Source: Acidimicrobiales bacterium (lineage in GTDB: Bacteria; Actinomycetota; Acidimicrobiia; Acidimicrobiales; MedAcidi-G1). Taken from it: a stretch of 64,000 nucleotides of DNA. The translations under genes were made by a program, and so were the position numbers. A model generated the notes under the pieces. It was given only the letters and a program-made list of their open reading frames with translations, was not told where the DNA came from and did not search any database. Where the stretch lies: positions 1 to 64,000 of the forward strand of contig JAAZZG010000007.1 of the NCBI GenBank assembly GCA_014237715.1, given 5' to 3'. Shown piece by piece: positions 1 to 64,000 of the stretch (positions are counted from its first letter, which is position 1; every line of letters starts with the position of its first letter).

Positions 1-1
1 G

Positions 2-706
2 AGACAGGCCCGCAAGGTTGTGATCACCAAGGACGAGACGACCATCGTCGACGGAGCCGGCGATTCTGGCGACGTCGAAGGTCGCATTGGTCAGATCAAG
101 CGTGAGGTCGAAGAGACCGATTCCGACTGGGACCGCGAGAAGCTCCAGGAGCGACTGGCCAAGCTGGCCGGCGGCGTGGCCGTTGTCCAGGTCGGTGCAG
201 CCACTGAGGTGGAGCTCAAGGAGAAGAAGCACCGCATCGAGGACGCCCTGTCGGCGACCCGTGCGGCCATCGAGGAGGGTGTGGTTGCCGGTGGCGGCAC
301 CGCTCTGCTGCGGGCGCGTGCTTCGGTTTCCACGGCCATGGAGGGCCTCGAGGGTGATGAGGCGACCGGTGCCCGCATCGTGCACGCTGCCCTCGACGCT
401 CCGGCCCGGCTCATCGCCGACAACGCCGGCCTTGAGGGTGCGGTCATGGTCCGTGAGGTCGAGCAGGCCTCCGGTTCGACCGGCCTCAACGCGGTGACCG
501 GCGAGTTGGTCGATCTGGTGGAAGCCGGCGTCATCGACCCGGCCAAGGTGACCCGTGCGGCGCTGCAGAACGCGGCGTCCATCGCGGCTCTGCTGCTGAC
601 CACCGAGGCGCTCGTGGCCGACAAGCCCGAGCCCGAGGGGGCAATGCCTCCTGGTGGCGGCATGGACCCCATGGGGGGTATGGGTGGCATGGGCGGCATG
701 ATGTAG
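2..706 (+). CDS. groEL: Chaperonin GroEL, C-terminal part (5' end outside window)
   Basis: C-terminal 234 residues of a 60-kDa chaperonin, the ATP-driven folding ring of the cytosol. The reading frame is open from base 2, so the gene starts before the window. The stretch covers the end of the apical domain and the equatorial domain; the '[13 protein letters not shown]' and '[18 protein letters not shown]' segments are classic GroEL signatures. The protein ends in a Gly-Gly-Met repeat tail, as in most GroELs. A second, complete groEL lies at 35539; the two share long identical stretches in this region but have different tails (GGM repeat here, 'GGGMPDMDF' there). Whether a groES precedes this copy cannot be seen. 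A strong hairpin follows the stop codon. Confidence 0.97.
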
Positions 707-746
707 GGATCCCTCGGGATCGTCTTCCGGCCTTGGCCGGGGGTAC

Positions 747-782
747 GGAAGCCGGGCCCACGGGCCCGGCTTCCGCCGTTTT
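747..782 (+). terminator. Rho-independent-like terminator after groEL
   Basis: A perfect 13-bp inverted repeat (GGAAGCCGGGCCC and its complement, 747-759 and 762-774) with a 2-nt spacer is followed by GCCGTTTTA. It lies 40 bases after the groEL stop and before the next start. Confidence 0.75.
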
Positions 783-831
783 ACACCCGCTTCCTGCCCG
801 TCCCGCTGACTGGCGGGTCGGGTGCCGCCGG

Positions 832-837
832 TACCGT
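832..837 (+). promoter_or_regulatory. -10 hexamer TACCGT, probable leaderless promoter
   Basis: TACCGT sits 7 nt before the ATG at 845. No Shine-Dalgarno sequence is present, so transcription would begin at or next to the start codon. There is no clear -35 box. Confidence 0.4.
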
Positions 838-844
838 GGCAACC

Positions 845-1177
845 ATGTCCGACCCCGTGGTTCCCGACGATTCAACGGTGCCTGACCACCGGCCCGCCCC
901 CGATTCCGCCAAGTTGGCCGGCCAGTTTGCGGAGTGGATCCGGGGTGAGACCCTGGTGGGTCGAATGCTGGCCAACCTCAAGACGGGTCGCCTCCCCGAG
1001 GTACTGGCCGCCGCAGCCTTGGCTGCTGAGGACGATGGCCCCCGAGCCGAGCTGGTCGCCGCCCTATCCGTGCACTGGAATGGCTGGGAGCGTGGCTCCA
1101 TTGTCCCCCTCGAGGTAGCCGAAGGCCTCCGCGACGCGGGGCTCGAGGCGTTCCTGGCCGACCCGATCGAGCAGTGA
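845..1177 (+). CDS. Uncharacterised 110-aa protein
   Basis: Small acidic soluble protein with no recognisable domain. It has no signal peptide or membrane segment. The central part (residues about 30-65) is Ala/Leu-rich and probably helical. The ATG at 845 was chosen over an in-frame GTG at 836 because a -10-like hexamer lies 7 nt before it and the GTG falls inside that hexamer. The stop overlaps the GTG start of the following NUDIX gene by 4 bases (GTGA), so the two are translationally coupled. Function unknown. Confidence 0.6.
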   Translation: MSDPVVPDDSTVPDHRPAPDSAKLAGQFAEWIRGETLVGRMLANLKTGRLPEVLAAAALAAEDDGPRAELVAALSVHWNGWERGSIVPLEVAEGLRDAGLEAFLADPIEQ

Positions 1178-1893
1178 CCGCCGTCGTGCGGCCCACCGGA
1201 TTGGGTGGACCCCAAGAGATCCCCCGGCCTGATGGTTGGCGCCCGGGCCAGGCGCCGCCGTGGGGCGCGCTGGTCGACCGGAACCTCACCCTCGGCCACC
1301 TGGTTGCCGTGTTTGCCGGCCGTAAACCCGGCGGCATCCGGGGGCGACCCCGCGGCGACGAAAGCGAAGCCGGCGTGCTGGTCGCCCTCTACGACGACCC
1401 CGAGGGTGGTGGACCCCACGTGGTGCTGACCCGACGGTCGCCCCACCTAGCCAGCCACACCCACGAGGTCTCGTTCCCCGGTGGCCGCCACGATCCGTCC
1501 GACCCGGACCTCTGGGCCACCGCCCTGCGCGAGGCCGAGGAGGAGATCGGGCTGGATCCGTCGTCGGTCCGACTGGTCGGTCGTCTCGACCCACTGGTCA
1601 CCGTGGGCAGCCGGAGCCTCATCCACCCGTTCGTGGCCGTCCTCGACGGCCGTCCCGACCTGGTGGCCAACCCCGATGAGGTGGAGGCCATCCTCCACGT
1701 GCCGCTGGCCGAGCTGCTGCTGGACGAGGTGTACCGCGAGGAGGAGTGGTCCACCCACGGTGATCCGTGGATCATCACGTTCTTCGAGCTGGTCGGCGAC
1801 ACGGTATGGGGCGCCACGGCAGCCATGCTGCGCCAGCTGCTGGCGCTCGCCCTCGGCGTTGACGACCACCGCAACTACCGTGCCGACTCGTGA
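1174..1893 (+). CDS. NUDIX hydrolase, CoA diphosphatase-like (NudL/YeaB type)
   Basis: A 239-aa NUDIX protein. Around residues 100-130 it has the UPF0035-type arrangement: 'SFPGGRHDPSD', then 'TALREAEEEIGL', which contains the catalytic REXXEE glutamates. In the family this arrangement marks enzymes that cleave the diphosphate of coenzyme A and its thioesters to 4'-phosphopantetheine and 3',5'-ADP, a housekeeping role in CoA turnover. The N-terminal 60 residues are Pro/Arg-rich and look poorly ordered. The GTG start overlaps the stop of the preceding gene. The family is clear; the exact substrate is inferred. Confidence 0.82.
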   Translation: MTAVVRPTGLGGPQEIPRPDGWRPGQAPPWGALVDRNLTLGHLVAVFAGRKPGGIRGRPRGDESEAGVLVALYDDPEGGGPHVVLTRRSPHLASHTHEVSFPGGRHDPSDPDLWATALREAEEEIGLDPSSVRLVGRLDPLVTVGSRSLIHPFVAVLDGRPDLVANPDEVEAILHVPLAELLLDEVYREEEWSTHGDPWIITFFELVGDTVWGATAAMLRQLLALALGVDDHRNYRADS

Positions 1894-1917
1894 GGCCCGA
1901 GTTGAGAGGAATCAGCG

Positions 1918-3381
1918 ATGACTGACCTGCCTTCTGATCGACCTTCTGAGCAACCGACGGGCCCCGAGCACATGACACCCGACGAGTTCCGAGAGGCCGG
2001 ACGGGCTGCAATCGACTGGCTGGCCGACTTCCTGGCCGACCACCGCGACGGCGGACACGCCCGACCGATCGTGCCCGACGTGGCTCCCGGCGACGTCTAC
2101 CGTTCACTGCCTTCGTCGCCGCCCGCGGTCGGCGAACCGTTCACCGAACTGCTGACCGACGTGGACCGTCTCATCGTCCCGGCCACCACCCAGTGGCAGC
2201 ACCCCGGTTTCTACGGCTTCTTCCCGGCCGACTCGTCGCCGCCATCCATCCTGGGCGAGCTGATCTCAGCCGGCCTGGGGGTTCAGGGAATGATGTGGTC
2301 GACCAGCCCGGCCTGCACGGAACTGGAGACCCTCGTCCTGGATTGGCTGGTCGAGGCCTGCGGGCTTCCCGACCGGTTCCGCTCCGACGGTCCGGGCGGC
2401 GGCGTCATCCAGGACTCGGCCTCGTCAGCGTCGCTGTGCGCCGTGCTGGCCGCCCGTGACCGGTCCGGCGGCGCCGCCCAGCTGCCACGTCTGCGGGTCT
2501 ACACGTCAGCCCAAGCCCACTCCTCGATTGAGAAGGACATCCTGGTTGCCGGCTTCGCCCGTGAGCAGTTGCGGGTCGTGCCCACCGACGTCGGGTTCGC
2601 CATGGATGCCGATGCGTTGGCCGCCATGGTTGCCGCCGACGAGGCCGAAGGCCTCGTGCCGTGCCTCATCGCCGCCACGGTAGGTACCACGTCGTCGGGC
2701 GCCGTCGACCCGGTGACCAGCATCTGCGACGTGGCTGGGCCCGTCGGGGCGTGGGTGCACGTGGATGCCGCGTGGGCCGGTTCGGCCACCGTGTGCCCCG
2801 AGTACCGCCACCTATTGGACGGCCTGGACCGGGTCGACAGCTACTGCTTCAACCCCCACAAGTGGCTGCTCACCAACTTCGACTGCTCAGCGTTCTTTGT
2901 GGCCGACTCGGGTCCGCTGCTGGATTCGTTGTCCATCGTCCCCGAGTACCTCCGCAACGCGGCCAGCGATGCCGGCGAGGTAATCGACTACCGGGACTGG
3001 CAGGTGCCCCTCGGGCGCCGCTTCCGGTCCCTCAAGCTCTGGTTCGTGCTGCGCTCCTACGGGACGGACGGCCTGCGAGCCCACATCCGGGCCCACGTGG
3101 CGGCCACGACCGATCTGGCCGACCGGGTGGCGTCCAACCCAAGCCTGGAGATGGCAGCGCCCCTGTCGTTGGGTCTGGTTTGCTTCCGCCACGTGGACGG
3201 CGACGAGGCCTCCGAGCGCCTGCTGGCCACCGTCAACGCCTCGGGCCGGGCCTTCCTCACCCACACCCGCCTCGACGACCGGTATGCGCTGAGGGTCGCG
3301 GTGGGTGGTACCTGGACGACCGCCGAGCACGTCACCGAACTGGCCGACCTCCTCGACGCCCTGGTTCTCGACGGCCCCTGA
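1918..3381 (+). CDS. Pyridoxal-phosphate-dependent decarboxylase, aromatic amino acid decarboxylase family
   Basis: A 487-aa group II PLP decarboxylase (DDC/TDC/GAD superfamily). The PLP Schiff-base lysine is Lys315 in 'NPHKWLLTNFDCSAFF', preceded by 'WVHVDAAWAGS' with the cofactor-nitrogen Asp. The N-terminal 'FYGFFPADSSPPSILGEL' segment resembles aromatic L-amino acid decarboxylases, so the product would be an aryl-ethylamine such as tyramine, tryptamine or phenethylamine and CO2. The substrate cannot be fixed from sequence. The ATG at 1918 follows GAGAGGA with 7-nt spacing. It lies 24 nt after the NUDIX gene on the same strand, so cotranscription is possible. Confidence 0.87.
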   Translation: MTDLPSDRPSEQPTGPEHMTPDEFREAGRAAIDWLADFLADHRDGGHARPIVPDVAPGDVYRSLPSSPPAVGEPFTELLTDVDRLIVPATTQWQHPGFYGFFPADSSPPSILGELISAGLGVQGMMWSTSPACTELETLVLDWLVEACGLPDRFRSDGPGGGVIQDSASSASLCAVLAARDRSGGAAQLPRLRVYTSAQAHSSIEKDILVAGFAREQLRVVPTDVGFAMDADALAAMVAADEAEGLVPCLIAATVGTTSSGAVDPVTSICDVAGPVGAWVHVDAAWAGSATVCPEYRHLLDGLDRVDSYCFNPHKWLLTNFDCSAFFVADSGPLLDSLSIVPEYLRNAASDAGEVIDYRDWQVPLGRRFRSLKLWFVLRSYGTDGLRAHIRAHVAATTDLADRVASNPSLEMAAPLSLGLVCFRHVDGDEASERLLATVNASGRAFLTHTRLDDRYALRVAVGGTWTTAEHVTELADLLDALVLDGP

Positions 3382-3468
3382 TCGAGGCCGATGGTCCGGG
3401 TCGAGGCTGTGCCTGACGAACCCGGAAACAGTGGCCCCTTCTCGCCGTTCGCGTCGGACGCGCGTGAC

Positions 3469-3474
3469 TAGAAT
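3469..3474 (+). promoter_or_regulatory. -10 hexamer TAGAAT, candidate guaB3-guaA promoter
   Basis: TAGAAT in the 174-nt gap before guaB3 would give a 5' leader of roughly 75 nt. The -35 region is not recognisable. guaB3 itself has a GGGAG sequence before its ATG. Confidence 0.35.
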
Positions 3475-3555
3475 CGACCCTTTCCGGGGGCCGCCACAGA
3501 GGACTTCCGGCCGGAGACGGTGACCTTCGGGCACCGACAGGGAGCTGCAGCAACC

Positions 3556-4719
3556 ATGGCCGAGATCGAGATCGGGATGGGAAAGAGCGGTCGACGGGCC
3601 TATGGGTTCGACGACATTGCCATCGTCCCCAGCCGTCGGACTCGCGACCCCGAAGACGTCGACATTTCCTGGCAGATCGACGCCTACCGCTTCGACCTGC
3701 CCCTCATGGGTTCGGCCATGGACGGTGTCATCAGCCCGGCCACGGCCATCGAGATCGGCCGACTCGGCGGCGTTGGCGTGCTCAACCTTGAGGGCCTCTG
3801 GACCCGCTACGAGGACGCCGACTCCATCCTCGCCGAGATCGCCGAACAGCCCGTCGAGAAGGCCACCAAGAGGATGCAGGAGCTGTACCAGCAGCCCATC
3901 ATCCCTGGTCTGGTAACCGACCGGATCCGCGAGATCAACGCCGCCGGTGTGGTGTCGTGCGCCTCGGTCACCCCGCAGCGCACCTACGGGATGATCGAGA
4001 ACATTCTCGCTGGCGAACTGGACATGCTGGTCATCCAAGGCACCGTCGTGTCGGCCGAACACGTGTCGACCACCGTCGAGCCGTTGAACCTCAAGACGTT
4101 CATCCGCCAGTTGGACATTCCGGTCATCGTCGGCGGCTGTGCCACCAACAAGGCGGCCCTCCACCTGATGCGTACCGGTGCGGCTGGTGTGCTGGTCGGC
4201 GTGGGCCCCGGCCACGCCTGCACCACCCGCGGTGTGCTGGGCCTCGGCGTCCCACAGGCCACGGCCATTGCCGACGTCCGTGCGGCCCGCATGCGTCACC
4301 TTGACGAGACCGGCGTTTACTGCCACGTCATTGCCGATGGCGGCATGGCCACCGGTGGCGACATCTCCAAGGCCATCGTGTGTGGTGCCGACGCCGTGAT
4401 GATCGGCTCGCCACTGGCTGCCGCTTCTGAAGCACCAGGCCGCGGCTACCACTGGGGCATGGCCACCTTCCACCCGACGCTGCCCCGCGGCGCCCGGGTC
4501 CAGACCGTGACGAGAGGCTCTCTCGAGGAGATTCTCCTCGGCCCGGCCAACGAGAACGACGGCAAGTTGAACCTGTTCGGCGGGCTCCGCACCTCGATGG
4601 CTACCTGTGGTTACCTCGACGTCAAGGAGTTCCAGAAGGCCGAGGTCATGGTCGCCCCGGCGCTGATGACCGAGGGCAAGTCGCTTCAGAAGTCCCAGGG
4701 CGTGGGGATGGGCCACTAG
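3556..4719 (+). CDS. guaB3: GuaB3-family IMP dehydrogenase-related protein
   Basis: A 387-aa IMPDH/GMP-reductase-fold (TIM barrel) protein of the actinobacterial GuaB3 type, which lacks the CBS domains of true GuaB. The N-terminus 'RRAYGFDDIAIVPSRRTRDP' is diagnostic. The active-site loop 'GPGHACTTR' carries the catalytic cysteine (Cys222), and the phosphate-binding 'IADGGMATGGD' is present. By family it acts on purine nucleotides around IMP/XMP/GMP, but GuaB3 enzymes are less well characterised than GuaB. The ATG at 3556 matches the family start and has GGGAG upstream; an upstream in-frame start at 3520 would add 12 atypical residues. guaA follows 51 nt later, consistent with a purine operon. 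Confidence 0.92.
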   Translation: MAEIEIGMGKSGRRAYGFDDIAIVPSRRTRDPEDVDISWQIDAYRFDLPLMGSAMDGVISPATAIEIGRLGGVGVLNLEGLWTRYEDADSILAEIAEQPVEKATKRMQELYQQPIIPGLVTDRIREINAAGVVSCASVTPQRTYGMIENILAGELDMLVIQGTVVSAEHVSTTVEPLNLKTFIRQLDIPVIVGGCATNKAALHLMRTGAAGVLVGVGPGHACTTRGVLGLGVPQATAIADVRAARMRHLDETGVYCHVIADGGMATGGDISKAIVCGADAVMIGSPLAAASEAPGRGYHWGMATFHPTLPRGARVQTVTRGSLEEILLGPANENDGKLNLFGGLRTSMATCGYLDVKEFQKAEVMVAPALMTEGKSLQKSQGVGMGH

Positions 4720-4770
4720 GCCTACGGCCCGGCTCCTCCGAACAACGCAACCGGATCGACCCACCACTTC

Positions 4771-6333
4771 ATGGCTGAGACCCCCGGTGGGAGCGCACGT
4801 GCTACCGACCGCATCCTGGTTGTCGACTTCGGTGCCCAGTACGCCCAGCTCATTGCCCGAAGGGTTCGTGAGACAGATGTCTTCAGTGAGATCGTCCCTC
4901 ACGACCTGACGGCGGCCGAGTTCGCCGAGCGGGCACCCACCGGGATCATCTTCAGCGGTGGCCCGGCCTCGGTTCACGTCGAAGGCGCCCCTCGGATCGA
5001 TCCCGGCGTCTACGACCTCGGTGTGCCCATCCTGGGCATCTGCTACGGCGCCCAGCTCATTGCCCACCAGCGGGGCGGCACGGTGGGTCGCAACGAACGC
5101 GGCGAGTACGGCCGCACCGACCTGACCGTCACCGACACCGGTGTGCTCCTGGGCGACGCCGGCACCGGCAGCCACCCGGTCTGGATGAGCCACTTCGACG
5201 CCATCACCGACGCGCCGGGCGGCGCCACGGTGACCGCCTCGTCGCCCGACGCCCCGGTAGCCGCCTTCGAGGCCCCCGACGACGGGTTGTACGCCGTCCA
5301 GTTCCACCCCGAGGTCCACCACACGCCGTGTGGCCAGGACCTGCTCACCCGCTTCGTCCGCGACGTCTGCGGGTGCGCCGGCGACTGGACGATGGCCTCG
5401 GTCATCGACTCGTCGGTGGACGCCATCCAAGAACAGGTTGGCACCGGACGGGCCATCTGCGGACTGTCCGGCGGGGTTGACTCGGCGGTCGCCGCGGCAC
5501 TCGTGCACAAGGCCATCGGGTCCCAGCTGACCTGCGTGTTCGTCGATACCGGCCTCATGCGGGCCGGCGAGGGCGAACAGGTCGTGGAGACCTTCCAGAA
5601 GACCCAGGGCATCGAACTCATCCACGTGCGGGCCGCCGACCGGTTCTTCGACAAGTTGGCCGGGGTCACCGACCCGGAGGACAAGCGCAAGGTCATCGGC
5701 GAACTGTTCATTCGGATCTTCGAGGACGCCTCGAGCGGCATCACCGATGCGAAGTTCCTCGTCCAGGGCACGCTCTACCCGGACGTCATCGAATCGGGCA
5801 CCAAGGACGCAGCCAAGATCAAGAGCCACCACAACGTGGGCGGCCTGCCCGACGACATGGACTTCGCCCTCGTCGAACCGCTCCGCAACCTATTCAAGGA
5901 CGAGGTGCGAGCTGTCGGTTCCGAGTTGGGCCTGCCCGACGAGATCGTGTGGCGCCAGCCGTTTCCCGGCCCCGGCCTGGGTGTTCGCATTATCGGCGAG
6001 GTCACACCGGAAACCACGGCCATCCTGCAGGCCGCCGACCTCATCGTCCGTGAGGAGATTCGTGAGGCTGGCCTGGAACGCGAGATCTGGCAGGCCTTCG
6101 CCATCCTGCCCGACATCCGGTCTGTAGGCGTCATGGGCGACGAGCGCACCTACGCCAAACCGATCATCATCCGGGCGGTCACCAGCGAGGACGCCATGAC
6201 GGCCGACTGGGCCCGACTGCCCCATGACCTACTCGAGAAGATGTCCAGCCGCATCATCAACGAGGTCGACGGCGTCAACCGGGTGGCCTACGACATCACG
6301 TCCAAACCGCCCGGCACCATCGAGTGGGAGTGA
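4771..6333 (+). CDS. guaA: GMP synthase (glutamine-hydrolysing)
   Basis: A 520-aa cytosolic enzyme that converts XMP + ATP + glutamine to GMP. The class I glutamine amidotransferase domain (residues about 12-205) has nucleophile Cys91 in 'GICYGAQ' and the His/Glu pair in 'FHPEVHH'. The ATP pyrophosphatase domain has the PP-loop 'SGGVDSAV' at about 233. The C-terminal dimerisation domain ends in the usual 'PPGTIEWE'. Length and ending are normal. It lies directly after guaB3. The next gene starts inside its stop codon. Confidence 0.97.
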
Positions 6334-6920
6334 GCCCGGGCCCGCTAACCGACGGCGAACGCACCGACACCGTCGCCGCCTACACCTCGGCGTGCGCCTT
6401 CTTCGGACAATGCCTCGCCGAGGTCACAGAACTGGACTGGACGGCCGAGACCGGGTGCCCCGACTGGGACGTCCGCACGCTGGTCGCCCACGTGGTCACC
6501 GGCGAGGCGCTGGTCACACGGGTGCTCCGCGACGGTGGAGCATGGGAGTCCCAAGCCGACCCGTCGATCCTGGGGCTCAACCCCATGGCCGCCTGGCGGG
6601 GCACGGTGCTGGCCGCCATCGATTCGGCCTCGGTCGACGGTGTGCTCGACGCCATGCACCCCCACGCGGTGGGCGAGCTGCCCGGCGGGGTCATCATCGG
6701 CTTCCGGGTGACCGAGAACCTCGTCCACGGTTGGGACCTGGCCCGGGCGTGCGGCACCGATATCGCCCTGCCCGAGACCCTGGCCGAACGTTGCCTCGAC
6801 TTCTGGATGCCGTTGGCAGGTTCAGACGCGCTCTCGGGCCACTTCGGTCCGACGGTCATGCCGCCCGACGGTGCATCGGCGGGTGTCCGACTCCTGTCGC
6901 TGCTCGGCCGGACGGCATGA
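6330..6920 (+). CDS. Maleylpyruvate-isomerase-like / TIGR03086-type protein
   Basis: A 196-aa protein of the MDMPI_N/DinB-like superfamily. The signature '[16 protein letters not shown]' near residues 30-50 and the conserved '[14 protein letters not shown]' near 125-140 place it with actinobacterial TIGR03083/03086 proteins. The superfamily includes mycothiol-dependent maleylpyruvate isomerase and uses three metal-binding His residues, but most members have no known substrate. The GTG at 6330 overlaps the guaA stop (GTGA); another in-frame GTG at 6324 is possible. No membrane segments. Role unknown; its position suggests cotranscription with guaA. Confidence 0.72.
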
Positions 6921-6927
6921 TCTGACG

Positions 6928-7755
6928 GTGACCGGGAAACCAACCCAGACGGACCACGAGTACTCCGACGAGCCGTTCTACGCCGAGCGGGACGGCCTAC
7001 TCATTCCCGGTCGGCTGACCGGCGGCCCGTGGGATCCGACGATCCAGCATGGCGGGCCGATCTCGGGGGTCCTGGCCCACCTGGTCGAGACGGTGCCCGC
7101 CCCGTCGCCCATGCGCACGGCCCGCCACACCGTGGACCTGATGCGCGGCGCGCCCTTGACGCCGCTGCGCCCCGAGGTCGAGGTACTGCGGTCGGGCCGT
7201 CGCATCCAGGTCGTGCGGGCCTCGTTGTTCGATGGCGAGGATCGGGAGGTGGCCCGGGCCACGTCGCTCAGGATGCGGGTCTCGGACACGCCCAATCCCG
7301 TTGACCCGGACAAGACGGCACATCCCGACGACGAGCCCCATCCGGTGCCCGACGAGCCGGTCCTGTTGACCATGTTCGGCATCGGTCTGCCGGCCTTCCT
7401 GCAGGCCGTGGAGTTCCGCCGGACCGGGGAGTACCGCGATGGTGCACCGGGTCTGGTATGGCTACGCATGCACAACACGATGGTCGAGGGGCGCCCGACG
7501 AGTGCCTTCGTGCGTCTAGCCACGGTGGCCGACATGGCGTCTATGGCGGCTCAGTACCTCTCGCCCGAAGAATGGACCACCATCAACGCCGACCTCGCGG
7601 TCACCGCGTTCCGTGACCCGGTAGGCGACTGGGTCGGCATCCGGGGACTCCACAAGAACGACGGTGACGGCATCGGCCTGTCCGAGGCCGTGCTCTACGA
7701 CCTGGACGGTCGGGTAGGCCGGGCCACCGCTTCCATCCTCATCGAACCCCGCTGA
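6928..7755 (+). CDS. Acyl-CoA thioesterase-like hotdog protein
   Basis: A 275-aa protein resembling the double-hotdog thioesterase family (4HBT_3/TesB-like). The N-terminal half has 'PTIQHGGPISGVLAHLVE' followed by 'ARHTVDLMRGAPLTPLRPEVEVLRSGR'. The C-terminal half has 'DMASMAAQYLSPEEW' and 'LTVTAFRDPVGDWVG'-like segments, then 'DLDGRVGRATASILIEPR' at the end. By family it would hydrolyse acyl-CoA thioesters in the cytosol; the substrate is unknown. The GTG at 6928 was chosen because it lies 7 nt after the preceding stop; a start at 6871 would sit inside the previous gene. Confidence 0.68.
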   Translation: MTGKPTQTDHEYSDEPFYAERDGLLIPGRLTGGPWDPTIQHGGPISGVLAHLVETVPAPSPMRTARHTVDLMRGAPLTPLRPEVEVLRSGRRIQVVRASLFDGEDREVARATSLRMRVSDTPNPVDPDKTAHPDDEPHPVPDEPVLLTMFGIGLPAFLQAVEFRRTGEYRDGAPGLVWLRMHNTMVEGRPTSAFVRLATVADMASMAAQYLSPEEWTTINADLAVTAFRDPVGDWVGIRGLHKNDGDGIGLSEAVLYDLDGRVGRATASILIEPR

Positions 7756-7775
7756 ACTGATCCGGAGACCGATCC

Positions 7776-8618
7776 ATGACCGACGACAACCACGATCCGG
7801 AGATGGGCCCCATGCATCTCGTGACGGCGGGCAGCATGCTCTACACGCTGGTCGACCCCGAGAAGGGCTACGAGGTGGCCTACAACCGGTGGTACGAGCG
7901 CGACCACTTCTACGGCGGCTGCATGACCGGGCCGTGGTGCTTCGCCGGAAGCCGCTGGGTGGCCACCCGGGCCATGAAGGACCTGCGGTTCCCCGTTGAG
8001 GACAACTCGGTCAACAAACCGGTGGACCGGGGCTCGTACCTGGCCGTCTACTGGGTGGAGAACGGCCACCACGACGACCACTTCGCCTGGGGTGCCGACC
8101 AGGTGGTGAAGCTCTACATGGCCGGCCGGGGCTTCCAGGAGCGGCGCCACGCCCACACTGTCCTTTACAAGCACCGCTCTAACCGGTACCGCGACGCCGA
8201 TCCGGTGCCTGTCGACGTGGCCCTCGACCACCACTACGCCGCACTGGTCTCCGTGGTTGTGGAACCGGTGGTCGAGCCGCCCGATGGAACCGCCGGCGAC
8301 GACCTGTCCGCCTGGCTGGACGGCGAGGGCCTGCCCGGCCTCATGGCCGACGGGCCTGTGGCGTCGTGCGCCCAGTGGGCGGCCGTGCCCCGCGACGAGA
8401 TGACCGGAAACGCCCCCATGGATCTCGGCTCGCCACCCATCGGGCCGGACGCCACGATGCAGTTGTTCTTCGTGGAGACCGACCCGCGGGACTGCTGGGA
8501 ACGTTTCGTGGACTATGCGGCCCGCCTCGAGGCCTCTGGACTGGGCAGGGTCACGTCGGCATCACCGTTCCTGCGCACCGTGGTCGGCACCGACCGCTAC
8601 ACAGATCAACTCTGGTAG
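7776..8618 (+). CDS. Uncharacterised protein, possible tandem dimeric alpha-beta barrel (EthD-like)
   Basis: A 280-aa soluble protein, unassigned. Each half seems to carry a degenerate EthD/stress-responsive-barrel pattern. The first has 'YNRWYERDHFYGGCMTGPWC' near residue 35 (tryptophan-tyrosine-Glu-x-His, then Pro-Gly-like turn and an Arg-rich strand). The second has 'AWLDGEGLPGLMADGPV' near residue 180. It is rich in Trp, Tyr and His, which suits a small-molecule or haem-binding fold, but no catalytic residue can be named. Start ATG at 7776 has GGAG 12 nt upstream. It lies 20 nt after the thioesterase and is probably in the same operon. Confidence 0.55.
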   Translation: MTDDNHDPEMGPMHLVTAGSMLYTLVDPEKGYEVAYNRWYERDHFYGGCMTGPWCFAGSRWVATRAMKDLRFPVEDNSVNKPVDRGSYLAVYWVENGHHDDHFAWGADQVVKLYMAGRGFQERRHAHTVLYKHRSNRYRDADPVPVDVALDHHYAALVSVVVEPVVEPPDGTAGDDLSAWLDGEGLPGLMADGPVASCAQWAAVPRDEMTGNAPMDLGSPPIGPDATMQLFFVETDPRDCWERFVDYAARLEASGLGRVTSASPFLRTVVGTDRYTDQLW

Positions 8619-8640
8619 TCGGGTTCAGATAGGCGGTTTC

Positions 8641-8662
8641 TGGTGGGCGGGCCCGACCACCA
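8641..8662. terminator. Hairpin between convergent genes
   Basis: TGGTGG (8641-8646) and CCACCA (8657-8662) pair around a GGGCCC-containing loop, in the 47-nt gap between the stops of two convergent genes. There is no T-run, so terminator function in either direction is tentative. Confidence 0.3.
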
Positions 8663-8665
8663 AGA

Positions 8666-9598
8666 TCAGACGCCGGCCAGGGCCTCGACCACGGGTCCGA
8701 ACTCGACCATCGAATCCTCGTTGAGGCCGATGTAGGTCAGGCCCCACCGCTCGCGCCAGGCCAGCAGCGTTTCGACGCACTGGCCGGTGGAACCGATCAG
8801 CACGTGAGGTGAAGACAGCGCCGCTTCGGCGTCCAGTCCGAGAGCCGGGGCCATCAACTCAGCCAGACCGATCGGGTCGTCCGTGATCTGGGACATGTGG
8901 ACTCGGGTCTGGAGTTCGATGTCCTCGAACCGGTCGCCGGCCGCCTCGCGGATCCAGCCCAACTTCTCGTCGGTTGCCTCCACGGTGGCCGACGCGCCGG
9001 CCCGCTGGTCAATGACCCCGGCGGCCATGTTGGCGTTGACTCCCACGATGTCAGCCTCCCGGGCAGCCAGCGTGAGCATCTTCTTTCCGCCCCCGGCCAG
9101 CAGGAACGGCGGATGGGGCGACTGGATACAGGTGGGTTGCCCGTCGTGTCCGCGCACCGTGTAGTGCTCGCCGTCGAAGTCAAACGACCCCTCGGCGAAG
9201 GAGCGCTTCAGGATCTCGACGGATTCGGCGAGGCGGGCGATTCGCACACCCGGTGAATCCAGCGAAATCCCTGACTGGTCGTAGTCACTGGTCTTCCACC
9301 CGGCTCCCAGGCCCAACTCCAGGCGGCCATCCGAGAGAAGGTCCAGCGTGGCGGCCTGCTTGGCCAGGAACAACGGGTGCCGGAAGTCGTTGCCCAGCAC
9401 GAGGGTGGTCAGTCGCAGGTCTCGTGTGGCCTCGGCGGTCACAGCCAAGGCGATCAGGGGGGCCATCTCGGCATCGAGGTGGTCCGAGACCGAGAGTGCC
9501 GAGTAGCCGAGGTCCTCGGCCCGACGGCCGAGTTCACGCCATTCGGCTGCGGGGCGGGGTGCCGAGGCCTGGACGCTGAAACGGAAGGAACGGGTCAT
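8666..9598 (-). CDS. F420-dependent LLM-class oxidoreductase (TIGR03621-like)
   Basis: A 310-aa luciferase-like monooxygenase-fold (TIM barrel) protein. Its features are 'RFSVQASAPRPAAEW' at the N-terminus, 'LSVSDHLD' near 37, 'RLTTLVLGNDFRHPLFLAKQAATLD' in the middle, 'GRLELGLGAGW' and 'GGGKKMLTLAAREADIVGVN'. This matches actinobacterial F420-linked oxidoreductases more closely than FMN-dependent luciferases, so hydride transfer with coenzyme F420 is inferred; the substrate is unknown. The ATG at 9598 is preceded 7 nt upstream by the -10 hexamer TATTGT and is divergent from pcrA. Longer upstream extension in this frame would run antisense into pcrA and is not credible. Confidence 0.85.
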   Translation of the reverse strand: MTRSFRFSVQASAPRPAAEWRELGRRAEDLGYSALSVSDHLDAEMAPLIALAVTAEATRDLRLTTLVLGNDFRHPLFLAKQAATLDLLSDGRLELGLGAGWKTSDYDQSGISLDSPGVRIARLAESVEILKRSFAEGSFDFDGEHYTVRGHDGQPTCIQSPHPPFLLAGGGKKMLTLAAREADIVGVNANMAAGVIDQRAGASATVEATDEKLGWIREAAGDRFEDIELQTRVHMSQITDDPIGLAELMAPALGLDAEAALSSPHVLIGSTGQCVETLLAWRERWGLTYIGLNEDSMVEFGPVVEALAGV

Positions 9599-9605
9599 GG
9601 CCCGC

Positions 9606-9611
9606 ACAATA
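9606..9611 (-). promoter_or_regulatory. -10 hexamer TATTGT, leaderless promoter of the LLM oxidoreductase
   Basis: On the minus strand TATTGT lies 7 nt before the ATG (9598). No ribosome-binding site is present. Confidence 0.45.
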
Positions 9612-9700
9612 GAACAGGCCGGTGGTCCGGTCCGAAGGGAGGCGCGGTGGCGGTTCCCTCCGAACCCGGATCGGCCCGGAAGGCCGTCACCGGGCACCGG

Positions 9701-9706
9701 TAGGGT
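9701..9706 (+). promoter_or_regulatory. -10 hexamer TAGGGT, leaderless promoter of pcrA
   Basis: TAGGGT lies 7 nt before the ATG at 9714, with no Shine-Dalgarno sequence. The 115-nt divergent intergenic region holds this and the opposing promoter at 9606. Confidence 0.45.
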
Positions 9707-9713
9707 GCGGCCG

Positions 9714-12104
9714 ATGGCCCTCTCAGAACCCGAATCTGCGCCGGATGGCGGTTCCGACACCGGGTCGGGGCTGAACCCCGACCAGCTCGACGCCGTCACC
9801 CATCTGACGGGCCCGCTGCTGGTGGTGGCCGGTGCCGGATCAGGCAAGACCCGGGTTCTCACCCGCCGTATCGCCCACCTCATCGGCGAACGGGGCGTGT
9901 CGCCGTTCGCCATTCTGGCGATCACCTTTACCAACAAGGCGGCCGGCGAGATGAAGGAGCGGGTGGCCGAACTGGTCGGTTCGGTGGCCAACCGCATGTG
10001 GGTGTCGACCTTCCATTCGGCGTGTGTCCGGATCCTGCGGCGCGACGGCGACCGCCTTGGCTTTCCGTCCAGTTTCAGCATCTATGACCAGGGAGACGCG
10101 GTGCGCCTCACCGGCTACGTGGTGCGCGACCAGGGGCTCGACATCAAGCGGTTCCCGGCCCGAACCGTGCACTCGGCGATCTCGGCGGCCAAGAACGAGG
10201 GGCGCACCGCCGGGCAGTACGTGGAGCACGCCATGGGCCCGTACGAAAAGCGGATCGGCGAGGTCTTCGTCAACTACCAGGCTCGCCTGCTGGCGGCCGG
10301 GGCCATGGACTTCGACGACCTGCTCGGCAACGCAGTCCGCCTCCTCAGGGAGCACCCCGATGTTCTGGACCACTACCGACAGCGCTTCGAGCACGTCCTG
10401 GTCGACGAGTACCAGGACACCAACGTGGTCCAGAACGACCTGGTGATGCTGCTGGCGTCGGGTCACCGCAACGTCTGCGTGGTGGGAGACAGCGACCAGT
10501 CGATCTACCGGTTTCGGGGCGCCGACATCCGCAACATCCTGGAGTTTGAGCGTTCGTTCCCCGATGCCACGGTGGTCGTGCTCGACCAGAACTACCGGTC
10601 CACCCAGACGATCCTCGATGCCGCCAACGCCGTCATCACCAGGAATGCGGGCCGCAAGCCCAAGGAACTGTGGACCGATGCAGGTTCGGGTGAACCGATC
10701 ACCCGCTTCCGGGCCGACGACGAAAACGACGAAGCCCGTTGGGTGGTCAGCCAGCTCCGGCGCCTGCACGACGGGGGTCGGCCATGGACCGACATGGCCG
10801 TCTTCTACCGGACCAACGCCCAGAGCCGGGCAGTCGAGGAGCAGCTGGTCGTCTTGGGGGTGCCGTACAAGGTGGTAGGCGGGCTTCGCTTCTATGACCG
10901 CCGCGAGGTTCGAGACGCCATGGCCTACCTCAAGTTGGCTACCAACCCGGCCGACGAGGTGGCAGCCAAGCGAGTCCTGAACGTGCCCAAGCGGGGGGTG
11001 GGCAACACGTCAGTGGCCCGGTTAGACGCCCACGCGGCGGCCAACGGCACCCGGTTCATCGACGCCCTGCGTGATTCTGAGGCTGCCGGGGTGTGGGGTC
11101 GGGCCGCCTCCGGTATCCGGTCGTTCCTCGAACTGGTTGATGCCCTCGCCCAAGCGGTCGACGACGGTCCGGCCACCATCCTCGAGGTGGCCCTCGAGCG
11201 GTCGGGTTACCTCGACGAGCTTCGGGCCGATCGGTCCATCGAGGCCGAGGGTCGTCTGGAGAATCTCTCCGAACTGGTCGGGGTGGCCAGCGAGTTCGAC
11301 GACGTGGACGAGTTCCTCGAGCGGGTGGGACTCGTGGCCGACACCGATGACCTTCCCGCCCAGAACGCTGAAGGCGGCGACCCGGAAGGTGGCGATCTAG
11401 CTGCCGGAGAGACTGATACCGGGCAGGTCGTACTCATGACCATGCACGCCGCCAAGGGCCTCGAGTACCCGGTGGTGTGCATCGTGGGAATGGAGGACGG
11501 CGTCTTCCCCCACGTGCGGGCCCTCGGTGACCCCGAGGAACTCGAGGAGGAGCGGCGCCTGGCCTACGTCGGCATTACCAGGGCCCGCGAGCGCCTCATG
11601 CTGACTCACACCTGGAGCCGGATGCTTCACGGGCAGACCCAGTACAACCCACCCAGTCGGTTCCTCGATGAGATCCCCTCAGAGCTACTGGTCGACGCCG
11701 AGGGGACTCGAAAGGCCAACCGGCGGAAGGATGACAGCTGGCCGGGTTCTGGTGCCGGTGCATCGAGGTCGCTGTCCGGTGACACCGACTGGTTGGGCGC
11801 CCCCCGACGATCTTCCGATCGTGACGCCGAACCATCCGGCCGGGTGTTCGGCGGGGGTTCGAGCAACGGGGGATCTACCCGTAGCCCGGGGGAGTCCTCA
11901 TCGGGGGCACATGAGTTGGGCCTCCGGGCCGGCGACGATGTGATCCACCGGGCATGGGGCGATGGAGTGGTCCTGGCCGTCCACGGAGACGGTGATCGGG
12001 CCGAGGCGGTGGTGCGTTTCGCCTCCAAGGGCGAGAAGCGCCTGCTGCTGGCCTGGGCGCCGTTGGTCCGACCCGGTGACGTCCCCGAAGAGGGGTCCGG
12101 GTAG
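9714..12104 (+). CDS. pcrA: ATP-dependent DNA helicase UvrD/PcrA
   Basis: A 796-aa superfamily 1A 3'-5' helicase that unwinds DNA in nucleotide excision repair and replication restart. Motif Ia/Walker A 'AGAGSGKT' is at about 39-46, Walker B 'DEYQDTN' at about 230, 'GDSDQSIYRFRGADI' follows, and later come 'LDQNYRST', 'VFYRTNAQSR' and 'MTMHAAKGLEYP' plus 'RRLAYVGITRA'. The C-terminal 60 residues ('GDDVIHRAWGDGVVL') form the Tudor-like RNA-polymerase-binding module typical of Gram-positive PcrA, preceded by a Ser/Gly-rich linker (about 665-735). The ATG at 9714 was chosen for its leaderless promoter and family fit; upstream in-frame codons overlap the divergent promoters. Confidence 0.95.
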   Translation: MALSEPESAPDGGSDTGSGLNPDQLDAVTHLTGPLLVVAGAGSGKTRVLTRRIAHLIGERGVSPFAILAITFTNKAAGEMKERVAELVGSVANRMWVSTFHSACVRILRRDGDRLGFPSSFSIYDQGDAVRLTGYVVRDQGLDIKRFPARTVHSAISAAKNEGRTAGQYVEHAMGPYEKRIGEVFVNYQARLLAAGAMDFDDLLGNAVRLLREHPDVLDHYRQRFEHVLVDEYQDTNVVQNDLVMLLASGHRNVCVVGDSDQSIYRFRGADIRNILEFERSFPDATVVVLDQNYRSTQTILDAANAVITRNAGRKPKELWTDAGSGEPITRFRADDENDEARWVVSQLRRLHDGGRPWTDMAVFYRTNAQSRAVEEQLVVLGVPYKVVGGLRFYDRREVRDAMAYLKLATNPADEVAAKRVLNVPKRGVGNTSVARLDAHAAANGTRFIDALRDSEAAGVWGRAASGIRSFLELVDALAQAVDDGPATILEVALERSGYLDELRADRSIEAEGRLENLSELVGVASEFDDVDEFLERVGLVADTDDLPAQNAEGGDPEGGDLAAGETDTGQVVLMTMHAAKGLEYPVVCIVGMEDGVFPHVRALGDPEELEEERRLAYVGITRARERLMLTHTWSRMLHGQTQYNPPSRFLDEIPSELLVDAEGTRKANRRKDDSWPGSGAGASRSLSGDTDWLGAPRRSSDRDAEPSGRVFGGGSSNGGSTRSPGESSSGAHELGLRAGDDVIHRAWGDGVVLAVHGDGDRAEAVVRFASKGEKRLLLAWAPLVRPGDVPEEGSG

Positions 12105-12150
12105 CTCCGGGGAGACGTTCGAGGGGCGACCCGAGGAGTAGGCAGGCCGT

Positions 12151-12156
12151 TACGCT
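12151..12156 (+). promoter_or_regulatory. Candidate -10 (TACGCT) for tRNA-Thr
   Basis: TACGCT lies 33 nt before the mature 5' end of the tRNA, in the 85-nt gap after pcrA. No convincing -35 was found. Confidence 0.3.
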
Positions 12157-12189
12157 GCCCGGGTGGCCGACCCCTCGGGGCCGGTACAG

Positions 12190-12262
12190 GCCCGTGTAGC
12201 TCAGTCGGAAGAGCGATTCACTCGTAATGAATAGGTCCGGGGTTCGATTCCCCGCGCGGGCT
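12190..12262 (+). tRNA. tRNA-Thr (anticodon CGT)
   Basis: A 73-nt cloverleaf. Acceptor arms GCCCGTG (12190-12196) and CGCGGGC (12255-12261) pair with one G-T. The D-stem is GCTC/GAGC, the anticodon stem ATTCA/TGAAT with loop CTCGTAA (anticodon CGT, reads ACG), and the T-stem CGGGG/CCCCG with loop TTCGATT. The discriminator base is T and no CCA is encoded. Confidence 0.95.
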
Positions 12263-12319
12263 CGACGAGCATTCACCGCCTCCCGTCGATCGGCTTCATG
12301 CCGGCGGGGGCCGAACCCC

Positions 12320-12325
12320 TAGGAT
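12320..12325 (+). promoter_or_regulatory. -10 hexamer TAGGAT, leaderless promoter of a 44-aa protein
   Basis: TAGGAT lies 7 nt before the ATG at 12333. This is the main support for the small gene being real. Confidence 0.4.
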
Positions 12326-12332
12326 CTGACCC

Positions 12333-12467
12333 ATGAACTTGTTCGCAGGCGTGATCTGGCACTACTGGTTGGCCGTGCCGCTGGCTATCGGCGGGTTGGC
12401 TCTGACCGTGGCCACCCTGGTCGGCTACTTCCAGAAGGTCTCCTCGACCCGCTACCCGAAGCGCTGA
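12333..12467 (+). CDS. Small single-span membrane protein (44 aa)
   Basis: A short ORF that reads as one transmembrane helix (about residues 5-33, 'HYWLAVPLAIGGLALTVATL'-type composition) followed by a basic tail ending 'STRYPKR', so the C-terminus is probably cytoplasmic. A -10-like TAGGAT lies 7 nt upstream, the same arrangement as at larger genes in this window. It ends 41 nt before the DUF2342 gene. No known family. The coding call rests on composition, promoter position and the basic tail. Confidence 0.6.
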   Translation: MNLFAGVIWHYWLAVPLAIGGLALTVATLVGYFQKVSSTRYPKR

Positions 12468-12508
12468 GCACGTCGTCCGCCCAGGCGGTTCCGGCGTCGG
12501 TCCGTTCG

Positions 12509-13630
12509 ATGTCCGATGACCCGTCTTCGGGCGCATCGTCGTTCGTGGACTGGGATCTCGCCGAGCGGGTGGCGATCCGCATTGCTGATCGGGCGCCGTT
12601 CAGCGGCGCCCACTACCTCGACGGGTTGACCGAAGAGTTCCACGTCCACACCTCGCGTGCCGAAGACCTCGTGGCGGCCACCACCGGCCTACGCTCGCTG
12701 TCGGGCAACGCCCGGGCCCGAGTGGTCGGTCGGGACGACTGGATCCGGGCCAACGTGGCCTCCATGCAGCGCCTGCTACGACCCCTCTTCGAGCGCCTCG
12801 ACGACGCTGCTGACGACGGGACCGATGGGGACGAGTCGGGCGCTCCCTCGGCGTTGACCGTCCGGATGGGCGGCATGGAACTCGGGGTGGTCCTGGGCTG
12901 GATGTCTACCCGGGTGCTCGGTCAATACGACCTGCTGGTGGTGGAGGACGAGGCGGCCGAGGACCAGGACATCGTGTACTACGTGGGTCCCAATCTGGTG
13001 GCCCTCGAGCGGCGCTACGCCTTCCCCCGCCACGACTTCCGGCTCTGGCTGGCCCTCCACGAGGTCACCCACCGGGCACAGTTCACTGGCGTGCCATGGA
13101 TGCGGTCGCACTACCTGGGGCTCGTGCAGTCCCTGTTGGACGGCGCCCAACCCGAGTCGTTCGACCTGATGGCCTCACTGAAAGGCCTGGCTGACAAGCG
13201 GGCAGCGAAGCGGTCGGCCGGGGGCGGCGGGGAGTCTGGTGTAGCCGGTTCGGGGGTGCTGGGTGCCATCTCATCGCCCGAACAGCAGGTGGCATTGGAC
13301 CGCATCGCCGGACTCATGAGCCTCCTGGAGGGCCATGGCGACGTGACCATGGGTCGGGCCGGTGAGGGCATCGTGCACGGCGCCGACCGCATGGCCGGGG
13401 TCATGGCCGATCGCCGCCGCAACGCCTCGGGGGTGACCCAACTGTTCCAGAAGCTTGTGGGCCTTGAGGCCAAGTTGGCACAGTACGCACAGGGCGAGGC
13501 GTTCATCGGAGCGGTGGAGGCCTACGGGGGCACGGCACTACTGGACCGGGTCTGGGAGGACCCGTCCCACCTGCCCGATCTGGGAGAGATCCGTGAGCCG
13601 GACCGGTGGATCGAGCGACTGAAGGCCTGA
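12509..13630 (+). CDS. Zinc-dependent metalloprotease-like protein, DUF2342 ('F420 biosynthesis-associated')
   Basis: A 373-aa protein of the actinobacterial DUF2342 family. It has a gluzincin-type HEXXH: 'LHEVTHRAQFTGVPWM' with the first His at residue 184. The region before it ('VYYVGPNLVALERRYAFPRHDFRLWLALHEV') is the family signature, and 'MSLLEGHGDVTMGRAGEG' further on would carry the third zinc ligand and the downstream Glu. Members are often annotated as coenzyme-F420-associated from genome context, but no substrate has been shown to my knowledge. It is cytosolic by composition. It directly precedes tilS, as in many actinobacteria. Confidence 0.87.
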   Translation: MSDDPSSGASSFVDWDLAERVAIRIADRAPFSGAHYLDGLTEEFHVHTSRAEDLVAATTGLRSLSGNARARVVGRDDWIRANVASMQRLLRPLFERLDDAADDGTDGDESGAPSALTVRMGGMELGVVLGWMSTRVLGQYDLLVVEDEAAEDQDIVYYVGPNLVALERRYAFPRHDFRLWLALHEVTHRAQFTGVPWMRSHYLGLVQSLLDGAQPESFDLMASLKGLADKRAAKRSAGGGGESGVAGSGVLGAISSPEQQVALDRIAGLMSLLEGHGDVTMGRAGEGIVHGADRMAGVMADRRRNASGVTQLFQKLVGLEAKLAQYAQGEAFIGAVEAYGGTALLDRVWEDPSHLPDLGEIREPDRWIERLKA

Positions 13631-13665
13631 CCGGGCCCCAGTCGGTTGACCCGCCCGGGGAACCG

Positions 13666-14571
13666 GTGGCCAACGGTGCCGACCCGACTGCGCCGTTGCT
13701 GGATCGGTGTGCCTTCCCGCCCGCCGGAACCGCCGTGGACTGTGCGGTATCCGGTGGGCCGGACTCGACGGCACTACTGGTGCTGGCCGTCGCCGCCGGC
13801 TTGGAGGTCACCTGCTGGACCGTGGACCACGGCCTGCGTTCCACCTCGGCGGACGAGGTCCGTCTGGTGGCCCACAACGCGCTGAGCCTCGGGGTTCCGA
13901 CCGTCACGGTCGACGGGCTGGTGGTCGACGGCCCCGACCTCGAACAGCGGGCCCGTGACGTCCGGCGGGCCGCCCTGCCCGGCGGGGTGCTGACCGGTCA
14001 CACTGCGGACGACCAGGCCGAGACCGTGCTACTGAACCTTCTCCGGGGTGCCGGCGTGCCCGGAACGGCGGGTATCGGTGAGCCGGATCGCCGCCCGTTG
14101 CTGGCCCTGCGTCGGGCCGAGACCCGAGGACTGTGTACGGCGCTCGGCCTGAGGGTGGTCGACGATCCAAGTAACGACGACCCCCGCTTCACCCGTAACC
14201 GGGTCCGCCACGAGGTGCTCCCCCTGCTGGCCGATGTGGCCGGACGAGATCCCGTGCCCTTGTTGGCCCGTCACGCCACGCTGGCCGGCGAGGCCACCGG
14301 TTTGCTCGCCGGTCTGGTGGTCGACGTGGACCCGGCCGACGTGCGGTCCGTGGCCGACCTACCTGACGACCTGGTCCGCTTGGCCGTGCGCCGCTGGCTC
14401 ACTGTCCAGGTCACCGGCCCGATTGCCGGTCGCCCCACGGGCCCGCCACCTGATCAGGCATCGGTCGACCGGGTGCTCGACGTGGTCCGAGGTCGTGTGG
14501 TGGCCACCGAGGTGGCCGGTGGACATCGGGTCCGTCGTTCGGCGGGGTTTCTGGTCTTCGAGTCCCGCTAG
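13666..14571 (+). CDS. tilS: tRNA(Ile)-lysidine synthase
   Basis: A 301-aa N-type ATP pyrophosphatase that converts C34 of tRNA-Ile(CAU) to lysidine so that it reads AUA. The PP-loop 'SGGPDSTAL' is at about 29-37; 'VDHGLR' and 'TGHTADDQAETVLLNLLRG' follow, then the conserved 'DPSNDDPRFTRNRVRHEVLP'. It lacks the C-terminal domain of the E. coli enzyme, as is normal for actinobacteria. GTG 13666 was chosen because it puts the PP-loop at the usual distance; an upstream GTG at 13606 would overlap the DUF2342 gene. The stop TAG forms the first bases of the hpt promoter hexamer. Confidence 0.92.
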   Translation: MANGADPTAPLLDRCAFPPAGTAVDCAVSGGPDSTALLVLAVAAGLEVTCWTVDHGLRSTSADEVRLVAHNALSLGVPTVTVDGLVVDGPDLEQRARDVRRAALPGGVLTGHTADDQAETVLLNLLRGAGVPGTAGIGEPDRRPLLALRRAETRGLCTALGLRVVDDPSNDDPRFTRNRVRHEVLPLLADVAGRDPVPLLARHATLAGEATGLLAGLVVDVDPADVRSVADLPDDLVRLAVRRWLTVQVTGPIAGRPTGPPPDQASVDRVLDVVRGRVVATEVAGGHRVRRSAGFLVFESR

Positions 14572-14574
14572 GGT
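14569..14574 (+). promoter_or_regulatory. -10 hexamer TAGGGT overlapping the tilS stop codon
   Basis: TAGGGT lies 7 nt before the hpt ATG. Its first three bases are the tilS stop codon. hpt has no Shine-Dalgarno sequence, so an internal leaderless transcript starting at hpt is likely. Confidence 0.45.
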
Positions 14575-14581
14575 CGCCGCC

Positions 14582-15196
14582 ATGGCCAGCGACCCTTCCG
14601 CCGCGCCGGATCCGCTGACCGTGGGCCGCTATTCCGCGTCCTCGGTGATGGTCTCGGCCGCTGACCTAAAGGCACGGGTGCAGGCTCTCGGCGAGGAGAT
14701 CACCGCTGACTACGCCGGCCGCGAACCCCTTCTGGTCGGCGTCCTTAAGGGCGCCTTCATGTTTATGAGCGACCTGGCCCGCTCAATTGACCTACCGGTC
14801 GAATTCGACTTCATGGCCGTCTCGTCCTATGGCCACTCCACGCGTTCGTCGGGCGTGGTTCGCATCGTCAAGGACCTCGACCTGGACCTGGCTGGTCGCG
14901 ACGTGATCCTCGTGGAGGACATCATCGACAGCGGCCTGACGCTGAACTACCTGCGTCGCAACTTGTTGGCCCGCAACCCGGCCAGCCTCGAGGTGTGCGC
15001 CCTGCTGGTGCGCGAGAACCACAAGGTGGACGAGTCGATCCTGCGTTACGAGGGCTACCGGATCCCGTCGGACTTCGTGGTCGGCTACGGCCTCGACGTG
15101 GATGAGAAGTTCCGCAACCTGCCCGACATCCGCATCGTGGACGTGGCTCCCGAGGAGCCCGCCGACGACCCGACGGTGGCGAGTTCCCCCGCGTGA
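14582..15196 (+). CDS. hpt: Hypoxanthine phosphoribosyltransferase
   Basis: A 204-aa type I phosphoribosyltransferase for purine salvage (hypoxanthine/guanine + PRPP to IMP/GMP). The PRPP loop '[12 protein letters not shown]' is at about 108-119; '[18 protein letters not shown]', '[10 protein letters not shown]' and '[20 protein letters not shown]' match the HPRT signature in order. About 20 extra residues precede the core. In many actinobacteria ftsH sits between hpt and folE; here hpt overlaps folE directly by 4 bases. Confidence 0.95.
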
Positions 15197-15777
15197 GATT
15201 CGAGGTGGATCTTCCCCGTATCGAGGCAGCGGTGGCCGAGATCCTCGAGGCGATCGGTGAGGACGTCACCCGTGACGGCATCCGCGAGACGCCGGCCCGG
15301 GTGGCTCGCATGTACGCCGAGGTGTGCAGCGGCATGCACGAGGAGCCCGCCGACCACCTCATCAAGACGTTCGACGTCGACCACGACGAGATGGTCATGG
15401 TCCGTGACATCCCGCTGTACTCGCTGTGCGAGCACCACCTTGTGCCGTTCTTCGGCGTGGCCCACGTGGCCTACATCCCCCGTCGGGGCGGGATGATCAC
15501 CGGCCTATCCAAGCTGGCCCGCCTCGTCGAGGGCTATGCCCGCCGCCCGCAGATTCAGGAACGGCTCACCTCCCAGGTGGCCGACGCCATCCAACGCACG
15601 CTCGACCCCCAGGGCACGCTCGTGGTGATCGAGGCCGAGCACCTCTGCATGTCGATGCGTGGCGTACAGAAACCCGGTGCGGAGACCGTGACGTCGGCCG
15701 TCCACGGGGTGTTCCGCGACGAGGTCTCCACCCGCCTTGAGGCCATGCGGTTCATCGAGAGAAACCGCCGCCGCTGA
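15193..15777 (+). CDS. folE: GTP cyclohydrolase I
   Basis: A 194-aa first enzyme of folate synthesis (GTP to 7,8-dihydroneopterin triphosphate). The zinc-binding '[13 protein letters not shown]' and '[17 protein letters not shown]' carry the family Cys/His residues, and '[23 protein letters not shown]' is the conserved subunit-interface helix. The GTG start overlaps the hpt stop (GTGA), implying coupled translation. First gene of folE-folP-[unknown]-folB-folK. Confidence 0.97.
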
Positions 15778-15779
15778 CG

Positions 15780-16589
15780 ATGGCCCCCGGCCCTACTGGT
15801 GGCGTCATGGGCGTCCTCAACGTCACGCCCGACTCATTCTCCGACGGTGGGCACTATCTCGACCTCGCGGCGGCCGTCGCCCATGGACGGGCCATGGTTG
15901 ACGAGGGGGCGTGCATCGTCGACGTCGGTGGCGAGTCGACCCGACCTGGTGCGGATCCGGTCGGCGAGGACGAGGAGTTGGCCCGGGTGGTGCCCGTCAT
16001 CGAGGCGTTGGCTACCGACCCGGTAATAACCGCCGGGCTGGTCCGTCTCTCGATCGATACCCGCCACGCCGCCGTTGCGGTCGCCGCCGTGGCGGTCGGC
16101 GCGTCCATCATCAACGACGTGAGTGCTGGGCTGCACGAGGTGGCAGCCGACCTCGGGGTGGGATGGGTGGCCATGCACATGCAGGGCGACCCGCGGACCA
16201 TGCAGCAGGAACCCGTGTACGACGACGTGGTGGCCGAGGTCCAGACCTTTCTGTTGGACCGGGCAGCGGTGGCTCGGACGGCCGGCGTACCCGAGGTGTG
16301 GATCGATCCGGGCATCGGGTTCGGCAAGACGACGGCCCACAACGTGGCTCTGGTCCGACACATCGACGTACTAGTGGCGTCGGGCTGGCCGGTGGTCCTC
16401 GGGGTTAGCCGAAAGCGGTTCCTCGGCGAACTGACGGCCGCCAGTGATGGCGACCATCTGGTAACTCCGCCGGAGGATCGGGCTGAGGCATCGGTGGCCA
16501 TGGCCACCTGGTCGTTCGCTCGCGGTGTGCAGATTGTGCGTGCCCACGATGTGCGGGCCACGGTCGGAGCAGCAAGGGTGGTCGGATGA
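15780..16589 (+). CDS. folP: Dihydropteroate synthase
   Basis: A 269-aa TIM-barrel enzyme that joins 6-hydroxymethyl-dihydropterin diphosphate and p-aminobenzoate; target of sulfonamides. The signatures 'MGVLNVTPDSFSDGGHY' at about 10-26 and 'DVGGESTRPGA' at about 45-55 are complete, as are 'LSIDTRHAAVA', 'INDVSAGL' and 'WIDPGIGFGKTTAHN'. The ATG is 2 nt after the folE stop. Confidence 0.97.
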   Translation: MAPGPTGGVMGVLNVTPDSFSDGGHYLDLAAAVAHGRAMVDEGACIVDVGGESTRPGADPVGEDEELARVVPVIEALATDPVITAGLVRLSIDTRHAAVAVAAVAVGASIINDVSAGLHEVAADLGVGWVAMHMQGDPRTMQQEPVYDDVVAEVQTFLLDRAAVARTAGVPEVWIDPGIGFGKTTAHNVALVRHIDVLVASGWPVVLGVSRKRFLGELTAASDGDHLVTPPEDRAEASVAMATWSFARGVQIVRAHDVRATVGAARVVG

Positions 16590-16614
16590 CCACAATTTGC
16601 GGCACAGTGTCCTC

Positions 16615-17148
16615 ATGGTGATGCGCGGGAAGTGGGCTCAGGGGATTGTTCCCCGCGGGTTCACATGGATTGTCAAGGACCGCATCGCGGTCAGCGAACG
16701 ACCGGGAGGTGTCGGGGAGGGCCACCGCCGGGTCCGACGTCAAGAGGAGATCATCTGGATCCGTGAGAATGGCTTCCAGACCGTGTTATCCCTGCTGGCC
16801 AGCGACCACAACCTCCACAACTACGACGACTTCGACCAGTCATGGGTGCACCTGCCGTTCGGCGGCGCCACGGACGGTGTGGCGCGTCTCGAGGAGGTTT
16901 GCCGGGCTATCGACGAGCACAGTGCCGAGGGCCGTTGCGTATTGGTGCACCGCGAGGAGCTCAATGACGTGGTGTGCGGCGTGATGGGGGCGTGGCTCCT
17001 GTGGTCGGGCCTCGTGGCGGCCGGTCCGCAGGCCATCTCATTCGCCGAGCGTCTGACCGAGCGCCCGCTGGGCACCGTGGGTCGCGAGATCGTGGGCCTC
17101 GTCGCCCCGGCCGATCCGCCCGCGAGTGAAGATGGGGATGCCGGGTGA
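16615..17148 (+). CDS. Catalytically degenerate protein-tyrosine-phosphatase-like protein in the folate operon
   Basis: A 177-aa protein with the layout of a cysteine/dual-specificity phosphatase: 'ENGFQTVLSLLASDHN' (first strand), 'SWVHLPFGG' (general-acid region), then 'EGRCVLVHREELNDVVCGVMGAWLLWSG' at the P-loop position. In active enzymes the P-loop is HCX5R; here the Cys after His is Arg and no CX5R can be formed, so phosphatase activity is not expected. The basic N-terminus ('WAQGIVPRGFTWIVKDRIAVSERPG') may bind a ligand or protein. It lies between folP and folB and overlaps folB by 4 bases, so it is part of the operon. ATG 16615 or 16621 could be the start. Fold assignment is by eye. 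Confidence 0.6.
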   Translation: MVMRGKWAQGIVPRGFTWIVKDRIAVSERPGGVGEGHRRVRRQEEIIWIRENGFQTVLSLLASDHNLHNYDDFDQSWVHLPFGGATDGVARLEEVCRAIDEHSAEGRCVLVHREELNDVVCGVMGAWLLWSGLVAAGPQAISFAERLTERPLGTVGREIVGLVAPADPPASEDGDAG

Positions 17149-17504
17149 GTGACCGGATCGAGTTGCGGGGCCTTCGGGTGGTGGCCATCTGTGGGGTGCT
17201 CCCAGAGGAGAAGACCCGTCGTCAGCCCTTTGAGGTGGACCTTGACGTGCACGCCGACCTGTCGACGGCCTCGGTCAGCGACGACCTGGCTGACACCGTC
17301 GACTACGGGGGCCTGACCGGTCTAGTGGCCGGCATCGCCGACGGTGAGTCGTTCGACCTGCTGGAACGGTTCGCCGGTCGGATCGCCGAGGCCACTCTGG
17401 GCATCGACGGGGTGGACGCCGTTACCGTGGTGGTTCGCAAGCTTCGCCCGCCGGTCCCGGAGGATCTCGCCACCAGCGGGGTGCGGATCCACCGAACCCC
17501 ATGA
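17145..17504 (+). CDS. folB: Dihydroneopterin aldolase
   Basis: A 119-aa T-fold enzyme (7,8-dihydroneopterin to 6-hydroxymethyl-dihydropterin and glycolaldehyde). The N-terminal 'IELRGLRVVAICGVLPEEK', substrate-contact 'TVDYGGLTGLV', the conserved Glu in 'FDLLERFAGRIAE' and the Lys of 'VVRKLRPPVPE' are present. The GTG start overlaps the upstream gene by 4 bases and its stop overlaps folK (ATGA). Confidence 0.95.
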   Translation: MSDRIELRGLRVVAICGVLPEEKTRRQPFEVDLDVHADLSTASVSDDLADTVDYGGLTGLVAGIADGESFDLLERFAGRIAEATLGIDGVDAVTVVVRKLRPPVPEDLATSGVRIHRTP

Positions 17505-17998
17505 CCCATCGGGCCCTGCTGGCCTTGGGTTCCAATCTGGGTGACCGTCGGGCCCTGCTGCAGGGCGCTGTCGACGGCCTGCCCGACGTGGTGGCAGTCT
17601 CCGACGTCTACGAGACCTCGCCGGTGGGTGGACCCGATCAGGGCCCGTACTTCAACGCTGTGGTGCGCCTCGAGACCGACCTCGGGGCCCGGGCCCTGTT
17701 GGAGGTGGCGCAGCGTTGTGAGGCGGCCGCCGAGCGGGTGCGCCTCGAACGTTGGGGTCCGCGCACGCTGGACGTGGACGTGTTGTGGGTCGACGGCGAG
17801 GAGGTCGACCTGCCCGACCTGGTGGTGCCCCATCCCCGGATGTTTGAGCGGATGTTTGTCCTGGTGCCGTTGCGCGACGTGGCCGCCGACCTAGTGGTCG
17901 ATCCGTCGCTCGACTTGCTGGCGGAGGGGTCGGACGGGCCCGATGAGATCACGTCGCTCGGCGCGCTGCTCACCGTGGGCTCCAGCAGCGCGAGTTGA
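17501..17998 (+). CDS. folK: 2-amino-4-hydroxy-6-hydroxymethyldihydropteridine diphosphokinase (HPPK)
   Basis: A 165-aa pyrophosphokinase that activates hydroxymethyl-dihydropterin for FolP. 'ALLALGSNLGDRRALL' at the N-terminus, 'TSPVGGPDQGPYFNAVV' and the signature 'RWGPRTLDVDVLWVDGEE' with its Mg-binding Asp pair are intact, as is 'VVPHPRMFERMFVLVPL'. Last gene of the folate operon; after it comes a short gene remnant. Confidence 0.97.
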   Translation: MTHRALLALGSNLGDRRALLQGAVDGLPDVVAVSDVYETSPVGGPDQGPYFNAVVRLETDLGARALLEVAQRCEAAAERVRLERWGPRTLDVDVLWVDGEEVDLPDLVVPHPRMFERMFVLVPLRDVAADLVVDPSLDLLAEGSDGPDEITSLGALLTVGSSSAS

Positions 17999-18000
17999 CC

Positions 18001-18072
18001 GTGCCGTCGGTCCGGATCATCGGTGGCGGTTGGGCCGGTGGCTCGATCCATAGGACACTGGTGGCCGGATGA
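18001..18072 (+). pseudogene. Possible 5' stub of a Rossmann-like/DUF2520 gene
   Basis: A 23-codon frame starts with GTG 2 nt after the folK stop and reads as a nucleotide-binding strand-loop: 'VRIIGGGWAGGSIHRTL', then a stop. In many actinobacteria a Rossmann-like DUF2520 gene of this N-terminal pattern follows folK and precedes panC/panD. Here the frame stops and the next gene is nadC 35 nt later, so the rest seems deleted together with panC/panD. The call depends on a short match and on my memory of gene order. Confidence 0.3.
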
Positions 18073-18107
18073 GCCGATCTGGCACCGACCCCGGGCAGGC
18101 TTGACCC

Positions 18108-19061
18108 GTGCAGAATCCCAATCCCCAGGGCTCGGCTGGACGACTACCTCCGTCGCTGGTGGCCCACCTGGCCGATCAGGCGAGTTCCGTCGAGCCGCAG
18201 ATCGACGCGGTGGCCGACGCGGTGGTGCTGGCCCTCCATGAGGACCTCACGCCCGACGGTGACCTCAGCGCGGCGCTCGTACCGGCTGACGCGGTGGCCG
18301 ACGGAGTGCTGGCCAGCCGGGCCGACGGGGTACTGGCCGGCTCAGCGTGCGCCACGGAGGCCTTTGCACAGTTGTCGGACGCCATCGAGGTGGTCTGGCT
18401 GCATTCCGACGGTGACCGGATTGCTCCCGGCGACGTGGTGGCCACCGTGCGGGGTCCGCTGGCCCCGATCCTGACCGCCGAGCGCACGGCGTTGAACTTT
18501 CTCTGTCGTCTCTCCGGGGTGGCCACCACCACCGCTCGTTGGGTCGAGGCGGCTGGTGCCGCCCGGATCTGGGACACCCGCAAGACCACGCCGGGCCTCA
18601 GGGCACTGGAACGGGCCGCCGTGCGGGCCGGTGGGGGATGGAATCACCGGACCAACCTCAGCCACTGGGTCATGTTGAAGGACAACCACCTCACCGGCAC
18701 CGACATAGTGTCCGCCGTGGCGTCATCGCGTTCGCTCTGGCCGGCGCGTACCGTGCATGTCGAATGCGAGACTCTCAACCAGGTCCGCGAATCGCTGGAG
18801 GCCGGCGCTGATGCGCTGCTGCTCGACAACATGACCCCCACATCGATCATCACGTGCGTCGCCGAGGTGCATGCCCATGGCGAACGCCACGGCACGCGAC
18901 CGCTTGTCGAGGCATCCGGTGGTATCACCCTGGACCAGGTGGCCGACTATGCGGCGACCGGCGTGGACTGCATCTCAACCAGCGCCCTGACCAACGGGGC
19001 GCCTTCGCTGGACCTTGGTCTGGACCTGGACCCGGATCCTCAGAGAGGGGCGCGAGCCTGA
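18108..19061 (+). CDS. nadC: Nicotinate-nucleotide pyrophosphorylase (carboxylating)
   Basis: A 317-aa quinolinate phosphoribosyltransferase (quinolinate + PRPP to NaMN + CO2) of de novo NAD synthesis. The order 'EDLTPDGDLSAALVP', 'ERTALNFLCRLSGVATTTARWV', 'IWDTRKTTPGLRALERAAVRAGGG', 'NHRTNLSHWVMLKDNHL' and 'VEASGGITLDQVADYAATGVDCIS' is complete. The N-terminal 30 residues are an unconserved extension, so the true start may lie slightly downstream of GTG 18108. No nadA or nadB is adjacent. Its stop shares a base with the coaX ATG (TGATG). Confidence 0.94.
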   Translation: MQNPNPQGSAGRLPPSLVAHLADQASSVEPQIDAVADAVVLALHEDLTPDGDLSAALVPADAVADGVLASRADGVLAGSACATEAFAQLSDAIEVVWLHSDGDRIAPGDVVATVRGPLAPILTAERTALNFLCRLSGVATTTARWVEAAGAARIWDTRKTTPGLRALERAAVRAGGGWNHRTNLSHWVMLKDNHLTGTDIVSAVASSRSLWPARTVHVECETLNQVRESLEAGADALLLDNMTPTSIITCVAEVHAHGERHGTRPLVEASGGITLDQVADYAATGVDCISTSALTNGAPSLDLGLDLDPDPQRGARA

Positions 19062-19849
19062 TGCTGCTGACCATCGACGTGGGCAACACCCAGACGGTGC
19101 TCGGCCTCTACGAGGTTGGCTCCCCGGTCGCCGCGGCCGACTCCGGGCTGGCCGACCACTGGCGGATCCGTACCGACCATGATCGGACGTCGGACGAGCA
19201 CGCGGTGCTCATCCGCAACCTGCTCCGCCAAGGCGGCCACGACCTCGAGGGGCAGGTCACCGGCGTGGCCATATGTGCCGGCGTGCCCCGGGTGTTGGCC
19301 AGCCTCCGAACCATGATCGGCCGCTACGTGGACTTCGAACCGGTGGTCATCGAGCCAGGTGTGAAAACCGGCATGCCCATCCTCTACGACAACCCCAGGG
19401 AGGTCGGCGCCGATCGGATCGCCAACGGCGTGGGGGCCTACGACCTCTATGGCGGTCCGACGGTGGTCGTCGACTTCGGTACCGGTAACAACTTCGACGT
19501 GATCTCCGCCGACGGCGAGTTCCTGGGTGGGGCCATCGCCCCCGGTGTGGAGGTCAGCCTCGACGCCCTGTTCGGCCGGGCGTCGGCACTGCGGGCCGTG
19601 GAGTTGGTCGAACCCCGCAACGTGATCGGCAAGAGCACTGTCGAGTCGCTGCAGTCGGGCGCCGTCTACGGCTTCGCCGCTCAGATCGACGGCATGGTCG
19701 AGCGGTTCCGCGAGGAGTTGGGTGGCTGCACCGTGGTAGCCACCGGTGGTCTAGCCCACCTGATCGCCCCGTCGACGTCGACCATTGAGCACGTCGAACC
19801 GTTCCTGACCCTGCACGGTCTCCGCCTCGTCCACGAGCGAAACCTATGA
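19061..19849 (+). CDS. coaX: Type III pantothenate kinase
   Basis: A 262-aa ASKHA-fold kinase, first step of CoA synthesis from pantothenate. The N-terminal phosphate loop 'LTIDVGNTQTVLGLY', 'DHWRIRTDHDRTSDEH', the pantothenate site 'GVKTGMPILYDNPREVGADR' and the second Asp loop 'VVVDFGTGNNFDV' are present; the last usually reads DFGT(A/S)T, and the Asn pair is a variant. The start ATG overlaps the nadC stop by one base; the stop overlaps the lysS ATG by 4 bases. Confidence 0.94.
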   Translation: MLLTIDVGNTQTVLGLYEVGSPVAAADSGLADHWRIRTDHDRTSDEHAVLIRNLLRQGGHDLEGQVTGVAICAGVPRVLASLRTMIGRYVDFEPVVIEPGVKTGMPILYDNPREVGADRIANGVGAYDLYGGPTVVVDFGTGNNFDVISADGEFLGGAIAPGVEVSLDALFGRASALRAVELVEPRNVIGKSTVESLQSGAVYGFAAQIDGMVERFREELGGCTVVATGGLAHLIAPSTSTIEHVEPFLTLHGLRLVHERNL

Positions 19850-21300
19850 CCGATGAGCAGGTGCCCGACGAGCAGGTGCCCGAGGAGCCTGTCCTTGAAG
19901 AGCAGGTGCCGTACCGGTTCGATCCGACGACCACCGCGGGCGCTGTGGTGGCCGACTACGCGGATCTGGCCGACGGCGAGGAGACCGGCGTGGTGGTCAC
20001 CGTGGCCGGACGCCTCATGCTTCGCCGCGACCAGGGCAAGTTGGCCTTCGGCGACCTCCAGGACTCCACCGGTCGGGTGCAGCTGTTCGCCCTGCAACGG
20101 TCCACCCCCAACTTCGCGGGCTTCACCGGCCTTCACCTGGGTGACTGGATCGGGGTGACCGGCGAGGTACTCAAGACCCGGCGCGGCGAGCTGAGCATCA
20201 GGGTCGATTCGTGGGTCCTTTTGGCCGAGGCCCGTCGGGCGTTCCCCGACAAGTGGCACGGCATCACCGACGTCGACACGCGCTTCCGTCAGCGCTACGT
20301 CGATCTGTGGGTGACCGACGAGTCTCGGGCCGCCTTTGTGGCCCGCAGCCGGATCCTGTCGGCCACTCGCCGTTGGCTCGAGGAGCGGGACTTTCTCGAG
20401 GTCGAGACGCCGACCTTCCATCCGATCCCCGGTGGGGCTCTGGCCCGCCCATTCACCACGCACCACAACGCGTTGGACATGGAGCTCTATCTACGCATCG
20501 CTCCTGAGCTGTACCTCAAGCGTCTCACCGTGGGCGGCTTCGAGCGGGTGTTCGAGATCGCCCGGGTGTTCCGCAACGAGGGCCTGTCGCCTCGACACAA
20601 CCCTGAGTTCACGATGCTCGAGCTCTACCAGGCGTACGCCGATTACACCGACATCATGTCCCTCGTCGAGGAACTGGTGGCCCATCTAGCCATGGAGGTT
20701 TGCGGTACGACCTCGCTCACCTACGACGGTCGCGATCTGGATCTGTCGGTGCCGTGGCGTCGGGCCACCATGCTCGAACTGCTGACCGAATACGGCGGCC
20801 TGACCGTCGATCTCGACACCCCACGTGATGAGCTGGTCCGGTTGTGCGAGGAGCGTGACATCCCGGTCAAGGACCACTACGGGTCCGGCAAGCTCATCTT
20901 GGAGTTGTACGAGAAGACGACCGAGGCCGAACTTTGGGGCCCGATCTTTGTAACCGACTACCCGAAGGAGGTCTCGCCACTGTCGCGTGACCACCGGGAC
21001 CAGCCGGGCTGGGTGGAACGCTTTGAGGGAATCGTCGCCGGTCGTGAGCTCTGCAACGCCTTCAGCGAGCTGGTGGACCCCGACGAGCAGCGGGCTCGCT
21101 TCGTGGCCCAGGAGGTCGAGAAGGCCGCGGGTGACGCCGAGGCTATGGCCGTCGACGAGGACTATCTGCGGGCGCTGGAGTACGGGTTGCCGCCCACCGG
21201 TGGGTTGGGGATTGGCATGGACCGTCTGGTCATGCTCTTGACTGGCACGACCACTGTCCGCGACGTGATCCTCTTCCCGACACTCAGACCTGAGCAATAG
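19846..21300 (+). CDS. lysS: Lysyl-tRNA synthetase, class II
   Basis: A 484-aa synthetase. The OB-fold anticodon-binding domain spans residues about 45-140 ('[19 protein letters not shown]'). The catalytic domain has motif 1 near 165-200, motif 2 '[18 protein letters not shown]' at about 243, and motif 3 '[15 protein letters not shown]' near 450. Residues 1-22 are an acidic run of DEQVP/EEQVP repeats. The last codons are part of a 14-bp tandem repeat that runs through the stop codon into the convergent gene. Confidence 0.97.
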
Positions 21301-21340
21301 GACCTGAGTAACAGGTCCTGAGTAACAGGTCCTGAGTTAG
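21287..21340. repeat. 14-bp tandem repeat spanning the lysS stop and the convergent stop
   Basis: Units are GACCTGAGCAATAG (21287-21300), GACCTGAGTAACAG (21301-21314), GTCCTGAGTAACAG (21315-21328) and a partial fourth unit, GTCCTGAGTTAG, which contains the minus-strand stop codon of the polyprenyl synthase. Copy number is just over 3. Confidence 0.85.
21300..21318. terminator. Small hairpin between convergent lysS and polyprenyl synthase
   Basis: GGACCTG-AGTAA-CAGGTCC forms a 7-bp stem with 5-nt loop inside the repeat. It could act in both directions; there is no T-run. Confidence 0.3.
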
Positions 21341-22353
21341 AACGACCCGTCGAGGCGGTCCAGTAGAAGGTCGCAGGTGGCCTGCATGGTGCCGACCGAC
21401 GGGTTGGCCGGCAGCCCGTCGAGTGCCTCTCGGGCTGAGCCCAGAAACTCGATAGCTGTGTCTCGGGTGGCTCCGATGGCCTCATCGGTCCGGATCACGT
21501 CACGCACCCGGTCCCGGGTGGCGGCGTCGATCGGTCCACCCAGCAGGTCCCGTAGCTCGCTGCCCGATGGTCCGGCCAGGGCCCGGATCACGGGCAGCGT
21601 GTAGGTGCCCTCCACCAGGTCGTTGCCGGCCGGCTTGCCCAGTTGCTCGTCGGTGGCAACCACGTCGAGGAGGTCGTCGACTACCTGGAAGGCCATGCCG
21701 TAGTGGCGGCCGAAGTCGGTCAGCGCCTCGACCACATCACGGTGATGGCCGGCCACGATGGCTCCGACCCTGGCCGCGGTGGCCAGCAATGAGGCGGTCT
21801 TACCGGTGATGGAGGCCAGGTAGGCCTCCTCGGTGCGGTCCACGTCGAAGGCATGGCGAAGCTCGCGCACCTGACCCTCACAGAGTGAGGCGATGGTCGA
21901 GGCCAGCAGTCCGGCCACCTCGGTACCCAGGTCCGCGGCGATCTCCGAGGCGCGGGCGAGCAGGTAGTCGCCGGCCAGGATGGCCTCGAGGTTGCCCCAG
22001 CGGGCGTTCACGCTCTGGACGGTGCGTCGGGTCTCGGCGCCGTCCATCACGTCGTCGTGGTACAGCGACCCCTGGTGCACCAATTCGACGGCCACTCCGC
22101 CCCGGATGACGTCATGGGAGGCCACGCCGGGATCGGAATCCAGCACCTGGGCGGCAGTGACGGTCAGTGCGGGACGGACCCGTTTGCCGCCGGCGTCAAT
22201 GAGATGGCGGGCCACCTCGGTTAGGAAGGGGTCGCCGGATTCCACGACGGTTCGGAGTTCAGCTTCGGTGCGGGCCAACGCGTCGGCCATCCCGGGAAGG
22301 TCTAGAAGTCGGTTCACCGGCATGCCGGTGAACGCTGGGGAGACAGAAGCCAC
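21337..22353 (-). CDS. Polyprenyl diphosphate synthase (trans-isoprenyl, heptaprenyl/octaprenyl type)
   Basis: A 338-aa all-helical prenyltransferase that extends allylic diphosphates with IPP, probably for the menaquinone side chain. The first Asp-rich motif is 'HDDVMDGAETRR' at about 99-110; it is DDXXD without the two-residue insertion. The second is 'QVVDDLLDV' at about 225. 'GGKRVRPAL' binds IPP. GTG 22353 was chosen because TATCCT lies 6 nt before it; an in-frame GTG at 22374 would lie upstream of that promoter. Chain length cannot be read from sequence. IspD and IspF in this window indicate that IPP comes from the MEP pathway. Confidence 0.9.
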   Translation of the reverse strand: MASVSPAFTGMPVNRLLDLPGMADALARTEAELRTVVESGDPFLTEVARHLIDAGGKRVRPALTVTAAQVLDSDPGVASHDVIRGGVAVELVHQGSLYHDDVMDGAETRRTVQSVNARWGNLEAILAGDYLLARASEIAADLGTEVAGLLASTIASLCEGQVRELRHAFDVDRTEEAYLASITGKTASLLATAARVGAIVAGHHRDVVEALTDFGRHYGMAFQVVDDLLDVVATDEQLGKPAGNDLVEGTYTLPVIRALAGPSGSELRDLLGGPIDAATRDRVRDVIRTDEAIGATRDTAIEFLGSAREALDGLPANPSVGTMQATCDLLLDRLDGSF

Positions 22354-22359
22354 CCGGTG

Positions 22360-22365
22360 AGGATA
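22360..22365 (-). promoter_or_regulatory. -10 hexamer TATCCT, leaderless promoter of the polyprenyl synthase
   Basis: On the minus strand TATCCT lies 6 nt before GTG 22353. It decides the start. Confidence 0.42.
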
Positions 22366-22454
22366 CGGCGCCACCCGTTCCGGGCGAAACGGACCTGTCC
22401 CGGAGGGGAATCCCGGAGACGGAAACGCGCCAATGGCTCGTCACGGGCCACCGG

Positions 22455-22460
22455 TACACT
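22455..22460 (+). promoter_or_regulatory. Candidate -10 (TACACT) for clpC
   Basis: TACACT lies 68 nt upstream of the clpC start, giving a leader of about 60 nt. An imperfect palindrome at 22375-22392 (CCGTTC-CGGGC-GAAACGG) lies upstream and could be a regulator site such as ClgR, but the match to a known operator is uncertain. Confidence 0.35.
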
Positions 22461-22514
22461 TTGAAATGACGGGGGAGACGTCACCAGAGCTGGTAGAGCC
22501 AGTTCACTGAGCGC

Positions 22515-22520
22515 AGGAGG
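22515..22520 (+). promoter_or_regulatory. Strong Shine-Dalgarno AGGAGG fixing a TTG start for clpC
   Basis: A perfect AGGAGG lies 8 nt before TTG 22529. The next residues (Phe-Glu-Arg-Phe-Thr) are the universal ClpC N-terminus, so TTG is the start. Confidence 0.85.
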
Positions 22521-22528
22521 CATCGGCG

Positions 22529-25066
22529 TTGTTCGAGCGTTTCACCGACAGGGCCCGCAGGGTCGTGGTACTCGCCCAGGAAGAGGCGCGGCTGCTCAAC
22601 CACAACTACATCGGCACCGAGCACATCCTGCTTGGGCTAATCCACGAGGGTGAGGGCGTAGCCGCCAAGGGCCTCGAATCGCTCGGCATCTCGTTGGAGG
22701 CCGTCCGTAGCCAGGTCGAGGAGCTCATCGGCCACGGCGCCAGCTCGCCTAGCGGCCATATCCCGTTCACTCCCCGGGCCAAGAAGGTCCTGGAACTCTC
22801 GCTGCGCGAGGCGCTGCAGCTCGGGCACAACTACATCGGCACCGAGCACATCCTGTTGGGTCTGATCCGCGAGGGTGAGGGCGTGGCCGCCCAGGTCCTC
22901 GTGAAGCTGGGCGCCGACCTTTCACGGGTCCGCCAGCAGGTCATCCAACTCTTGTCGGGCTATGCCGGTTCCGGCCAGAGCCCGTCCGAATCCTCGGACA
23001 AGGCGGGTGCCACCAGCGGCGGCGGCGGCGGCGATTCGGCATCCGGTTCGCTCGTCCTCGACCAGTTCGGCCGCAACCTCACCCAAGCCGCCCGCGACAA
23101 CAAGCTCGACCCGGTGATCGGCCGCCACCGCGAGACTGAGCGGGTCATGCAGGTGCTGTCGCGTCGCACCAAGAACAACCCGGTCCTCATCGGCGAGCCC
23201 GGCGTGGGTAAGACGGCCATTGTCGAGGGCCTGGCCCAGATGATCGCCGACAACGCCGTCCCGGAGACCATCCGCGATAAGCAGCTCTACACCCTGGACC
23301 TGGGCGCCCTGGTGGCCGGCAGCCGCTACCGCGGCGACTTCGAGGAGCGCCTCAAGAAGGTCCTCAAGGAGATCAAGACCCGGGGTGACATCATCCTTTT
23401 CATCGACGAAATTCACACGCTTGTCGGCGCCGGTGCCGCCGAGGGTGCCATCGATGCGGCGTCCATCCTGAAGCCCATGCTGGCCCGTGGGGAGCTCCAG
23501 ACCATCGGTGCCACCACGCTTGACGAGTACCGCAAGCACCTCGAGAAGGACGCCGCCCTGGAGCGTCGCTTCCAGCCCGTGAAGGTCGACGAGCCCACGG
23601 TGCCTCATACCATCGAGATCCTCAAGGGTCTCCGGGAGCGCTACGAGAGCCACCACCGGGTCACCATCACCGACCAGGCCCTGGTCGCAGCGGCGAACCT
23701 GGCCGACCGGTACATCTCGGACCGGCACCTCCCCGACAAGGCCATCGACCTCATCGACGAGGCCGGTTCCCGCATGCGGATCAAGCGCATGGACACACCC
23801 GACGACATGCGTGAGATCGAGACCGATCTGGCCGAGGTGGTGCAGCGTAAGAAGGCGGCCGTCGAGTCTCAGGACTTCGAAGAGGCTGGTCGCCTGCGCG
23901 ATACCGAAAAGGAACTCCTGACCCGCAAGGAGACCAAGGAGGCCGAGCTCAAGTCGTCCGGTCAGGACCTGTTCGACGAGGTCGACGAGGAGGCCATTGC
24001 CGAGGTCCTCTCGGTGTGGACCGGCATCCCCGTCTACAAGCTGACCGAGGAGGAGACCCAGAAACTCCTCAAGATGGAGGACGAACTCCACAAGCGGGTC
24101 ATCGGCCAGGAGGACGCCATCAAAGCGGTCAGCCAGGCCATCCGGCGCACCCGGGCCGGCCTCAAGGATCCGAAGCGCCCATCGGGGTCGTTCATCTTCC
24201 TGGGTCCGTCGGGCGTGGGTAAGACGGAGCTGGCCAAGACGCTGGCCGAGTTCCTGTTCGGTGACGAGCAGGCCCTCATCTCACTTGACATGTCGGAGTA
24301 CATGGAGAAGCACACGGTGAGCCGTCTCGTCGGTTCGCCCCCCGGCTACGTGGGCTACGAAGAGGGCGGCCAGCTCACCGAGGCGGTGCGTCGCCGCCCG
24401 TTCTCCGTGGTCCTGTTCGACGAGGTTGAGAAGGCCCATCCGGACGTCTTCAACACGCTGCTCCAGATTCTCGAGGAAGGTCGCCTGACCGACTCGCAGG
24501 GTCGCAGCGTCGACTTCCGCAACACCGTGCTGATCATGACGTCCAATCTCGGTACGGCCGACCTGCGAAAGGCCAACCTTGGCTTCGCCAAGGCCGACGA
24601 GGCGGTCAGCTACGAGCGGATGAAGGCCAAGATCAATGATGCCCTCAAGGCGCACTTCCGGCCAGAGTTCCTGAACCGCATCGACGACACGATCGTCTTC
24701 CATGAGCTCTCGCTGGCCGAGGTGACCCGCATCGTCGACCTAATGGTCGTGCGGTTGTCCACCCAGTTGTCGGGCCAGGGCATGGGCCTGGAACTCACCG
24801 AGGCGGTCAAGCACCACCTGGCCGAGCAGGGCTACGACCCGTCGATGGGTGCCCGTCCGTTGCGTCGGGCCCTCCAGCGTCTTGTTGAGGACCCGTTGTC
24901 CGAGCGCCTGCTTCACAAGGAGTTCTCGGCCGGCGACATCGTCGTGGTCGACGTCGAGGACGCGCCCGATGACGGCGACGCCAAGGGCACCAGGCAGGTG
25001 GTCTTCCGGGCCGGCGCCGGGTTCGAGCCACCGATCGTCGAGATGGCGGTCGAGGGCGCGGAGTAG
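22529..25066 (+). CDS. clpC: ATP-dependent Clp protease ATP-binding subunit ClpC
   Basis: An 845-aa Hsp100 unfoldase that feeds substrates to ClpP. The N-terminal repeat domain has two '[14 protein letters not shown]' copies at about 25 and 100. AAA-1 has Walker A 'GEPGVGKTA' at about 224 and '[12 protein letters not shown]'. The UVR-containing middle domain (about 410-470, '[15 protein letters not shown]') is followed by AAA-2 with '[12 protein letters not shown]' at about 560 and '[19 protein letters not shown]'. Length is normal. It starts with TTG behind a perfect ribosome-binding site. In many actinobacteria lsr2 lies between lysS and clpC; here the polyprenyl synthase does. Confidence 0.97.
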
Positions 25067-25103
25067 CCGCACCTCCCTTTCGCTCGGTCTGTCTCCCGGT
25101 CCG

Positions 25104-26642
25104 ATGAACACCCCTATCCGGTTGGGACGCGCGTCGGCCATCCTCGGCCTTTTGCTGGTGGTCCTGACCAGCGCCGCCTGCCGGGTCGATGCCACGGTCA
25201 CTGTGGACGTCGCCGAGAACGGCACGGGACACGTCGACCTCCTCGTCGAACTGGACGCGTCGGCAGTCGAGGCCCTCGGCGGACTCGATGAGCGGGTCCG
25301 GGTGGGTGACCTCGTCGAGGCCGGCTGGGTCATCAGCGGGCCCGAGGCCATTGGAGGGTCGGCCCGGATCAGCGCCCGCAAGGCCTTCGACAATCCGGAT
25401 CGGTTGGCTGCCGTGCTGGCCGAGGTGGTCGGGCCGACGGCTATCTCCCAGGTCCGGTTGGTGCGTGAGCGGACCTTTGCTGAGACCACGTGGCGCCTCG
25501 ATGGTCGAATCGACCTCTCTCCGGGGTTGGACTTGCTGGCCGATGCCGATCTCGCCGAGGTCCTCGACGGGTTGCCGTTCGCCCGCTCCGACGGCGAGCT
25601 GGCCGACCTGGCTGGGTGTCCCGACGGATCCTGTGACCCGACGGCATCGTTTTCTCTCACCCTGTTGGCCGAGATGCCCACCAACCCGGAACAGGTCCCC
25701 GAGCAAGTCACCGGGGTTGGTGTCGCGGCGGGGGTGTCGAGCGGCTCGTGGACGGTAGTGCTCGGAGACCCGGTGCCCACCCACTTCCACGCCACTGGGG
25801 TGCTTACCGACTCCACCCCTCGGACGTGGCGCACGGTGTCGATCATCTCGGGAGGCCTGTTCCTTCTGGTGTCGGTCTTCCAGATCCTCCGTCTGGTGAT
25901 GGCTCGTCGTCGACGGAAGGCAGCGGTCGAGGGGCCGGGTTCCGACCGATCGGGCCAGGCTTCGGTAACGGTGCCCTCGCCGGTCATCGAGATGGTTCGG
26001 CCGGCCATGTCATCGGAGCGCCGGACGTTGCGTCTGGTGGTCCTCGGCGGCATCGGTGTGGTGTGGGATCCGGGCAGTGATCCCGAGGGACTCCTCGTGC
26101 CGTTCGTGCGTGACAACGGCGGTGTGGTGGATCCCGGTGAGGTGGCCGACCGGTACCGGGCGGCCAGCCTCGGACATCTGTCCAGTGGCGAGTTCTGGAC
26201 CGCCGTTGGTGTGCCGGGCGAGGCCGACACGCTCGATTCGACCTACCTGTCGCGGGTGCGGATGCGGGCCGACGTCCAGCCGTTCCTAGATCGGATGGAG
26301 CAGCGGGGCCTGCCCGTGGCGTGTCTGACCAATGCGGTGCTGCCGTGGTCCATGCAGTTGCGGCGTCGCTTCGGGCTGGACCAGCGGGTCGATCCGTGGG
26401 TGGCCTCCGGGGAGATCGGGGCCCGTAAGCCCAGTCCGGCCATGTTCGAAGCTCTGCGGCGGATGTCGAGCGTGGAGTACGCCGACATGTTGCTCATCGA
26501 TTCGGAACCGGTCACCCTGGACGCGGCACGGGGACTGGGCATGTCCACGGTGTTGCTGCGTGGCTCGGCACTTGTGCCCGAGGGGTTCTCCCATCCGGTC
26601 ATCGACGGGTTCGCCGGCCTCTTCCGGGCCCGCCCCACCTGA
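25104..26642 (+). CDS. LppM-like membrane protein fused to a HAD-like domain lacking the catalytic Asp
   Basis: A 512-aa chimera. Residues 1-25 are a signal peptide ending in a weak lipobox before Cys26. Residues about 26-240 resemble the actinobacterial LppM domain ('CRVDATVTVDVAENGTGHVD', later 'ARKAFDNPDRL'). A membrane helix at about 245-265 is followed by RRRRK, placing the remainder in the cytoplasm. Residues about 310-505 follow a HAD-IA hydrolase: 'LTNA' (motif II), 'GARKPSPAMF' (motif III Lys) and 'LLIDSEPVTLDAA' (motif IV, normally DD). The motif I nucleophile Asp is Gly315 ('VLGGIGVVWD' instead of FDxGGVxWD), so hydrolase chemistry is not expected. It lies between clpC and radA. 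Biological role unknown. Confidence 0.75.
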   Translation: MNTPIRLGRASAILGLLLVVLTSAACRVDATVTVDVAENGTGHVDLLVELDASAVEALGGLDERVRVGDLVEAGWVISGPEAIGGSARISARKAFDNPDRLAAVLAEVVGPTAISQVRLVRERTFAETTWRLDGRIDLSPGLDLLADADLAEVLDGLPFARSDGELADLAGCPDGSCDPTASFSLTLLAEMPTNPEQVPEQVTGVGVAAGVSSGSWTVVLGDPVPTHFHATGVLTDSTPRTWRTVSIISGGLFLLVSVFQILRLVMARRRRKAAVEGPGSDRSGQASVTVPSPVIEMVRPAMSSERRTLRLVVLGGIGVVWDPGSDPEGLLVPFVRDNGGVVDPGEVADRYRAASLGHLSSGEFWTAVGVPGEADTLDSTYLSRVRMRADVQPFLDRMEQRGLPVACLTNAVLPWSMQLRRRFGLDQRVDPWVASGEIGARKPSPAMFEALRRMSSVEYADMLLIDSEPVTLDAARGLGMSTVLLRGSALVPEGFSHPVIDGFAGLFRARPT

Positions 26643-26662
26643 CCCCTGTCACAGGCGGTTCG

Positions 26663-26668
26663 TAGGTT
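26663..26668 (+). promoter_or_regulatory. -10 hexamer TAGGTT, leaderless promoter of radA
   Basis: TAGGTT lies 7 nt before the ATG at 26676; there is no Shine-Dalgarno sequence. Confidence 0.45.
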
Positions 26669-26675
26669 CGGTCCC

Positions 26676-28082
26676 ATGACAAGCCTCACGACCGGATCCC
26701 GTACCCGCACCACGTTCGAGTGCGCCTCGTGTGGCGCCCCGCACCCCAGTTGGGTGGGCAGGTGCGGTAGTTGCGGCGACTGGAACGCCCTGGTGGAGGT
26801 TCCGGTCGTCCGGTCCGGCGGCTCGAGTGTGCTCGCCGCGGCGAGCCTCAGGATTGGTGAGGCCCGACCTTTGTCGACGCTGGCTCCCGACGAGTCAGCC
26901 GCGGTGCCTACCGGTATGGCTGAAGCCGATCGGGCGTTCGGAGGGGGCCTGGTGCCCGGCTCGGTCACCCTGCTGGGCGGCGAGCCGGGCATCGGCAAGT
27001 CGACCCTCACCCTGCAACTCGCCGCCGCACGGGTCGGTGCCGGCGGCCGGGTCCTGCTGGTCAGCGCCGAGGAGTCGCCGGGTCAGGTTCGGTTGCGGGC
27101 CGAGCGGTTGGGCGCCGTGCACGACGACCTCTGGCTGGCCGGTGATGCCTCTGTCGAGGCGATCCTGGCCCACCTCGATCAACTCGAACCCGACCTGCTC
27201 ATCGTGGATTCGGTGCAGACCGTCCACCTGGCGGCCGAGGGCGGTGCGCCTGGTTCGGCCGGCCAAGTCCGGGCGTCGGCGCAACGTCTGGTGGTTGAGG
27301 CCAAGGCCCGTGCGTTGGCCACCGTGCTGGTCGGTCATGTCACCAAGGATGGTTCGCTGGCCGGCCCCAAGACACTGGAACACATGGTCGACACGGTGGC
27401 AGAGCTGACCGGCGATCGCCATCACGCCCTGCGGATGCTGCGGGTCGTCAAGCACCGGTTCGGTCCAACCGACGAGATCGGCCTGTTCGCCATGGGTGCT
27501 GACGGACTGCAGTCCGTCGACGACCCCAGCCGACTCTTTCTGGCCGACCGGGCCCCCGACGTTGCCGGTTCAGTGGTCCTGCCCGCGCTGGAGGGGCATC
27601 GGCCGCTCCTATTGGAGGTTCAGGCCCTGGTGGTCCGTTCGTCCACGCCTCATCCTCGGCGTTCACCACAGGGCCTCGATGGGCGCCGGCTGGCGCTGTT
27701 GCTGGCGGTGCTGGAACGTCGCGCCGGCATCGATCCCGGAGCACTTGACGTGTATGCCACCGTGGTGGGTGGCGCTCAGGCCACCGAACCGGCCGCTGAT
27801 CTTCCCCTCGCCCTCGCCGTTGTGTCTGCCGTGGTGGGTCGCCCACTGGGGTCGGACACTGTGGCCCTCGGCGAGGTGGGCCTCGGTGGGGAACTGCGTC
27901 AGGTGACCGGCACTGGTCGGCGCCTCATGGAGGCCGCCCGCCTGGGTTTTCGGCGTGCTGTCGTTCCGGCGTCCACACCTGGTCCGCCCGACGGCATCGA
28001 ACTGGTCCGTGTCGCCACCCTCGTTGAGGCTGTCGCCGCCGTCGGCCTGCTCCCCGCAGGGGATGCCAGCCGGGATCGCTGA
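26676..28082 (+). CDS. radA: DNA repair protein RadA (Sms)
   Basis: A 468-aa RecA-like helicase that promotes branch migration in recombinational repair. The N-terminal zinc finger is C-x2-C...C-x2-C ('FECASCGAPHPSWVGRCGSCG', residues about 15-34). Walker A 'GGEPGIGKST' lies at about 105 and the RadA-specific motif appears as 'KHRFGPTDEIG' (KNRFG with Asn to His) at about 258. The C-terminal Lon-protease-like domain is present and ends normally. The usual actinobacterial neighbours disA and carD are not seen here. Confidence 0.95.
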   Translation: MTSLTTGSRTRTTFECASCGAPHPSWVGRCGSCGDWNALVEVPVVRSGGSSVLAAASLRIGEARPLSTLAPDESAAVPTGMAEADRAFGGGLVPGSVTLLGGEPGIGKSTLTLQLAAARVGAGGRVLLVSAEESPGQVRLRAERLGAVHDDLWLAGDASVEAILAHLDQLEPDLLIVDSVQTVHLAAEGGAPGSAGQVRASAQRLVVEAKARALATVLVGHVTKDGSLAGPKTLEHMVDTVAELTGDRHHALRMLRVVKHRFGPTDEIGLFAMGADGLQSVDDPSRLFLADRAPDVAGSVVLPALEGHRPLLLEVQALVVRSSTPHPRRSPQGLDGRRLALLLAVLERRAGIDPGALDVYATVVGGAQATEPAADLPLALAVVSAVVGRPLGSDTVALGEVGLGGELRQVTGTGRRLMEAARLGFRRAVVPASTPGPPDGIELVRVATLVEAVAAVGLLPAGDASRDR

Positions 28083-28099
28083 CTGCTAGGAACGTCCCC

Positions 28100-28771
28100 A
28101 TGCGAATTGAACTGCCCTCGGGCACCGCCGCCGAACTGGTTCAACCGCCGTCGGGCCCTGTGGATCAGGCCCCTTCAGAAAGAGGTCTGGTGGTGATCCC
28201 GGACGTCATGGGGATGCGACCCCTGTTCGACGACCTGGTGGCGCGTCTGGCCGCCGAGACTGGTTGGACGGTGGCGGCTTTCGAGCTCTACCCGGGTCGC
28301 GAGCAACTCGACGTGGGCGACCGTCTGGTCGCCGCTTCGACGCTGGACGACGACCGGGTGCTGGGCGATGCCATTGCTGCCGCGGAGGCCACTGGGGCCG
28401 GCACAGTGTCGATTCTGGGCTTCTGCATGGGCGGGATGTACGCCCTCAAAGCGGTGGGCACCGGGCGTTTCGAGCGGTCATGCCCGTTCTACGGGATGAT
28501 CCACGTGCCCGAGGCCTGGCAGGGCCCGGGACAACGGGAGCCGTTGGATGCGATGGCTGCCGGCGATCCGTCGTCTGTGCTGGCGGTCATCGGCACGGCC
28601 GACGCATGGACGCCACCCGGCCACGTTGACGAACTCGAGGCCGCCGGTGCCACGGTTCTTCGCTACGAGGGTGCCGACCACGGTTTCGTGCACGACGCAT
28701 CGCGACCGGCCCACCGGGCGGACGACGCGGCGGATGCGTGGGCGAAGGTCCTCGACTGGCTGGCCGGCTGA
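28100..28771 (+). CDS. Dienelactone hydrolase family protein
   Basis: A 223-aa alpha/beta hydrolase. The nucleophile elbow is 'GFCMGG' with Cys109, the Cys-type triad of dienelactone hydrolase; the His is in 'GADHGFVHDAS' near residue 195 and the Asp in 'IGTADAWTPP' near 165. In the family it opens lactone rings in aromatic catabolism, but many members act on other small esters. No aromatic-degradation genes are adjacent. TAGGAA lies 7 nt before the ATG, a weak version of the leaderless arrangement seen elsewhere. Confidence 0.85.
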   Translation: MRIELPSGTAAELVQPPSGPVDQAPSERGLVVIPDVMGMRPLFDDLVARLAAETGWTVAAFELYPGREQLDVGDRLVAASTLDDDRVLGDAIAAAEATGAGTVSILGFCMGGMYALKAVGTGRFERSCPFYGMIHVPEAWQGPGQREPLDAMAAGDPSSVLAVIGTADAWTPPGHVDELEAAGATVLRYEGADHGFVHDASRPAHRADDAADAWAKVLDWLAG

Positions 28772-28796
28772 GCCGGACCTGACCAACTGAAGCGAG

Positions 28797-29456
28797 CTAC
28801 CTGGAGCGGATCGTCAGCTGTTCGCGGTTGGTGATCCGGTAGGTGCGGTCAATCTGTTCGATCCACCCCAGTCGGATGAACGATGCGATGGCCTTGTTGA
28901 CCCGCTCCCGTGATGCGCCGACCATTCCGGCCAGCTCTTCCTGGGTGATGGGCAGCGAGAACTCGTCATCCTCACCAGCCAGTTCCAGCAGTCGCTTGGC
29001 GGTGCGTCCGGTCACGTCCAAGAACACCGAGTCGGCCAGGGCGGTATCCATGGTCCGCAGTCGTCCGGTCAGCATGTCCACCACCCGCCACAGCAGGGCC
29101 GGGTCGGCTTCGTAGACGTCGCGTACCGGACCGTACGGCACGGTGGTGACCATCGAGGTCTCCAGTGCTCGGGCTCCGGCCGAGCGGCCCCGCCCGTCGA
29201 ACAGGCCCATCTCGCCGAACAGGTCACCCTCCTCCATGAGGGCCACCATCGATTCTCGCCCGTCGATGGACTTGTTGGCGATGGCGATCCGGCCTGACAC
29301 CACGACGTACAACTCGTCGGGCGGTTCGTCCTCACGAAAGAGCACGTCACCGCGCCGCAACTCGAGGTCCTGGCTGGCGGCGACGATCTCCTCGAGGACG
29401 TCATCGTCCAACCCGGCAAACAGGGTGGTTTCGCGAAAGAGCGTGGTGTCCGGCAT
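28797..29456 (-). CDS. Crp/Fnr-family transcriptional regulator (GlxR-like)
   Basis: A 219-aa regulator. The N-terminal cyclic-nucleotide-binding jelly roll (residues about 8-120) has 'LRRGDVLFREDEPPDELYVVVSG' and 'GDLFGEMGLFDGRGRSAGARA', where the Gly-Glu and Arg-Ser positions are those that contact cAMP in GlxR/Crp. The C-terminal winged helix carries the HTH 'ITQEELAGMVGASRERVNKAIASF' at about 168-191. Probably a cAMP-responsive global regulator, as in Corynebacterium GlxR; this is inference. It is divergent from ispD. ATG 29456 matches the family; TAGCAT lies 11 nt upstream. Confidence 0.9.
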   Translation of the reverse strand: MPDTTLFRETTLFAGLDDDVLEEIVAASQDLELRRGDVLFREDEPPDELYVVVSGRIAIANKSIDGRESMVALMEEGDLFGEMGLFDGRGRSAGARALETSMVTTVPYGPVRDVYEADPALLWRVVDMLTGRLRTMDTALADSVFLDVTGRTAKRLLELAGEDDEFSLPITQEELAGMVGASRERVNKAIASFIRLGWIEQIDRTYRITNREQLTIRSR

Positions 29457-29567
29457 GTCGATTGGCCATGCTAGTGAGATGCAAAGCACCCGGCCGACAT
29501 CAGCATCTGCTCTGGCCTCGGGATGTCCCGTGCCGAACCGTGGAAGGTGCCGCAGGGGGGCCTCCCG

Positions 29568-30242
29568 GTGAGTGTCTGGACGATCGTGGTGGCTGCCGGT
29601 CGTGGCGAGCGGTTCGGTAGCGACAAACAGGCCGCCGACCTCGGCGGTCGCCCGGTGGTGTCTCGGAGCGTGGCCACCTCGTTGGAAGCATCCGATGGCG
29701 TGGTCGTGGTGGTGGCTCCCGAACGACTCGTGGCCGCTGAGGCGCTGGTGGCCGGCCCCGACGGCGAGGCGACGGCGGTAACCCTGGTGGCAGGCGGTGC
29801 GACCCGAGCTGCGTCTGTACGGGCCGGGCTGGTTGCCGTCCCCGATGACGCTGAGGTGGTGCTGGTACACGACGGTGCCCGCCCCTTGGCCACCGCGGCG
29901 CTGTTCGCTCGAGTAGTGGCTGCCGTTCGGGCTGGCGCCGATGCCGTGGTGCCTGGTGTGCCGGTCGCCGACTCGCTCCGGGCGGTCGACGGCGGTGTAG
30001 TGGATCGTGACGGGGTGCTGGCGGTGCAGACGCCCCAGGGCTTCCCAGCCGATCGACTCCGGGCCGCCCATGCCGCTGGGACCGACGCTAGCGACGACGC
30101 CACCCTCGTGGAGGCCGTCGGTGGCACAGTGGTGGTCGTGGATGGCGAGCCGGCGAACCTCAAGATCACCCGACCTGTGGACCTCGCGCTGGCCACCGCG
30201 TCCCTCGGGTCGGCTGATGATGGGAGCGGTTCCGATGACTGA
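29568..30242 (+). CDS. ispD: 2-C-methyl-D-erythritol 4-phosphate cytidylyltransferase
   Basis: A 224-aa enzyme of the MEP isoprenoid pathway. The CTP-binding 'IVVAAGRGERFGSDKQ' is at the N-terminus; 'VLVHDGARPLATAALF', 'VADSLRAVD', 'VQTPQGFPADRLRAAH' and 'DDATLVEAVGG' follow as in the family. GTG 29568 was chosen because GGGGG lies 7-8 nt before it and it gives the normal N-terminus; ATG 29523 would add 15 residues with no support. The 3' end overlaps ispF by 8 bases. Confidence 0.93.
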   Translation: MSVWTIVVAAGRGERFGSDKQAADLGGRPVVSRSVATSLEASDGVVVVVAPERLVAAEALVAGPDGEATAVTLVAGGATRAASVRAGLVAVPDDAEVVLVHDGARPLATAALFARVVAAVRAGADAVVPGVPVADSLRAVDGGVVDRDGVLAVQTPQGFPADRLRAAHAAGTDASDDATLVEAVGGTVVVVDGEPANLKITRPVDLALATASLGSADDGSGSDD

Positions 30243-30777
30243 CTCCGGGTCTGATCGACCGACGATCCCCGAACTGCGTATCGGGCAGGGCTTTGACGTC
30301 CACCCGTTTAGCGAGGATTCCGGCCGGTCCATGGTCCTGGGTGGCGTGACGTTCGACGGCCCTGGTCTGGCCGGCCACAGCGACGCCGATGCGGTGGCCC
30401 ACGCCGTCACCGACGCCCTACTGGGGGCCGCTGGTCTAGGCGACATCGGGCAGCGCTTCCCAGACACCGACGCTGCTTTCGCCGGCGCCGACAGCATGGC
30501 TCTGCTGGCCAATGCGGCCGACGCGGTCGTTGCCGAGGGTTGGACGGTGGCCAACGTGGACTGCACGGTGGTCCTCGAGGCCCCGAAGCTGGCGCCCCGT
30601 CGTGATGAGATGCAGGCCGGCTTGACCCGAGTGGTCGGTGGCCCGGTCACCATCAAGGGCAAGCGGGCCGAGGGCCTCGGTGCCCTGGGTCGTCGTGAGG
30701 GTGTGGCCTGTTTCGCCGTCGCCCTGTTGGTCCGATCCGTTGCCCCGTCGGGACGAGAAGATGGAGGCACCTCGTGA
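30235..30777 (+). CDS. ispF: 2-C-methyl-D-erythritol 2,4-cyclodiphosphate synthase
   Basis: A 180-aa trimeric metalloenzyme of the MEP pathway. The N-terminal 'RIGQGFDVHPF' holds the DXH zinc ligands; 'GLAGHSDADAVAHAVTDALLGAAGLGDIGQRFPDTD' and 'VDCTVVLEAPKLAPRRDEM' match the family. The last 12 residues are an unconserved tail. ATG 30235 overlaps the ispD stop. Its own stop overlaps the rlmB-type gene by 4 bases, so all three are coupled. Confidence 0.95.
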   Translation: MTDSGSDRPTIPELRIGQGFDVHPFSEDSGRSMVLGGVTFDGPGLAGHSDADAVAHAVTDALLGAAGLGDIGQRFPDTDAAFAGADSMALLANAADAVVAEGWTVANVDCTVVLEAPKLAPRRDEMQAGLTRVVGGPVTIKGKRAEGLGALGRREGVACFAVALLVRSVAPSGREDGGTS

Positions 30778-31793
30778 GTGGTTCCCGAGGTGGAAGTGGA
30801 AGGGGTCCGGGCGCTGGCGCCCGCAAAGGCGGTCCGAGTAAGGCCGGTTCGAGTAGGGGTGGCCCCCGTCGGGGCGGCCCTCAGAACGTCGGCAAGGGCA
30901 ACCGGGGTGCGGCTCGTCCTGAACCGCCGCCCCGACGGTCGTCAACCGGTCGACCCAACAAGCCCGGGGGCGGTTCCGGCCGGGGCCGTGGCTCGGGCCA
31001 GCGGGGTACCTCGCCGTTGGGTAACCGTGACGGTGGCGACGGGCCCAAAGGTCTGGGTGGCGACCAGGTGGAGGGCCGTCAGGCTGTCCGAGAGCTCCTG
31101 CTGGCCGGCACCCGCCGGACACGCGAGGTAGTTCTGGCCGGCGATCTCGACTCGGCCCCCATCCTCGACGACATCATCGATTTGGCCGACGAGGCCAAGG
31201 TCACCATTCGAGAGGTGTCACGCAACAAGTTCGAGTCCATGACCCGCACCGAGGCTGCCCAGGGGGTGCTGGCCCTGGCCCAGCCGCTGCAGGAGTACCA
31301 GCTCGACGACCTCCTAGTGCCCGACGCTGCAGGTCGAGACCCGTTCCTGTTGCTACTCGACGGTGTGACCGATCCCGGCAACCTCGGGGCGATCCTCCGA
31401 TCAGCGGAGTGTGCTGGGGTGACCGGTGTGGTTCTGCCCCGTCACCGGGCGGCCGGGGTGACGGCCACGGTGGCCAAGTCGGCAGCTGGGGCTATCGAGC
31501 ACCTTCGGATGACCAGGGTCGGAGGCCTGCCCAAGGCGTTGTCACAGATGTCGAATGCTGGCGTGTGGTCCGTGGGCCTCGACGCAGGTGGAGATGGGGC
31601 CATCCACCAACTCACGGTGGCCGACCAGCCGGTGGCCCTCGTCATGGGCGCCGAGGGGACTGGCCTATCCCGCCTGGTGCGGGAGCGGTGCGACACCATT
31701 GCCCACATCCCGCTGGCTGGGGTGCTGGGCTCGCTGAACGTCTCGGCGGCTGCCGCTGTTGCCCTCTTCGAGGTGGCCCGCTGTCGGACCTGA
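30774..31793 (+). CDS. rlmB: TrmH/SpoU-family RNA 2'-O-methyltransferase (RlmB type) with Gly/Arg-rich N-terminal tail
   Basis: A 339-aa protein. The C-terminal SPOUT domain (about 180-335) has the three knot motifs: 'DGVTDPGNLGAILRSAECAGVTGVVLPR', 'LVMGAEGTGLSRLVRERCD' and 'IPLAGVLGSLNVSAAAAVALFE'. A substrate-binding L30e-like domain precedes it ('VEGRQAVRELLLAG'). By family it methylates a ribose in 23S rRNA, classically Gm2251. Residues 1-95 are an almost pure Gly/Arg/Pro/Ser tail with RGG-like units, longer than usual and probably disordered and RNA-binding. The GTG start overlaps ispF. In many actinobacteria cysS lies between ispF and this gene; it is absent here. Confidence 0.9.
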   Translation: MSGSRGGSGRGPGAGARKGGPSKAGSSRGGPRRGGPQNVGKGNRGAARPEPPPRRSSTGRPNKPGGGSGRGRGSGQRGTSPLGNRDGGDGPKGLGGDQVEGRQAVRELLLAGTRRTREVVLAGDLDSAPILDDIIDLADEAKVTIREVSRNKFESMTRTEAAQGVLALAQPLQEYQLDDLLVPDAAGRDPFLLLLDGVTDPGNLGAILRSAECAGVTGVVLPRHRAAGVTATVAKSAAGAIEHLRMTRVGGLPKALSQMSNAGVWSVGLDAGGDGAIHQLTVADQPVALVMGAEGTGLSRLVRERCDTIAHIPLAGVLGSLNVSAAAAVALFEVARCRT

Positions 31794-31817
31794 GCCCGGT
31801 GTACGGCCGGACGGCCT

Positions 31818-31861
31818 AGGTCGCAGCGACCCGGGGCGTGCACGCCCCGGGCCCGCGACCT
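31818..31861. terminator. Large palindrome between convergent genes, probable bidirectional terminator
   Basis: A perfect 22-bp palindrome, CCCGGGGCGTG/CACGCCCCGGG (31830-31851), is flanked by outer arms AGGTCGC (31818-31824) and GCGACCT (31855-31861). It fills the 78-nt gap between rlmB and the convergent membrane-protein gene. There is no T-run. Confidence 0.6.
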
Positions 31862-31871
31862 GTGACCGTGG

Positions 31872-32489
31872 TCAGGCTGTCGCGCCTGCCCTGCGAAACA
31901 TGATGATGCTGGAGAGCAGCAGCCAAATGGCGAACACCAGGAAGCCGATGAAGGAGATCGGGTGGGGGATCACGAGGATGAGAGCCGTCGCATAGCCGAT
32001 CCAGGCCAGCCACGAGGGAATGAGACCCGTCTGCTTCGCTGAGGCGCTCACGCCGACCGTGATGAGGACCATGCCGAAAAGGAAGGGCACCCACAGGTAC
32101 TGGAGCATGGCGCTGACCGCCACCACTGCAGCGGTGGGCATGTGCTCGGCGGCGTCGAGGAGGGCCATCCGGGAAGCGGAGTCCATGGCCATGCCGGCGG
32201 CCATGCAGACGGTGCCCACGGCTGCAGTGGGGGCCAGGAGGGTCACCCCTCGTTCCCGGAGGGCGTTGCTGGTCCAGAGCCCCCAGAGCAGCATGAGGAT
32301 CCCCACGAGGACTCCCACCCACATGGCGAACCAGGCCCCGTCGCCCATGTCCACCCAGTGGGCGACGATCTGATCGGTGGTCTTCTCGGATACATCCGGT
32401 GGATCGCCCTCGATGGACATCATGACGATCATGCCGATGATCGAAACGGCCCCGAACAGGGCGCCGAAGCGTTCGATGAAGCGTTGCAA
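31872..32489 (-). CDS. Multi-pass membrane protein, unknown
   Basis: A 205-aa protein with about five to six hydrophobic helices (roughly residues 8-27, 55-75, 85-105, 120-145, 152-172, 177-198 by eye). It ends in a short cytoplasmic 'FRRAGATA'. Between helices 1 and 2 lies a polar loop ('SIEGDPPDVSEKTTDQIVAHW'). No known family recognised; it looks like a DUF4386-style actinobacterial membrane protein. The TTG at 32489 was chosen because GGAGGAG lies 6 nt upstream; an in-frame start further upstream lacks one and adds a non-hydrophobic leader. A decayed copy of its 3' half lies at 32811-33012. Confidence 0.7.
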   Translation of the reverse strand: MQRFIERFGALFGAVSIIGMIVMMSIEGDPPDVSEKTTDQIVAHWVDMGDGAWFAMWVGVLVGILMLLWGLWTSNALRERGVTLLAPTAAVGTVCMAAGMAMDSASRMALLDAAEHMPTAAVVAVSAMLQYLWVPFLFGMVLITVGVSASAKQTGLIPSWLAWIGYATALILVIPHPISFIGFLVFAIWLLLSSIIMFRRAGATA

Positions 32490-32495
32490 GGGAGA

Positions 32496-32502
32496 CTCCT
32501 CC
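32496..32502 (-). promoter_or_regulatory. Shine-Dalgarno GGAGGAG fixing a TTG start
   Basis: On the minus strand GGAGGAG lies 6 nt before TTG 32489 of the membrane protein. Confidence 0.6.
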
Positions 32503-32574
32503 CGCCAGTGGCAGGGTCCGTTCCCCGCCGGAACCGCGAGCATCGCACGGATTCGGCTGGATTGCGGGACCTTG

Positions 32575-32648
32575 AGCCCGAGGTCGGATTCGAACCGACG
32601 ACCTGACGCTTACAAGGCGCCTGCTCTGACCAACTGAGCTACCCGGGC
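32575..32648 (-). tRNA. tRNA-Thr (anticodon TGT)
   Basis: A 74-nt cloverleaf on the minus strand: acceptor GCCCGGG/CTCGGGC, D-stem GCTC/GAGC, anticodon stem GGCGC/GCGTC with loop CTTGTAA (anticodon TGT, reads ACA), T-stem GTCGG/CCGAC with loop TTCGAAT. The discriminator is T; CCA is not encoded. It lies 86 nt upstream of the membrane-protein gene. Confidence 0.95.
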
Positions 32649-32810
32649 GGGATGGTGCGGGTCTTCCGACCAGTTAATCGACGTGGCCGGGCCTCCCTCC
32701 CTGACGAGGCTACTGAGACGGGCCGGACGTGTCGTCCGACCCGTTCCGCTGGGTGTTCCCCGTCTTGACGTCTCCGGCCTTGGGCTGAGGCCGATGTGCT
32801 GGCACCCCGG
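32649..32810. other. Non-coding gap, one imperfect hairpin
   Basis: No coding frame is supported. An imperfect stem (ACGGG-CC-GGACG, loop TGT, CGTCC-GA-CCCGT, 32718-32744) lies downstream of the decayed membrane-protein copy and upstream of tRNA-Thr; it may be the old terminator of that copy. Confidence 0.4.
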
Positions 32811-33012
32811 AACATGATGGTGGCGGCGATCAGCATCTAGACCATGGCCAGCACGACGCCGGTGAAGGCCACTTCGTGGGGATCAGGGCCCCGAGGGTGG
32901 AGACGTACCCGGCCTGGGCCAGCCACGATGGGATGAGGCCGGTCTGCTTCGCACTAGCGCCCACACTGACCAGAATCAGTACCTGGCCCACTGCGTACGG
33001 GATCCCCATCGC
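32811..33012 (-). pseudogene. Decayed partial copy of the 31872-32489 membrane protein
   Basis: The minus strand matches the last 70 or so codons of the intact neighbour: 'VSVGASAKQTGLIPSWLAQAGY' against 'ITVGVSASAKQTGLIPSWLAWIGY', and at the end 'IMFRGAST' against 'IMFRRAGAT'. The two matching blocks are in different frames, so there is at least one frameshift (around 32850-32880), and an in-frame TAG lies at 32837-32839. The 5' half is missing. It is therefore a duplication remnant on the same strand, with tRNA-Thr between it and the intact gene. Confidence 0.75.
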
Positions 33013-33038
33013 TGGGGGTACTTGAATGGCCACCCCGC

Positions 33039-33317
33039 GTGAACAATCATCAGGGTGTGGCACTGACGCAGCGAGACCGGGACATTCTGGACTTCGAACG
33101 ATCGTGGTGGTCGGCCACTGCGCCTAAGGACGTTCAGATCCGTGAGCGGTTCGAGCTCTCAGCCACCCGCTACTACCAGGTGCTCGGCGAGATGCTCGAC
33201 ACCGACGACGCCATGGCCTACGACCCGTTGGTCGTGCGTCGCCTCCAGCGCCAGCGTGACCGTCGCCGCCGTGCCCGCCTCGAGCCCCGGATGATCGAGG
33301 AAGACGGCACCCGATGA
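33039..33317 (+). CDS. DUF3263 protein
   Basis: A 92-aa small basic protein of an actinobacterial family. The core 'LTQRDRDILDFERSWW' followed by 'IRERFELSATRYYQVLGEML' is diagnostic; the middle reads like a helix-turn-helix and the C-terminus is Arg-rich ('LQRQRDRRRRARLEPR'), consistent with nucleic-acid binding, though no function is established. GTG 33039 or GTG 33057 could be the start. The stop overlaps the next gene (ATGA). Confidence 0.87.
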   Translation: MNNHQGVALTQRDRDILDFERSWWSATAPKDVQIRERFELSATRYYQVLGEMLDTDDAMAYDPLVVRRLQRQRDRRRRARLEPRMIEEDGTR

Positions 33318-33973
33318 ATACCCGCCGACGCGGTGGGTTCGGTCCGAGTAACGCAGCCGCGGCCCCCCGGGCCTTCCTACTGATCACCATTGCCGTCCTC
33401 CTCGGACTGGTTCTGCTCTGGAAGGCCGTCGACTCCACTCCGGGGACCGTGGCACCGGCTGCCGACCAGACAGCGACTGCCGATTCGTCGACCGGCGAGA
33501 CGTCCGCCGAGGCTGGCGATGCCTCTGCCGACGAGATGCCGGACGACGCCGACACGGACGCATCGGCCGATTCCGGAAGCGATGCACCAGCCACCACGGA
33601 GGCCCCGGCTCCGACCACTACCCAGGATCTCTTCCCGAAGCCCACCCACGCCCCCAACGAGGTGAATGTCCTGGTGGCCAACGGCTCGGGCGTGTCCGGC
33701 GCAGCCGGCAAGGTCACCGACATGCTCAGCCCACTGGGCTGGGCCATGGAGTCCCCGGCCAACGCCAACAAGACCTCGGTCACCGGGATCTACTACAAGA
33801 CGGGCTACGCCAGCGACGCTCAGGTAATCCAGGAACACTTCGGTGAGGCCCCGAGCATCCTCTCGCAGTTCCCGGCGGGCGGCCTCTCGGTCCCTGACGG
33901 CACACTGGACCGGATCGACAACGCCGACATCGTGGTCGTCCTTGGATCCGACCTGGCCATCCAGGGCGGCTGA
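33314..33973 (+). CDS. Membrane-anchored LytR C-terminal-domain protein
   Basis: A 219-aa protein. A basic N-terminus precedes one transmembrane helix (about 19-37), then a long Ala/Asp/Ser/Thr/Pro-rich extracytoplasmic linker (about 40-108), then a LytR_C domain (about 112-215, 'NEVNVLVANGSGVSGAAGKVTDML' through 'NADIVVVLGSDLA'). LytR_C domains occur in cell-wall-associated actinobacterial proteins and probably bind envelope polymers; here there is no LCP catalytic domain. Coupled to the DUF3263 gene by a 4-base overlap, an order also common in actinobacteria. Confidence 0.88.
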   Translation: MNTRRRGGFGPSNAAAAPRAFLLITIAVLLGLVLLWKAVDSTPGTVAPAADQTATADSSTGETSAEAGDASADEMPDDADTDASADSGSDAPATTEAPAPTTTQDLFPKPTHAPNEVNVLVANGSGVSGAAGKVTDMLSPLGWAMESPANANKTSVTGIYYKTGYASDAQVIQEHFGEAPSILSQFPAGGLSVPDGTLDRIDNADIVVVLGSDLAIQGG

Positions 33974-34029
33974 CCCCGGTCGATCTGTTTATCGCATAGG
34001 GCGATTCGGAACGGAAACTGGTCGCTTCG

Positions 34030-35016
34030 ATGAAGGTGGTCGCCGCCCCCGACAAGTTCCGGGGCACCGGCACGGCCCGTGAGGTCGCCGCAGCCATCGG
34101 GCGGGCCGCCACCGCCGCCGGTGCTGACTGCGTCGAGATTCCCATGGCAGACGGCGGCGAGGGCCTGCTCGACGTGCTGGGCGGACCGGACCGAACCACG
34201 GTGGTCACCGGTCCGCTGGGCGCTCCGGTAGAGGCCGGCTGGCGACTGGACCGGGGAACGGCGGTCATCGAGATGGCCCGGGTAGCGGGCCTGGAACTGG
34301 CCGGAGGCGCCGACGGAAACCATCCTCTGGACGCCACGACGGCTGGCGTCGGCGAGCTCATCCTGAGCGCCGTGGAGTCCGGGGCTCAACGGATCGTCAT
34401 CGGCATGGGCGGGTCGGCCACCACCGACGGTGGGTTAGGTGCGCTCGACGCCATGGGCTCACCGGCCCGGTACCGGGGCGTGGAACTGCTGGTGGCCTGT
34501 GACGTGCGGACCCGGTTCGCCGACGCGGCCGAGGTGTTCGGCCCTCAGAAGGGCGCCACCGATGCTCACGTCCGGATGCTGACCGGCCGACTCGAACGTC
34601 TCGTGCAGGTCTACGGCGAACGCTTCGACGTCGACGTGTCGACCCTCGACCGGGCCGGGGCGGCCGGTGGGTTAGCTGGGGGCCTGGCCGCCATGGGCGC
34701 AGAACTGGTCGACGGGATCGACCTGGTGGCCGAGGAGCTCCGCCTCGACGAACACGTGGCCGACGCCGACCTGGTGGTCACTGGTGAGGGCTGGCTCGAT
34801 GCGACCTCGTATGAGGGGAAGGTGGTCGGCGGCGTAGGCGTCTACGCCGCTGCGGCCGGGGTGCCCCTCCTGGTGGTGGTGGGAGGTGCCGAACCAGAGG
34901 TAGCGGACCGCGATGGTGTCGTCTCGCTTTCGGAACGCTTCGGCATGGCTCGGGCCATGGCTGAGCCCACCGCCCTCCTGGAGATCGTCATCGGCGAGGC
35001 GCTGGCCCGTGGATAG
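34030..35016 (+). CDS. Glycerate kinase
   Basis: A 328-aa kinase of the GlxK/GarK family that phosphorylates D-glycerate. It has the N-terminal 'KVVAAPDKFRGTGTAREVAAAI', 'ADGGEGLLDVL' near 40, 'IVIGMGGSATTDGGLGAL' near 122, and 'GPQKGATDAHVRML' near 172, all in family order. Its length is somewhat below the usual 370-380 residues. The TAG stop is part of the promoter hexamer of the next gene. Confidence 0.92.
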   Translation: MKVVAAPDKFRGTGTAREVAAAIGRAATAAGADCVEIPMADGGEGLLDVLGGPDRTTVVTGPLGAPVEAGWRLDRGTAVIEMARVAGLELAGGADGNHPLDATTAGVGELILSAVESGAQRIVIGMGGSATTDGGLGALDAMGSPARYRGVELLVACDVRTRFADAAEVFGPQKGATDAHVRMLTGRLERLVQVYGERFDVDVSTLDRAGAAGGLAGGLAAMGAELVDGIDLVAEELRLDEHVADADLVVTGEGWLDATSYEGKVVGGVGVYAAAAGVPLLVVVGGAEPEVADRDGVVSLSERFGMARAMAEPTALLEIVIGEALARG

Positions 35017-35019
35017 CGT
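35014..35019 (+). promoter_or_regulatory. -10 hexamer TAGCGT overlapping the glycerate kinase stop
   Basis: TAGCGT lies 7 nt before ATG 35027 and begins with the upstream gene's stop codon. No Shine-Dalgarno sequence. Confidence 0.42.
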
Positions 35020-35026
35020 GCCGGCC

Positions 35027-35302
35027 ATGGCCGTCACCATCCGCATCCCCACCACCCTCCGTCCGCTGACCTCCGGTCAGCCCGAGGTCAACGTCGAGGC
35101 TGGCACCGTGGGCGAGGCCCTTGCCGCTCTTGATGTCGCCCATCCAGGGTTTACCGAGCGAATCACCGACGAGTCCGGCGCCCTGCGTCGCTTTGTGAAC
35201 GTGTTCGTGAGCGACGAAGACGTCCGTTTCCTGAACGGGCTTGACACCGAGGTGCCCGACGGCGCTGTGGTGGCCATCGTCCCGGCCGTCGCCGGAGGCT
35301 GA
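35027..35302 (+). CDS. CysO-like ubiquitin-fold sulfur carrier (MoaD/ThiS family)
   Basis: A 91-aa beta-grasp protein ending in Gly-Gly, the residue that is thiocarboxylated in this family. 'TIRIPTTLRPLTSGQ' at the start, 'LRRFVNVFVSDEDVRFLNGLDTEV' in the middle and 'VAIVPAVAGG' at the end are very close to M. tuberculosis CysO, the sulfur donor for CysM-dependent cysteine synthesis. No cysM or mec+ gene is adjacent, so the pathway partner must be elsewhere; a molybdopterin role is a less likely alternative. Confidence 0.85.
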   Translation: MAVTIRIPTTLRPLTSGQPEVNVEAGTVGEALAALDVAHPGFTERITDESGALRRFVNVFVSDEDVRFLNGLDTEVPDGAVVAIVPAVAGG

Positions 35303-35414
35303 CCCGTCAACTGCGCCGGAGGCTGAGTCAGCTTCCGGTCAGCCGCCTCAGCGGTCGACATTGGCCTGTCGGACAACCTCCCGACGTTGGAAAACCGCCG
35401 ATCCGGTGGTTGGA

Positions 35415-35441
35415 TTAGCACTCGTAGCAAGAGAGTGCCAG
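35415..35441 (+). promoter_or_regulatory. CIRCE operator (HrcA binding site) upstream of groEL
   Basis: TTAGCACTC (35415-35423), 9-nt spacer, then GAGTGCCAG (35433-35441). The left arm is the exact CIRCE consensus and the right arm differs at two of nine positions. It lies 98 nt upstream of groEL, so this copy is predicted to be heat-shock regulated by HrcA. Confidence 0.88.
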
Positions 35442-35526
35442 CAGCCGCGCCCGTGAGCTGCCGGCCCTGTCGACCGGTCGCCGACCGACCGGTCATCACT
35501 TGAGTACGTACCAAAAACCTGACTGA

Positions 35527-37155
<1,629 letters not shown>

Positions 37156-37184
37156 AACGGGATTTTCCGTTCCGAATACGCGAG

Positions 37185-37218
37185 ACGGACGCCCTCCGGG
37201 GCGTCCGTTCCGCGTTTT
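37185..37218 (+). terminator. Rho-independent terminator after groEL
   Basis: ACGGACGCCC (37185-37194) and GGGCGTCCGT (37199-37208) form a perfect 10-bp stem with loop TCCG, followed by TCCGCGTTTT. Confidence 0.85.
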
Positions 37219-37280
37219 GGGGGCCGAGCCTGTTCACTGGTGTGCATGAGGCTGGTGAACACATTCGCCTGGGCCCGGAC

Positions 37281-38066
37281 ATGAGCCGGGGCCGGACCGC
37301 CCGGGTGCTGACCCGCCGTGTCGACGCTGACGGCAACCGTCGCGTCCCCGACGAGCTGATTGTCGAGGAACCCATGTCGATCCGCCTTGACGGTGAGCTG
37401 GTGGCCACCACCATGCGAACCCCGGGTGATGACTTCGAGCTGGCCGTCGGGTTCTGCATCACCGAGGGTGTTCTGGCTGACACTCCGGTCCGCTCGGTCC
37501 GCTACTGCGGACAGGGGTCGGCGTCGGAGGCCGAGTACAACGACGTCACCGTGGACACCGGTGGTCGGGCCCCCGTCCCCACGCCCCGGCTCGGACCCGC
37601 CTCGTCGTCGTGCGGCATCTGTGGAACGGTGGCCATCGACGAACTACGTGAACGCCTTCGCCCACTCGACGTCGAACCGTTCGACGTCGAGGTGCTGGCC
37701 TCCATGACCGACCGCATCGACGGTCAGGCCCTCTTCTCGACCACCGGGGCCGTGCACGCCGCCGTGGCCTTCGACCGCACGGGCCAGCCGTTGCTGCTGC
37801 GTGAGGACATCGGTCGTCACAACGCCGTCGACAAAGTGGTGGGTCGACTCCACATGGACGGTCTCCTGCCGGCCGGCGAGCTAGGGCTGTGGGTCAGCGG
37901 CCGGGCCTCGTTTGAGATGGCCCAGAAGGCGTGGGCCGCCGGGTTCGCCAGCCTGGTGGCGGTCAGCGGACCGTCGGCACTGGCCGTCGAGACAGCCCGG
38001 ACCGCCAACCTTCAGTTGGCCGGCTTCGCCCGTGGCGACCGGCTCAACCTCTACACCGGCGACTGA
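37281..38066 (+). CDS. fdhD: FdhD, sulfurtransferase for formate dehydrogenase
   Basis: A 261-aa protein that passes sulfur from a cysteine desulfurase to the molybdenum cofactor so that formate dehydrogenase becomes active. The sulfur-relay CXXC is Cys111/Cys114 in 'SSCGICG'. 'EEPMSIRLDGELVATTMRTPGDDFELAVGF' and 'REDIGRHNAVDKVVG' are the family signatures. ATG 37281 gives the usual start; GTG 37242 would add 13 residues. No formate dehydrogenase is in the window. Confidence 0.93.
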   Translation: MSRGRTARVLTRRVDADGNRRVPDELIVEEPMSIRLDGELVATTMRTPGDDFELAVGFCITEGVLADTPVRSVRYCGQGSASEAEYNDVTVDTGGRAPVPTPRLGPASSSCGICGTVAIDELRERLRPLDVEPFDVEVLASMTDRIDGQALFSTTGAVHAAVAFDRTGQPLLLREDIGRHNAVDKVVGRLHMDGLLPAGELGLWVSGRASFEMAQKAWAAGFASLVAVSGPSALAVETARTANLQLAGFARGDRLNLYTGD

Positions 38067-38088
38067 GAGGGCCGACGGGGCCGTTCCC

Positions 38089-38094
38089 TAGACT
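38089..38094 (+). promoter_or_regulatory. -10 hexamer TAGACT, leaderless promoter of chdC
   Basis: TAGACT lies 7 nt before ATG 38102, in the 35-nt gap after fdhD. No Shine-Dalgarno sequence. Confidence 0.45.
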
Positions 38095-38101
38095 CGCAGC
38101 G

Positions 38102-38785
38102 ATGAGCGAACCCGTTTCCCCCTCCGACGGCCTGGCCGTTCTCCACCTGTTTCTCAAGGTGTGCGGCCACAGCGACGCTGCCGCCGTACGTATCGCCGTC
38201 GACGCAGCCACCGAGGCTGGCGACCAGGTCGTCCCAGTGGCCATTCTCGGCCACAAGGCCGATGTGGCCGTCATGACGCTCGGCACCGACCTGTGGCGGC
38301 TCCGGACCCTGCAGACCGCCCTGGTGGCCGCCGGCCTCGAGCTGGTCGACAGCTACCTCAGCCTCACCGAGGTGTCGGAATACGCCCAGGGCGTTCCCGA
38401 CGAGATGAAGCGGGCCCGCCTCCACCCGGTGCTGCCGCCCGAGGGAAAGCCGGCATGGTGCTTCTACCCGATGTCCAAGAGTCGTGACGTGGGCGCCAAC
38501 TGGTTTGAGCTGCCCTATGACGACCGACACGAGCTGATGATGGAGCACGGCACGTCGGGCCGGACCTTTGCCGGACGCATCCTCCAGGTGGTCACCGGCT
38601 CGGCGGGTATAGACGACTTCGAGTGGGGCGTGACCCTGTTCGGACAGCATCCCGATGACCTCAAGGACGTCGTCTACACGATGCGCTACGACCGGGCCTC
38701 GGCCCGCTTTGGCCAGTTCGGGACCTTCTACACAGGCATGGTCGACGAGCTGGACGTCGTGCTGAAGCGGGTTGGCTGCACCTGA
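38102..38785 (+). CDS. chdC: Coproheme decarboxylase (HemQ/ChdC)
   Basis: A 227-aa chlorite-dismutase-fold protein. It performs the last step of the coproporphyrin-dependent haem pathway of Gram-positive bacteria: two oxidative decarboxylations of coproheme III to haem b. 'CFYPMSKSRDVGANWFELPY' carries the catalytic Tyr (YPMxK pattern), and 'HELMMEHGTSGRTFAGRILQVVTGS' holds the proximal haem His in the EHG segment. 'DDFEWGVTLF' and 'MRYDRASARFGQFGTFYTG' complete the family pattern. The chlorite-dismutase distal Arg is not evident, so ChdC is preferred. Confidence 0.92.
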   Translation: MSEPVSPSDGLAVLHLFLKVCGHSDAAAVRIAVDAATEAGDQVVPVAILGHKADVAVMTLGTDLWRLRTLQTALVAAGLELVDSYLSLTEVSEYAQGVPDEMKRARLHPVLPPEGKPAWCFYPMSKSRDVGANWFELPYDDRHELMMEHGTSGRTFAGRILQVVTGSAGIDDFEWGVTLFGQHPDDLKDVVYTMRYDRASARFGQFGTFYTGMVDELDVVLKRVGCT

Positions 38786-38787
38786 CC

Positions 38788-39654
38788 ATGGGATCGGCCC
38801 CCGCCTTTCCGGAACCCGACATGCGCCGTCTGGGCGCGTCGGAGCCGAGTGCCCTGAAGTCGGAGGCGCTGCATCGGGTCCTGCGCGATCTGGACCGGGT
38901 AGTGGTGGCCTTCTCCGGCGGCGCCGACTCGGCGCTGCTGGCCCACGCCGCCCACACATTGTTGGGCCCCGACCGTGTCCACGTGGTCACAGCCGTGTCG
39001 CCGTCGTTGGCCGGCGACGAACGGGCCGACGCCGCGGCGTTGGCCGACGAGTGGGGCCTGCGTTGGTCGGCCGTTGAGACCGACGAGATGACCCACGCTG
39101 CCTACCGGGCCAACGACGCCGATCGCTGTGCCCACTGCAAAGAGGCCCTCATGGACGTGCTGGCCCCCATCGCAGCCGCCGAGTCGGCCACCGTGGTGCT
39201 CGGTGTCAACGTCGATGATCTGGGTGATCACCGGCCCGGCCAGAAGGCCGCGGCCGACCGGGGAGCACGCTTCCCCCTGGTGGAAGCCGGGCTGACCAAG
39301 GACGACGTCCGGGCACGGTCCCGGGCCCTGGGCCTGCGGACCGCAGACAAGCCGGCTGCCGCCTGCCTCGCCTCGCGGGTGCCCTACGGGACCGAGGTCA
39401 CCGTTGGCGTGTTATCCGGCGTCGAGCGGGCCGAGGCCGCGTTGCGGCGCCTCGGTTTTGATGACCTCCGGGTCCGTCACCACGACGACACGGCCCGCAT
39501 CGAGGTGCCGACGGATCGTCTGGCCGACGTGGTTGAACGCCGTGACGCCGTGGTGGCCGCTGTGACCAGCTCGGGGTACCTCTACGTCACCCTCGACCTC
39601 GAGGGCCTGCGGTCCGGCAACCTCAACGCCGCCCTGGGTCCCGATGGAGCCTGA
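38788..39654 (+). CDS. larE: LarE-type ATP-dependent sacrificial sulfur transferase
   Basis: A 288-aa N-type ATP pyrophosphatase. The PP-loop is 'SGGADSALL' at about 43-51. 'DADRCAHCKEALMDVL' carries two Cys near residues 111-117, and 'KPAAACLASRVPYGTEVT' has the conserved Cys (about 193) that is the sacrificial sulfur donor in LarE. In lactate racemase maturation LarE thiolates a pyridinium bis-carboxylate made by LarB for a nickel-pincer cofactor completed by LarC. Neither larB, larC nor larA is adjacent, so the acceptor here is uncertain. The ATG is 2 nt after chdC. Confidence 0.88.
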   Translation: MGSAPAFPEPDMRRLGASEPSALKSEALHRVLRDLDRVVVAFSGGADSALLAHAAHTLLGPDRVHVVTAVSPSLAGDERADAAALADEWGLRWSAVETDEMTHAAYRANDADRCAHCKEALMDVLAPIAAAESATVVLGVNVDDLGDHRPGQKAAADRGARFPLVEAGLTKDDVRARSRALGLRTADKPAAACLASRVPYGTEVTVGVLSGVERAEAALRRLGFDDLRVRHHDDTARIEVPTDRLADVVERRDAVVAAVTSSGYLYVTLDLEGLRSGNLNAALGPDGA

Positions 39655-40153
39655 TCCGGGACCACCGCTAGAACCGGAGGCTCGCCTCGCCGAGCTAGCT
39701 GACGCGCTGGTCGACGGACTGGTGGCGGCCCTTCCCGGCTGGGTGGAGAAGTGCGTGTCCCGGGTCGCGGATGCCTGGAGCGGAGATCCGGCGGGTGACA
39801 CGGTCGAAGTGCCGGCCGAGCGGCTGGCCGATGCAGGCCGTCGGGCTGCCGACGAGGTGGGGGAGCGCCTGCGGGCCCTGCTGGCTGCCGACGTCGACGA
39901 GCAGTGGACCGGACCGCTGGCCGTACTGCGCGACACCGTTCGATTCCCGACCGACCTGCTGCGGACTGCCGGTGTGCCACCGGTGGACCGCGACGGCGAT
40001 GCCGTCCGGATGTTCCCCGACGATCTCTACGACCTGACGCCCTCCTCGTTTGCCGACATTCATCCTGACCTGCAGGCCCCCGGCCTGGCGTGGGGTGCAG
40101 CCAAGGCCTTCGTCCACCGCCGACGCCACCTCGAGGGAGATGGATCTTTCTGA
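39644..40153 (+). CDS. Conserved actinobacterial protein of unknown function
   Basis: A 169-aa soluble protein. The N-terminal half is Ala-rich and helical ('CVSRVADAWSGDPAG', 'AADEVGERLRALLAADVDEQWTGPLAVLRD'). The C-terminal half has a conspicuous 'FPDDLYDLTPSSFADIHPDLQAPGLAWGAAKAFVHRRR' that I recall from other actinobacterial hypotheticals. No catalytic motif, signal or membrane helix. It overlaps the larE end by 11 bases, which implies coupled translation. Confidence 0.72.
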   Translation: MEPDPGPPLEPEARLAELADALVDGLVAALPGWVEKCVSRVADAWSGDPAGDTVEVPAERLADAGRRAADEVGERLRALLAADVDEQWTGPLAVLRDTVRFPTDLLRTAGVPPVDRDGDAVRMFPDDLYDLTPSSFADIHPDLQAPGLAWGAAKAFVHRRRHLEGDGSF

Positions 40154-40286
40154 GCGACGGGTCATCTGACCGGAACAGTTCACCGTCCAGAAACACTGGC
40201 GTGACCATGCCGTGATGCGCAGCGGTCAACCTGTCGACGACCATCCACATCCCCCGTCCGTCGTGGACACTGAAAGGACCCCCCAA

Positions 40287-41525
40287 ATGGATTCTGGTGA
40301 CATTGCCTGGATGCTGACCAGCACAGCCCTCGTTGTCTTCATGGTGCCGGGACTGGCCCTGTTCTACGGCGGCATGGTCCGCTCCAAGAACGTGCTGAAC
40401 ATGTTGATGATGAACATGTACTGCATCGGGATCGTGCCCATCGTGTGGGTGCTGGTCTCGTACTCGATCGGCAACTCGCCCGACGGGGACGGCTTCTTCG
40501 GTGGCGACTGGATCGGCAACTTCGACTTCATCGGTCTCAAGGGCATGGCCGGCGACACCGAGGGCCTGGTGTTCGTTGCCTTTCTCATGACCTTCGCCTC
40601 CATCACCCCGGCGCTCATCTCCGGAGCGGTAGCCGACCGACTCAAGTTCTCGGCGTGGGTGCTGTTCGTACCCGTCTGGCTGGTGCTGGTCTACAGCCCG
40701 GTCACCTACTGGGTGTACAGCGGATGGCAGCACGGCAATGGTGCGTTGGACTTCGCCGGTGGCACGGCGATCCACGTCAACGCGGCGGCCGCCGCCCTGG
40801 CCTTTGTTCTGGTCCTGGGGAAGCGGAAGGGCTGGCCAACGGAGGCCATGCCCCCGCACGACATGCCGCTGGTAATGATCGGTACCGGCATCCTGTGGTT
40901 CGGCTGGTTCGGGTTCAACGCCGGATCGGCCGGTGCGGCCAACGGCCAAGCCGTGCAGGCCCTGTTGAACACTTTTCTCGCCGCGGCGGCCGGCATGGTC
41001 GGCTGGCTGGCCACCGAAAAACTACGTGATGGTCAGGCCACCTCGTTGGGCGCCGCCTCCGGCGTGGTCGCCGCGTTGGTGGCCATCACCCCGGCCGCAG
41101 GCTACGTGGGTGGGCTGGCCGGCATCGTGTTCGGCCTCCTGGCCGGCAGCGTCTGCTATCTAGCCTTGACCCTCAAGACCCGGTTCGGCTTCGACGACAG
41201 CCTCGACGTGGTGGGCATCCACGGCGTGGGCGGCATCCTCGGCGGTCTGCTGCTGGGCCTATTCGCCGACTCCAGCGCCATCCCTGGTGGTGGCTTCGAC
41301 GACGGCTTGTTCTTCGGTGGCGGCATCGAACTCTTCTTGGACCAGGCGGTGGCCATCGGTTCAGTCATCGTCTTCTCGTTCGCCATGACCTGGGTGATCG
41401 TCAAGGCGATCGACGCGGTGGTCGGCCTCCGGGTCGACGAAGAGACCGAGGCGGTCGGACTCGACCAGCGGATCCACGCCGAGTCGGCCTACAACGAAGG
41501 CCCGAAGGGCTCGGTGGTGACCTGA
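40287..41525 (+). CDS. amt: Ammonium transporter (Amt)
   Basis: A 412-aa, 11-helix membrane channel for ammonium. The pore His pair is in 'GGTAIHVNAAAAALAFVL' and 'VGIHGVGGILGGLLLG'; 'WFGWFGFNAGSAGAANGQA' is the conserved mid-segment. The N-terminus 'DSGDIAWMLTSTALVVFMVPGLALFYGG' starts at once with helix 1, so there is no signal peptide. ATG 40287 has AAAGGA 8 nt upstream; an earlier in-frame start adds 25 hydrophilic residues. glnD follows 26 nt later with no glnB/glnK between them. Confidence 0.95.
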   Translation: MDSGDIAWMLTSTALVVFMVPGLALFYGGMVRSKNVLNMLMMNMYCIGIVPIVWVLVSYSIGNSPDGDGFFGGDWIGNFDFIGLKGMAGDTEGLVFVAFLMTFASITPALISGAVADRLKFSAWVLFVPVWLVLVYSPVTYWVYSGWQHGNGALDFAGGTAIHVNAAAAALAFVLVLGKRKGWPTEAMPPHDMPLVMIGTGILWFGWFGFNAGSAGAANGQAVQALLNTFLAAAAGMVGWLATEKLRDGQATSLGAASGVVAALVAITPAAGYVGGLAGIVFGLLAGSVCYLALTLKTRFGFDDSLDVVGIHGVGGILGGLLLGLFADSSAIPGGGFDDGLFFGGGIELFLDQAVAIGSVIVFSFAMTWVIVKAIDAVVGLRVDEETEAVGLDQRIHAESAYNEGPKGSVVT

Positions 41526-41551
41526 TCGGCCCCGGGTCCACAATTAGAAAC

Positions 41552-43864
41552 GTGACCGTGTTCGATACATCCGACCTACTGGACGACCGGTCCCTCCGGG
41601 GGCCGGCGTTCTGCGCCGCGTTGACCAGCCGATTCGATGACTACCTGGCTGCGGTGTTTGCGGCAGCCGACGTGCCCCCCGGGGTGGCCCTGGTGGCCGT
41701 CGGTGGCTACGCCCGGGGCGAGCAGTGCCCGGGCAGTGACCTGGACGTGGCGTTGGTGCACTTCCCCGGCATGGACATGAGCGGCATCGCCGAACGGGTC
41801 TGGTATCCGCTGTGGGATGCCGGCCTGAAGCTTGGACACCAGGTAGGCACGGTGGCCCAGTTGCTTGACGTGGGCGCCGAGAATCTGGAGACGGCCACCA
41901 GCCTGCTGGCTGCCCGGACGGTGGCCGCTAGCTCGGTCGACGGCGCGGCTCTGGTCGACGACCTGGCCGAGCGCGCGCTGACCCAGTGGAAGGGCCGGTC
42001 CCGCCAGAATCTCGACCAACTCCAGGGGGCGGTCGCGGAACGCCACGCCCGGTTTGGTGAGGTGGCGTTCCTTCTGGAGCCGGATATCAAGGAGGCCCGT
42101 GGCGGTCTGCGAGACGTGCACAGCCTGTTCTGGGTGGAGCAGGCCACGGTGCCGATCCTGCGCGAGGCCGAGTCAGCCGGCCTGGCCGCAGCCTTCGAGA
42201 CGCTGCTGGCCGTCCGCGTCGAACTCCACCGGCTGACCGGTCAGCGGGCCGACAAGCTCCTGTTGGAACTCCAGGACGACGTAGCTGTCGCGCTGGGCCT
42301 GGCCGATGCCGACGTCCTGATGGCGGAGGTCTCGGCAGCGGGCCGGACCATTGCCTGGACGGGGGAGGGCGCGGCCCGTCGGACCCTGCGGGCCTCGCGT
42401 CGACGCGGACCGATGAAGGCACTGTCCGGGATTCGACGCCGGGAGGTGGCCCCCGGCCTGGTACTCGATGACGGCCGCCTCGAGTTGACCGATGATGCGG
42501 ATCTGGGCGACCCTCTGCTCGTCCTGCGGTATGCAGCCAGCGCTGCCCGCCACGACGCCTACCTGCATCGTGGATCTCTGGAACGCCTTGCCGATCACGC
42601 CGAGCCGGTACCCGTGCCGTGGCCCGCAGAGGCCCGGGACCTGTTCGTCGATCTGTTGGCAGCCGGACCGGCGGCCATTCCGGTCATCGAGGACCTCGAC
42701 CAGGTGGGCCTCTTCGTGTTGCTGGTACCCGAATGGGAACCCTGCCGTTCACGGCCCCAGCGCAACGCCTACCACCGGTTCACCGTGGACCGTCACCTGA
42801 TGGAGGCGGCGGCTGAGGCATCCCGGCTGGTCGGCCAGGTGGAGCGGTCCGATCTGTTACTGGTCGGTGCCCTGTTCCACGACATCGGCAAGGGGTATCC
42901 AGGTGACCACACGGTGGTCGGCGTTGACCTCCTGACGACCATTGCCGCCCGAATGGGCTACGACGTCGACGATGTCGACCTGCTGGTCGCCATGGTCGAA
43001 CACCACCTGCTGCTGCCCGACGTGGCCACCCGGCGAGACCTCGACGACGACGGCACTATCCGTCAGGTGGCTGACGCAGTGGGCGGAACCGTCCTGCTGG
43101 GCCTCCTCGGGGCCCTCACCGAAGCCGATTCGATCGCTACCGGCCCGTCGGCGTGGAGCAACTGGAAGGCGGGCCTGGTCCGTGAGTTGGTGGAACGCAC
43201 CTCTCACGTACTGGGTGGGGGCGACGTCGGCGATGTGGTCGGGGGCTCGTTTCCGGATGCCGCCCAGCAGGCCCTGCTCGACGACGGGACGTTCGTGGTG
43301 CGTGGAGAGGGGCTGGAGCTGACCGTGGTGGCCGCTGACCGCCCGGGCACGTTTGCCAAGGTGGCCGGCGTGCTGGCCCTCAACGGGGCTGATGTCCTTG
43401 GTGCGTCGGCTCATTCCGAGCATGGGCGGGCACTCTCGGTGTTCCGTGTCGGATCGGTGCTGGGCGGCGAACCCGACTGGGCGCGGATCGACGAACAGGT
43501 CAACCGGGCCCTGGCCGGCCGCCTGGCCGTGGCGGCCCGCCTCGGTGACCGGTCGCGCACCTACCGACCCATCCACCTGACCGCCCGTCCGGCCCGCCCA
43601 ACTATGACCGTCGACAACGTCTCATCGGCCACCGCCACCGTGCTGGAGGTGACGTGCCCAGACGGCGTCGGCGTGCTGTATCGGATCACCCGGGCCTTCG
43701 CTGAACTGGATCTTGACATCGTCCGGGCCCACGTCCAGACCCTCGGATCGGACGTGATCGACGCCTTCTACGTGCGGGATCCGTTCGGCGCCAAGATCAC
43801 CGACCCCGAGCACCTTGCCGAGGTGGAACTGTCGGTGCTGCGATGGGTGGCCGTCGACTTCTGA
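41552..43864 (+). CDS. glnD: [Protein-PII] uridylyltransferase/uridylyl-removing enzyme
   Basis: A 770-aa bifunctional nitrogen sensor that modifies and demodifies the PII protein in response to glutamine. The nucleotidyltransferase domain has 'GGYARGEQCPGSDLDVALV' with the catalytic GSDLD at about 60. 'EPDIKEARGGLRDV' follows. The HD domain has 'LFHDIGKGYPGDHTVVG' at about 441-457 and 'MVEHHLLLPDVATRRD'. Two ACT domains lie at about 590-650 and 690-760. GTG 41552 is annotated; GTG 41558 with TAGAAA 7 nt upstream is an alternative. No PII gene is adjacent. Confidence 0.94.
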   Translation: MTVFDTSDLLDDRSLRGPAFCAALTSRFDDYLAAVFAAADVPPGVALVAVGGYARGEQCPGSDLDVALVHFPGMDMSGIAERVWYPLWDAGLKLGHQVGTVAQLLDVGAENLETATSLLAARTVAASSVDGAALVDDLAERALTQWKGRSRQNLDQLQGAVAERHARFGEVAFLLEPDIKEARGGLRDVHSLFWVEQATVPILREAESAGLAAAFETLLAVRVELHRLTGQRADKLLLELQDDVAVALGLADADVLMAEVSAAGRTIAWTGEGAARRTLRASRRRGPMKALSGIRRREVAPGLVLDDGRLELTDDADLGDPLLVLRYAASAARHDAYLHRGSLERLADHAEPVPVPWPAEARDLFVDLLAAGPAAIPVIEDLDQVGLFVLLVPEWEPCRSRPQRNAYHRFTVDRHLMEAAAEASRLVGQVERSDLLLVGALFHDIGKGYPGDHTVVGVDLLTTIAARMGYDVDDVDLLVAMVEHHLLLPDVATRRDLDDDGTIRQVADAVGGTVLLGLLGALTEADSIATGPSAWSNWKAGLVRELVERTSHVLGGGDVGDVVGGSFPDAAQQALLDDGTFVVRGEGLELTVVAADRPGTFAKVAGVLALNGADVLGASAHSEHGRALSVFRVGSVLGGEPDWARIDEQVNRALAGRLAVAARLGDRSRTYRPIHLTARPARPTMTVDNVSSATATVLEVTCPDGVGVLYRITRAFAELDLDIVRAHVQTLGSDVIDAFYVRDPFGAKITDPEHLAEVELSVLRWVAVDF

Positions 43865-43919
43865 CCCCACCGGGCTCCCCGTCGGCGACCCCGTCATTCA
43901 CTACGTCATGTCGCCCGCC

Positions 43920-43925
43920 TACGGT
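43920..43925 (+). promoter_or_regulatory. -10 hexamer TACGGT, leaderless promoter of a NUDIX gene
   Basis: TACGGT lies 6 nt before ATG 43932 and helps choose that start over the in-frame ATG at 43908. Confidence 0.38.
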
Positions 43926-43931
43926 GCATCC

Positions 43932-44702
43932 ATGAACTCTGATTCCGGTGCACCCCCGCCCCCCGGCCAGGCCGACCTACTGCGATGGGCCGAGGCGCTC
44001 TCGGCGTCGGCCCGCACCGGCATGGGCTTCACCGAGTCGCTCTACGAGAAGGAGCGCTACGAGGAGGTCCTCCACGTAGCTGCCGAGATCCGGTCCCGGT
44101 CCGACGCCCTGTCGGGACGCACTGTGGATCCCGACGACCTGGTGGCCGAGTGGTACGACACCGTCGGTTCTGGCGTCAGGGGATACGTCACCCCCAAGAC
44201 CACCGTCGGCGCGGTGGTCGGCAACGACGCCGGCGAGATATTGCTGGTCCAGCGGTCCGGGTCGGGCGTGTGGCTGTACCCCACCGGGTGGGCCGATGTC
44301 GGCTACTCACCGGCCGAGGTGGTGGTCAAAGAAGTCCTCGAGGAGACGGGCATCGAGTGCGAGGTGGTTCGCCCCATCGCCATCCTCGACGGGCTTCGCC
44401 TGGGCATCACGGGCATCCCGCTGTATTCACTGATCTTCCACTGTCGGATGACGGGCGGCAAGCTGGCGGCCCACCCGCTCGAGTGCCTCGATGTGGGCTT
44501 CTTCGCGGCTGACTCCATGCCTGAGGGGCACGCCCTTCCTGCCGAGTGGGTGGACGAGGCCTTCGCTGCCATCCGGGGCGAACCGATGGAGGTCCGCTAC
44601 GACCGTCCCCGAGAGCCTATGTGGGAGGGCGATGTGGCTTCAGAGGGAGAGGCTGCTTCTGAGGAAGACGTGACCCTCGAAGGTGACCTGGGTATCGGCT
44701 GA
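43932..44702 (+). CDS. NUDIX hydrolase with Nudix_N_2 domain (ADP-ribose pyrophosphatase-like)
   Basis: A 256-aa protein. Residues about 15-65 ('LLRWAEALSASARTGMGFTESLYEKERYEEVLHVAAEI') match the N-terminal domain found in YjhB-like NUDIX enzymes. The Nudix box at about 121-143 ends 'VVKEVLEETGIEC' with the two catalytic Glu intact, but the first box Glu is Tyr and the Arg is Lys, a variant seen in this subfamily. The C-terminal 35 residues are acidic and repetitive (EGE/EED). Probably hydrolyses a nucleoside diphosphate derivative; substrate unknown. Confidence 0.83.
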   Translation: MNSDSGAPPPPGQADLLRWAEALSASARTGMGFTESLYEKERYEEVLHVAAEIRSRSDALSGRTVDPDDLVAEWYDTVGSGVRGYVTPKTTVGAVVGNDAGEILLVQRSGSGVWLYPTGWADVGYSPAEVVVKEVLEETGIECEVVRPIAILDGLRLGITGIPLYSLIFHCRMTGGKLAAHPLECLDVGFFAADSMPEGHALPAEWVDEAFAAIRGEPMEVRYDRPREPMWEGDVASEGEAASEEDVTLEGDLGIG

Positions 44703-44742
44703 CCTACCGTACGGGCCGGACGGGATCTCGGCCGGAGACGAC

Positions 44743-45624
44743 TCAGGTGCCGGGCTGGTTCCGGAGGAAGTCTTCGACTTCGGCCACCAGACGGTCCGGA
44801 GCGTCAGCCGTCTCCTCGTCGAAGTCGGCCTCCAACTGCTCCACGTACTCGACGGTCTCGTCGTCCTCGGAGACAAGTTCGGTGACCTGGCGTTCGTAGT
44901 CGGCGGCCAGAATTTCCAGGTCAGTACGGGGCACATCGACCTCGAACACCCGGCAGAGGCGCTCCACCAGGGCGAGGGCCGCCTTGGGTGACGGGGCGTT
45001 GGACACGTACGAGGGGACGCTCGCCCAGAACGACGCCGTCACGACGCCGCGGTCACGCAGACCGGCGGCCAGCACGCCCACGATGCCCGTCGGGCCCTCG
45101 TAGGTCGATGGCGACAGGTCAAGACGCTCGGCCAGACGGGCATCCTCGGTCCCGCCGTACACCTGGGTGGGGCGGGTGTGGGGAACGTCGGTGAGCAGGG
45201 CGCCGAGCGTGCAGACCATCGCCGCATCGAACGCCTCGGCGGTATGGGCGATGTGGTCCACGAAGGTTCGCCAACGCAACTGGGGTTCGTGGCCGATGGC
45301 GCACACCAGGTCGTGGTCGGCGTCGGGTACCCGGGCCACGTAGATCGAGGTCGACGGCCACACGATTTGGCGGACGTCGTCCTCGTCGAGACAGACGCTG
45401 GGGCGGGCCACCGTAAAGTCGAAGAAGTCCTCGGCGTCGATGGTGGCCACGTGGACCGCTTCGTAGTGGTCCCGGATGTAGCGGGCGGCCGTAGAACTGG
45501 CCTCGCCAGCGTCATTCCAGCCCTCGAAGGCGGCCAGAAGGACCGGCGATCGTAACTCGATGGGCATCTCTTCGACGTGCCACGAGAGGTGCGGCGCGAG
45601 GTGTGGAGCGGGGTCGATGGGCAT
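44743..45624 (-). CDS. PAC2 family protein (proteasome assembly chaperone-like)
   Basis: A 293-aa cytosolic protein of the PAC2 superfamily. 'PVLLAAFEGWNDAGEASSTAARYI' near residue 30 and 'TLGALLTDVPHTRPTQVYG', then 'YEGPTGIVGVLAAGLRDRGVVTASFWASVPSYV' are the family landmarks. In eukaryotes PAC2 proteins assemble the 20S proteasome; bacterial homologues are common in actinobacteria but lack a firm function. The last 45 residues are strongly acidic and predicted helical. ATG 45624 has TAGCCT 8 nt upstream and is divergent from the GNAT gene. Confidence 0.88.
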   Translation of the reverse strand: MPIDPAPHLAPHLSWHVEEMPIELRSPVLLAAFEGWNDAGEASSTAARYIRDHYEAVHVATIDAEDFFDFTVARPSVCLDEDDVRQIVWPSTSIYVARVPDADHDLVCAIGHEPQLRWRTFVDHIAHTAEAFDAAMVCTLGALLTDVPHTRPTQVYGGTEDARLAERLDLSPSTYEGPTGIVGVLAAGLRDRGVVTASFWASVPSYVSNAPSPKAALALVERLCRVFEVDVPRTDLEILAADYERQVTELVSEDDETVEYVEQLEADFDEETADAPDRLVAEVEDFLRNQPGT

Positions 45625-45632
45625 CGAGGCGG

Positions 45633-45638
45633 AGGCTA
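45633..45638 (-). promoter_or_regulatory. -10 hexamer TAGCCT, leaderless promoter of the PAC2 gene
   Basis: On the minus strand TAGCCT lies 8 nt before ATG 45624. Confidence 0.38.
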
Positions 45639-45708
45639 GCCAGACGCGCTCCAAGGCGCGCCGGTGCCGTCACGATCCGTCCGCCTCTGGCGGACCGGGG
45701 CGGGGTTC

Positions 45709-45714
45709 TAGGCT
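45709..45714 (+). promoter_or_regulatory. -10 hexamer TAGGCT, leaderless promoter of the GNAT gene
   Basis: TAGGCT lies 8 nt before ATG 45723, without a Shine-Dalgarno sequence. Confidence 0.4.
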
Positions 45715-45722
45715 CGCCGCCC

Positions 45723-46223
45723 ATGGAGACGCAGGAGGCTGGATCGCCCGACCAGGAATCTTCGAAGGGGTCGGCGGCCCCGGTCGAGGTTCGTGAAGTC
45801 ACCGAGGTGGATGGGGCCCTGCTGGGTGCCATGGCCCGGCTCATTCCGCAACTGTCGAGCTCCAATTCGCCGCCGGATGCCATGGCGCTCGAGGCCATCG
45901 TGTCGTCCGACGCGTCGATCCTGCTGCTGGCCGTCGACCCGTCGACCACCGGTGAGACGGCGATCCTGGGGAGCATGACGCTGGTCCTGTTCCGCGTTCC
46001 GACCGGCCTGCGGGCCTGGATCGAGGACGTGGTCGTCGACGAAGGGGCCCGCAGCCGTGGCATCGGCGAGGCGTTGAACAGGGCAGCCATCGAACGGGCT
46101 CGCCGCGAGGGCGCCACCACCGTGGACCTGACGTCGCGCCCCTCCCGGGAGGCCGCCAACCGGCTCTATCGTCGGCTTGGCTTCGAGGAACGATCAACCA
46201 ACGTCTATCGCCTGGATCTCTGA
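45723..46223 (+). CDS. GNAT family N-acetyltransferase
   Basis: A 166-aa acetyl-CoA-dependent transferase. Motif A is 'AWIEDVVVDEGARSRGIGEAL' at about 98-118 with the pyrophosphate-binding RxxGIG; motif B is 'SREAANRLYRRLGFEERS' near 145. The 20-residue N-terminus is unstructured. The substrate (protein N-terminus, amino acid or small amine) cannot be told. It ends 21 nt before the M20 amidohydrolase, which has its own promoter. Confidence 0.87.
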   Translation: METQEAGSPDQESSKGSAAPVEVREVTEVDGALLGAMARLIPQLSSSNSPPDAMALEAIVSSDASILLLAVDPSTTGETAILGSMTLVLFRVPTGLRAWIEDVVVDEGARSRGIGEALNRAAIERARREGATTVDLTSRPSREAANRLYRRLGFEERSTNVYRLDL

Positions 46224-46231
46224 TCGGCTGA

Positions 46232-46237
46232 TACCTT
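46232..46237 (+). promoter_or_regulatory. -10 hexamer TACCTT, leaderless promoter of the amidohydrolase/ABC operon
   Basis: TACCTT lies 7 nt before ATG 46245. This would be the first promoter of the M20-ABC operon. Confidence 0.4.
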
Positions 46238-46244
46238 CCGACAC

Positions 46245-47414
46245 ATGACGGACACGACGATCACCGAGGGTCCAACCAAGGTTGCGGCACGGAAGGCCTT
46301 CGGTGAGGTCGAAACCGAACTCCGGGACCTCTCGCGGTGGATGTATGAGAACCCCGAGTTGGGATACGAGGAGTTCGAGGCGTCGGAACGCTTGAGTTCG
46401 TTCCTGGGGCGCAACGGCTTCGACGTGACCTATCCCAGTCACGGACTGGACACGGCCTTCGAGGCGACCGCCGGGACCAGCGGGCCACGGGTCGTCATCT
46501 GCTGCGAGTATGACGCCCTGCCTGAGGTAGGGCACGCCTGCGGCCACAACATCATCGCCACCTCGGCTGTCGGTGCCGGCGTAGCCCTCGCCCCGCTGGC
46601 CGAGGAGTTGGGCATCCGGGTCACCGTGCTGGGCACCCCGGCCGAGGAGGGTGGCGGCGGCAAGGTCGAGCTGATCGAGGCCGGTGCCTTCGAGGACGCC
46701 GCAGCGTCGATGATGGTCCACCCCGGCCCCTACGACGAACTGGATCCGTCGTTCCAGGCGTGTCAGCACTACGACGTCGAGTTCTTTGGCAAGGACTCCC
46801 ATGCGGCCTTTGCCCCGGAGGAAGGGATCAACGCCCTGGACGCTTTCGTGCAGGCTTACGTGAACATTTCCACCCTACGCCAGGCCATGGTTGACGACGA
46901 TCGGATCCACTGCAAGGTGACCCGCGGTGGTGACGCCGTTAATGTCGTGCCGTCGCATACGAAGTCCGAGTGGCTGATCCGCTCGGGCAGCGTGGAGCGT
47001 CTCGCCGAGTTAATTCCCAAGGTGAAGGCGTGCTTTGAGGGGGCGGCCATTGCCACCGGCTGTCGGTTCGAGTGGCACGAGACGGCCCATCCATACGAGA
47101 GCATGCGAAACAACGACGTCATGACCGACCTGTACGCCGCCAATTCGGAGGCCATCGGTCGGCCCATGCCCACCCACGCCGAACAGGGTGGGGGCTCGGG
47201 TTCGTCGGACATGGGCAACGTCAGCCAGATCGTCCCGTCAATCCATCCGATGCTTGGCATGGACTGCGGCGACGCCGTCAACCACCAGCCCGAGTTCGCC
47301 GACCGGACCGTGGAGCCCGGCGGGGAGTCGGCGCTGCGTGACGGGGCGCTCGGCATGGCGTACACCGTGATTGACATGGCCGAACAGGACGTCTGGGACA
47401 GACTCGGGGCCTGA
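46245..47414 (+). CDS. M20-family amidohydrolase (AbgB/IAA-amino-acid-hydrolase-like)
   Basis: A 389-aa metallohydrolase. 'LRDLSRWMYENPELGYEEFEAS' near residue 28 is the M20D start. Metal ligands are expected in 'VGHACGHNIIAT' (Cys/His, about 97-108), 'GTPAEEGGGGK' (Glu pair, about 131-141), a His in 'SMMVHPGP' and one near the end. The dimerisation insert is at about 175-290. In this family the enzyme cleaves an N-acyl or amide bond (for example p-aminobenzoyl-glutamate or N-acyl amino acids). It is followed 4 nt later by ABC-transporter ATPases, which suggests that it processes the imported substrate. Confidence 0.87.
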   Translation: MTDTTITEGPTKVAARKAFGEVETELRDLSRWMYENPELGYEEFEASERLSSFLGRNGFDVTYPSHGLDTAFEATAGTSGPRVVICCEYDALPEVGHACGHNIIATSAVGAGVALAPLAEELGIRVTVLGTPAEEGGGGKVELIEAGAFEDAAASMMVHPGPYDELDPSFQACQHYDVEFFGKDSHAAFAPEEGINALDAFVQAYVNISTLRQAMVDDDRIHCKVTRGGDAVNVVPSHTKSEWLIRSGSVERLAELIPKVKACFEGAAIATGCRFEWHETAHPYESMRNNDVMTDLYAANSEAIGRPMPTHAEQGGGSGSSDMGNVSQIVPSIHPMLGMDCGDAVNHQPEFADRTVEPGGESALRDGALGMAYTVIDMAEQDVWDRLGA

Positions 47415-47418
47415 ACCG

Positions 47419-48459
47419 ATGACGGTGGACCCCACGCCGGTCCTGCGGGTCACCGACCTGACGACGCGGTTCAACACCCAGGACGGGACGGTGCACGCCG
47501 TCAACGGGGTGTCGTTCGACCTGGCCGACGGGGAGGTTCTCGGCGTGGTCGGCGAGAGCGGCTCAGGCAAGAGCGTCACGATGATGTCGCTGCTGCGGCT
47601 CATCCCCACACCGCCCGGCGAGATTTTGGCCGGCCAGGCGATCTTCGAGGGCGACGACCTTCTTTCGATGGACCTGGGGGACCTGCGGAAGGTGCGGGGC
47701 GGCAAGGTCGGCTTCATCTTCCAGGATCCGATGACATCGCTGAACCCGGTGGTCACCGTGGGCGACCAGATCGTGGAGTCCCTCGCCGTCCATCAGCCGG
47801 GTCGCCGGAAGGCGATGCGGCTACGGGCGCTTGAACTGTTGCAACTGGTCGGCATCCCGTCTCCGGAGGAGCGCCTCCGGTGCTACCCCTACGAGTTGTC
47901 CGGTGGGATGCGCCAGCGGGTGATGATCGCCATTGCCCTGGCCTGCAACCCGAAGGTCCTAGTGGCCGACGAGCCCACGACAGCCCTCGACGTGACCATT
48001 CAGGCCCAGATCCTGGAGTTGGTGAAGGGCCTCCGAGAGAAGCTTGGCATGGCGGTGATCTGGATCACCCATGATCTCGGCGTGGTGGCCGGCCTGGTCG
48101 ACCGGGTGCTGGTCATGTACGGCGGCCAGATCGTGGAGGATGCGCCGGTCGACGAGTTCTATGCCCAGCCCCGCCATCCATACTCACAAGGCCTACTGGC
48201 TTCGCTACCGTCGGCCACCTCCCGTGGGGACAAGCTGGTCAACATCCAGGGGCAGCCTCCGGATCTCCGGTCGGCGCCCGCCAGTTGTTCATTCGCTCCC
48301 CGATGCCCGCACGCCTTCGACCGATGCGACCGGGAGAACCCGGTTCTGGCAGCCGTTTCGGCGACTCGAAAGGTCGCCTGCTGGCTAGACGAGGTGCCGG
48401 TACTGGTCGGCGCCCAGAGCGACGAGACAGCCAAAGGGCAGGTCGGCCATGGACGCTGA
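47419..48459 (+). CDS. Peptide/nickel-type ABC transporter ATP-binding protein (DppD/OppD)
   Basis: A 346-aa ATPase. Walker A is 'GESGSGKSV' at about 45-53, Q-loop '[13 protein letters not shown]', signature '[13 protein letters not shown]', Walker B '[15 protein letters not shown]' and switch His in '[11 protein letters not shown]'. The C-terminal oligopeptide-transporter domain has the Cys-rich '[14 protein letters not shown]', which in DppD-type proteins binds an iron-sulfur cluster. First of two ATPases in the order D-F-A-B-C; overlaps the next gene by 11 bases. Confidence 0.93.
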
Positions 48460-49480
48460 GATGACGGTCGTGCAGGAACAGGCAGCTGAAGCACCCGAAA
48501 TGCCTGAGGTACTGGTCTCGGTTCGTGATCTGAAGAAGCACTTCCCTGTGACCAAGGGCGCTCTCCGCCGCAAGGTCGGCGCCGTGCGGGCCGTCGACGG
48601 CGTGTCGTTCGACATCATGCGTGGTCAGACCCTCGGTCTGGTCGGCGAGTCGGGGTCAGGCAAGTCGACCATTGGTCGCACCCTCCTGCGTCTCGAGGAG
48701 CCGACGGAGGGCACGGTGGTCTTCGATGGCGGCGACATGGCCGAGCTGTCGGCCAGGGGGCTCCGAAAGGTCCGGCCGCGGATGCAGATGGTCTTCCAAG
48801 ATCCACATGCCTGCCTCAATCCGCGGATGACCGTCAGTTCGATCATCGGTGAGCCCCTCGTCGAGCACCTCTCGATGACGTCGCGTGAACGCAACGAACG
48901 TGTCGAGGAGTTACTCGGACTGGTAGGGCTGAACCCTGAGCACGCAAACCGCTACCCCCACGAGTTCTCGGGTGGGCAGCGTCAGCGAATCGGCATCGCC
49001 CGGGCCATTTCCCTGAACCCCGATCTCATCGTGTGTGACGAGCCGATCGCCGCCCTCGATGTCTCCATCCAGGCTCAGGTGGTCAACCTGATGGAGGAAC
49101 TCCAGGACCTGCTGGGCCTGACCTACCTGTTCATCTCGCACGACCTGGGCATGATCCGCCACATCGCTGACCGGGTGGCAGTGATGTACCTCGGCCGGAT
49201 CATGGAGTTGGCTGACGTCGACAGCCTCTACGACAACCCGTTGCATCCCTACACCCGGGCGTTGCAGTCTTCGGCGCCCGTTCCCGATCCGGCTGTCGAG
49301 GCCACCCGGGAGAAGATAGTGCTCGAAGGCGATATCCCCAGCCCCTCGTCACCCCCACCAGGTTGCGTGTTCTCCACCCGGTGTCCCGAAGCCGTCGACC
49401 GGTGCCGGAGTGAGGTGCCCGTCTGGCGCGAAGTGTCTCCCGGCCACGGCGTGGCCTGTCATCTGGTACCGGCCATCTAG
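48449..49480 (+). CDS. Peptide/nickel-type ABC transporter ATP-binding protein (DppF/OppF)
   Basis: A 343-aa ATPase, partner of the preceding gene. Walker A 'GESGSGKST', '[16 protein letters not shown]', signature '[13 protein letters not shown]', Walker B '[14 protein letters not shown]' and '[11 protein letters not shown]' are intact. '[29 protein letters not shown]' is the OppF-type N-terminus. The C-terminal domain has '[14 protein letters not shown]'. ATG 48449 or the in-frame ATG at 48461 may be the start. A 200-nt gap with its own promoter follows before the binding protein. Confidence 0.93.
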
Positions 49481-49585
49481 CGCCGCCCTTATGACAGAGG
49501 CTTCTGGGGCTTGATATCGGGCCCCGCCGTCGCCTTTGGGGTTCTGACCAGCGGGAATCGTCGTCTAATCGTCATGGGCGACAAG

Positions 49586-49614
49586 TTGAGCGTTCGGTTC
49601 TTAGGTGATAAAAG
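49586..49614 (+). promoter_or_regulatory. Candidate promoter for the binding-protein gene
   Basis: TTGAGC (49586-49591), 17-nt spacer, TAAAAG (49609-49614), in a locally AT-richer 198-nt gap after the second ATPase. It would give the abundant binding protein its own transcript with a leader of roughly 65 nt. The stretch 49481-49585 holds nothing else that I can support. Confidence 0.35.
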
Positions 49615-49665
49615 TCACGTAATCATTTGGAGGGGAAGTTCGGCTGAATGGTCGTGCTTCGAAAC

Positions 49666-49671
49666 GAGGGG
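49666..49671 (+). promoter_or_regulatory. Shine-Dalgarno GAGGGG fixing a TTG start
   Basis: GAGGGG lies 7 nt before TTG 49679. The following Lys-Lys and hydrophobic run are a normal lipoprotein signal peptide, so starts further upstream in the open frame are rejected. Confidence 0.75.
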
Positions 49672-49678
49672 AATCACC

Positions 49679-52429
49679 TTGAAGAAAATTATTCGTCTGG
49701 TCGCCGTACTAGCGGCCCTTACTTTGGTTGCGGGGGCATGCGGCAGCGACGATGACGCAGCTGCTCCTGCAGCGACCGAGGCTCCGGCAGCGACCGAGGC
49801 TCCGGCAGCGACCGAGGCTCCGGCCGAGTCGCTGTCCGAGTTGAACGTGGCGTACTTCCTGGAGTGGCCGACGGCCAACCAGGTCGCCCAGGTTGAAGAG
49901 ACCTACGACGAGCGTCTCGGCATGACCGTGAACTGGCTGCCGTTCGGTTCCGGCGGCGACATGGCGTTGGCCATGGAGTCCGGCGACATCGACATTGCCT
50001 ACAGCCAGGGCTTGACCCCGTTCGCCAACTTCGTGACCTCCGGTTCAGAGCTGGAGATCGTCGGCGTGGCCGTGAGCTACGCAGACGCCGACAACTGCGT
50101 AGCCCATCCGGATTACGGCGTGACGGCGGCCAATGCGGCTGAGACGCTGGCCGGGCAGAAGGTCTACGCCCCGGTCGGCAACGTCACCCACTACAAGTTG
50201 CTGAAGATGCTGGGCCACCTCGGTGTGGCGCTGGACAGCTTCGAGCACGTTCCGTCTGACGGTGGTGCGGCAGCGGTCGCAGCCTTCGAGAGCGGCGACG
50301 TGGCCATGGCCTGTGCGTTCGGCGGCGGTGTGCTGTCGATGCTGGCTTCCGGCGGCAACCTGGTGATGACCGGTTCGGAGCAGGAGGACATCGGTATCCG
50401 GGTCTTCGACATCATCTCGATTCCGACCCAATTCGGCATCGATCATCCGGGCGTCGTGGAGACGTTCCTGCAGGTGACCGAGGAGGCCAACGCGGCCTAC
50501 GCCGGTGGCCGCCGTGCCCTGGAGGCCACGATCGCCGACGCGGCGGGGATGACGGTGGAGGGCTCCAACGCCCTGCTGGACATGTTCTCCTTCCCGGATC
50601 GGGCGACCCAGTTGTCCGACGCGTGGTTGGGCGGGACCGTCCAGGACGTGATGAAGCAGCAGATGGACTTCTTCGTCGAGCAGGGTGAGATCCCCAAGGC
50701 GCTCGACAGCTACGACGCCTTCGTGAACACGTCGTTCCTGAGCAACATCAGTGACGTCGAAGTCGTGATGACGTCCAGCGGCGCCGGCGAAGGCGGCACC
50801 GTGACCATCCTTTACTGGCAGGCCGCATCCACCCTGAACGCGTACCTGTCGGGTGGCTGGAAGGACCGTGATGCTTCTTCCGTGATCCTCGAGCCGTTGG
50901 CCGAGTTCGATGACCAGGGCGTGCTCGTTCCCGCGCTGGCCACCGAGATCCCGACGGTTGCCAATGGCGGCGTTTCCGAGGACTTGACCAGCATCACATG
51001 GAAGTTGCACGAGGGTGTGGTCTTCTCTGATGGCACCCCGTTGACCTCCGACGATGTGGTCTTCAGTTGGGAGTACTGCTCGAATCCCGATACCGGCTGC
51101 ACCGGTGCATCGGGCTTCGACGGTGTGACCTCTGTGGTTGCTGACGACGATCTCACGGTCACGATCACCTTTGCTGAGGCGACTCCGTTCCCCTACGTGC
51201 CGTTCGTTTCGAACAGTTTCCCGGTCATTTCTCGGGCCCAGTTCGGCGACTGCGTGGGCGCGGCCTCGGCCGAGTGCACGGATGAGAACTTCGGTCCGAT
51301 CGGTACTGGTCCGTTCAAGATCGAGTCGTTCACCACGAATGACACCGCGGTCTACGTCATGAACGAGAACTACCGCGGCGTGCCCGACGGTAAGCCCTAC
51401 TTCGGGCGTGTCGTGATCAAGGGCGGCGGCGATGCTCCCTCGACGGCCCGCTCCGTTCTGGAGCTCGGTGAAGCCGACTACGCATGGAACCTGCAGGTCG
51501 AGCCGGAGATCCTGGCCAGCATGTTGGCCGGCGGAAAGGGCAAGGTCATCTCGGCTTTCTCGACCATGGTCGAGCGCATGATGGTCAACCAGACCAACCC
51601 GGATCCGGACCTCGGCGACGACCGTTCCGAGTGGCTCGACGGCACCAACCCCCACCCGTTCCTTACCGATCCGGTGGTCGGCCGTGCCCTCTCCATTTCC
51701 CTGGACCGTCAGACCATGGTCGACGTCGGTTACGGCGAGGCCGGTCGTCCGACGTGCAACGTGTGGCCTGCGCCGCCCGCCCAGACGTCGACGTCCAACG
51801 ACGAGTGTCTGACCCAGGACATCGATCTGGCCAACCAGTTGTTGGACGATGCTGGCTACCTCGACACCGATGGTGATGGGGTGCGCGAGACGCCCGACGG
51901 CATGCCGATGAAGATCCTGTACCAGACGTCCACCAACACGGTGCGTCAGGCCACCCAGGAGCTCGTCAAGCAGGACTGGGCCAAGATCGGTGTGGATACC
52001 GAACTTCGAAACATCGATGCTTCGGTGTTCTTCGGTGGCGATCCGGGTAGCCCGGACACCTACGGCAAGTTCTACGCCGACATCGAGATGTACACCAACG
52101 GTGCAGCTGGTGTGGACTCGCAGGCCTACATGGGCAGCTGGACCTCGTCGAACATCAGCGGCGAGAGCACCAATTGGCAGGGCAGCAATGTTCAGCGCTT
52201 CCAGAGCGACGAGTACGACGCTCTGTACGCCGAGCTGACCCAGACAGCGGACATCGATCGCCGCAACGAGATCACCATTGCCCTGAACGACTTGGTGGTT
52301 GGCAACTACTCGATCATCCCGTTGATCCACCGGGGCAGCGTCTCGGCAGCGTCCAACTCGCTGACCGGGTACAAGCTCAACCCATGGGATGCAGAGTTGT
52401 GGAACTTGGAGGAGTGGGCTCGGGACTAA
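49679..52429 (+). CDS. Fusion lipoprotein: TauA-like binding protein joined to a DppA-like (SBP_bac_5) binding protein
   Basis: A 916-aa extracytoplasmic protein, about the sum of two binding proteins. Signal peptide 1-20 precedes lipobox Cys21 ('VAGAC'); an Ala/Thr/Glu/Pro repeat linker spans about 27-50. Residues about 53-355 resemble taurine/nitrate-type TauA ('LNVAYFLEWPTANQVAQVEE', 'GDIDIAYSQGLTPFANF', 'VTHYKLLKMLGHLG', ending 'YDAFVNTSFL'). After a Gly/Ser linker (about 362-373), residues 375-916 are a full family 5 peptide/nickel-type protein ('VTILYWQAASTLNAYLSGGW', 'WKLHEGVVFSDGTPLTSDDVVFSWEY', 'GPIGTGPFKIES', 'LTGYKLNPWDAELWNLEEW'). No second signal peptide lies at the junction. The adjacent permeases and ATPases are Dpp-type only; no TauB/TauC is near. 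Ligands are unknown. Confidence 0.9.
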   Translation: MKKIIRLVAVLAALTLVAGACGSDDDAAAPAATEAPAATEAPAATEAPAESLSELNVAYFLEWPTANQVAQVEETYDERLGMTVNWLPFGSGGDMALAMESGDIDIAYSQGLTPFANFVTSGSELEIVGVAVSYADADNCVAHPDYGVTAANAAETLAGQKVYAPVGNVTHYKLLKMLGHLGVALDSFEHVPSDGGAAAVAAFESGDVAMACAFGGGVLSMLASGGNLVMTGSEQEDIGIRVFDIISIPTQFGIDHPGVVETFLQVTEEANAAYAGGRRALEATIADAAGMTVEGSNALLDMFSFPDRATQLSDAWLGGTVQDVMKQQMDFFVEQGEIPKALDSYDAFVNTSFLSNISDVEVVMTSSGAGEGGTVTILYWQAASTLNAYLSGGWKDRDASSVILEPLAEFDDQGVLVPALATEIPTVANGGVSEDLTSITWKLHEGVVFSDGTPLTSDDVVFSWEYCSNPDTGCTGASGFDGVTSVVADDDLTVTITFAEATPFPYVPFVSNSFPVISRAQFGDCVGAASAECTDENFGPIGTGPFKIESFTTNDTAVYVMNENYRGVPDGKPYFGRVVIKGGGDAPSTARSVLELGEADYAWNLQVEPEILASMLAGGKGKVISAFSTMVERMMVNQTNPDPDLGDDRSEWLDGTNPHPFLTDPVVGRALSISLDRQTMVDVGYGEAGRPTCNVWPAPPAQTSTSNDECLTQDIDLANQLLDDAGYLDTDGDGVRETPDGMPMKILYQTSTNTVRQATQELVKQDWAKIGVDTELRNIDASVFFGGDPGSPDTYGKFYADIEMYTNGAAGVDSQAYMGSWTSSNISGESTNWQGSNVQRFQSDEYDALYAELTQTADIDRRNEITIALNDLVVGNYSIIPLIHRGSVSAASNSLTGYKLNPWDAELWNLEEWARD
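49769..49822 (+). repeat. 18-bp in-frame tandem repeat in the lipoprotein linker
   Basis: Three perfect copies of GCAGCGACCGAGGCTCCG encode Ala-Ala-Thr-Glu-Ala-Pro. The unit is a multiple of three, so copy-number change would only lengthen or shorten the tether. Confidence 0.9.
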
Positions 52430-52458
52430 TTGTCCTGACCTGATCTGAGAACCGTCAG

Positions 52459-52512
52459 ACCGGAGGGGCCCGCGGCATACTGTGCCGCGGGACCCTCCGG
52501 TCGGGTTCGTTT
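52459..52512 (+). terminator. Strong intercistronic hairpin between binding protein and permease
   Basis: ACCGGAGGG/CCCTCCGGT and CCCGCGGCA/TGCCGCGGG form a stacked 18-bp stem with one G-A mismatch and loop TACTG, followed by a GTTCGTTTT stretch. It lies 29 nt after the binding-protein stop and before the permeases, a place where attenuation or 3'-end protection usually keeps binding protein in excess. Confidence 0.7.
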
Positions 52513-52567
52513 TCGGCGGGATCCCGCCTCATGATTTCGGCCCGCGAGGCGAGAGAGGGGGAGGGAG

Positions 52568-53578
52568 ATGCTCTGGTTTATCGGTCGCCGAGCGGCGATT
52601 GCCGTGCCGACGCTGGTTGCCATCAGCTTCATCATCTTCGCCATCCTTGATCTGGCGCCCGGCGATCCAACCTCCCACCTGCCGCTAACCATCCCCCGAG
52701 AGGTTCGGGAACAGATCCGCGAGTCCATGGGGGTCAACGACCCGTTCCTGGTCAAGTGGCTCCTGTGGGTCAAGCAGGTCATGATCCACGAGCCAATCAG
52801 CCTGATCGAACAGCTATTCAACGTCCAGATCGGCAGCGGCGAGCGGACCCGGGTCATCTCCTGGCAGTCACGAGGTCCGGTGGTCGAGACCATTGCGGAG
52901 CGTCTTCCCCAGACCACATGGGTGATGGGCCTGGCCTTCGTGTTCGGGATCCTCATTGCCGTGCCGGTCGGCGTCATCTCGGCCTACAAGCAGTACTCGG
53001 TGTTCGACCAGATCGGCACCTTCGTCTCGATGGTGGGCTACTCGGTGCCGACCTTCTTCACCGGCCTGTTGGCCATTGTCATCTTCAGCGTGAAGCTGGG
53101 CTGGTTCCCGTCGTACTACGACACGACGCTCGAGGTCACCGACTGGAGTTCGTTCGTGGCCCAGATCAAACAGATCGTGCTCCCAGTGGGCGTGCTCTCA
53201 ATGTTCAACGCCGCGGCCCTAAGCCGGTTCACCCGGTCGTCGATGCTGGACAACCTCTCGGAGGACTACGTCCGGACAGCTCGATCCAAGGGCCTCAAGG
53301 AGAAGCGGGTCTTGGTGCGCCACGTGTTGCGCAACAGCCTCATCCCGGTTGTCACCCTGATCGCCCTGCAGGTGCCGGGGATCTTCGCCGGTGCCCTCAT
53401 CACCGAACAGATCTTCCGGATCAACGGCATTGGTCACCTGCTGATCAGCTCGATCCACGGTGGTGACATTCCGATGGTTCAGACGCTGTCCTTCCTGATC
53501 GCCGCACTCACGGTGCTGTTCAACCTCGTCGCCGATGTGGTCTACGGGATGCTCGACCCGAGGATCCGTTATGACTGA
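52568..53578 (+). CDS. Peptide/nickel-type ABC transporter permease (DppB/OppB)
   Basis: A 336-aa inner-membrane permease with about six helices. 'IGRRAAIAVPTLVAISFIIFAILDLAPGDP' is helix 1 of DppB/OppB; the EAA loop is 'DYVRTARSKGLKEKRVLVRHVLRN' near residue 235; 'GALITEQIFRINGIGHLLISSI' is the conserved last segment. A soluble loop of about 70 residues (50-110) is longer than in E. coli DppB. The start has a GAGGGAG stretch directly upstream. It overlaps the second permease by 8 bases. Confidence 0.93.
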   Translation: MLWFIGRRAAIAVPTLVAISFIIFAILDLAPGDPTSHLPLTIPREVREQIRESMGVNDPFLVKWLLWVKQVMIHEPISLIEQLFNVQIGSGERTRVISWQSRGPVVETIAERLPQTTWVMGLAFVFGILIAVPVGVISAYKQYSVFDQIGTFVSMVGYSVPTFFTGLLAIVIFSVKLGWFPSYYDTTLEVTDWSSFVAQIKQIVLPVGVLSMFNAAALSRFTRSSMLDNLSEDYVRTARSKGLKEKRVLVRHVLRNSLIPVVTLIALQVPGIFAGALITEQIFRINGIGHLLISSIHGGDIPMVQTLSFLIAALTVLFNLVADVVYGMLDPRIRYD

Positions 53579-54515
53579 GCCCAAGGTCCACGCGAGCCGG
53601 GAGGTGGTCGCCGCCACCGCGTCGGGAGCGGGCCCCAAGCACCGGTCGCTCCGCGGCGACGTCTGGCGCCAGTTCCGCCGTCACAAGGGCGCCCTCGTAG
53701 GCCTGTGCGCCTTCATGTTCGTGACGGTGGCCAGCTTCGTCGGGCCGTACCTGATGCCCTACGACGCGGTCGAGATCGACATCAAGATGCGAAACCTCAG
53801 CCCGACGTGGAGCCATCCGTTGGGCACCGACAATCTGGGCCGTGACATGGTGGCCCGCTCCATGGTTGGGGGCCGTATTTCACTGCTGGTGGCCATCACG
53901 GCCATGGCGTTGTCGGTCTTCCTGGGCACCACGATCGGTGTTCTGGCCGGGTTCTTCAAGCGGCTCGACGGGGTGCTCATGCGCCTCACCGATCTGTTCC
54001 TAGCCCTGCCGGTGCTGCCCCTTTTGCTGGTCATCATCATGTTGTTCCGTGACAGCCTGCGGGCCACCTTCGGTCCGGAACAGGGCATCTTCATGCTCAT
54101 CGTGTTCATCATCGGCATCACCAGCTGGATGCAGACCGCCCGGGTGGTACGGGGCGAGGTGCTGACCATCAAGCAGCAGGAGTTCGTGGCCGCCGCCCAC
54201 AGCATCGGAACCCGGCGCCGCAACGTGATCTTCCGCCACATCCTGCCCAACTGCCTCAGCCCGGTCATGGTCGCCGCGGCGCTCGGCATGGCGGTCGCCA
54301 TCATCACTGAGTCGGCGCTGTCGTTTCTGGGTCTCGGGTTCCCGTCGGACTTCCCGACGTGGGGTCGGCTGCTGTACGACGGTAAGGACTTCATCAACCT
54401 GACCCCGATGCGGGTCGTCGGACCGGGCGTGCTCATCTCGCTCACCGTGATCAGCGTCAACTTCATCGGCGATGGCCTACGGGACGCACTGGACCCCAAG
54501 CTTCGTAGCCGTTGA
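53571..54515 (+). CDS. Peptide/nickel-type ABC transporter permease (DppC/OppC)
   Basis: A 314-aa permease, partner of the preceding gene. The N-terminal cytoplasmic stretch is followed by 'WRQFRRHKGALVGLCAFMFVTVASFVGPYLMPYD', the OppC/DppC start; 'HPLGTDNLGRDMVARSMVGGRISLLV' is the diagnostic motif; the EAA loop is 'EFVAAAHSIGTRRRNVIFRHILPN' near 205; 'ALSFLGLGFPSDFPTWGRLLYDG' closes the domain. The stop codon lies in the first of three 8-bp tandem repeats. Confidence 0.93.
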   Translation: MTEPKVHASREVVAATASGAGPKHRSLRGDVWRQFRRHKGALVGLCAFMFVTVASFVGPYLMPYDAVEIDIKMRNLSPTWSHPLGTDNLGRDMVARSMVGGRISLLVAITAMALSVFLGTTIGVLAGFFKRLDGVLMRLTDLFLALPVLPLLLVIIMLFRDSLRATFGPEQGIFMLIVFIIGITSWMQTARVVRGEVLTIKQQEFVAAAHSIGTRRRNVIFRHILPNCLSPVMVAAALGMAVAIITESALSFLGLGFPSDFPTWGRLLYDGKDFINLTPMRVVGPGVLISLTVISVNFIGDGLRDALDPKLRSR

Positions 54516-54539
54516 GCCGTTGAGCCGTTGAGCCGCTGG
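54508..54539 (+). repeat. 8-bp tandem repeat starting at the permease stop codon
   Basis: Three perfect copies of GCCGTTGA (54508-54531) and one degenerate copy. The first contains the TGA stop of the permease; because 8 is not a multiple of 3, the repeated TGA falls in all three frames. Confidence 0.85.
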
Positions 54540-54594
54540 GCTGCTGGACCATCCGGGGCTCGCATCGACGGTGGAACAGGACCAGACTGACGCC

Positions 54595-55383
54595 ATGACT
54601 GTCATTGACGAATCTGCCGTGTACGACGCGGAGGGCGAACCGTCAGGCCTCGAGGAACTCGACGAGGCCCAGATCCGCGTCGACCTGGCAGCTGCCTTTC
54701 GTTTGGCTGCCCGGTTTGACCTCCACGAGTCGGTAGCGAACCATTTCAGCGCAGCGGTCTCGCCCGACGGGAAGCGGTTCCTCTGCAATCCGAAGTGGCG
54801 GCACTTCTCTCTGGTTCGGGCCAGCGAACTGATCCTGTTGGACGCCGACGACCCTTCGACCATGGAGCGACCCGATGCGCCGGATCCTTCGGCCTGGTGC
54901 ATCCACGGGGCCATCCATCAGCGCATCCCCACGGCCCGGGCCGTCCTGCACTGCCATCCGCCGTACGCCGCAGCTCTGATCGGCCTGACCGATCCGACCA
55001 TCCCCCCGTTGGACCAGGCTACGGCCCGGTTTTGGGGCCGGACCGTCTACGACTCGGAGATGGGTGGGCCGCCCGACGACCCGGCTGAGGGTGTCCGGGT
55101 GGCCGAGGCCATAGAGGGACACTCGGTGATGATGATGGGCAACCACGGGGTGACCGTGGTCGGTGAGTCGGTGGCCCACGCGTTTGAGGAGCTCTACTTC
55201 CTAGAGCGAGCCTGTCGGACCACGGTGCTGGCCTTAAGCACCGGTCGACCGCTCAGGCCCATGGACGACGATCTGGCCGACTCGGTGGCCCGCATGTGGA
55301 CCCGGTTCACCGACCAGAGTGTGGCCCACTTCGCCGAGCAGAAGACCCTGCTCGACCGCGACGACCCGTCGTACCGGGACTAA
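54595..55383 (+). CDS. Class II aldolase/adducin domain protein
   Basis: A 262-aa cytosolic zinc protein of the fuculose-1-phosphate aldolase fold. The metal ligands are the His pair in 'AVLHCHPPYAAALIGL' near residue 120 and a His in 'MMMGNHGVTVVGESVAHAFEELYFLERACR' near 185; 'LAAAFRLAARFDLHESVANHFSAAV' is the typical N-terminal helix and loop. Members include sugar-phosphate aldolases and decarboxylases and many of unknown substrate. ATG 54595 is preferred to GTG 54571 on start-codon grounds. First of three coupled genes (gaps of 3 and 5 nt). Confidence 0.86.
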   Translation: MTVIDESAVYDAEGEPSGLEELDEAQIRVDLAAAFRLAARFDLHESVANHFSAAVSPDGKRFLCNPKWRHFSLVRASELILLDADDPSTMERPDAPDPSAWCIHGAIHQRIPTARAVLHCHPPYAAALIGLTDPTIPPLDQATARFWGRTVYDSEMGGPPDDPAEGVRVAEAIEGHSVMMMGNHGVTVVGESVAHAFEELYFLERACRTTVLALSTGRPLRPMDDDLADSVARMWTRFTDQSVAHFAEQKTLLDRDDPSYRD

Positions 55384-55386
55384 GCC

Positions 55387-55887
55387 GTGGCTGAGGCGTC
55401 CGACGATCGTGCATCGGGCGGCCAAGTCGAACGACGGGCGGCCAACCGGGCATTGCTCGAGCACGTCGTCTCACTGTTCGGGACCGGCCGGGCGGGCGAA
55501 CTGGCCGAGTGCTACACCCCGGACTGGATCCTGGAACTCCCGTTCGCCGACCCACCGGTGCGTCTCGAAGGCGGTCGTGAGATCGGCAACTATCTGGCAT
55601 CGCGACTGGGTACCTTCGTGTTCACCCTCTCGCTGACTACCGTGCACGAGTGCCTTGATCCCGATCTGTTGGTCGTCGAATACGAGTCCGACGGCCACGT
55701 GACCCACACCGGCAGACCCTACCGAAACACCTACATTGCGCTCTGGCGGTTCCGGGACGGGAAGGTCTGTGGCGTCAAGGAGTTCCCCAACCCGATGGTG
55801 GCCGCCGAGGCCCTCATCCCGGTAGTTTCCGGCAGCCCTGACGACTTCGACGCCGGGGACGGACTGCCTGACGACGAGGAGGAGTAG
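55387..55887 (+). CDS. SnoaL-like/NTF2-fold protein
   Basis: A 166-aa protein with the cone-shaped NTF2/ketosteroid-isomerase-like fold pattern: helix 'NRALLEHVVSLFGTGRAGELAECYTPDWILELPFADP', then strand 'LVVEYESDGHVTHTGRPYRNTYIALWRFRDGKVCGVKEFPNPMVA'. In the superfamily it may be an isomerase, hydratase or ligand carrier; the Asp/His catalytic set is not definable by eye. The C-terminal 20 residues are acidic. GTG 55387 lies 3 nt after the aldolase stop. Confidence 0.82.
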   Translation: MAEASDDRASGGQVERRAANRALLEHVVSLFGTGRAGELAECYTPDWILELPFADPPVRLEGGREIGNYLASRLGTFVFTLSLTTVHECLDPDLLVVEYESDGHVTHTGRPYRNTYIALWRFRDGKVCGVKEFPNPMVAAEALIPVVSGSPDDFDAGDGLPDDEEE

Positions 55888-55892
55888 CCGGG

Positions 55893-56777
55893 GTGGTCGG
55901 GCCACAGCTGCATCGGCCGCCGTTCCCTGTGGGCTGGTTCGCCGTGGCTGGTGTCGACGAGCTTCCCGGGGGCGCTCTCGTACCCTTGGCCGTGTTCGGT
56001 CAGGACCTGGCCGTCGGACGGACCCCGGACGGTCGGGCACTGGTCACCCACTCGGTCTGCCCGCATCTGGGCGCCGACTTGGCCGCCGGCGGACGGATCG
56101 ACGATGACGAGGTGGTGTGCCCGCTGCACGAGTGGAGCTTCAGCCACGGTGGGGCTTGCACGTCGGCCGCCGATGGCCCCATCCCGAAAACGGCTCGGTT
56201 GAGGGTGTGGCCCACCGAGGTGGTCGGCGGCACCGTGTGGGCGTTCAACGGTCGTGATGGTGAGCCGCCGACCTCGCCGCCACCCGTTCTCGACGATGCC
56301 GTAGACGCCGTCGCAGATACCGGCGTTGAAACCCGATATCGAACCACAGCTGAGGCCGGCTACAGGCCGGAGATCCGGCCGGGGCATCCCGAGGACGTGC
56401 TGGCCGGAATTCTGGCCTACATCGGGGCGATCGACGGAGCGCCTTGCGTTGATAACCCCGGTACGTGGGTGGGAACCGGGCCGGACGGGCCACGAGCCCG
56501 GGTGCGCGGCCCGGGCACGGTGGTCGTCCGGCGGCCTGATGGTGTGGACGAAGTAGTGCACGTGACCCCAGTGGACGGGTTCTCCGTGATGGTCCGGACG
56601 GTTACCGGCACCCAGCTCCCGGACGTGGAGCCAACTGGAGCCGACCTCTCAGCCTTTCGAGCTTGGTACCGACGGTTCGATCATTCGATGACACCTGGCC
56701 CGTTACCGGCCCGTTCCGGCCGCGCCGCTCGCAGGCGGGCGAGCGCTGCTGGCGCCGGGGAGACCCCGGCCGGCTGA
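55893..56777 (+). CDS. Rieske [2Fe-2S] protein without an evident mononuclear-iron site
   Basis: A 294-aa protein. The Rieske cluster motif is C-x-H...C-x2-H: 'SVCPHLGADLAAGGRIDDDEVVCPLHEWSFSHGG' at about 48-82, following a 'PFPVGWFAVAGVDELPGG' N-terminus like that of 3-ketosteroid hydroxylase-type Rieske oxygenases. The C-terminal 150 residues have no obvious N/D-x2-H-x3-4-H iron facial triad, so it may be an electron carrier or a divergent oxygenase. The tail is Arg/Ala-rich. It converges with the next gene with only 2 nt between stops. Confidence 0.8.
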   Translation: MVGPQLHRPPFPVGWFAVAGVDELPGGALVPLAVFGQDLAVGRTPDGRALVTHSVCPHLGADLAAGGRIDDDEVVCPLHEWSFSHGGACTSAADGPIPKTARLRVWPTEVVGGTVWAFNGRDGEPPTSPPPVLDDAVDAVADTGVETRYRTTAEAGYRPEIRPGHPEDVLAGILAYIGAIDGAPCVDNPGTWVGTGPDGPRARVRGPGTVVVRRPDGVDEVVHVTPVDGFSVMVRTVTGTQLPDVEPTGADLSAFRAWYRRFDHSMTPGPLPARSGRAARRRASAAGAGETPAG

Positions 56778-56779
56778 GC

Positions 56780-57910
56780 TCAGCTGGAACGGCCGACGAA
56801 CCCGTCGAATCTATAGGGCTTGTACGGCCCGATACACAACTGCTCGAGCACGCCGATGCCGACCCGGTCGCCCAGGGTGGCCCGCATCAGGTGCTGGCAG
56901 TGCTGGTTCTCGAACGCCTGGTCGTCGACGGTGTCCATGTCCCACTTCTCCGAAGCCATGGCCAGGTCGCCCTTCCATGCACCGTGGCCCCATTCGGGGT
57001 GGTGGTAGCCGATGCCCTTCATCCGGAAGGTGAAGATCCGTTCCAAATGGAACTCGTGGCGTGATCCGTCGTCCACCGCGGTGAACGAGAGGTCGGCGGT
57101 ATGGGCCAGTCGGCTGCCAGCGTCGAACTGCAGGCGGTGCTCGTGGGCCCGCATGTGGCGGGCCCCCGGGTCCTCGATGCCCGGCAGGTCGGCCAGCGTG
57201 TCGTAGGTGGGCAGCAGTGCACCCACGCTGGACAGCGGCCGGCCTAGTGAATCCTCGAAGAGTTGGTAATGCACGCACAGGTCATCGAAGTTCAGCGGTG
57301 CCCACAGGAAGAAGAGGCTGGATCGGGCGGGTGGGACCGGCGCGCCTCGCTGATCACCGCCGGCCAGGGGCCGTATGCCCCAGGAGCGGTCCTTGGTACC
57401 CCGGGTGGTGTCGGGATCGAACTCGATGCGACGGCCGTCAAACTCGATCCAACCCGTCCAGCGACCCATCTGGGTGAACCGGGTGGTGTCCATGGTGCGG
57501 CGGATGTCGCCACCCCAGTGGTGCCGGGGTTCCTCCACGTTGCCGGTCCGGCCTTCGAAGGTCAGGTCACACGCGAAGTCGGTCTCGTTGGATTCGAGCA
57601 CCACCCGGCACGAACGCATGGCCTCGAGGACATCCAGGCGGAACGGTCCGACGATCTGGTCGGCCGGGTCGCCCTCGATTCGACACGAGGCGTGGAATGC
57701 GTGCTGTACGCCGTCCACGGCGATGCTGATGCCGCAGTCTCGGATCCCCAGGTGGGGGTACAGGGCGGTGCCGATCCCGAAGTACATATCGCCGGTCGTG
57801 GAGTAGCCGTTGAACCAGTAACGCTCGTAGACGTCCTTGTCGCTTGATGCCGGCATGGCGATCGGATCGGGCGTCTGGTGGATCGGGTAGTCGTCGAACC
57901 TGCTCAGCAC
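56780..57910 (-). CDS. Uncharacterised 376-aa protein, possibly CrtC/AttH-like beta-barrel
   Basis: No function recognised. It is rich in aromatic residues and beta-strand patterns. Notable segments are 'YERYWFNGYSTTGDMYFGIG' near 30, 'GVQHAFHASCRIEGDPADQIVGPFRLDVLE' near 70, 'ETDFACDLTFEGR' near 108 and 'WGIRPLAGG' near 178. The general layout (two lipocalin-like halves) resembles CrtC/AttH-like proteins, but this is a guess. GTG 57910 has AGGAG 8 nt upstream. It probably forms an operon with the acetoacetate-decarboxylase-like gene 36 nt upstream on the same strand. Confidence 0.6.
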   Translation of the reverse strand: MLSRFDDYPIHQTPDPIAMPASSDKDVYERYWFNGYSTTGDMYFGIGTALYPHLGIRDCGISIAVDGVQHAFHASCRIEGDPADQIVGPFRLDVLEAMRSCRVVLESNETDFACDLTFEGRTGNVEEPRHHWGGDIRRTMDTTRFTQMGRWTGWIEFDGRRIEFDPDTTRGTKDRSWGIRPLAGGDQRGAPVPPARSSLFFLWAPLNFDDLCVHYQLFEDSLGRPLSSVGALLPTYDTLADLPGIEDPGARHMRAHEHRLQFDAGSRLAHTADLSFTAVDDGSRHEFHLERIFTFRMKGIGYHHPEWGHGAWKGDLAMASEKWDMDTVDDQAFENQHCQHLMRATLGDRVGIGVLEQLCIGPYKPYRFDGFVGRSS

Positions 57911-57946
57911 GGGTGTGCTCCTGTTTCTCGGATCTAGACGCGGTTG

Positions 57947-58729
57947 TTACCAGGCCAGCTTCGGGCCGCCACGTTCGCCGGGCCAACGCGAGCCGCCGAT
58001 GGTGTCGGCGTACGGCCAGAAGGCCACCGGGTCCAGGGGCCCGCCGTTGGTGATCGAGCGTTCCTTGTGTCGGGACGTCACCAGCCGGGCATCCACTAGG
58101 TCTTCCATGGGCAGGAGTTCGGTGTATGGATCCCACGGGCTGTCCCGCAGCACCAGCTCGCCGTCGAGGGTCTCGACGTGGACCGGTTCGCTGACCTGGT
58201 GGACGTGCACCACATGCGGGGGGAAATCCCACTGGCCCTCGGCGCCTCCGATGGCCCGGGAGTACTTCGTCCACCACTCGTCGTGCACGACATCAGACCC
58301 GTCGGTGTCCGCTTCGCCGGTGATCGTGCCCCGGAACTCCAGGAACGTGTACCCCTGATGGGTACAGGTGGCCTCGATGCGGTCACCGAGGCGGAAGTAG
58401 CGGGTAGTGCACGGGAACTTGGGCTGGCCGTTGGTCTCAGAGCTGACGAAGATCGCCGCTTCCTGGTCGATGCCGATCCCGAACGAGTACTGGCCCTTGA
58501 TTCCGTTCCACACGGCATCGACCTTGGTGGACACGCCGTACTCCGGTTCATTGCGGATGGGCACGCAGTAGATCCCGACGTACACGTTCGGGCTGCCGGT
58601 GGGTTCAATCCCAGGTGGTAGCAGTGGGGCGATCCGGTCAGGGTCGGTCCGGTAGACGATGTTTAGCTTCGGGTGGGCGGCGATCTCCGCCGGCCGTGCC
58701 GTGGGTTTGGTCAAGGTGGTTTCAGACAT
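57947..58729 (-). CDS. Acetoacetate decarboxylase-like (ADCSL) protein
   Basis: A 260-aa protein of the acetoacetate-decarboxylase superfamily. 'LNIVYRTDPDRIAPLLPPGIEP' near residue 22, 'VGIYCVPIRNEPEYG' and 'SSETNGQPKFPCTTRYFRLGDRIEAT' with the Schiff-base Lys in 'PKF' near 108 are the family positions. Superfamily members include decarboxylases, cyclases and aldolase-dehydratases, so the reaction is uncertain. 'PWDPYTELLPMEDLVDAR' lies near the end. The start is 36 nt upstream of the next gene on the minus strand, so the two are probably cotranscribed. Confidence 0.8.
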   Translation of the reverse strand: MSETTLTKPTARPAEIAAHPKLNIVYRTDPDRIAPLLPPGIEPTGSPNVYVGIYCVPIRNEPEYGVSTKVDAVWNGIKGQYSFGIGIDQEAAIFVSSETNGQPKFPCTTRYFRLGDRIEATCTHQGYTFLEFRGTITGEADTDGSDVVHDEWWTKYSRAIGGAEGQWDFPPHVVHVHQVSEPVHVETLDGELVLRDSPWDPYTELLPMEDLVDARLVTSRHKERSITNGGPLDPVAFWPYADTIGGSRWPGERGGPKLAW

Positions 58730-58810
58730 GGTGTCAGCCTGCCGGATCGTCGGCCCGGAGGCCCAATCGGTCCGGAGGCCGCCGGACCGATTCGATCCAG
58801 CGACGGGTGC

Positions 58811-59008
58811 TCAGTCGCGCTCGTGGCGGGCCTTCTTGGCCGCCAGGCGCTCGGCCACCTTCACGTCGTTTCGCTCCACGGCGGTCTTGGCCGTCAGCAT
58901 CACTATCTGCACGATGGTGAAGATGATGGACAGGAGCACCAGCACCGGCCAGCCGATGATGAGGCCGATCACGAGGGCCAGAAGCCCGATGGCGGTGGAG
59001 ACGATCAC
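58811..59008 (-). CDS. Small membrane protein (65 aa)
   Basis: Residues 3-39 form two adjacent hydrophobic helices ('AIGLLALVIGLIIGW', 'VLVLLSIIFTIVQIVML') followed by a highly charged cytoplasmic tail (about 46-65, 'RLAAKKARHERD'). No known family. The GTG start at 59008 is supported by TAGGGT 7 nt upstream. It stands between the acetoacetate-decarboxylase-like gene and a MarR gene. Confidence 0.72.
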   Translation of the reverse strand: MIVSTAIGLLALVIGLIIGWPVLVLLSIIFTIVQIVMLTAKTAVERNDVKVAERLAAKKARHERD

Positions 59009-59015
59009 GGGTCGG

Positions 59016-59021
59016 ACCCTA
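59016..59021 (-). promoter_or_regulatory. -10 hexamer TAGGGT, leaderless promoter of a small membrane protein
   Basis: On the minus strand TAGGGT lies 7 nt before GTG 59008. Confidence 0.4.
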
Positions 59022-59053
59022 GGGGAGCGGACCCGTTGCCGTTGGACCCGCTT

Positions 59054-59098
59054 CTGGAGGACTCGTCGCTGGAGGACCTGTAGCTGGAGGACCCGTTA
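59054..59098. repeat. 15-bp tandem repeat downstream of marR
   Basis: Three units with core CTGGAGGAC start at 59054, 59069 and 59084 (period 15; the last 6 bases vary). They lie just after the MarR stop (minus strand) and before the small membrane protein. Confidence 0.75.
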
Positions 59099-59114
59099 CG
59101 GGTGATGAGCGGAA

Positions 59115-59621
59115 TCAGAAGTCCCCGGCGGCGGCGCGCAGCGAGCGGAGGCTGTTGGTGACCGCGGTCAGATCCGGTGTCTCCATGCCGTCCAGACCGA
59201 ACCCCACGTCGCCTAGCGCGGCGGCAGCCCTCTCGACTCGCGTGCGTCCCGCAGGAGTGATCTCGACCAGCGTGGTCCGCCGGTCGGTGGGGTGGGGAAT
59301 CCTGGTCACCAGCCCTTCGGCCTCCAGCCGGTCGACGGTGTTGGTGACGCTGGTGGGATGCACCTGGAGCCGTTCGCCCATGCGACCCATGGGCATGGCG
59401 CCGGTCCGGGTGAACGACAGCAGGGCCAGCGCCTCGAAGCGGCTGAACATCAGGTCGAACGGCTCGAGGGTTGCGTCGATCCGCTTGAGAAGGATCTGGT
59501 GGGCCCGGGTGATCGACGTGGCGGCTGCCATGGCGTCCACGGCTCCCCAACCTCTGGCCTCCCAGTTGCGACGGGCCTCGGCGATCGGGTCGAAGGGGAG
59601 GGGGGCGTCCGGGGGAGGCAT
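59115..59621 (-). CDS. MarR-family transcriptional regulator
   Basis: A 168-aa winged-helix dimer. 'ITRAHQILLKRIDATLEPFDLMFSRFEALALLSFT' is the N-terminal dimerisation region plus helix 2. The HTH is 'PMGRMGERLQVHPTSVTNTVDRLEAEGLV' at about 77-105, and the wing 'RIPHPTDRRTTLVEITPAGRTRVE' follows. It is divergent from the B12-dependent mutase with 61 nt between starts and is likely its regulator. ATG 59621 has TACGCT 6 nt upstream. The ligand is probably an acyl-CoA or aromatic acid, but that is inference. Confidence 0.9.
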   Translation of the reverse strand: MPPPDAPLPFDPIAEARRNWEARGWGAVDAMAAATSITRAHQILLKRIDATLEPFDLMFSRFEALALLSFTRTGAMPMGRMGERLQVHPTSVTNTVDRLEAEGLVTRIPHPTDRRTTLVEITPAGRTRVERAAAALGDVGFGLDGMETPDLTAVTNSLRSLRAAAGDF

Positions 59622-59627
59622 CCGTCC

Positions 59628-59633
59628 AGCGTA
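59628..59633 (-). promoter_or_regulatory. -10 hexamer TACGCT, leaderless promoter of marR
   Basis: On the minus strand TACGCT lies 6 nt before ATG 59621. Confidence 0.4.
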
Positions 59634-59646
59634 GTGGCATGGTTGG

Positions 59647-59676
59647 TTGGCAGATAGTCGGACGCCCAAGTATCCT
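59647..59676 (+). promoter_or_regulatory. Promoter of the acyl-CoA mutase operon (TTGGCA-N18-TATCCT)
   Basis: -35 TTGGCA (59647-59652, five of six to consensus), 18-nt spacer, -10 TATCCT (59671-59676), then 6 nt to ATG 59683, so the transcript should be leaderless. Best promoter match in the window. It lies back to back with the marR promoter. Confidence 0.55.
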
Positions 59677-59682
59677 CGCGAC

Positions 59683-61314
59683 ATGGTTGGTAAGAACACC
59701 GATAGGGCCAGAGGTGGTACCTCGGAAGCATCGTCACCGGATGACCGGTATCGCACCCTGTCGGGGATTCTTGTCGATCGGGTGTACGGCGACGGACCGT
59801 TGCCCGGCGAGTTTCCCTACACCCGGGGGGTGCACGCCGACATGTACCGGTCCCGCCTGTGGACCATGCGGATGTTCGCCGGCTTCGGCACGGCTACCGA
59901 CACCAACGCCCGCTTCCGCGAACTACTGGCCGCCGGGGGCACCGGCCTGTCCACGGCGTTCGACATGCCCACGCTCATGGGCCGCGACTCGGACCACGAC
60001 TGGGCACTTGGCGAGGTCGGCCGTGCCGGGGTGGCCGTCGACACCGTTGAGGACATGGTCGACCTGTACGCCGGCATCGACCTGGGAACCGTGTCCACGT
60101 CGATGACCATCAACGGGCCGGCGTCCATCCTGCTGGCCATGTACGTCGTCGTCGCCGAGGAGGGTGGTGTCATCCGGGGTGACCTGAGCGGCACGCTCCA
60201 GAACGACATCCTCAAGGAGTACCAGGCCCAGAAGGAGTACGTCTTTCCGCCACGGCCGTCGGTCCGACTAGTCACCGATGTCATGGCGTTCACCGCCGCC
60301 GAAATGCCCCGTTGGAACCCGGTGTCGATCTCCGGCTATCACATCCGTGAGGCCGGCTCGACGGCCGCCCAAGAGTTGGCCTTCACGTTGGCCAACGGGT
60401 TCGCCTACGTGGAGGCGGCGGTGGCCGCCGGCATGGACGTCGACGACTTCGCCCCGCGACTGAGCTTCTTCTTCAACAGTCACAACGACTTCTTCGAGGA
60501 GGTGGGCAAGTTCCGGGCGGCTCGGCGCCTCTGGGCTCGCTGGATGCGTGATCGTTACGGCGCCAATGACGAACGAAGCCTGAAGCTGCGGTTCCACACG
60601 CAGACCGCCGGCGTGTCGCTTACCGCCCATCAGCCTGAGGTGAACATCGCCCGGGTGGCCATCCAGGCTCTGGCCGGCGTCCTGGGCGGTACCCAGAGCC
60701 TCCACACCGATTCCTACGACGAGGCGTTGGCGCTTCCGAGTGAGGACGCGGTCCGCGTCGCCCTCCGTACCCAGCAGGTCATCGCCCATGAAACCGGGGT
60801 GGTCAACACGGCCGACCCGTTGGGTGGTTCGGCTTACGTGGAGTGGATGACTGACGAGATGGAACGCCGGGCCGAGGAGGTCTTCGCCCACCTCGAGGGT
60901 CTAGGGGACGGCTCGCTGCTCGAGGGCGTGTACGCCGGGATCGACAGCGGCTGGTTCGTCGGCGAGATCGCCGATGCCGCCTACCGCTACGAGCGCGAGG
61001 TGAACGCCGGCGAGCGGATCGTGGTGGGCGTCAATGCGTTCACCGAGGGCGATGATCCGGAGCGCCGCCGCCTGCTGCGTATTGGTCAGGACACAGAGGA
61101 CCTCCAACGCAAACGCCTGGCCACCGTCAGACAGGACCGCGATGACGCAGCGGTAGCCGCGACGCTGGCCCGGGTGGCCACCGACGCCGCCCAGCCCACC
61201 GTCAACCTCATGCCTGCTCTGGTCGATGCCGTCCGGGCCCGGGCCACCGTTGGGGAGGTCGTCGACACGCTCGAGGCCGAGTTCGGGACCTACGTCGAAC
61301 GGGCGGTGGTGTGA
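59683..61314 (+). CDS. B12-dependent acyl-CoA mutase, large (substrate-binding) subunit, isobutyryl-CoA-mutase-like
   Basis: A 543-aa TIM-barrel subunit of the methylmalonyl-CoA mutase family without the B12 domain, which is the separate next gene. The family core is '[33 protein letters not shown]' near 45-77. Two residues that set substrate choice differ from methylmalonyl-CoA mutase: its Tyr89 is Phe65 here and its Arg207 is Gln183 ('YQAQKEYVF'). The spacing of 118 is identical, and Phe/Gln is the isobutyryl-CoA mutase pair known from Streptomyces IcmA (Phe80/Gln198). The Arg that would bind the substrate carboxylate is therefore absent. The reaction is likely isobutyryl-CoA to n-butyryl-CoA or a related non-carboxylated acyl-CoA. 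Confidence 0.88.
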
Positions 61315-61715
61315 TGAATGAGACGCCGCTGCGGGTTGTTCTGGCCAAGTTGGGGTTGGATGGCCACGACCGGGGCCTCAAGGTGGTGGCCCGGATGCTG
61401 CGTGATGGTGGCATGGAGGTCGTGTACCTCGGCCTGCGCCAGACCACCGACACCATCATCGACGCGGTCGAGCAGGAGGACGCCGACGTGGTCGGCATCT
61501 CGATGCTCAACGCCGGACACCTGACGCTTGGCCCCCGCATGGTCGAGGCGCTGGCCGACGCCGGGCTGGACGTGCCGGTGGTGATCGGTGGCATCGTCCC
61601 CGACGAGGACCGACCCGCCATGGCCGCCGCCGGCGTGGCCGGGGTGCTCGGTCCGGGGGCTTCGGCCGACGAGGTCGTGGCCTGCGTCCGGGCGGCCGCC
61701 GACACCCGGAGCTGA
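61314..61715 (+). CDS. Acyl-CoA mutase small subunit, B12-binding
   Basis: A 133-aa Rossmann-like cobalamin domain. It has the DXHXXG signature 'GLDGHDRG' with the Co-ligating His18, then 'VVGISML' (SXL) and 'VVIGGIVPDED' (GG). It supplies adenosylcobalamin to the large subunit. The separate-subunit layout is that of IcmA/IcmB and of archaeal mutases, not of the fused MutB. The start overlaps the large-subunit stop by one base. Confidence 0.94.
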   Translation: MNETPLRVVLAKLGLDGHDRGLKVVARMLRDGGMEVVYLGLRQTTDTIIDAVEQEDADVVGISMLNAGHLTLGPRMVEALADAGLDVPVVIGGIVPDEDRPAMAAAGVAGVLGPGASADEVVACVRAAADTRS

Positions 61716-61721
61716 TCGGCG

Positions 61722-62810
61722 GTGCCCGGGGAGACCAGGTCCATTGCTGAACTGGTGGCCGCCGCCCGGGGTAGCGAACGTCGGGCCACCGCCCGGCTCC
61801 TGACCCTTGTCGAGCGGGGCGGACCACCGGCCGACGAGGTGGCCGAACGGGCCTGGTCGGCGCTCGGTGGCAGGGCTTCTAGCGGAGCGACTAGCGACGG
61901 TGGGGACGGCAACGGGCATCGTGCCCACGTGATCGGTCTGACCGGGCCACCGGGTGCCGGCAAGTCCACCCTGGTCGCTGCCTGGACGACCCGACTGGTC
62001 GAACGGGGGTACCGGCCGGCCGTGCTGGCCGTCGATCCGTCGTCCCCACTCACCGGGGGCGCCATCCTCGGCGACCGGGTCCGCATGGCGGAGGCCACGG
62101 CTGCGGGCGTGTTCATCCGATCCATGGCCACCCGGGGTCATGCGGGAGGCCTGGCGCTCGCTGTGCCCGGCATGGTGCGGGTGCTGGACCTGGCCGGATT
62201 CGACCCGGTGATTGTCGAGACGGTGGGCGTCGGTCAGGTGGAGGTCGACGTGGCCTCCACGGCCGACACCGTGCTGGTGGTGGTGACCCCGGGTATGGGT
62301 GATGCGGTGCAGGCCAATAAGGCCGGTCTGCTCGAGGTGGCCGACGTGTTCGCGGTGAACAAGTCCGACCGGCCCGATGCCGCGGATGCACGGCGTGACC
62401 TCGAGCTCATGCTCGACCTCTCGGACCTGACTGGCCATGGGCGCGCCGGCACGGGTACGGACACCCGTCCGTCGATCATCTCGACGGTGGCCACCACCGG
62501 GGTCGGCGTGGACGATCTCGCCGATGCCACCGATGCCCACCTGACAGCCCAGGTTGCTGCCGGTGCCCTGGCGGGCCGCCGCGAGGATCGGTGGCGGGCC
62601 GAGGTCCGATCGCACCTCGACCGGCTGTTGTTGGACGCGTCCCGCAGTGCCATCGCTGGGTCCCTTCCCGCTAGCGGTGCTCCGGGCGCCGTGGCCCGCT
62701 CCCTTTCCGAAGGGGTGGCCGACCGTCTGCTCGGCCACCGGATCCCGGGTGACAGGACGGCGGGTGAACCGGCCGGGCACGAGGGCGGCGCCGCGGAGGG
62801 GGATCGTTAG
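61722..62810 (+). CDS. meaB: MeaB-type GTPase, mutase-associated chaperone
   Basis: A 362-aa G3E-family GTPase that gates adenosylcobalamin loading and protects acyl-CoA mutases. Walker A 'GLTGPPGAGKSTLVAAW' is at about 73-89. Other landmarks are 'LAVDPSSPLTGGAILGDRVRM', switch region 'ETVGVGQVEVDVASTADTVL', 'NKSDRPDA' (GTP base specificity) and the C-terminal dimerisation helix. A Gly/Ser-rich insert (about 50-66) and a 30-residue Ala/Gly tail are unusual. It starts 6 nt after the B12 subunit. Its TAG stop belongs to the promoter hexamer of the next gene. Confidence 0.94.
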   Translation: MPGETRSIAELVAAARGSERRATARLLTLVERGGPPADEVAERAWSALGGRASSGATSDGGDGNGHRAHVIGLTGPPGAGKSTLVAAWTTRLVERGYRPAVLAVDPSSPLTGGAILGDRVRMAEATAAGVFIRSMATRGHAGGLALAVPGMVRVLDLAGFDPVIVETVGVGQVEVDVASTADTVLVVVTPGMGDAVQANKAGLLEVADVFAVNKSDRPDAADARRDLELMLDLSDLTGHGRAGTGTDTRPSIISTVATTGVGVDDLADATDAHLTAQVAAGALAGRREDRWRAEVRSHLDRLLLDASRSAIAGSLPASGAPGAVARSLSEGVADRLLGHRIPGDRTAGEPAGHEGGAAEGDR

Positions 62811-62813
62811 GCT
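62808..62813 (+). promoter_or_regulatory. -10 hexamer TAGGCT overlapping the meaB stop codon
   Basis: TAGGCT lies 8 nt before GTG 62822 and begins with the meaB stop codon. Confidence 0.38.
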
Positions 62814-62821
62814 TCCAATCT

Positions 62822-63301
62822 GTGGTGGCCAACCCCCTCTCTCTTCCGGCGCGACTCTGGCGGGAACACGGAACAACGCTCATCCGGTTCTCCCGGGTGT
62901 CGCTCGTCAACGTGTTCATCGGCCAGTCCCTGCTGTTCCTATTTCACAGCGTCATCGGCTGGCCCGGCGCCTTCGCCAACATGGCGGCGGTGGCCATCAG
63001 CAGTTGGCCCGCCTACTGGCTGAGCCGCCACTACGTTTGGGAACAGGAGCAGGGTGGACACACGGTGGGTGAGATCGCCCCGTTCTGGATGCTCTCGTTC
63101 GCCGGGTTGTTCCTGTCCACCGCAGCGGTCGGTGTGGTCGATTCCATCTTCGGCGGTGCCCTGTCGGTTCAGCTGGCCAACGCCGGCGCCTTCGCCGCCC
63201 TGTGGATCGTGCGGTACCTGGTCTTCCATCACGTGATCTGGGGCGACAAGGATGAAGCACCGGCGGGAGAGGTCGCCGCCGGAGACTCCGACGGAACCTG
63301 A
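62822..63301 (+). CDS. GtrA-like membrane protein
   Basis: A 159-aa protein with four transmembrane helices (roughly 20-40, 48-68, 82-103, 113-135), the GtrA/DPMS layout. 'FSRVSLVNVFIGQSLLFLF' and 'RHYVWEQEQ' (the conserved R-x-x-V-F/W after helix 2) and 'WIVRYLVFHHVIWG' at the end fit the family. Such proteins help move lipid-linked sugars across the membrane. The C-terminal 20 residues are acidic and unconserved. GTG 62822 or 62825 is the start. Confidence 0.85.
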   Translation: MVANPLSLPARLWREHGTTLIRFSRVSLVNVFIGQSLLFLFHSVIGWPGAFANMAAVAISSWPAYWLSRHYVWEQEQGGHTVGEIAPFWMLSFAGLFLSTAAVGVVDSIFGGALSVQLANAGAFAALWIVRYLVFHHVIWGDKDEAPAGEVAAGDSDGT

Positions 63302-63305
63302 ATCG

Positions 63306-64000
63306 GTGGATTCCGTATCTGGAGCCCTCTCCACCGGAGGCATCTCCTCGACAGGCGACGCCCGGTCGGTCCGGTCCGCCGAGGTGCTGGCCCATGCGGT
63401 CGCCGCCCGTGGCTTCATGCCGGCCGACGAGGGGCGCGCCCTGTTCGACCACGCCAGCAGCGTTGGACAGCAGGGCATCGACGGTCCGTGGTTGGAGATC
63501 GGCAGCTACTGCGGCAAGTCCGCCTGCTACCTCGGTGCCGCGGCCGAATCCGCCGGTCGCCAACTGTTCGCTCTGGACCACCATCGGGGCTCAGAGGAGA
63601 ACCAGGCCGGCTGGGAACACCATGAACCCGACCTCGTCGATCCGGCCATCGGTCGGATGGACACCCTGCCGGTCTTCCGGCGCACCATCCACGATGCCGG
63701 GCTGGAGGGCACCGTGGTGGCCCTCGTCGGGGACTCGCCGTCGGTGGCCGCCGTTTGGCAGACCTCGCTCGCCCTGTTGTTCATCGACGGGGGGCACGGC
63801 ACCGAGCCGGCCCATCTGGATTACGAGGGTTGGGTGCCGCACCTGGCTGTAGGCGGTCTCCTGCTGATCCACGACGTCTTCGCGGATCCGGCCGATGGCG
63901 GTTGCCCGCCGTTCGAGATCTGGAGCCGAGCCGTCGGATCTGGGGCGTTCACCGAGGTCGACGCGGTTGGGTCGCTCCGGGTCCTCCGGCGCACCGGCTC
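63306..64000 (+). CDS. Class I SAM-dependent methyltransferase (3' end outside window)
   Basis: The frame is open to the window end (231 codons). Motif I is 'WLEIGSYCGKSACYLGAAAE' at about 60-79, acidic 'LFALDHHRGSEEN' follows, then 'LALLFIDGGHGTEPAHLDYEGWVPHLAVGGLLLIHDVF' as in Methyltransf_24 proteins. The substrate is unknown; next to GtrA it may modify an envelope sugar or lipid. GTG 63306 was chosen; an in-frame ATG at 63252 would overlap GtrA by 50 bases. Confidence 0.8.
   Translation, partial: MDSVSGALSTGGISSTGDARSVRSAEVLAHAVAARGFMPADEGRALFDHASSVGQQGIDGPWLEIGSYCGKSACYLGAAAESAGRQLFALDHHRGSEENQAGWEHHEPDLVDPAIGRMDTLPVFRRTIHDAGLEGTVVALVGDSPSVAAVWQTSLALLFIDGGHGTEPAHLDYEGWVPHLAVGGLLLIHDVFADPADGGCPPFEIWSRAVGSGAFTEVDAVGSLRVLRRTG

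Follow-up and report, generated by a model that had tools for sequence, protein, structure and literature searches.

A taurine-type and a peptide-type substrate-binding domain fused in one lipoprotein, a member of a genus-wide set of mosaic binding proteins in Acidimicrobiales

We report here that a single gene of an uncultured Acidimicrobiales bacterium joins two unlike substrate-binding proteins, one TauA-like and one DppA-like, on one lipid anchor. The gene lies in the stretch of DNA that we analysed (64,000 nucleotides, positions 1 to 64,000 of contig JAAZZG010000007.1, assembly GCA_014237715.1), which we call the window. The TauA-DppA fusion is genuine and is maintained by selection. It is also a member of a genus-wide class of mosaic "poly-SBP" lipoproteins, built from six families of binding proteins with two to four or more domains each, and this class is itself a larger find than the single fusion.

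The frame at 49679-52429 of the forward strand starts with TTG, is open throughout with no internal stop and encodes 916 amino acids, arranged as one signal peptide, one lipobox, the TauA half and then the family 5 DppA half. The signal peptide with its lipobox (LKKIIRLVAVLAALTLVAGAC; 49679..49741, read from the translation) is of the DppA type, a closely similar one being present on the free-standing DppA of a related genome, G012. Inspection of the sequence places the lipobox LVAGAC at residues 16-21 and the lipid-bearing cysteine at position 21, as in the N-terminus of a bacterial lipoprotein. A low-complexity lipoprotein linker of AATEAP repeats (49763..49824; an 18-bp unit present 3.4 times according to Tandem Repeats Finder, and visible in the alignment) forms the left joint of the inserted TauA domain, which itself covers residues 52-354 (49832..50740). 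The junction linker SNISDVEVVMTSSGAGEGG (50741..50797) follows, aligned in the same frame in five genomes, and leads into the DppA/OppA-like family 5 domain (50798..52426). All of these features are on the forward strand. The right joint of the TauA insert is non-repetitive sequence, and the Ser-Gly-Ala-Gly-Glu-Gly stretch that the first-pass annotation had noticed at the junction is indeed there, at 50777-50794. Its two broader claims, of one uninterrupted frame with a single signal peptide and lipobox, and of two unlike binding-protein classes truly fused on one anchor, were likewise borne out, the latter by a Pfam SBP_bac_5 match in one half and similarity to the structure 6ssy in the other. 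An ATG at 50768, within the junction, was considered as an internal start for a free DppA half and set aside, as its product would be devoid of any signal peptide. A scan of 49400-52700 found no promoter-like site, and the terminator-like sites in the same interval numbered two against 1.7 expected.

Over residues 57-353, the TauA half shows homology to a taurine-binding protein of known structure (6ssy, E 1e-18), and it aligns with free-standing TauA, being 71-79% identical to the proteins of G019 and G021. It scores below the Pfam gathering thresholds (NMT1_2, 19.9 bits vs 24.7; OpuAC, 20.6 vs 21.2), and the free-standing orthologues fall on both sides of the NMT1 cut-off of 20.5, L036 just over it (20.8) and L038 under it (16.7). 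The TauABC taurine importer, to whose binding protein this half is related, has a separate TauA beside TauBC, whereas here TauA forms part of a peptide-binding lipoprotein that is encoded in another operon. Its neighbours are Dpp-type genes only. The genes tauB and tauC, together with genes for an aminotransferase and a phosphotransacetylase as in TauABC systems, are likewise found in the window's genome, tauB and tauC being on contig C22.

The DppA half belongs to SBP_bac_5 (PF00496; residues 416-826, E 1.1e-66, 225.9 bits vs a gathering score of 32.4), has an orthologue in G012 and matches many family 5 structures in the PDB. The best of them is a chitin-oligosaccharide binder (1zty) and others are peptide binders, so that homology is compatible with more than one kind of ligand for this half. 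Around the fusion, on the forward strand, lie an M20-type amidohydrolase/peptidase (46245..47414; PF01546 and TIGR01891 over cut-off), which is kept beside the Dpp operon in relatives, a DppD-type ATPase (47371..48459, the true start may be later; ABC_tran and oligo_HPY, best NCBIfam match OppD, under cut-off), a DppF-type ATPase (48449..49480; ABC_tran and oligo_HPY, NCBIfam NF008453 dipeptide ATPase over cut-off), a DppB-type permease (52568..53578; PF00528) and a DppC-type permease (53535..54515, the true start may be later; PF00528 and OppC_N). The two oligo_HPY ATPases and two BPD_transp_1 permeases are the operon partners expected of a family 5 binding protein. The fusion therefore shares its Pfam family and the DppD/DppF/DppB/DppC-type gene set with the DppA/OppA lipoproteins of DppBCDF importers, and differs from them in that a further taurine-type domain of 300 aa separates the anchor from the peptide domain. 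It needs to be mentioned that the names Dpp, Tau, Tpa and Pta are given by best matches or gene order, with several NCBIfam equivalog cut-offs missed (TauC, 239.6 vs 342; TauB, 277.3 vs 357), and that the Liv, MarR, dehydrogenase, ligase and OpuA ATPase/permease labels were assigned by eye, with Pfam behind LivH, LivM and LivF only.

The first-pass annotation allowed for a chimeric assembly, in which two genes had been wrongly joined. Such an error could be suspected on the grounds that the window's genome is a draft of 75 contigs, that the linker is repetitive and that many related contigs terminate inside such genes (the genus genomes used are all drafts of at least 50 contigs each, and their contigs often stop inside binding-protein genes). 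The search for the same architecture in other genomes, which that annotation had proposed, answers this suspicion. The same in-frame fusion is present in five genomes of the genus, i.e. the window's own (G000), G002, G014, G015 and G016. In G002 it is 916 aa long; the G015 contig ends 120 residues into DppA and the G016 contig starts within the TauA half. In all five the junction DNA is nearly alike and the frame identical, with ordinary divergence between the genomes, and two of them match records of separate projects: G014 corresponds to JAAZXY010000007.1 (bin26s) and G016 to DPMC01000166.1 (UBA12569). Because a right junction without any repeat is kept in frame across these five genomes, different projects among them, and the flanks are colinear, we reject a chimera as practically negligible in probability. 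Orthologous loci with two separate genes, each with its own signal peptide, had been named as the finding that would speak against a fusion. A separate dppA with its own signal peptide does occur, in G001 and G012, but it shows the state without the insertion rather than an artefact. When the TauA half was searched against 61 genomes (own included), 16 of them gave matches at E 1e-10, some of which cover the signal peptide and linker only.

Both halves of the protein are under purifying selection, as indicated by dN/dS values (NG86, window against the four fusion relatives) that lie at 0.05-0.09 in the TauA half and at 0.05-0.11 in the DppA half, where the value for the DppA half of G015 was computed from 115 residues.

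How the fusion arose may be read from gene order. The order M20-DppD-DppF-[binding protein]-DppB-DppC is common to the window, G002, G014, G001 and G012, and in the last two the slot is taken by an unfused DppA that has a signal peptide and linker of its own and shares 88% identity with the window's DppA half. A windowed identity profile against these two genomes reveals homology on both sides and none across the TauA stretch. In G012 the free-standing DppA begins with a signal peptide similar to that of the fusion, the one in G001 being of another type. The Dpp operon of G001 and G012 is colinear with that of the window minus the TauA stretch, which is most simply explained by the entry of a TauA domain between a DppA-type signal peptide with its linker and the mature DppA domain. 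This would replace the earlier proposal that a tauA 3' end had fused to a dppA gene lacking its signal peptide. Since the left joint falls in the low-complexity linker, we infer that repetitive linkers were the likely recombination point on that side. The TauA domain probably came from a donor that was itself a fusion module, because the motif ISDVEVV at the end of the inserted piece is missing from free-standing TauA, while I(S/D)DVEVV is found in three TauA-LivK fusions. Synonymous distances differ in opposite directions in two pairs of genomes (G000-G002, 0.192 for TauA and 0.076 for DppA; G000-G014, 0.351 and 0.504, respectively), which hints at separate histories of the halves; the flanks upstream in G002 show a divergence close to that of its TauA half. 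A TauC tree groups G000, G002, G016 and G014 and leaves G015 and G012 without firm placement, so that the fusion may go back to one insertion event or to several.

The taurine genes of the relatives bear on what the TauA half does. Contig C22 of the window's genome retains tauB, tauC and their neighbours, with no tauA between them. In G021 and G019, free-standing TauA lies beside TauB, TauC, aminotransferase and phosphotransacetylase. In G001, G012 and G013 the taurine genes are inside an island with a branched-chain-type importer, in the order (as far as the stretches reach) ligase-LivH-LivM-[TauA-LivK fusion]-LivF-LivG-MarR-dehydrogenase-aminotransferase-TauB-TauC-Pta; G007 shares this order, and its contig breaks off within the TauA part. 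The bracketed slot is occupied by LivK alone in G014 (470 aa, complete) and by an OpuAC end joined to LivK in G000 and G002, where the contig stops. These three, the fusion genomes in which the slot was seen, all have TauA on DppA, and a genome search for a close DppA found none in G007 and G013. TauC is present in 14 of 41 genomes, including all eleven with a TauA match of at least 300 residues in that set, and all five genomes with the fusion retain it. In G002, G014, G015 and G016, the search at E 1e-10 gave no TauA-domain match other than the fused one; the window's genome has a second TauA-type domain, on contig C30, which could serve TauBC instead. G006 has tauBC and gave no TauA-domain match in the E 1e-10 search, which may be a gap, as its contig stops before the slot. 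Across the class, 14 of 296 genomes have TauA of this type at E 1e-60.

The fusion in the window is one of many in the genus. Contig C30 of the same genome encodes a signal peptide followed by TauA, Peripla_BP_6 (BP6), OpuAC and the start of another OpuAC, in a frame whose 3' end is open; in G020, a TauA-BP6/ANF-Bmp frame is open at both ends of its contig; and the TauA-LivK fusions are found in G001, G012 and G013. Peripla_BP_6 gave 51 matches in 15 of 17 genus genomes, 20 of them in frames of at least 700 aa. All 20 frames were examined; in 17 of them a further binding domain is present or probable, while three are joined to a beta-lactamase-family hydrolase (called by Pfam in L264 and L266, by reading in L265). 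The 17 comprise three TauA-LivK, C30, two BP6-NMT1, one NMT1-LivK, five BP6-SBP_bac_5 and five BP6-BP6-like proteins; in the last group we rate the second domains as probable, their C-terminal halves giving sub-threshold Peripla_BP_6 matches only (E 0.0008-0.0044; three of the five were run through Pfam). OpuAC gave 22 matches in 13 genus genomes, and 11 of these lie in frames of at least 600 aa, ten frames in total: C30, Bmp-SBP_bac_3-OpuAC four times (L273, in which a further OpuAC begins where the contig stops, L274, L276 and L044), Bmp-SBP_bac_3-OpuAC-SBP_bac_3 (L270, open), OpuAC-OpuAC, OpuAC-SBP_bac_5 and two frames whose N-terminal half is unclassified, no Pfam match being found in it (L275 and L277).

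For SBP_bac_5 there are 39 matches in 13 genus genomes, a count that leaves out the DppA piece of G015 on C218. More than half of them (21 of 39) share a frame with a further binding domain, with a probable one or with the tail of one, the partners being TauA in four cases, BP6 in five, OpuAC, Bmp and SBP_bac_3 in one each, and the tail of a BP6 module at the contig start in nine. BLAST confirms three of these tails (L303, L308 and L309); the six others rest on a short string before the junction, which fits a pattern in five (L304, L306, L310, L311 and L312) and is looser, and recognised by eye, in L307. The mosaic counts thus contain five second domains that are only BP6-like and nine calls based on short tails. 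Within the genus and family, copies of the BP6 module share 73-89% identity with the one in G013, and such a repeated module would explain why contigs end inside it; the mosaic counts would then be too low. From these arrangements, the mosaics appear to be made by shuffling whole substrate-binding domains.

As a control we used 59 genomes of the order, 58 of which gave matches, the comparison covering BP6 matches. Among the matches listed, there were seven BP6 frames of at least 700 aa outside the family; six of these are single binding proteins behind an out-of-gene frame and one is a true BP6-BP6 fusion (L295 in G342). A scan of named genomes yielded 80 loci of 569 related stretches among the matches listed, and the frames of 40 of the 80 were examined. 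Ten of these 40, again among the matches listed, are multi-domain: two TauA-DppA records, the G020 record, three TauA-TauA proteins and four from Chloroflexi/Anaerolineae. The TauA-TauA proteins are L116, L118 (titled Sva0996, which we take to belong to Acidimicrobiia) and L122, which lies on a contig of 1.7 Mb. The Chloroflexi/Anaerolineae proteins are L125 (TauA four times in 1395 aa), L127 (TauA twice and a third across an N run), L128 (TauA-TauA and a C-terminal part which reads like BP6 and has no Pfam match) and L133 (TauA-BP6-SBP_bac_3-BP6 in 1444 aa); L127 and L128 adjoin TauB, TauC and sulfoacetaldehyde acetyltransferase. Two further long frames, L129 and L137, were seen among the 40.

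The best reading of the function, judged from sequence and gene order, is that of a double receptor: one lipoprotein would present, from a single lipid anchor, two receptors for nutrients that are independent of each other. The DppA half would take peptides, or a peptide-like solute, and hand them to the surrounding DppBCDF importer, while the TauA half would take taurine, or a close sulfonate, and most likely serve in trans the TauBC importer encoded elsewhere in the genome. Transport of taurine in trans is favoured by the retention of tauBC without an adjacent tauA and by the fusion being the only TauA-domain match in G002, G014, G015 and G016. The TauA domain, already a fusion module in the genus, would have entered downstream of the lipoprotein linker and ahead of mature DppA. 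The benefit may lie in fewer anchors and secretion events, a fixed stoichiometry and a high local receptor density near the permeases. Taken as a whole, with the insertion origin and membership of the mosaic set, we consider this explanation probable.

The first-pass annotation had suggested that the TauA half may be a second sensor, as Dpp-type genes alone are adjacent. The adjacency stands, but the idea is weakened by tauB and tauC lying on another contig without tauA beside them, which makes transport in trans the likelier role. In a wider form of this idea, the half has lost its transport role and serves the DppA half as a sensor, a spacer or a docking domain; the very different partners of the TauA-type and BP6-type modules, which look as if they were general-purpose, and the joining of BP6 even to a beta-lactamase-family hydrolase, would suit it. 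We nevertheless find it unlikely, given the low dN/dS of the TauA half among the fusions, and given that tauC is present in every fusion genome and four of these show no other TauA domain. It could also be that the fusion is a selectively neutral accident of frequent linker recombination, an idea invited by the many combinations and by partners that differ between close relatives. Maintenance of the TauA-DppA form over substantial divergence (dS 0.07-0.50 among the fusions), the mixed mosaic in Chloroflexi (L133) and the multi-TauA forms in other Acidimicrobiia make this quite improbable. Still less probable is a polyprotein, exported as one chain and cut into two separate binding proteins. 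A glycine-rich junction could be exposed, and many different domains are strung together in these proteins; however, no common cleavage motif was seen by eye across the different junctions, and only the first domain bears the lipid anchor. The host phylum is not known to have an outer membrane, and domains released from the anchor would be lost unless held by the wall. The double receptor thus remains the reading that we prefer.

The tandem domains of GlnPQ, one of the closest known systems, belong to one family, whereas those of the window's protein are of different families (TauA type and SBP_bac_5) and sit on a lipid anchor. According to a paper on GlnPQ of Lactococcus (PMC8025302), its two substrate-binding domains bind different ligands, are connected in one chain by a flexible linker, work largely independently in tandem and are fused to a transmembrane permease; our frame has no permease domain, the permeases being separate genes. 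A review (PMC8276074) describes binding proteins fused to membrane parts in ABC and TRAP transporters, while here unlike binding proteins are fused to each other. In searches of the open-access journal literature, at the level of listings and abstracts, we found no report of lipoproteins joining unlike binding-protein classes.

Substrate-binding proteins are usually taken as one protein with one ligand and one importer, and the diets of environmental bacteria are deduced from their numbers. This rule fails for a lineage in which unlike binding domains are joined in series. Best-hit annotation conceals half of the receptors in such proteins, and draft genomes lose mosaic receptors because contigs break inside the repeated modules. 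One could go further and imagine a combinatorial receptor system, in which linkers and modules recombine continuously and populations carry ever-changing "antenna" lipoproteins, each feeding several importers per anchor; this is a tentative idea, and we hold it to be somewhat doubtful. If the halves are independent, these proteins would offer ready-made tests of whether tethered receptors near several importers improve uptake at very low nutrient levels, and may serve as natural templates for multi-ligand sensors.

The Peripla_BP_6 binding domain, a module found at the head of many of the mosaic binding proteins, was also seen fused to a hydrolase domain of the beta-lactamase family (PF00144) in three genomes. 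One of these fusions lies on contig C3 of the window's own genome (L266:2418-5087) and the others at L264:3067-5580 and L265:2183-5173, the hydrolase being identified by Pfam in the first two and assigned by reading in L265. Two Peripla_BP_6 domains are joined to each other in L295:2-2518, from a small genome (2.0 Mb) belonging to a different family of the same order. Elsewhere, a single 1395-aa frame of an Anaerolineae genome (L125:2728-6912) strings together four taurine-type domains that closely resemble one another.

Contig C66 of the window's genome (L043:2283-11525) carries, in order, ligase, livH and livM genes, the gene of an OpuAC lipoprotein whose signal peptide is of the LivK type, and genes for an OpuA-type ATPase and permease. 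The livK, livF and livG genes are found on contig C22, downstream of an OpuAC end. This split of the Liv genes reflects either a rearrangement via OpuAC copies, which share 88% DNA identity, or else a misjoin.

Contig C30 of this genome starts with a 60-bp tandem repeat (L028:1-188), inside an unrelated frame on the reverse strand. Mosaic binding-protein genes are repeatedly cut by contig ends (L303, L304, L306-L312, L091, L092 and L096-L099), as expected if their modules are repeated or if structural variants exist in the population.
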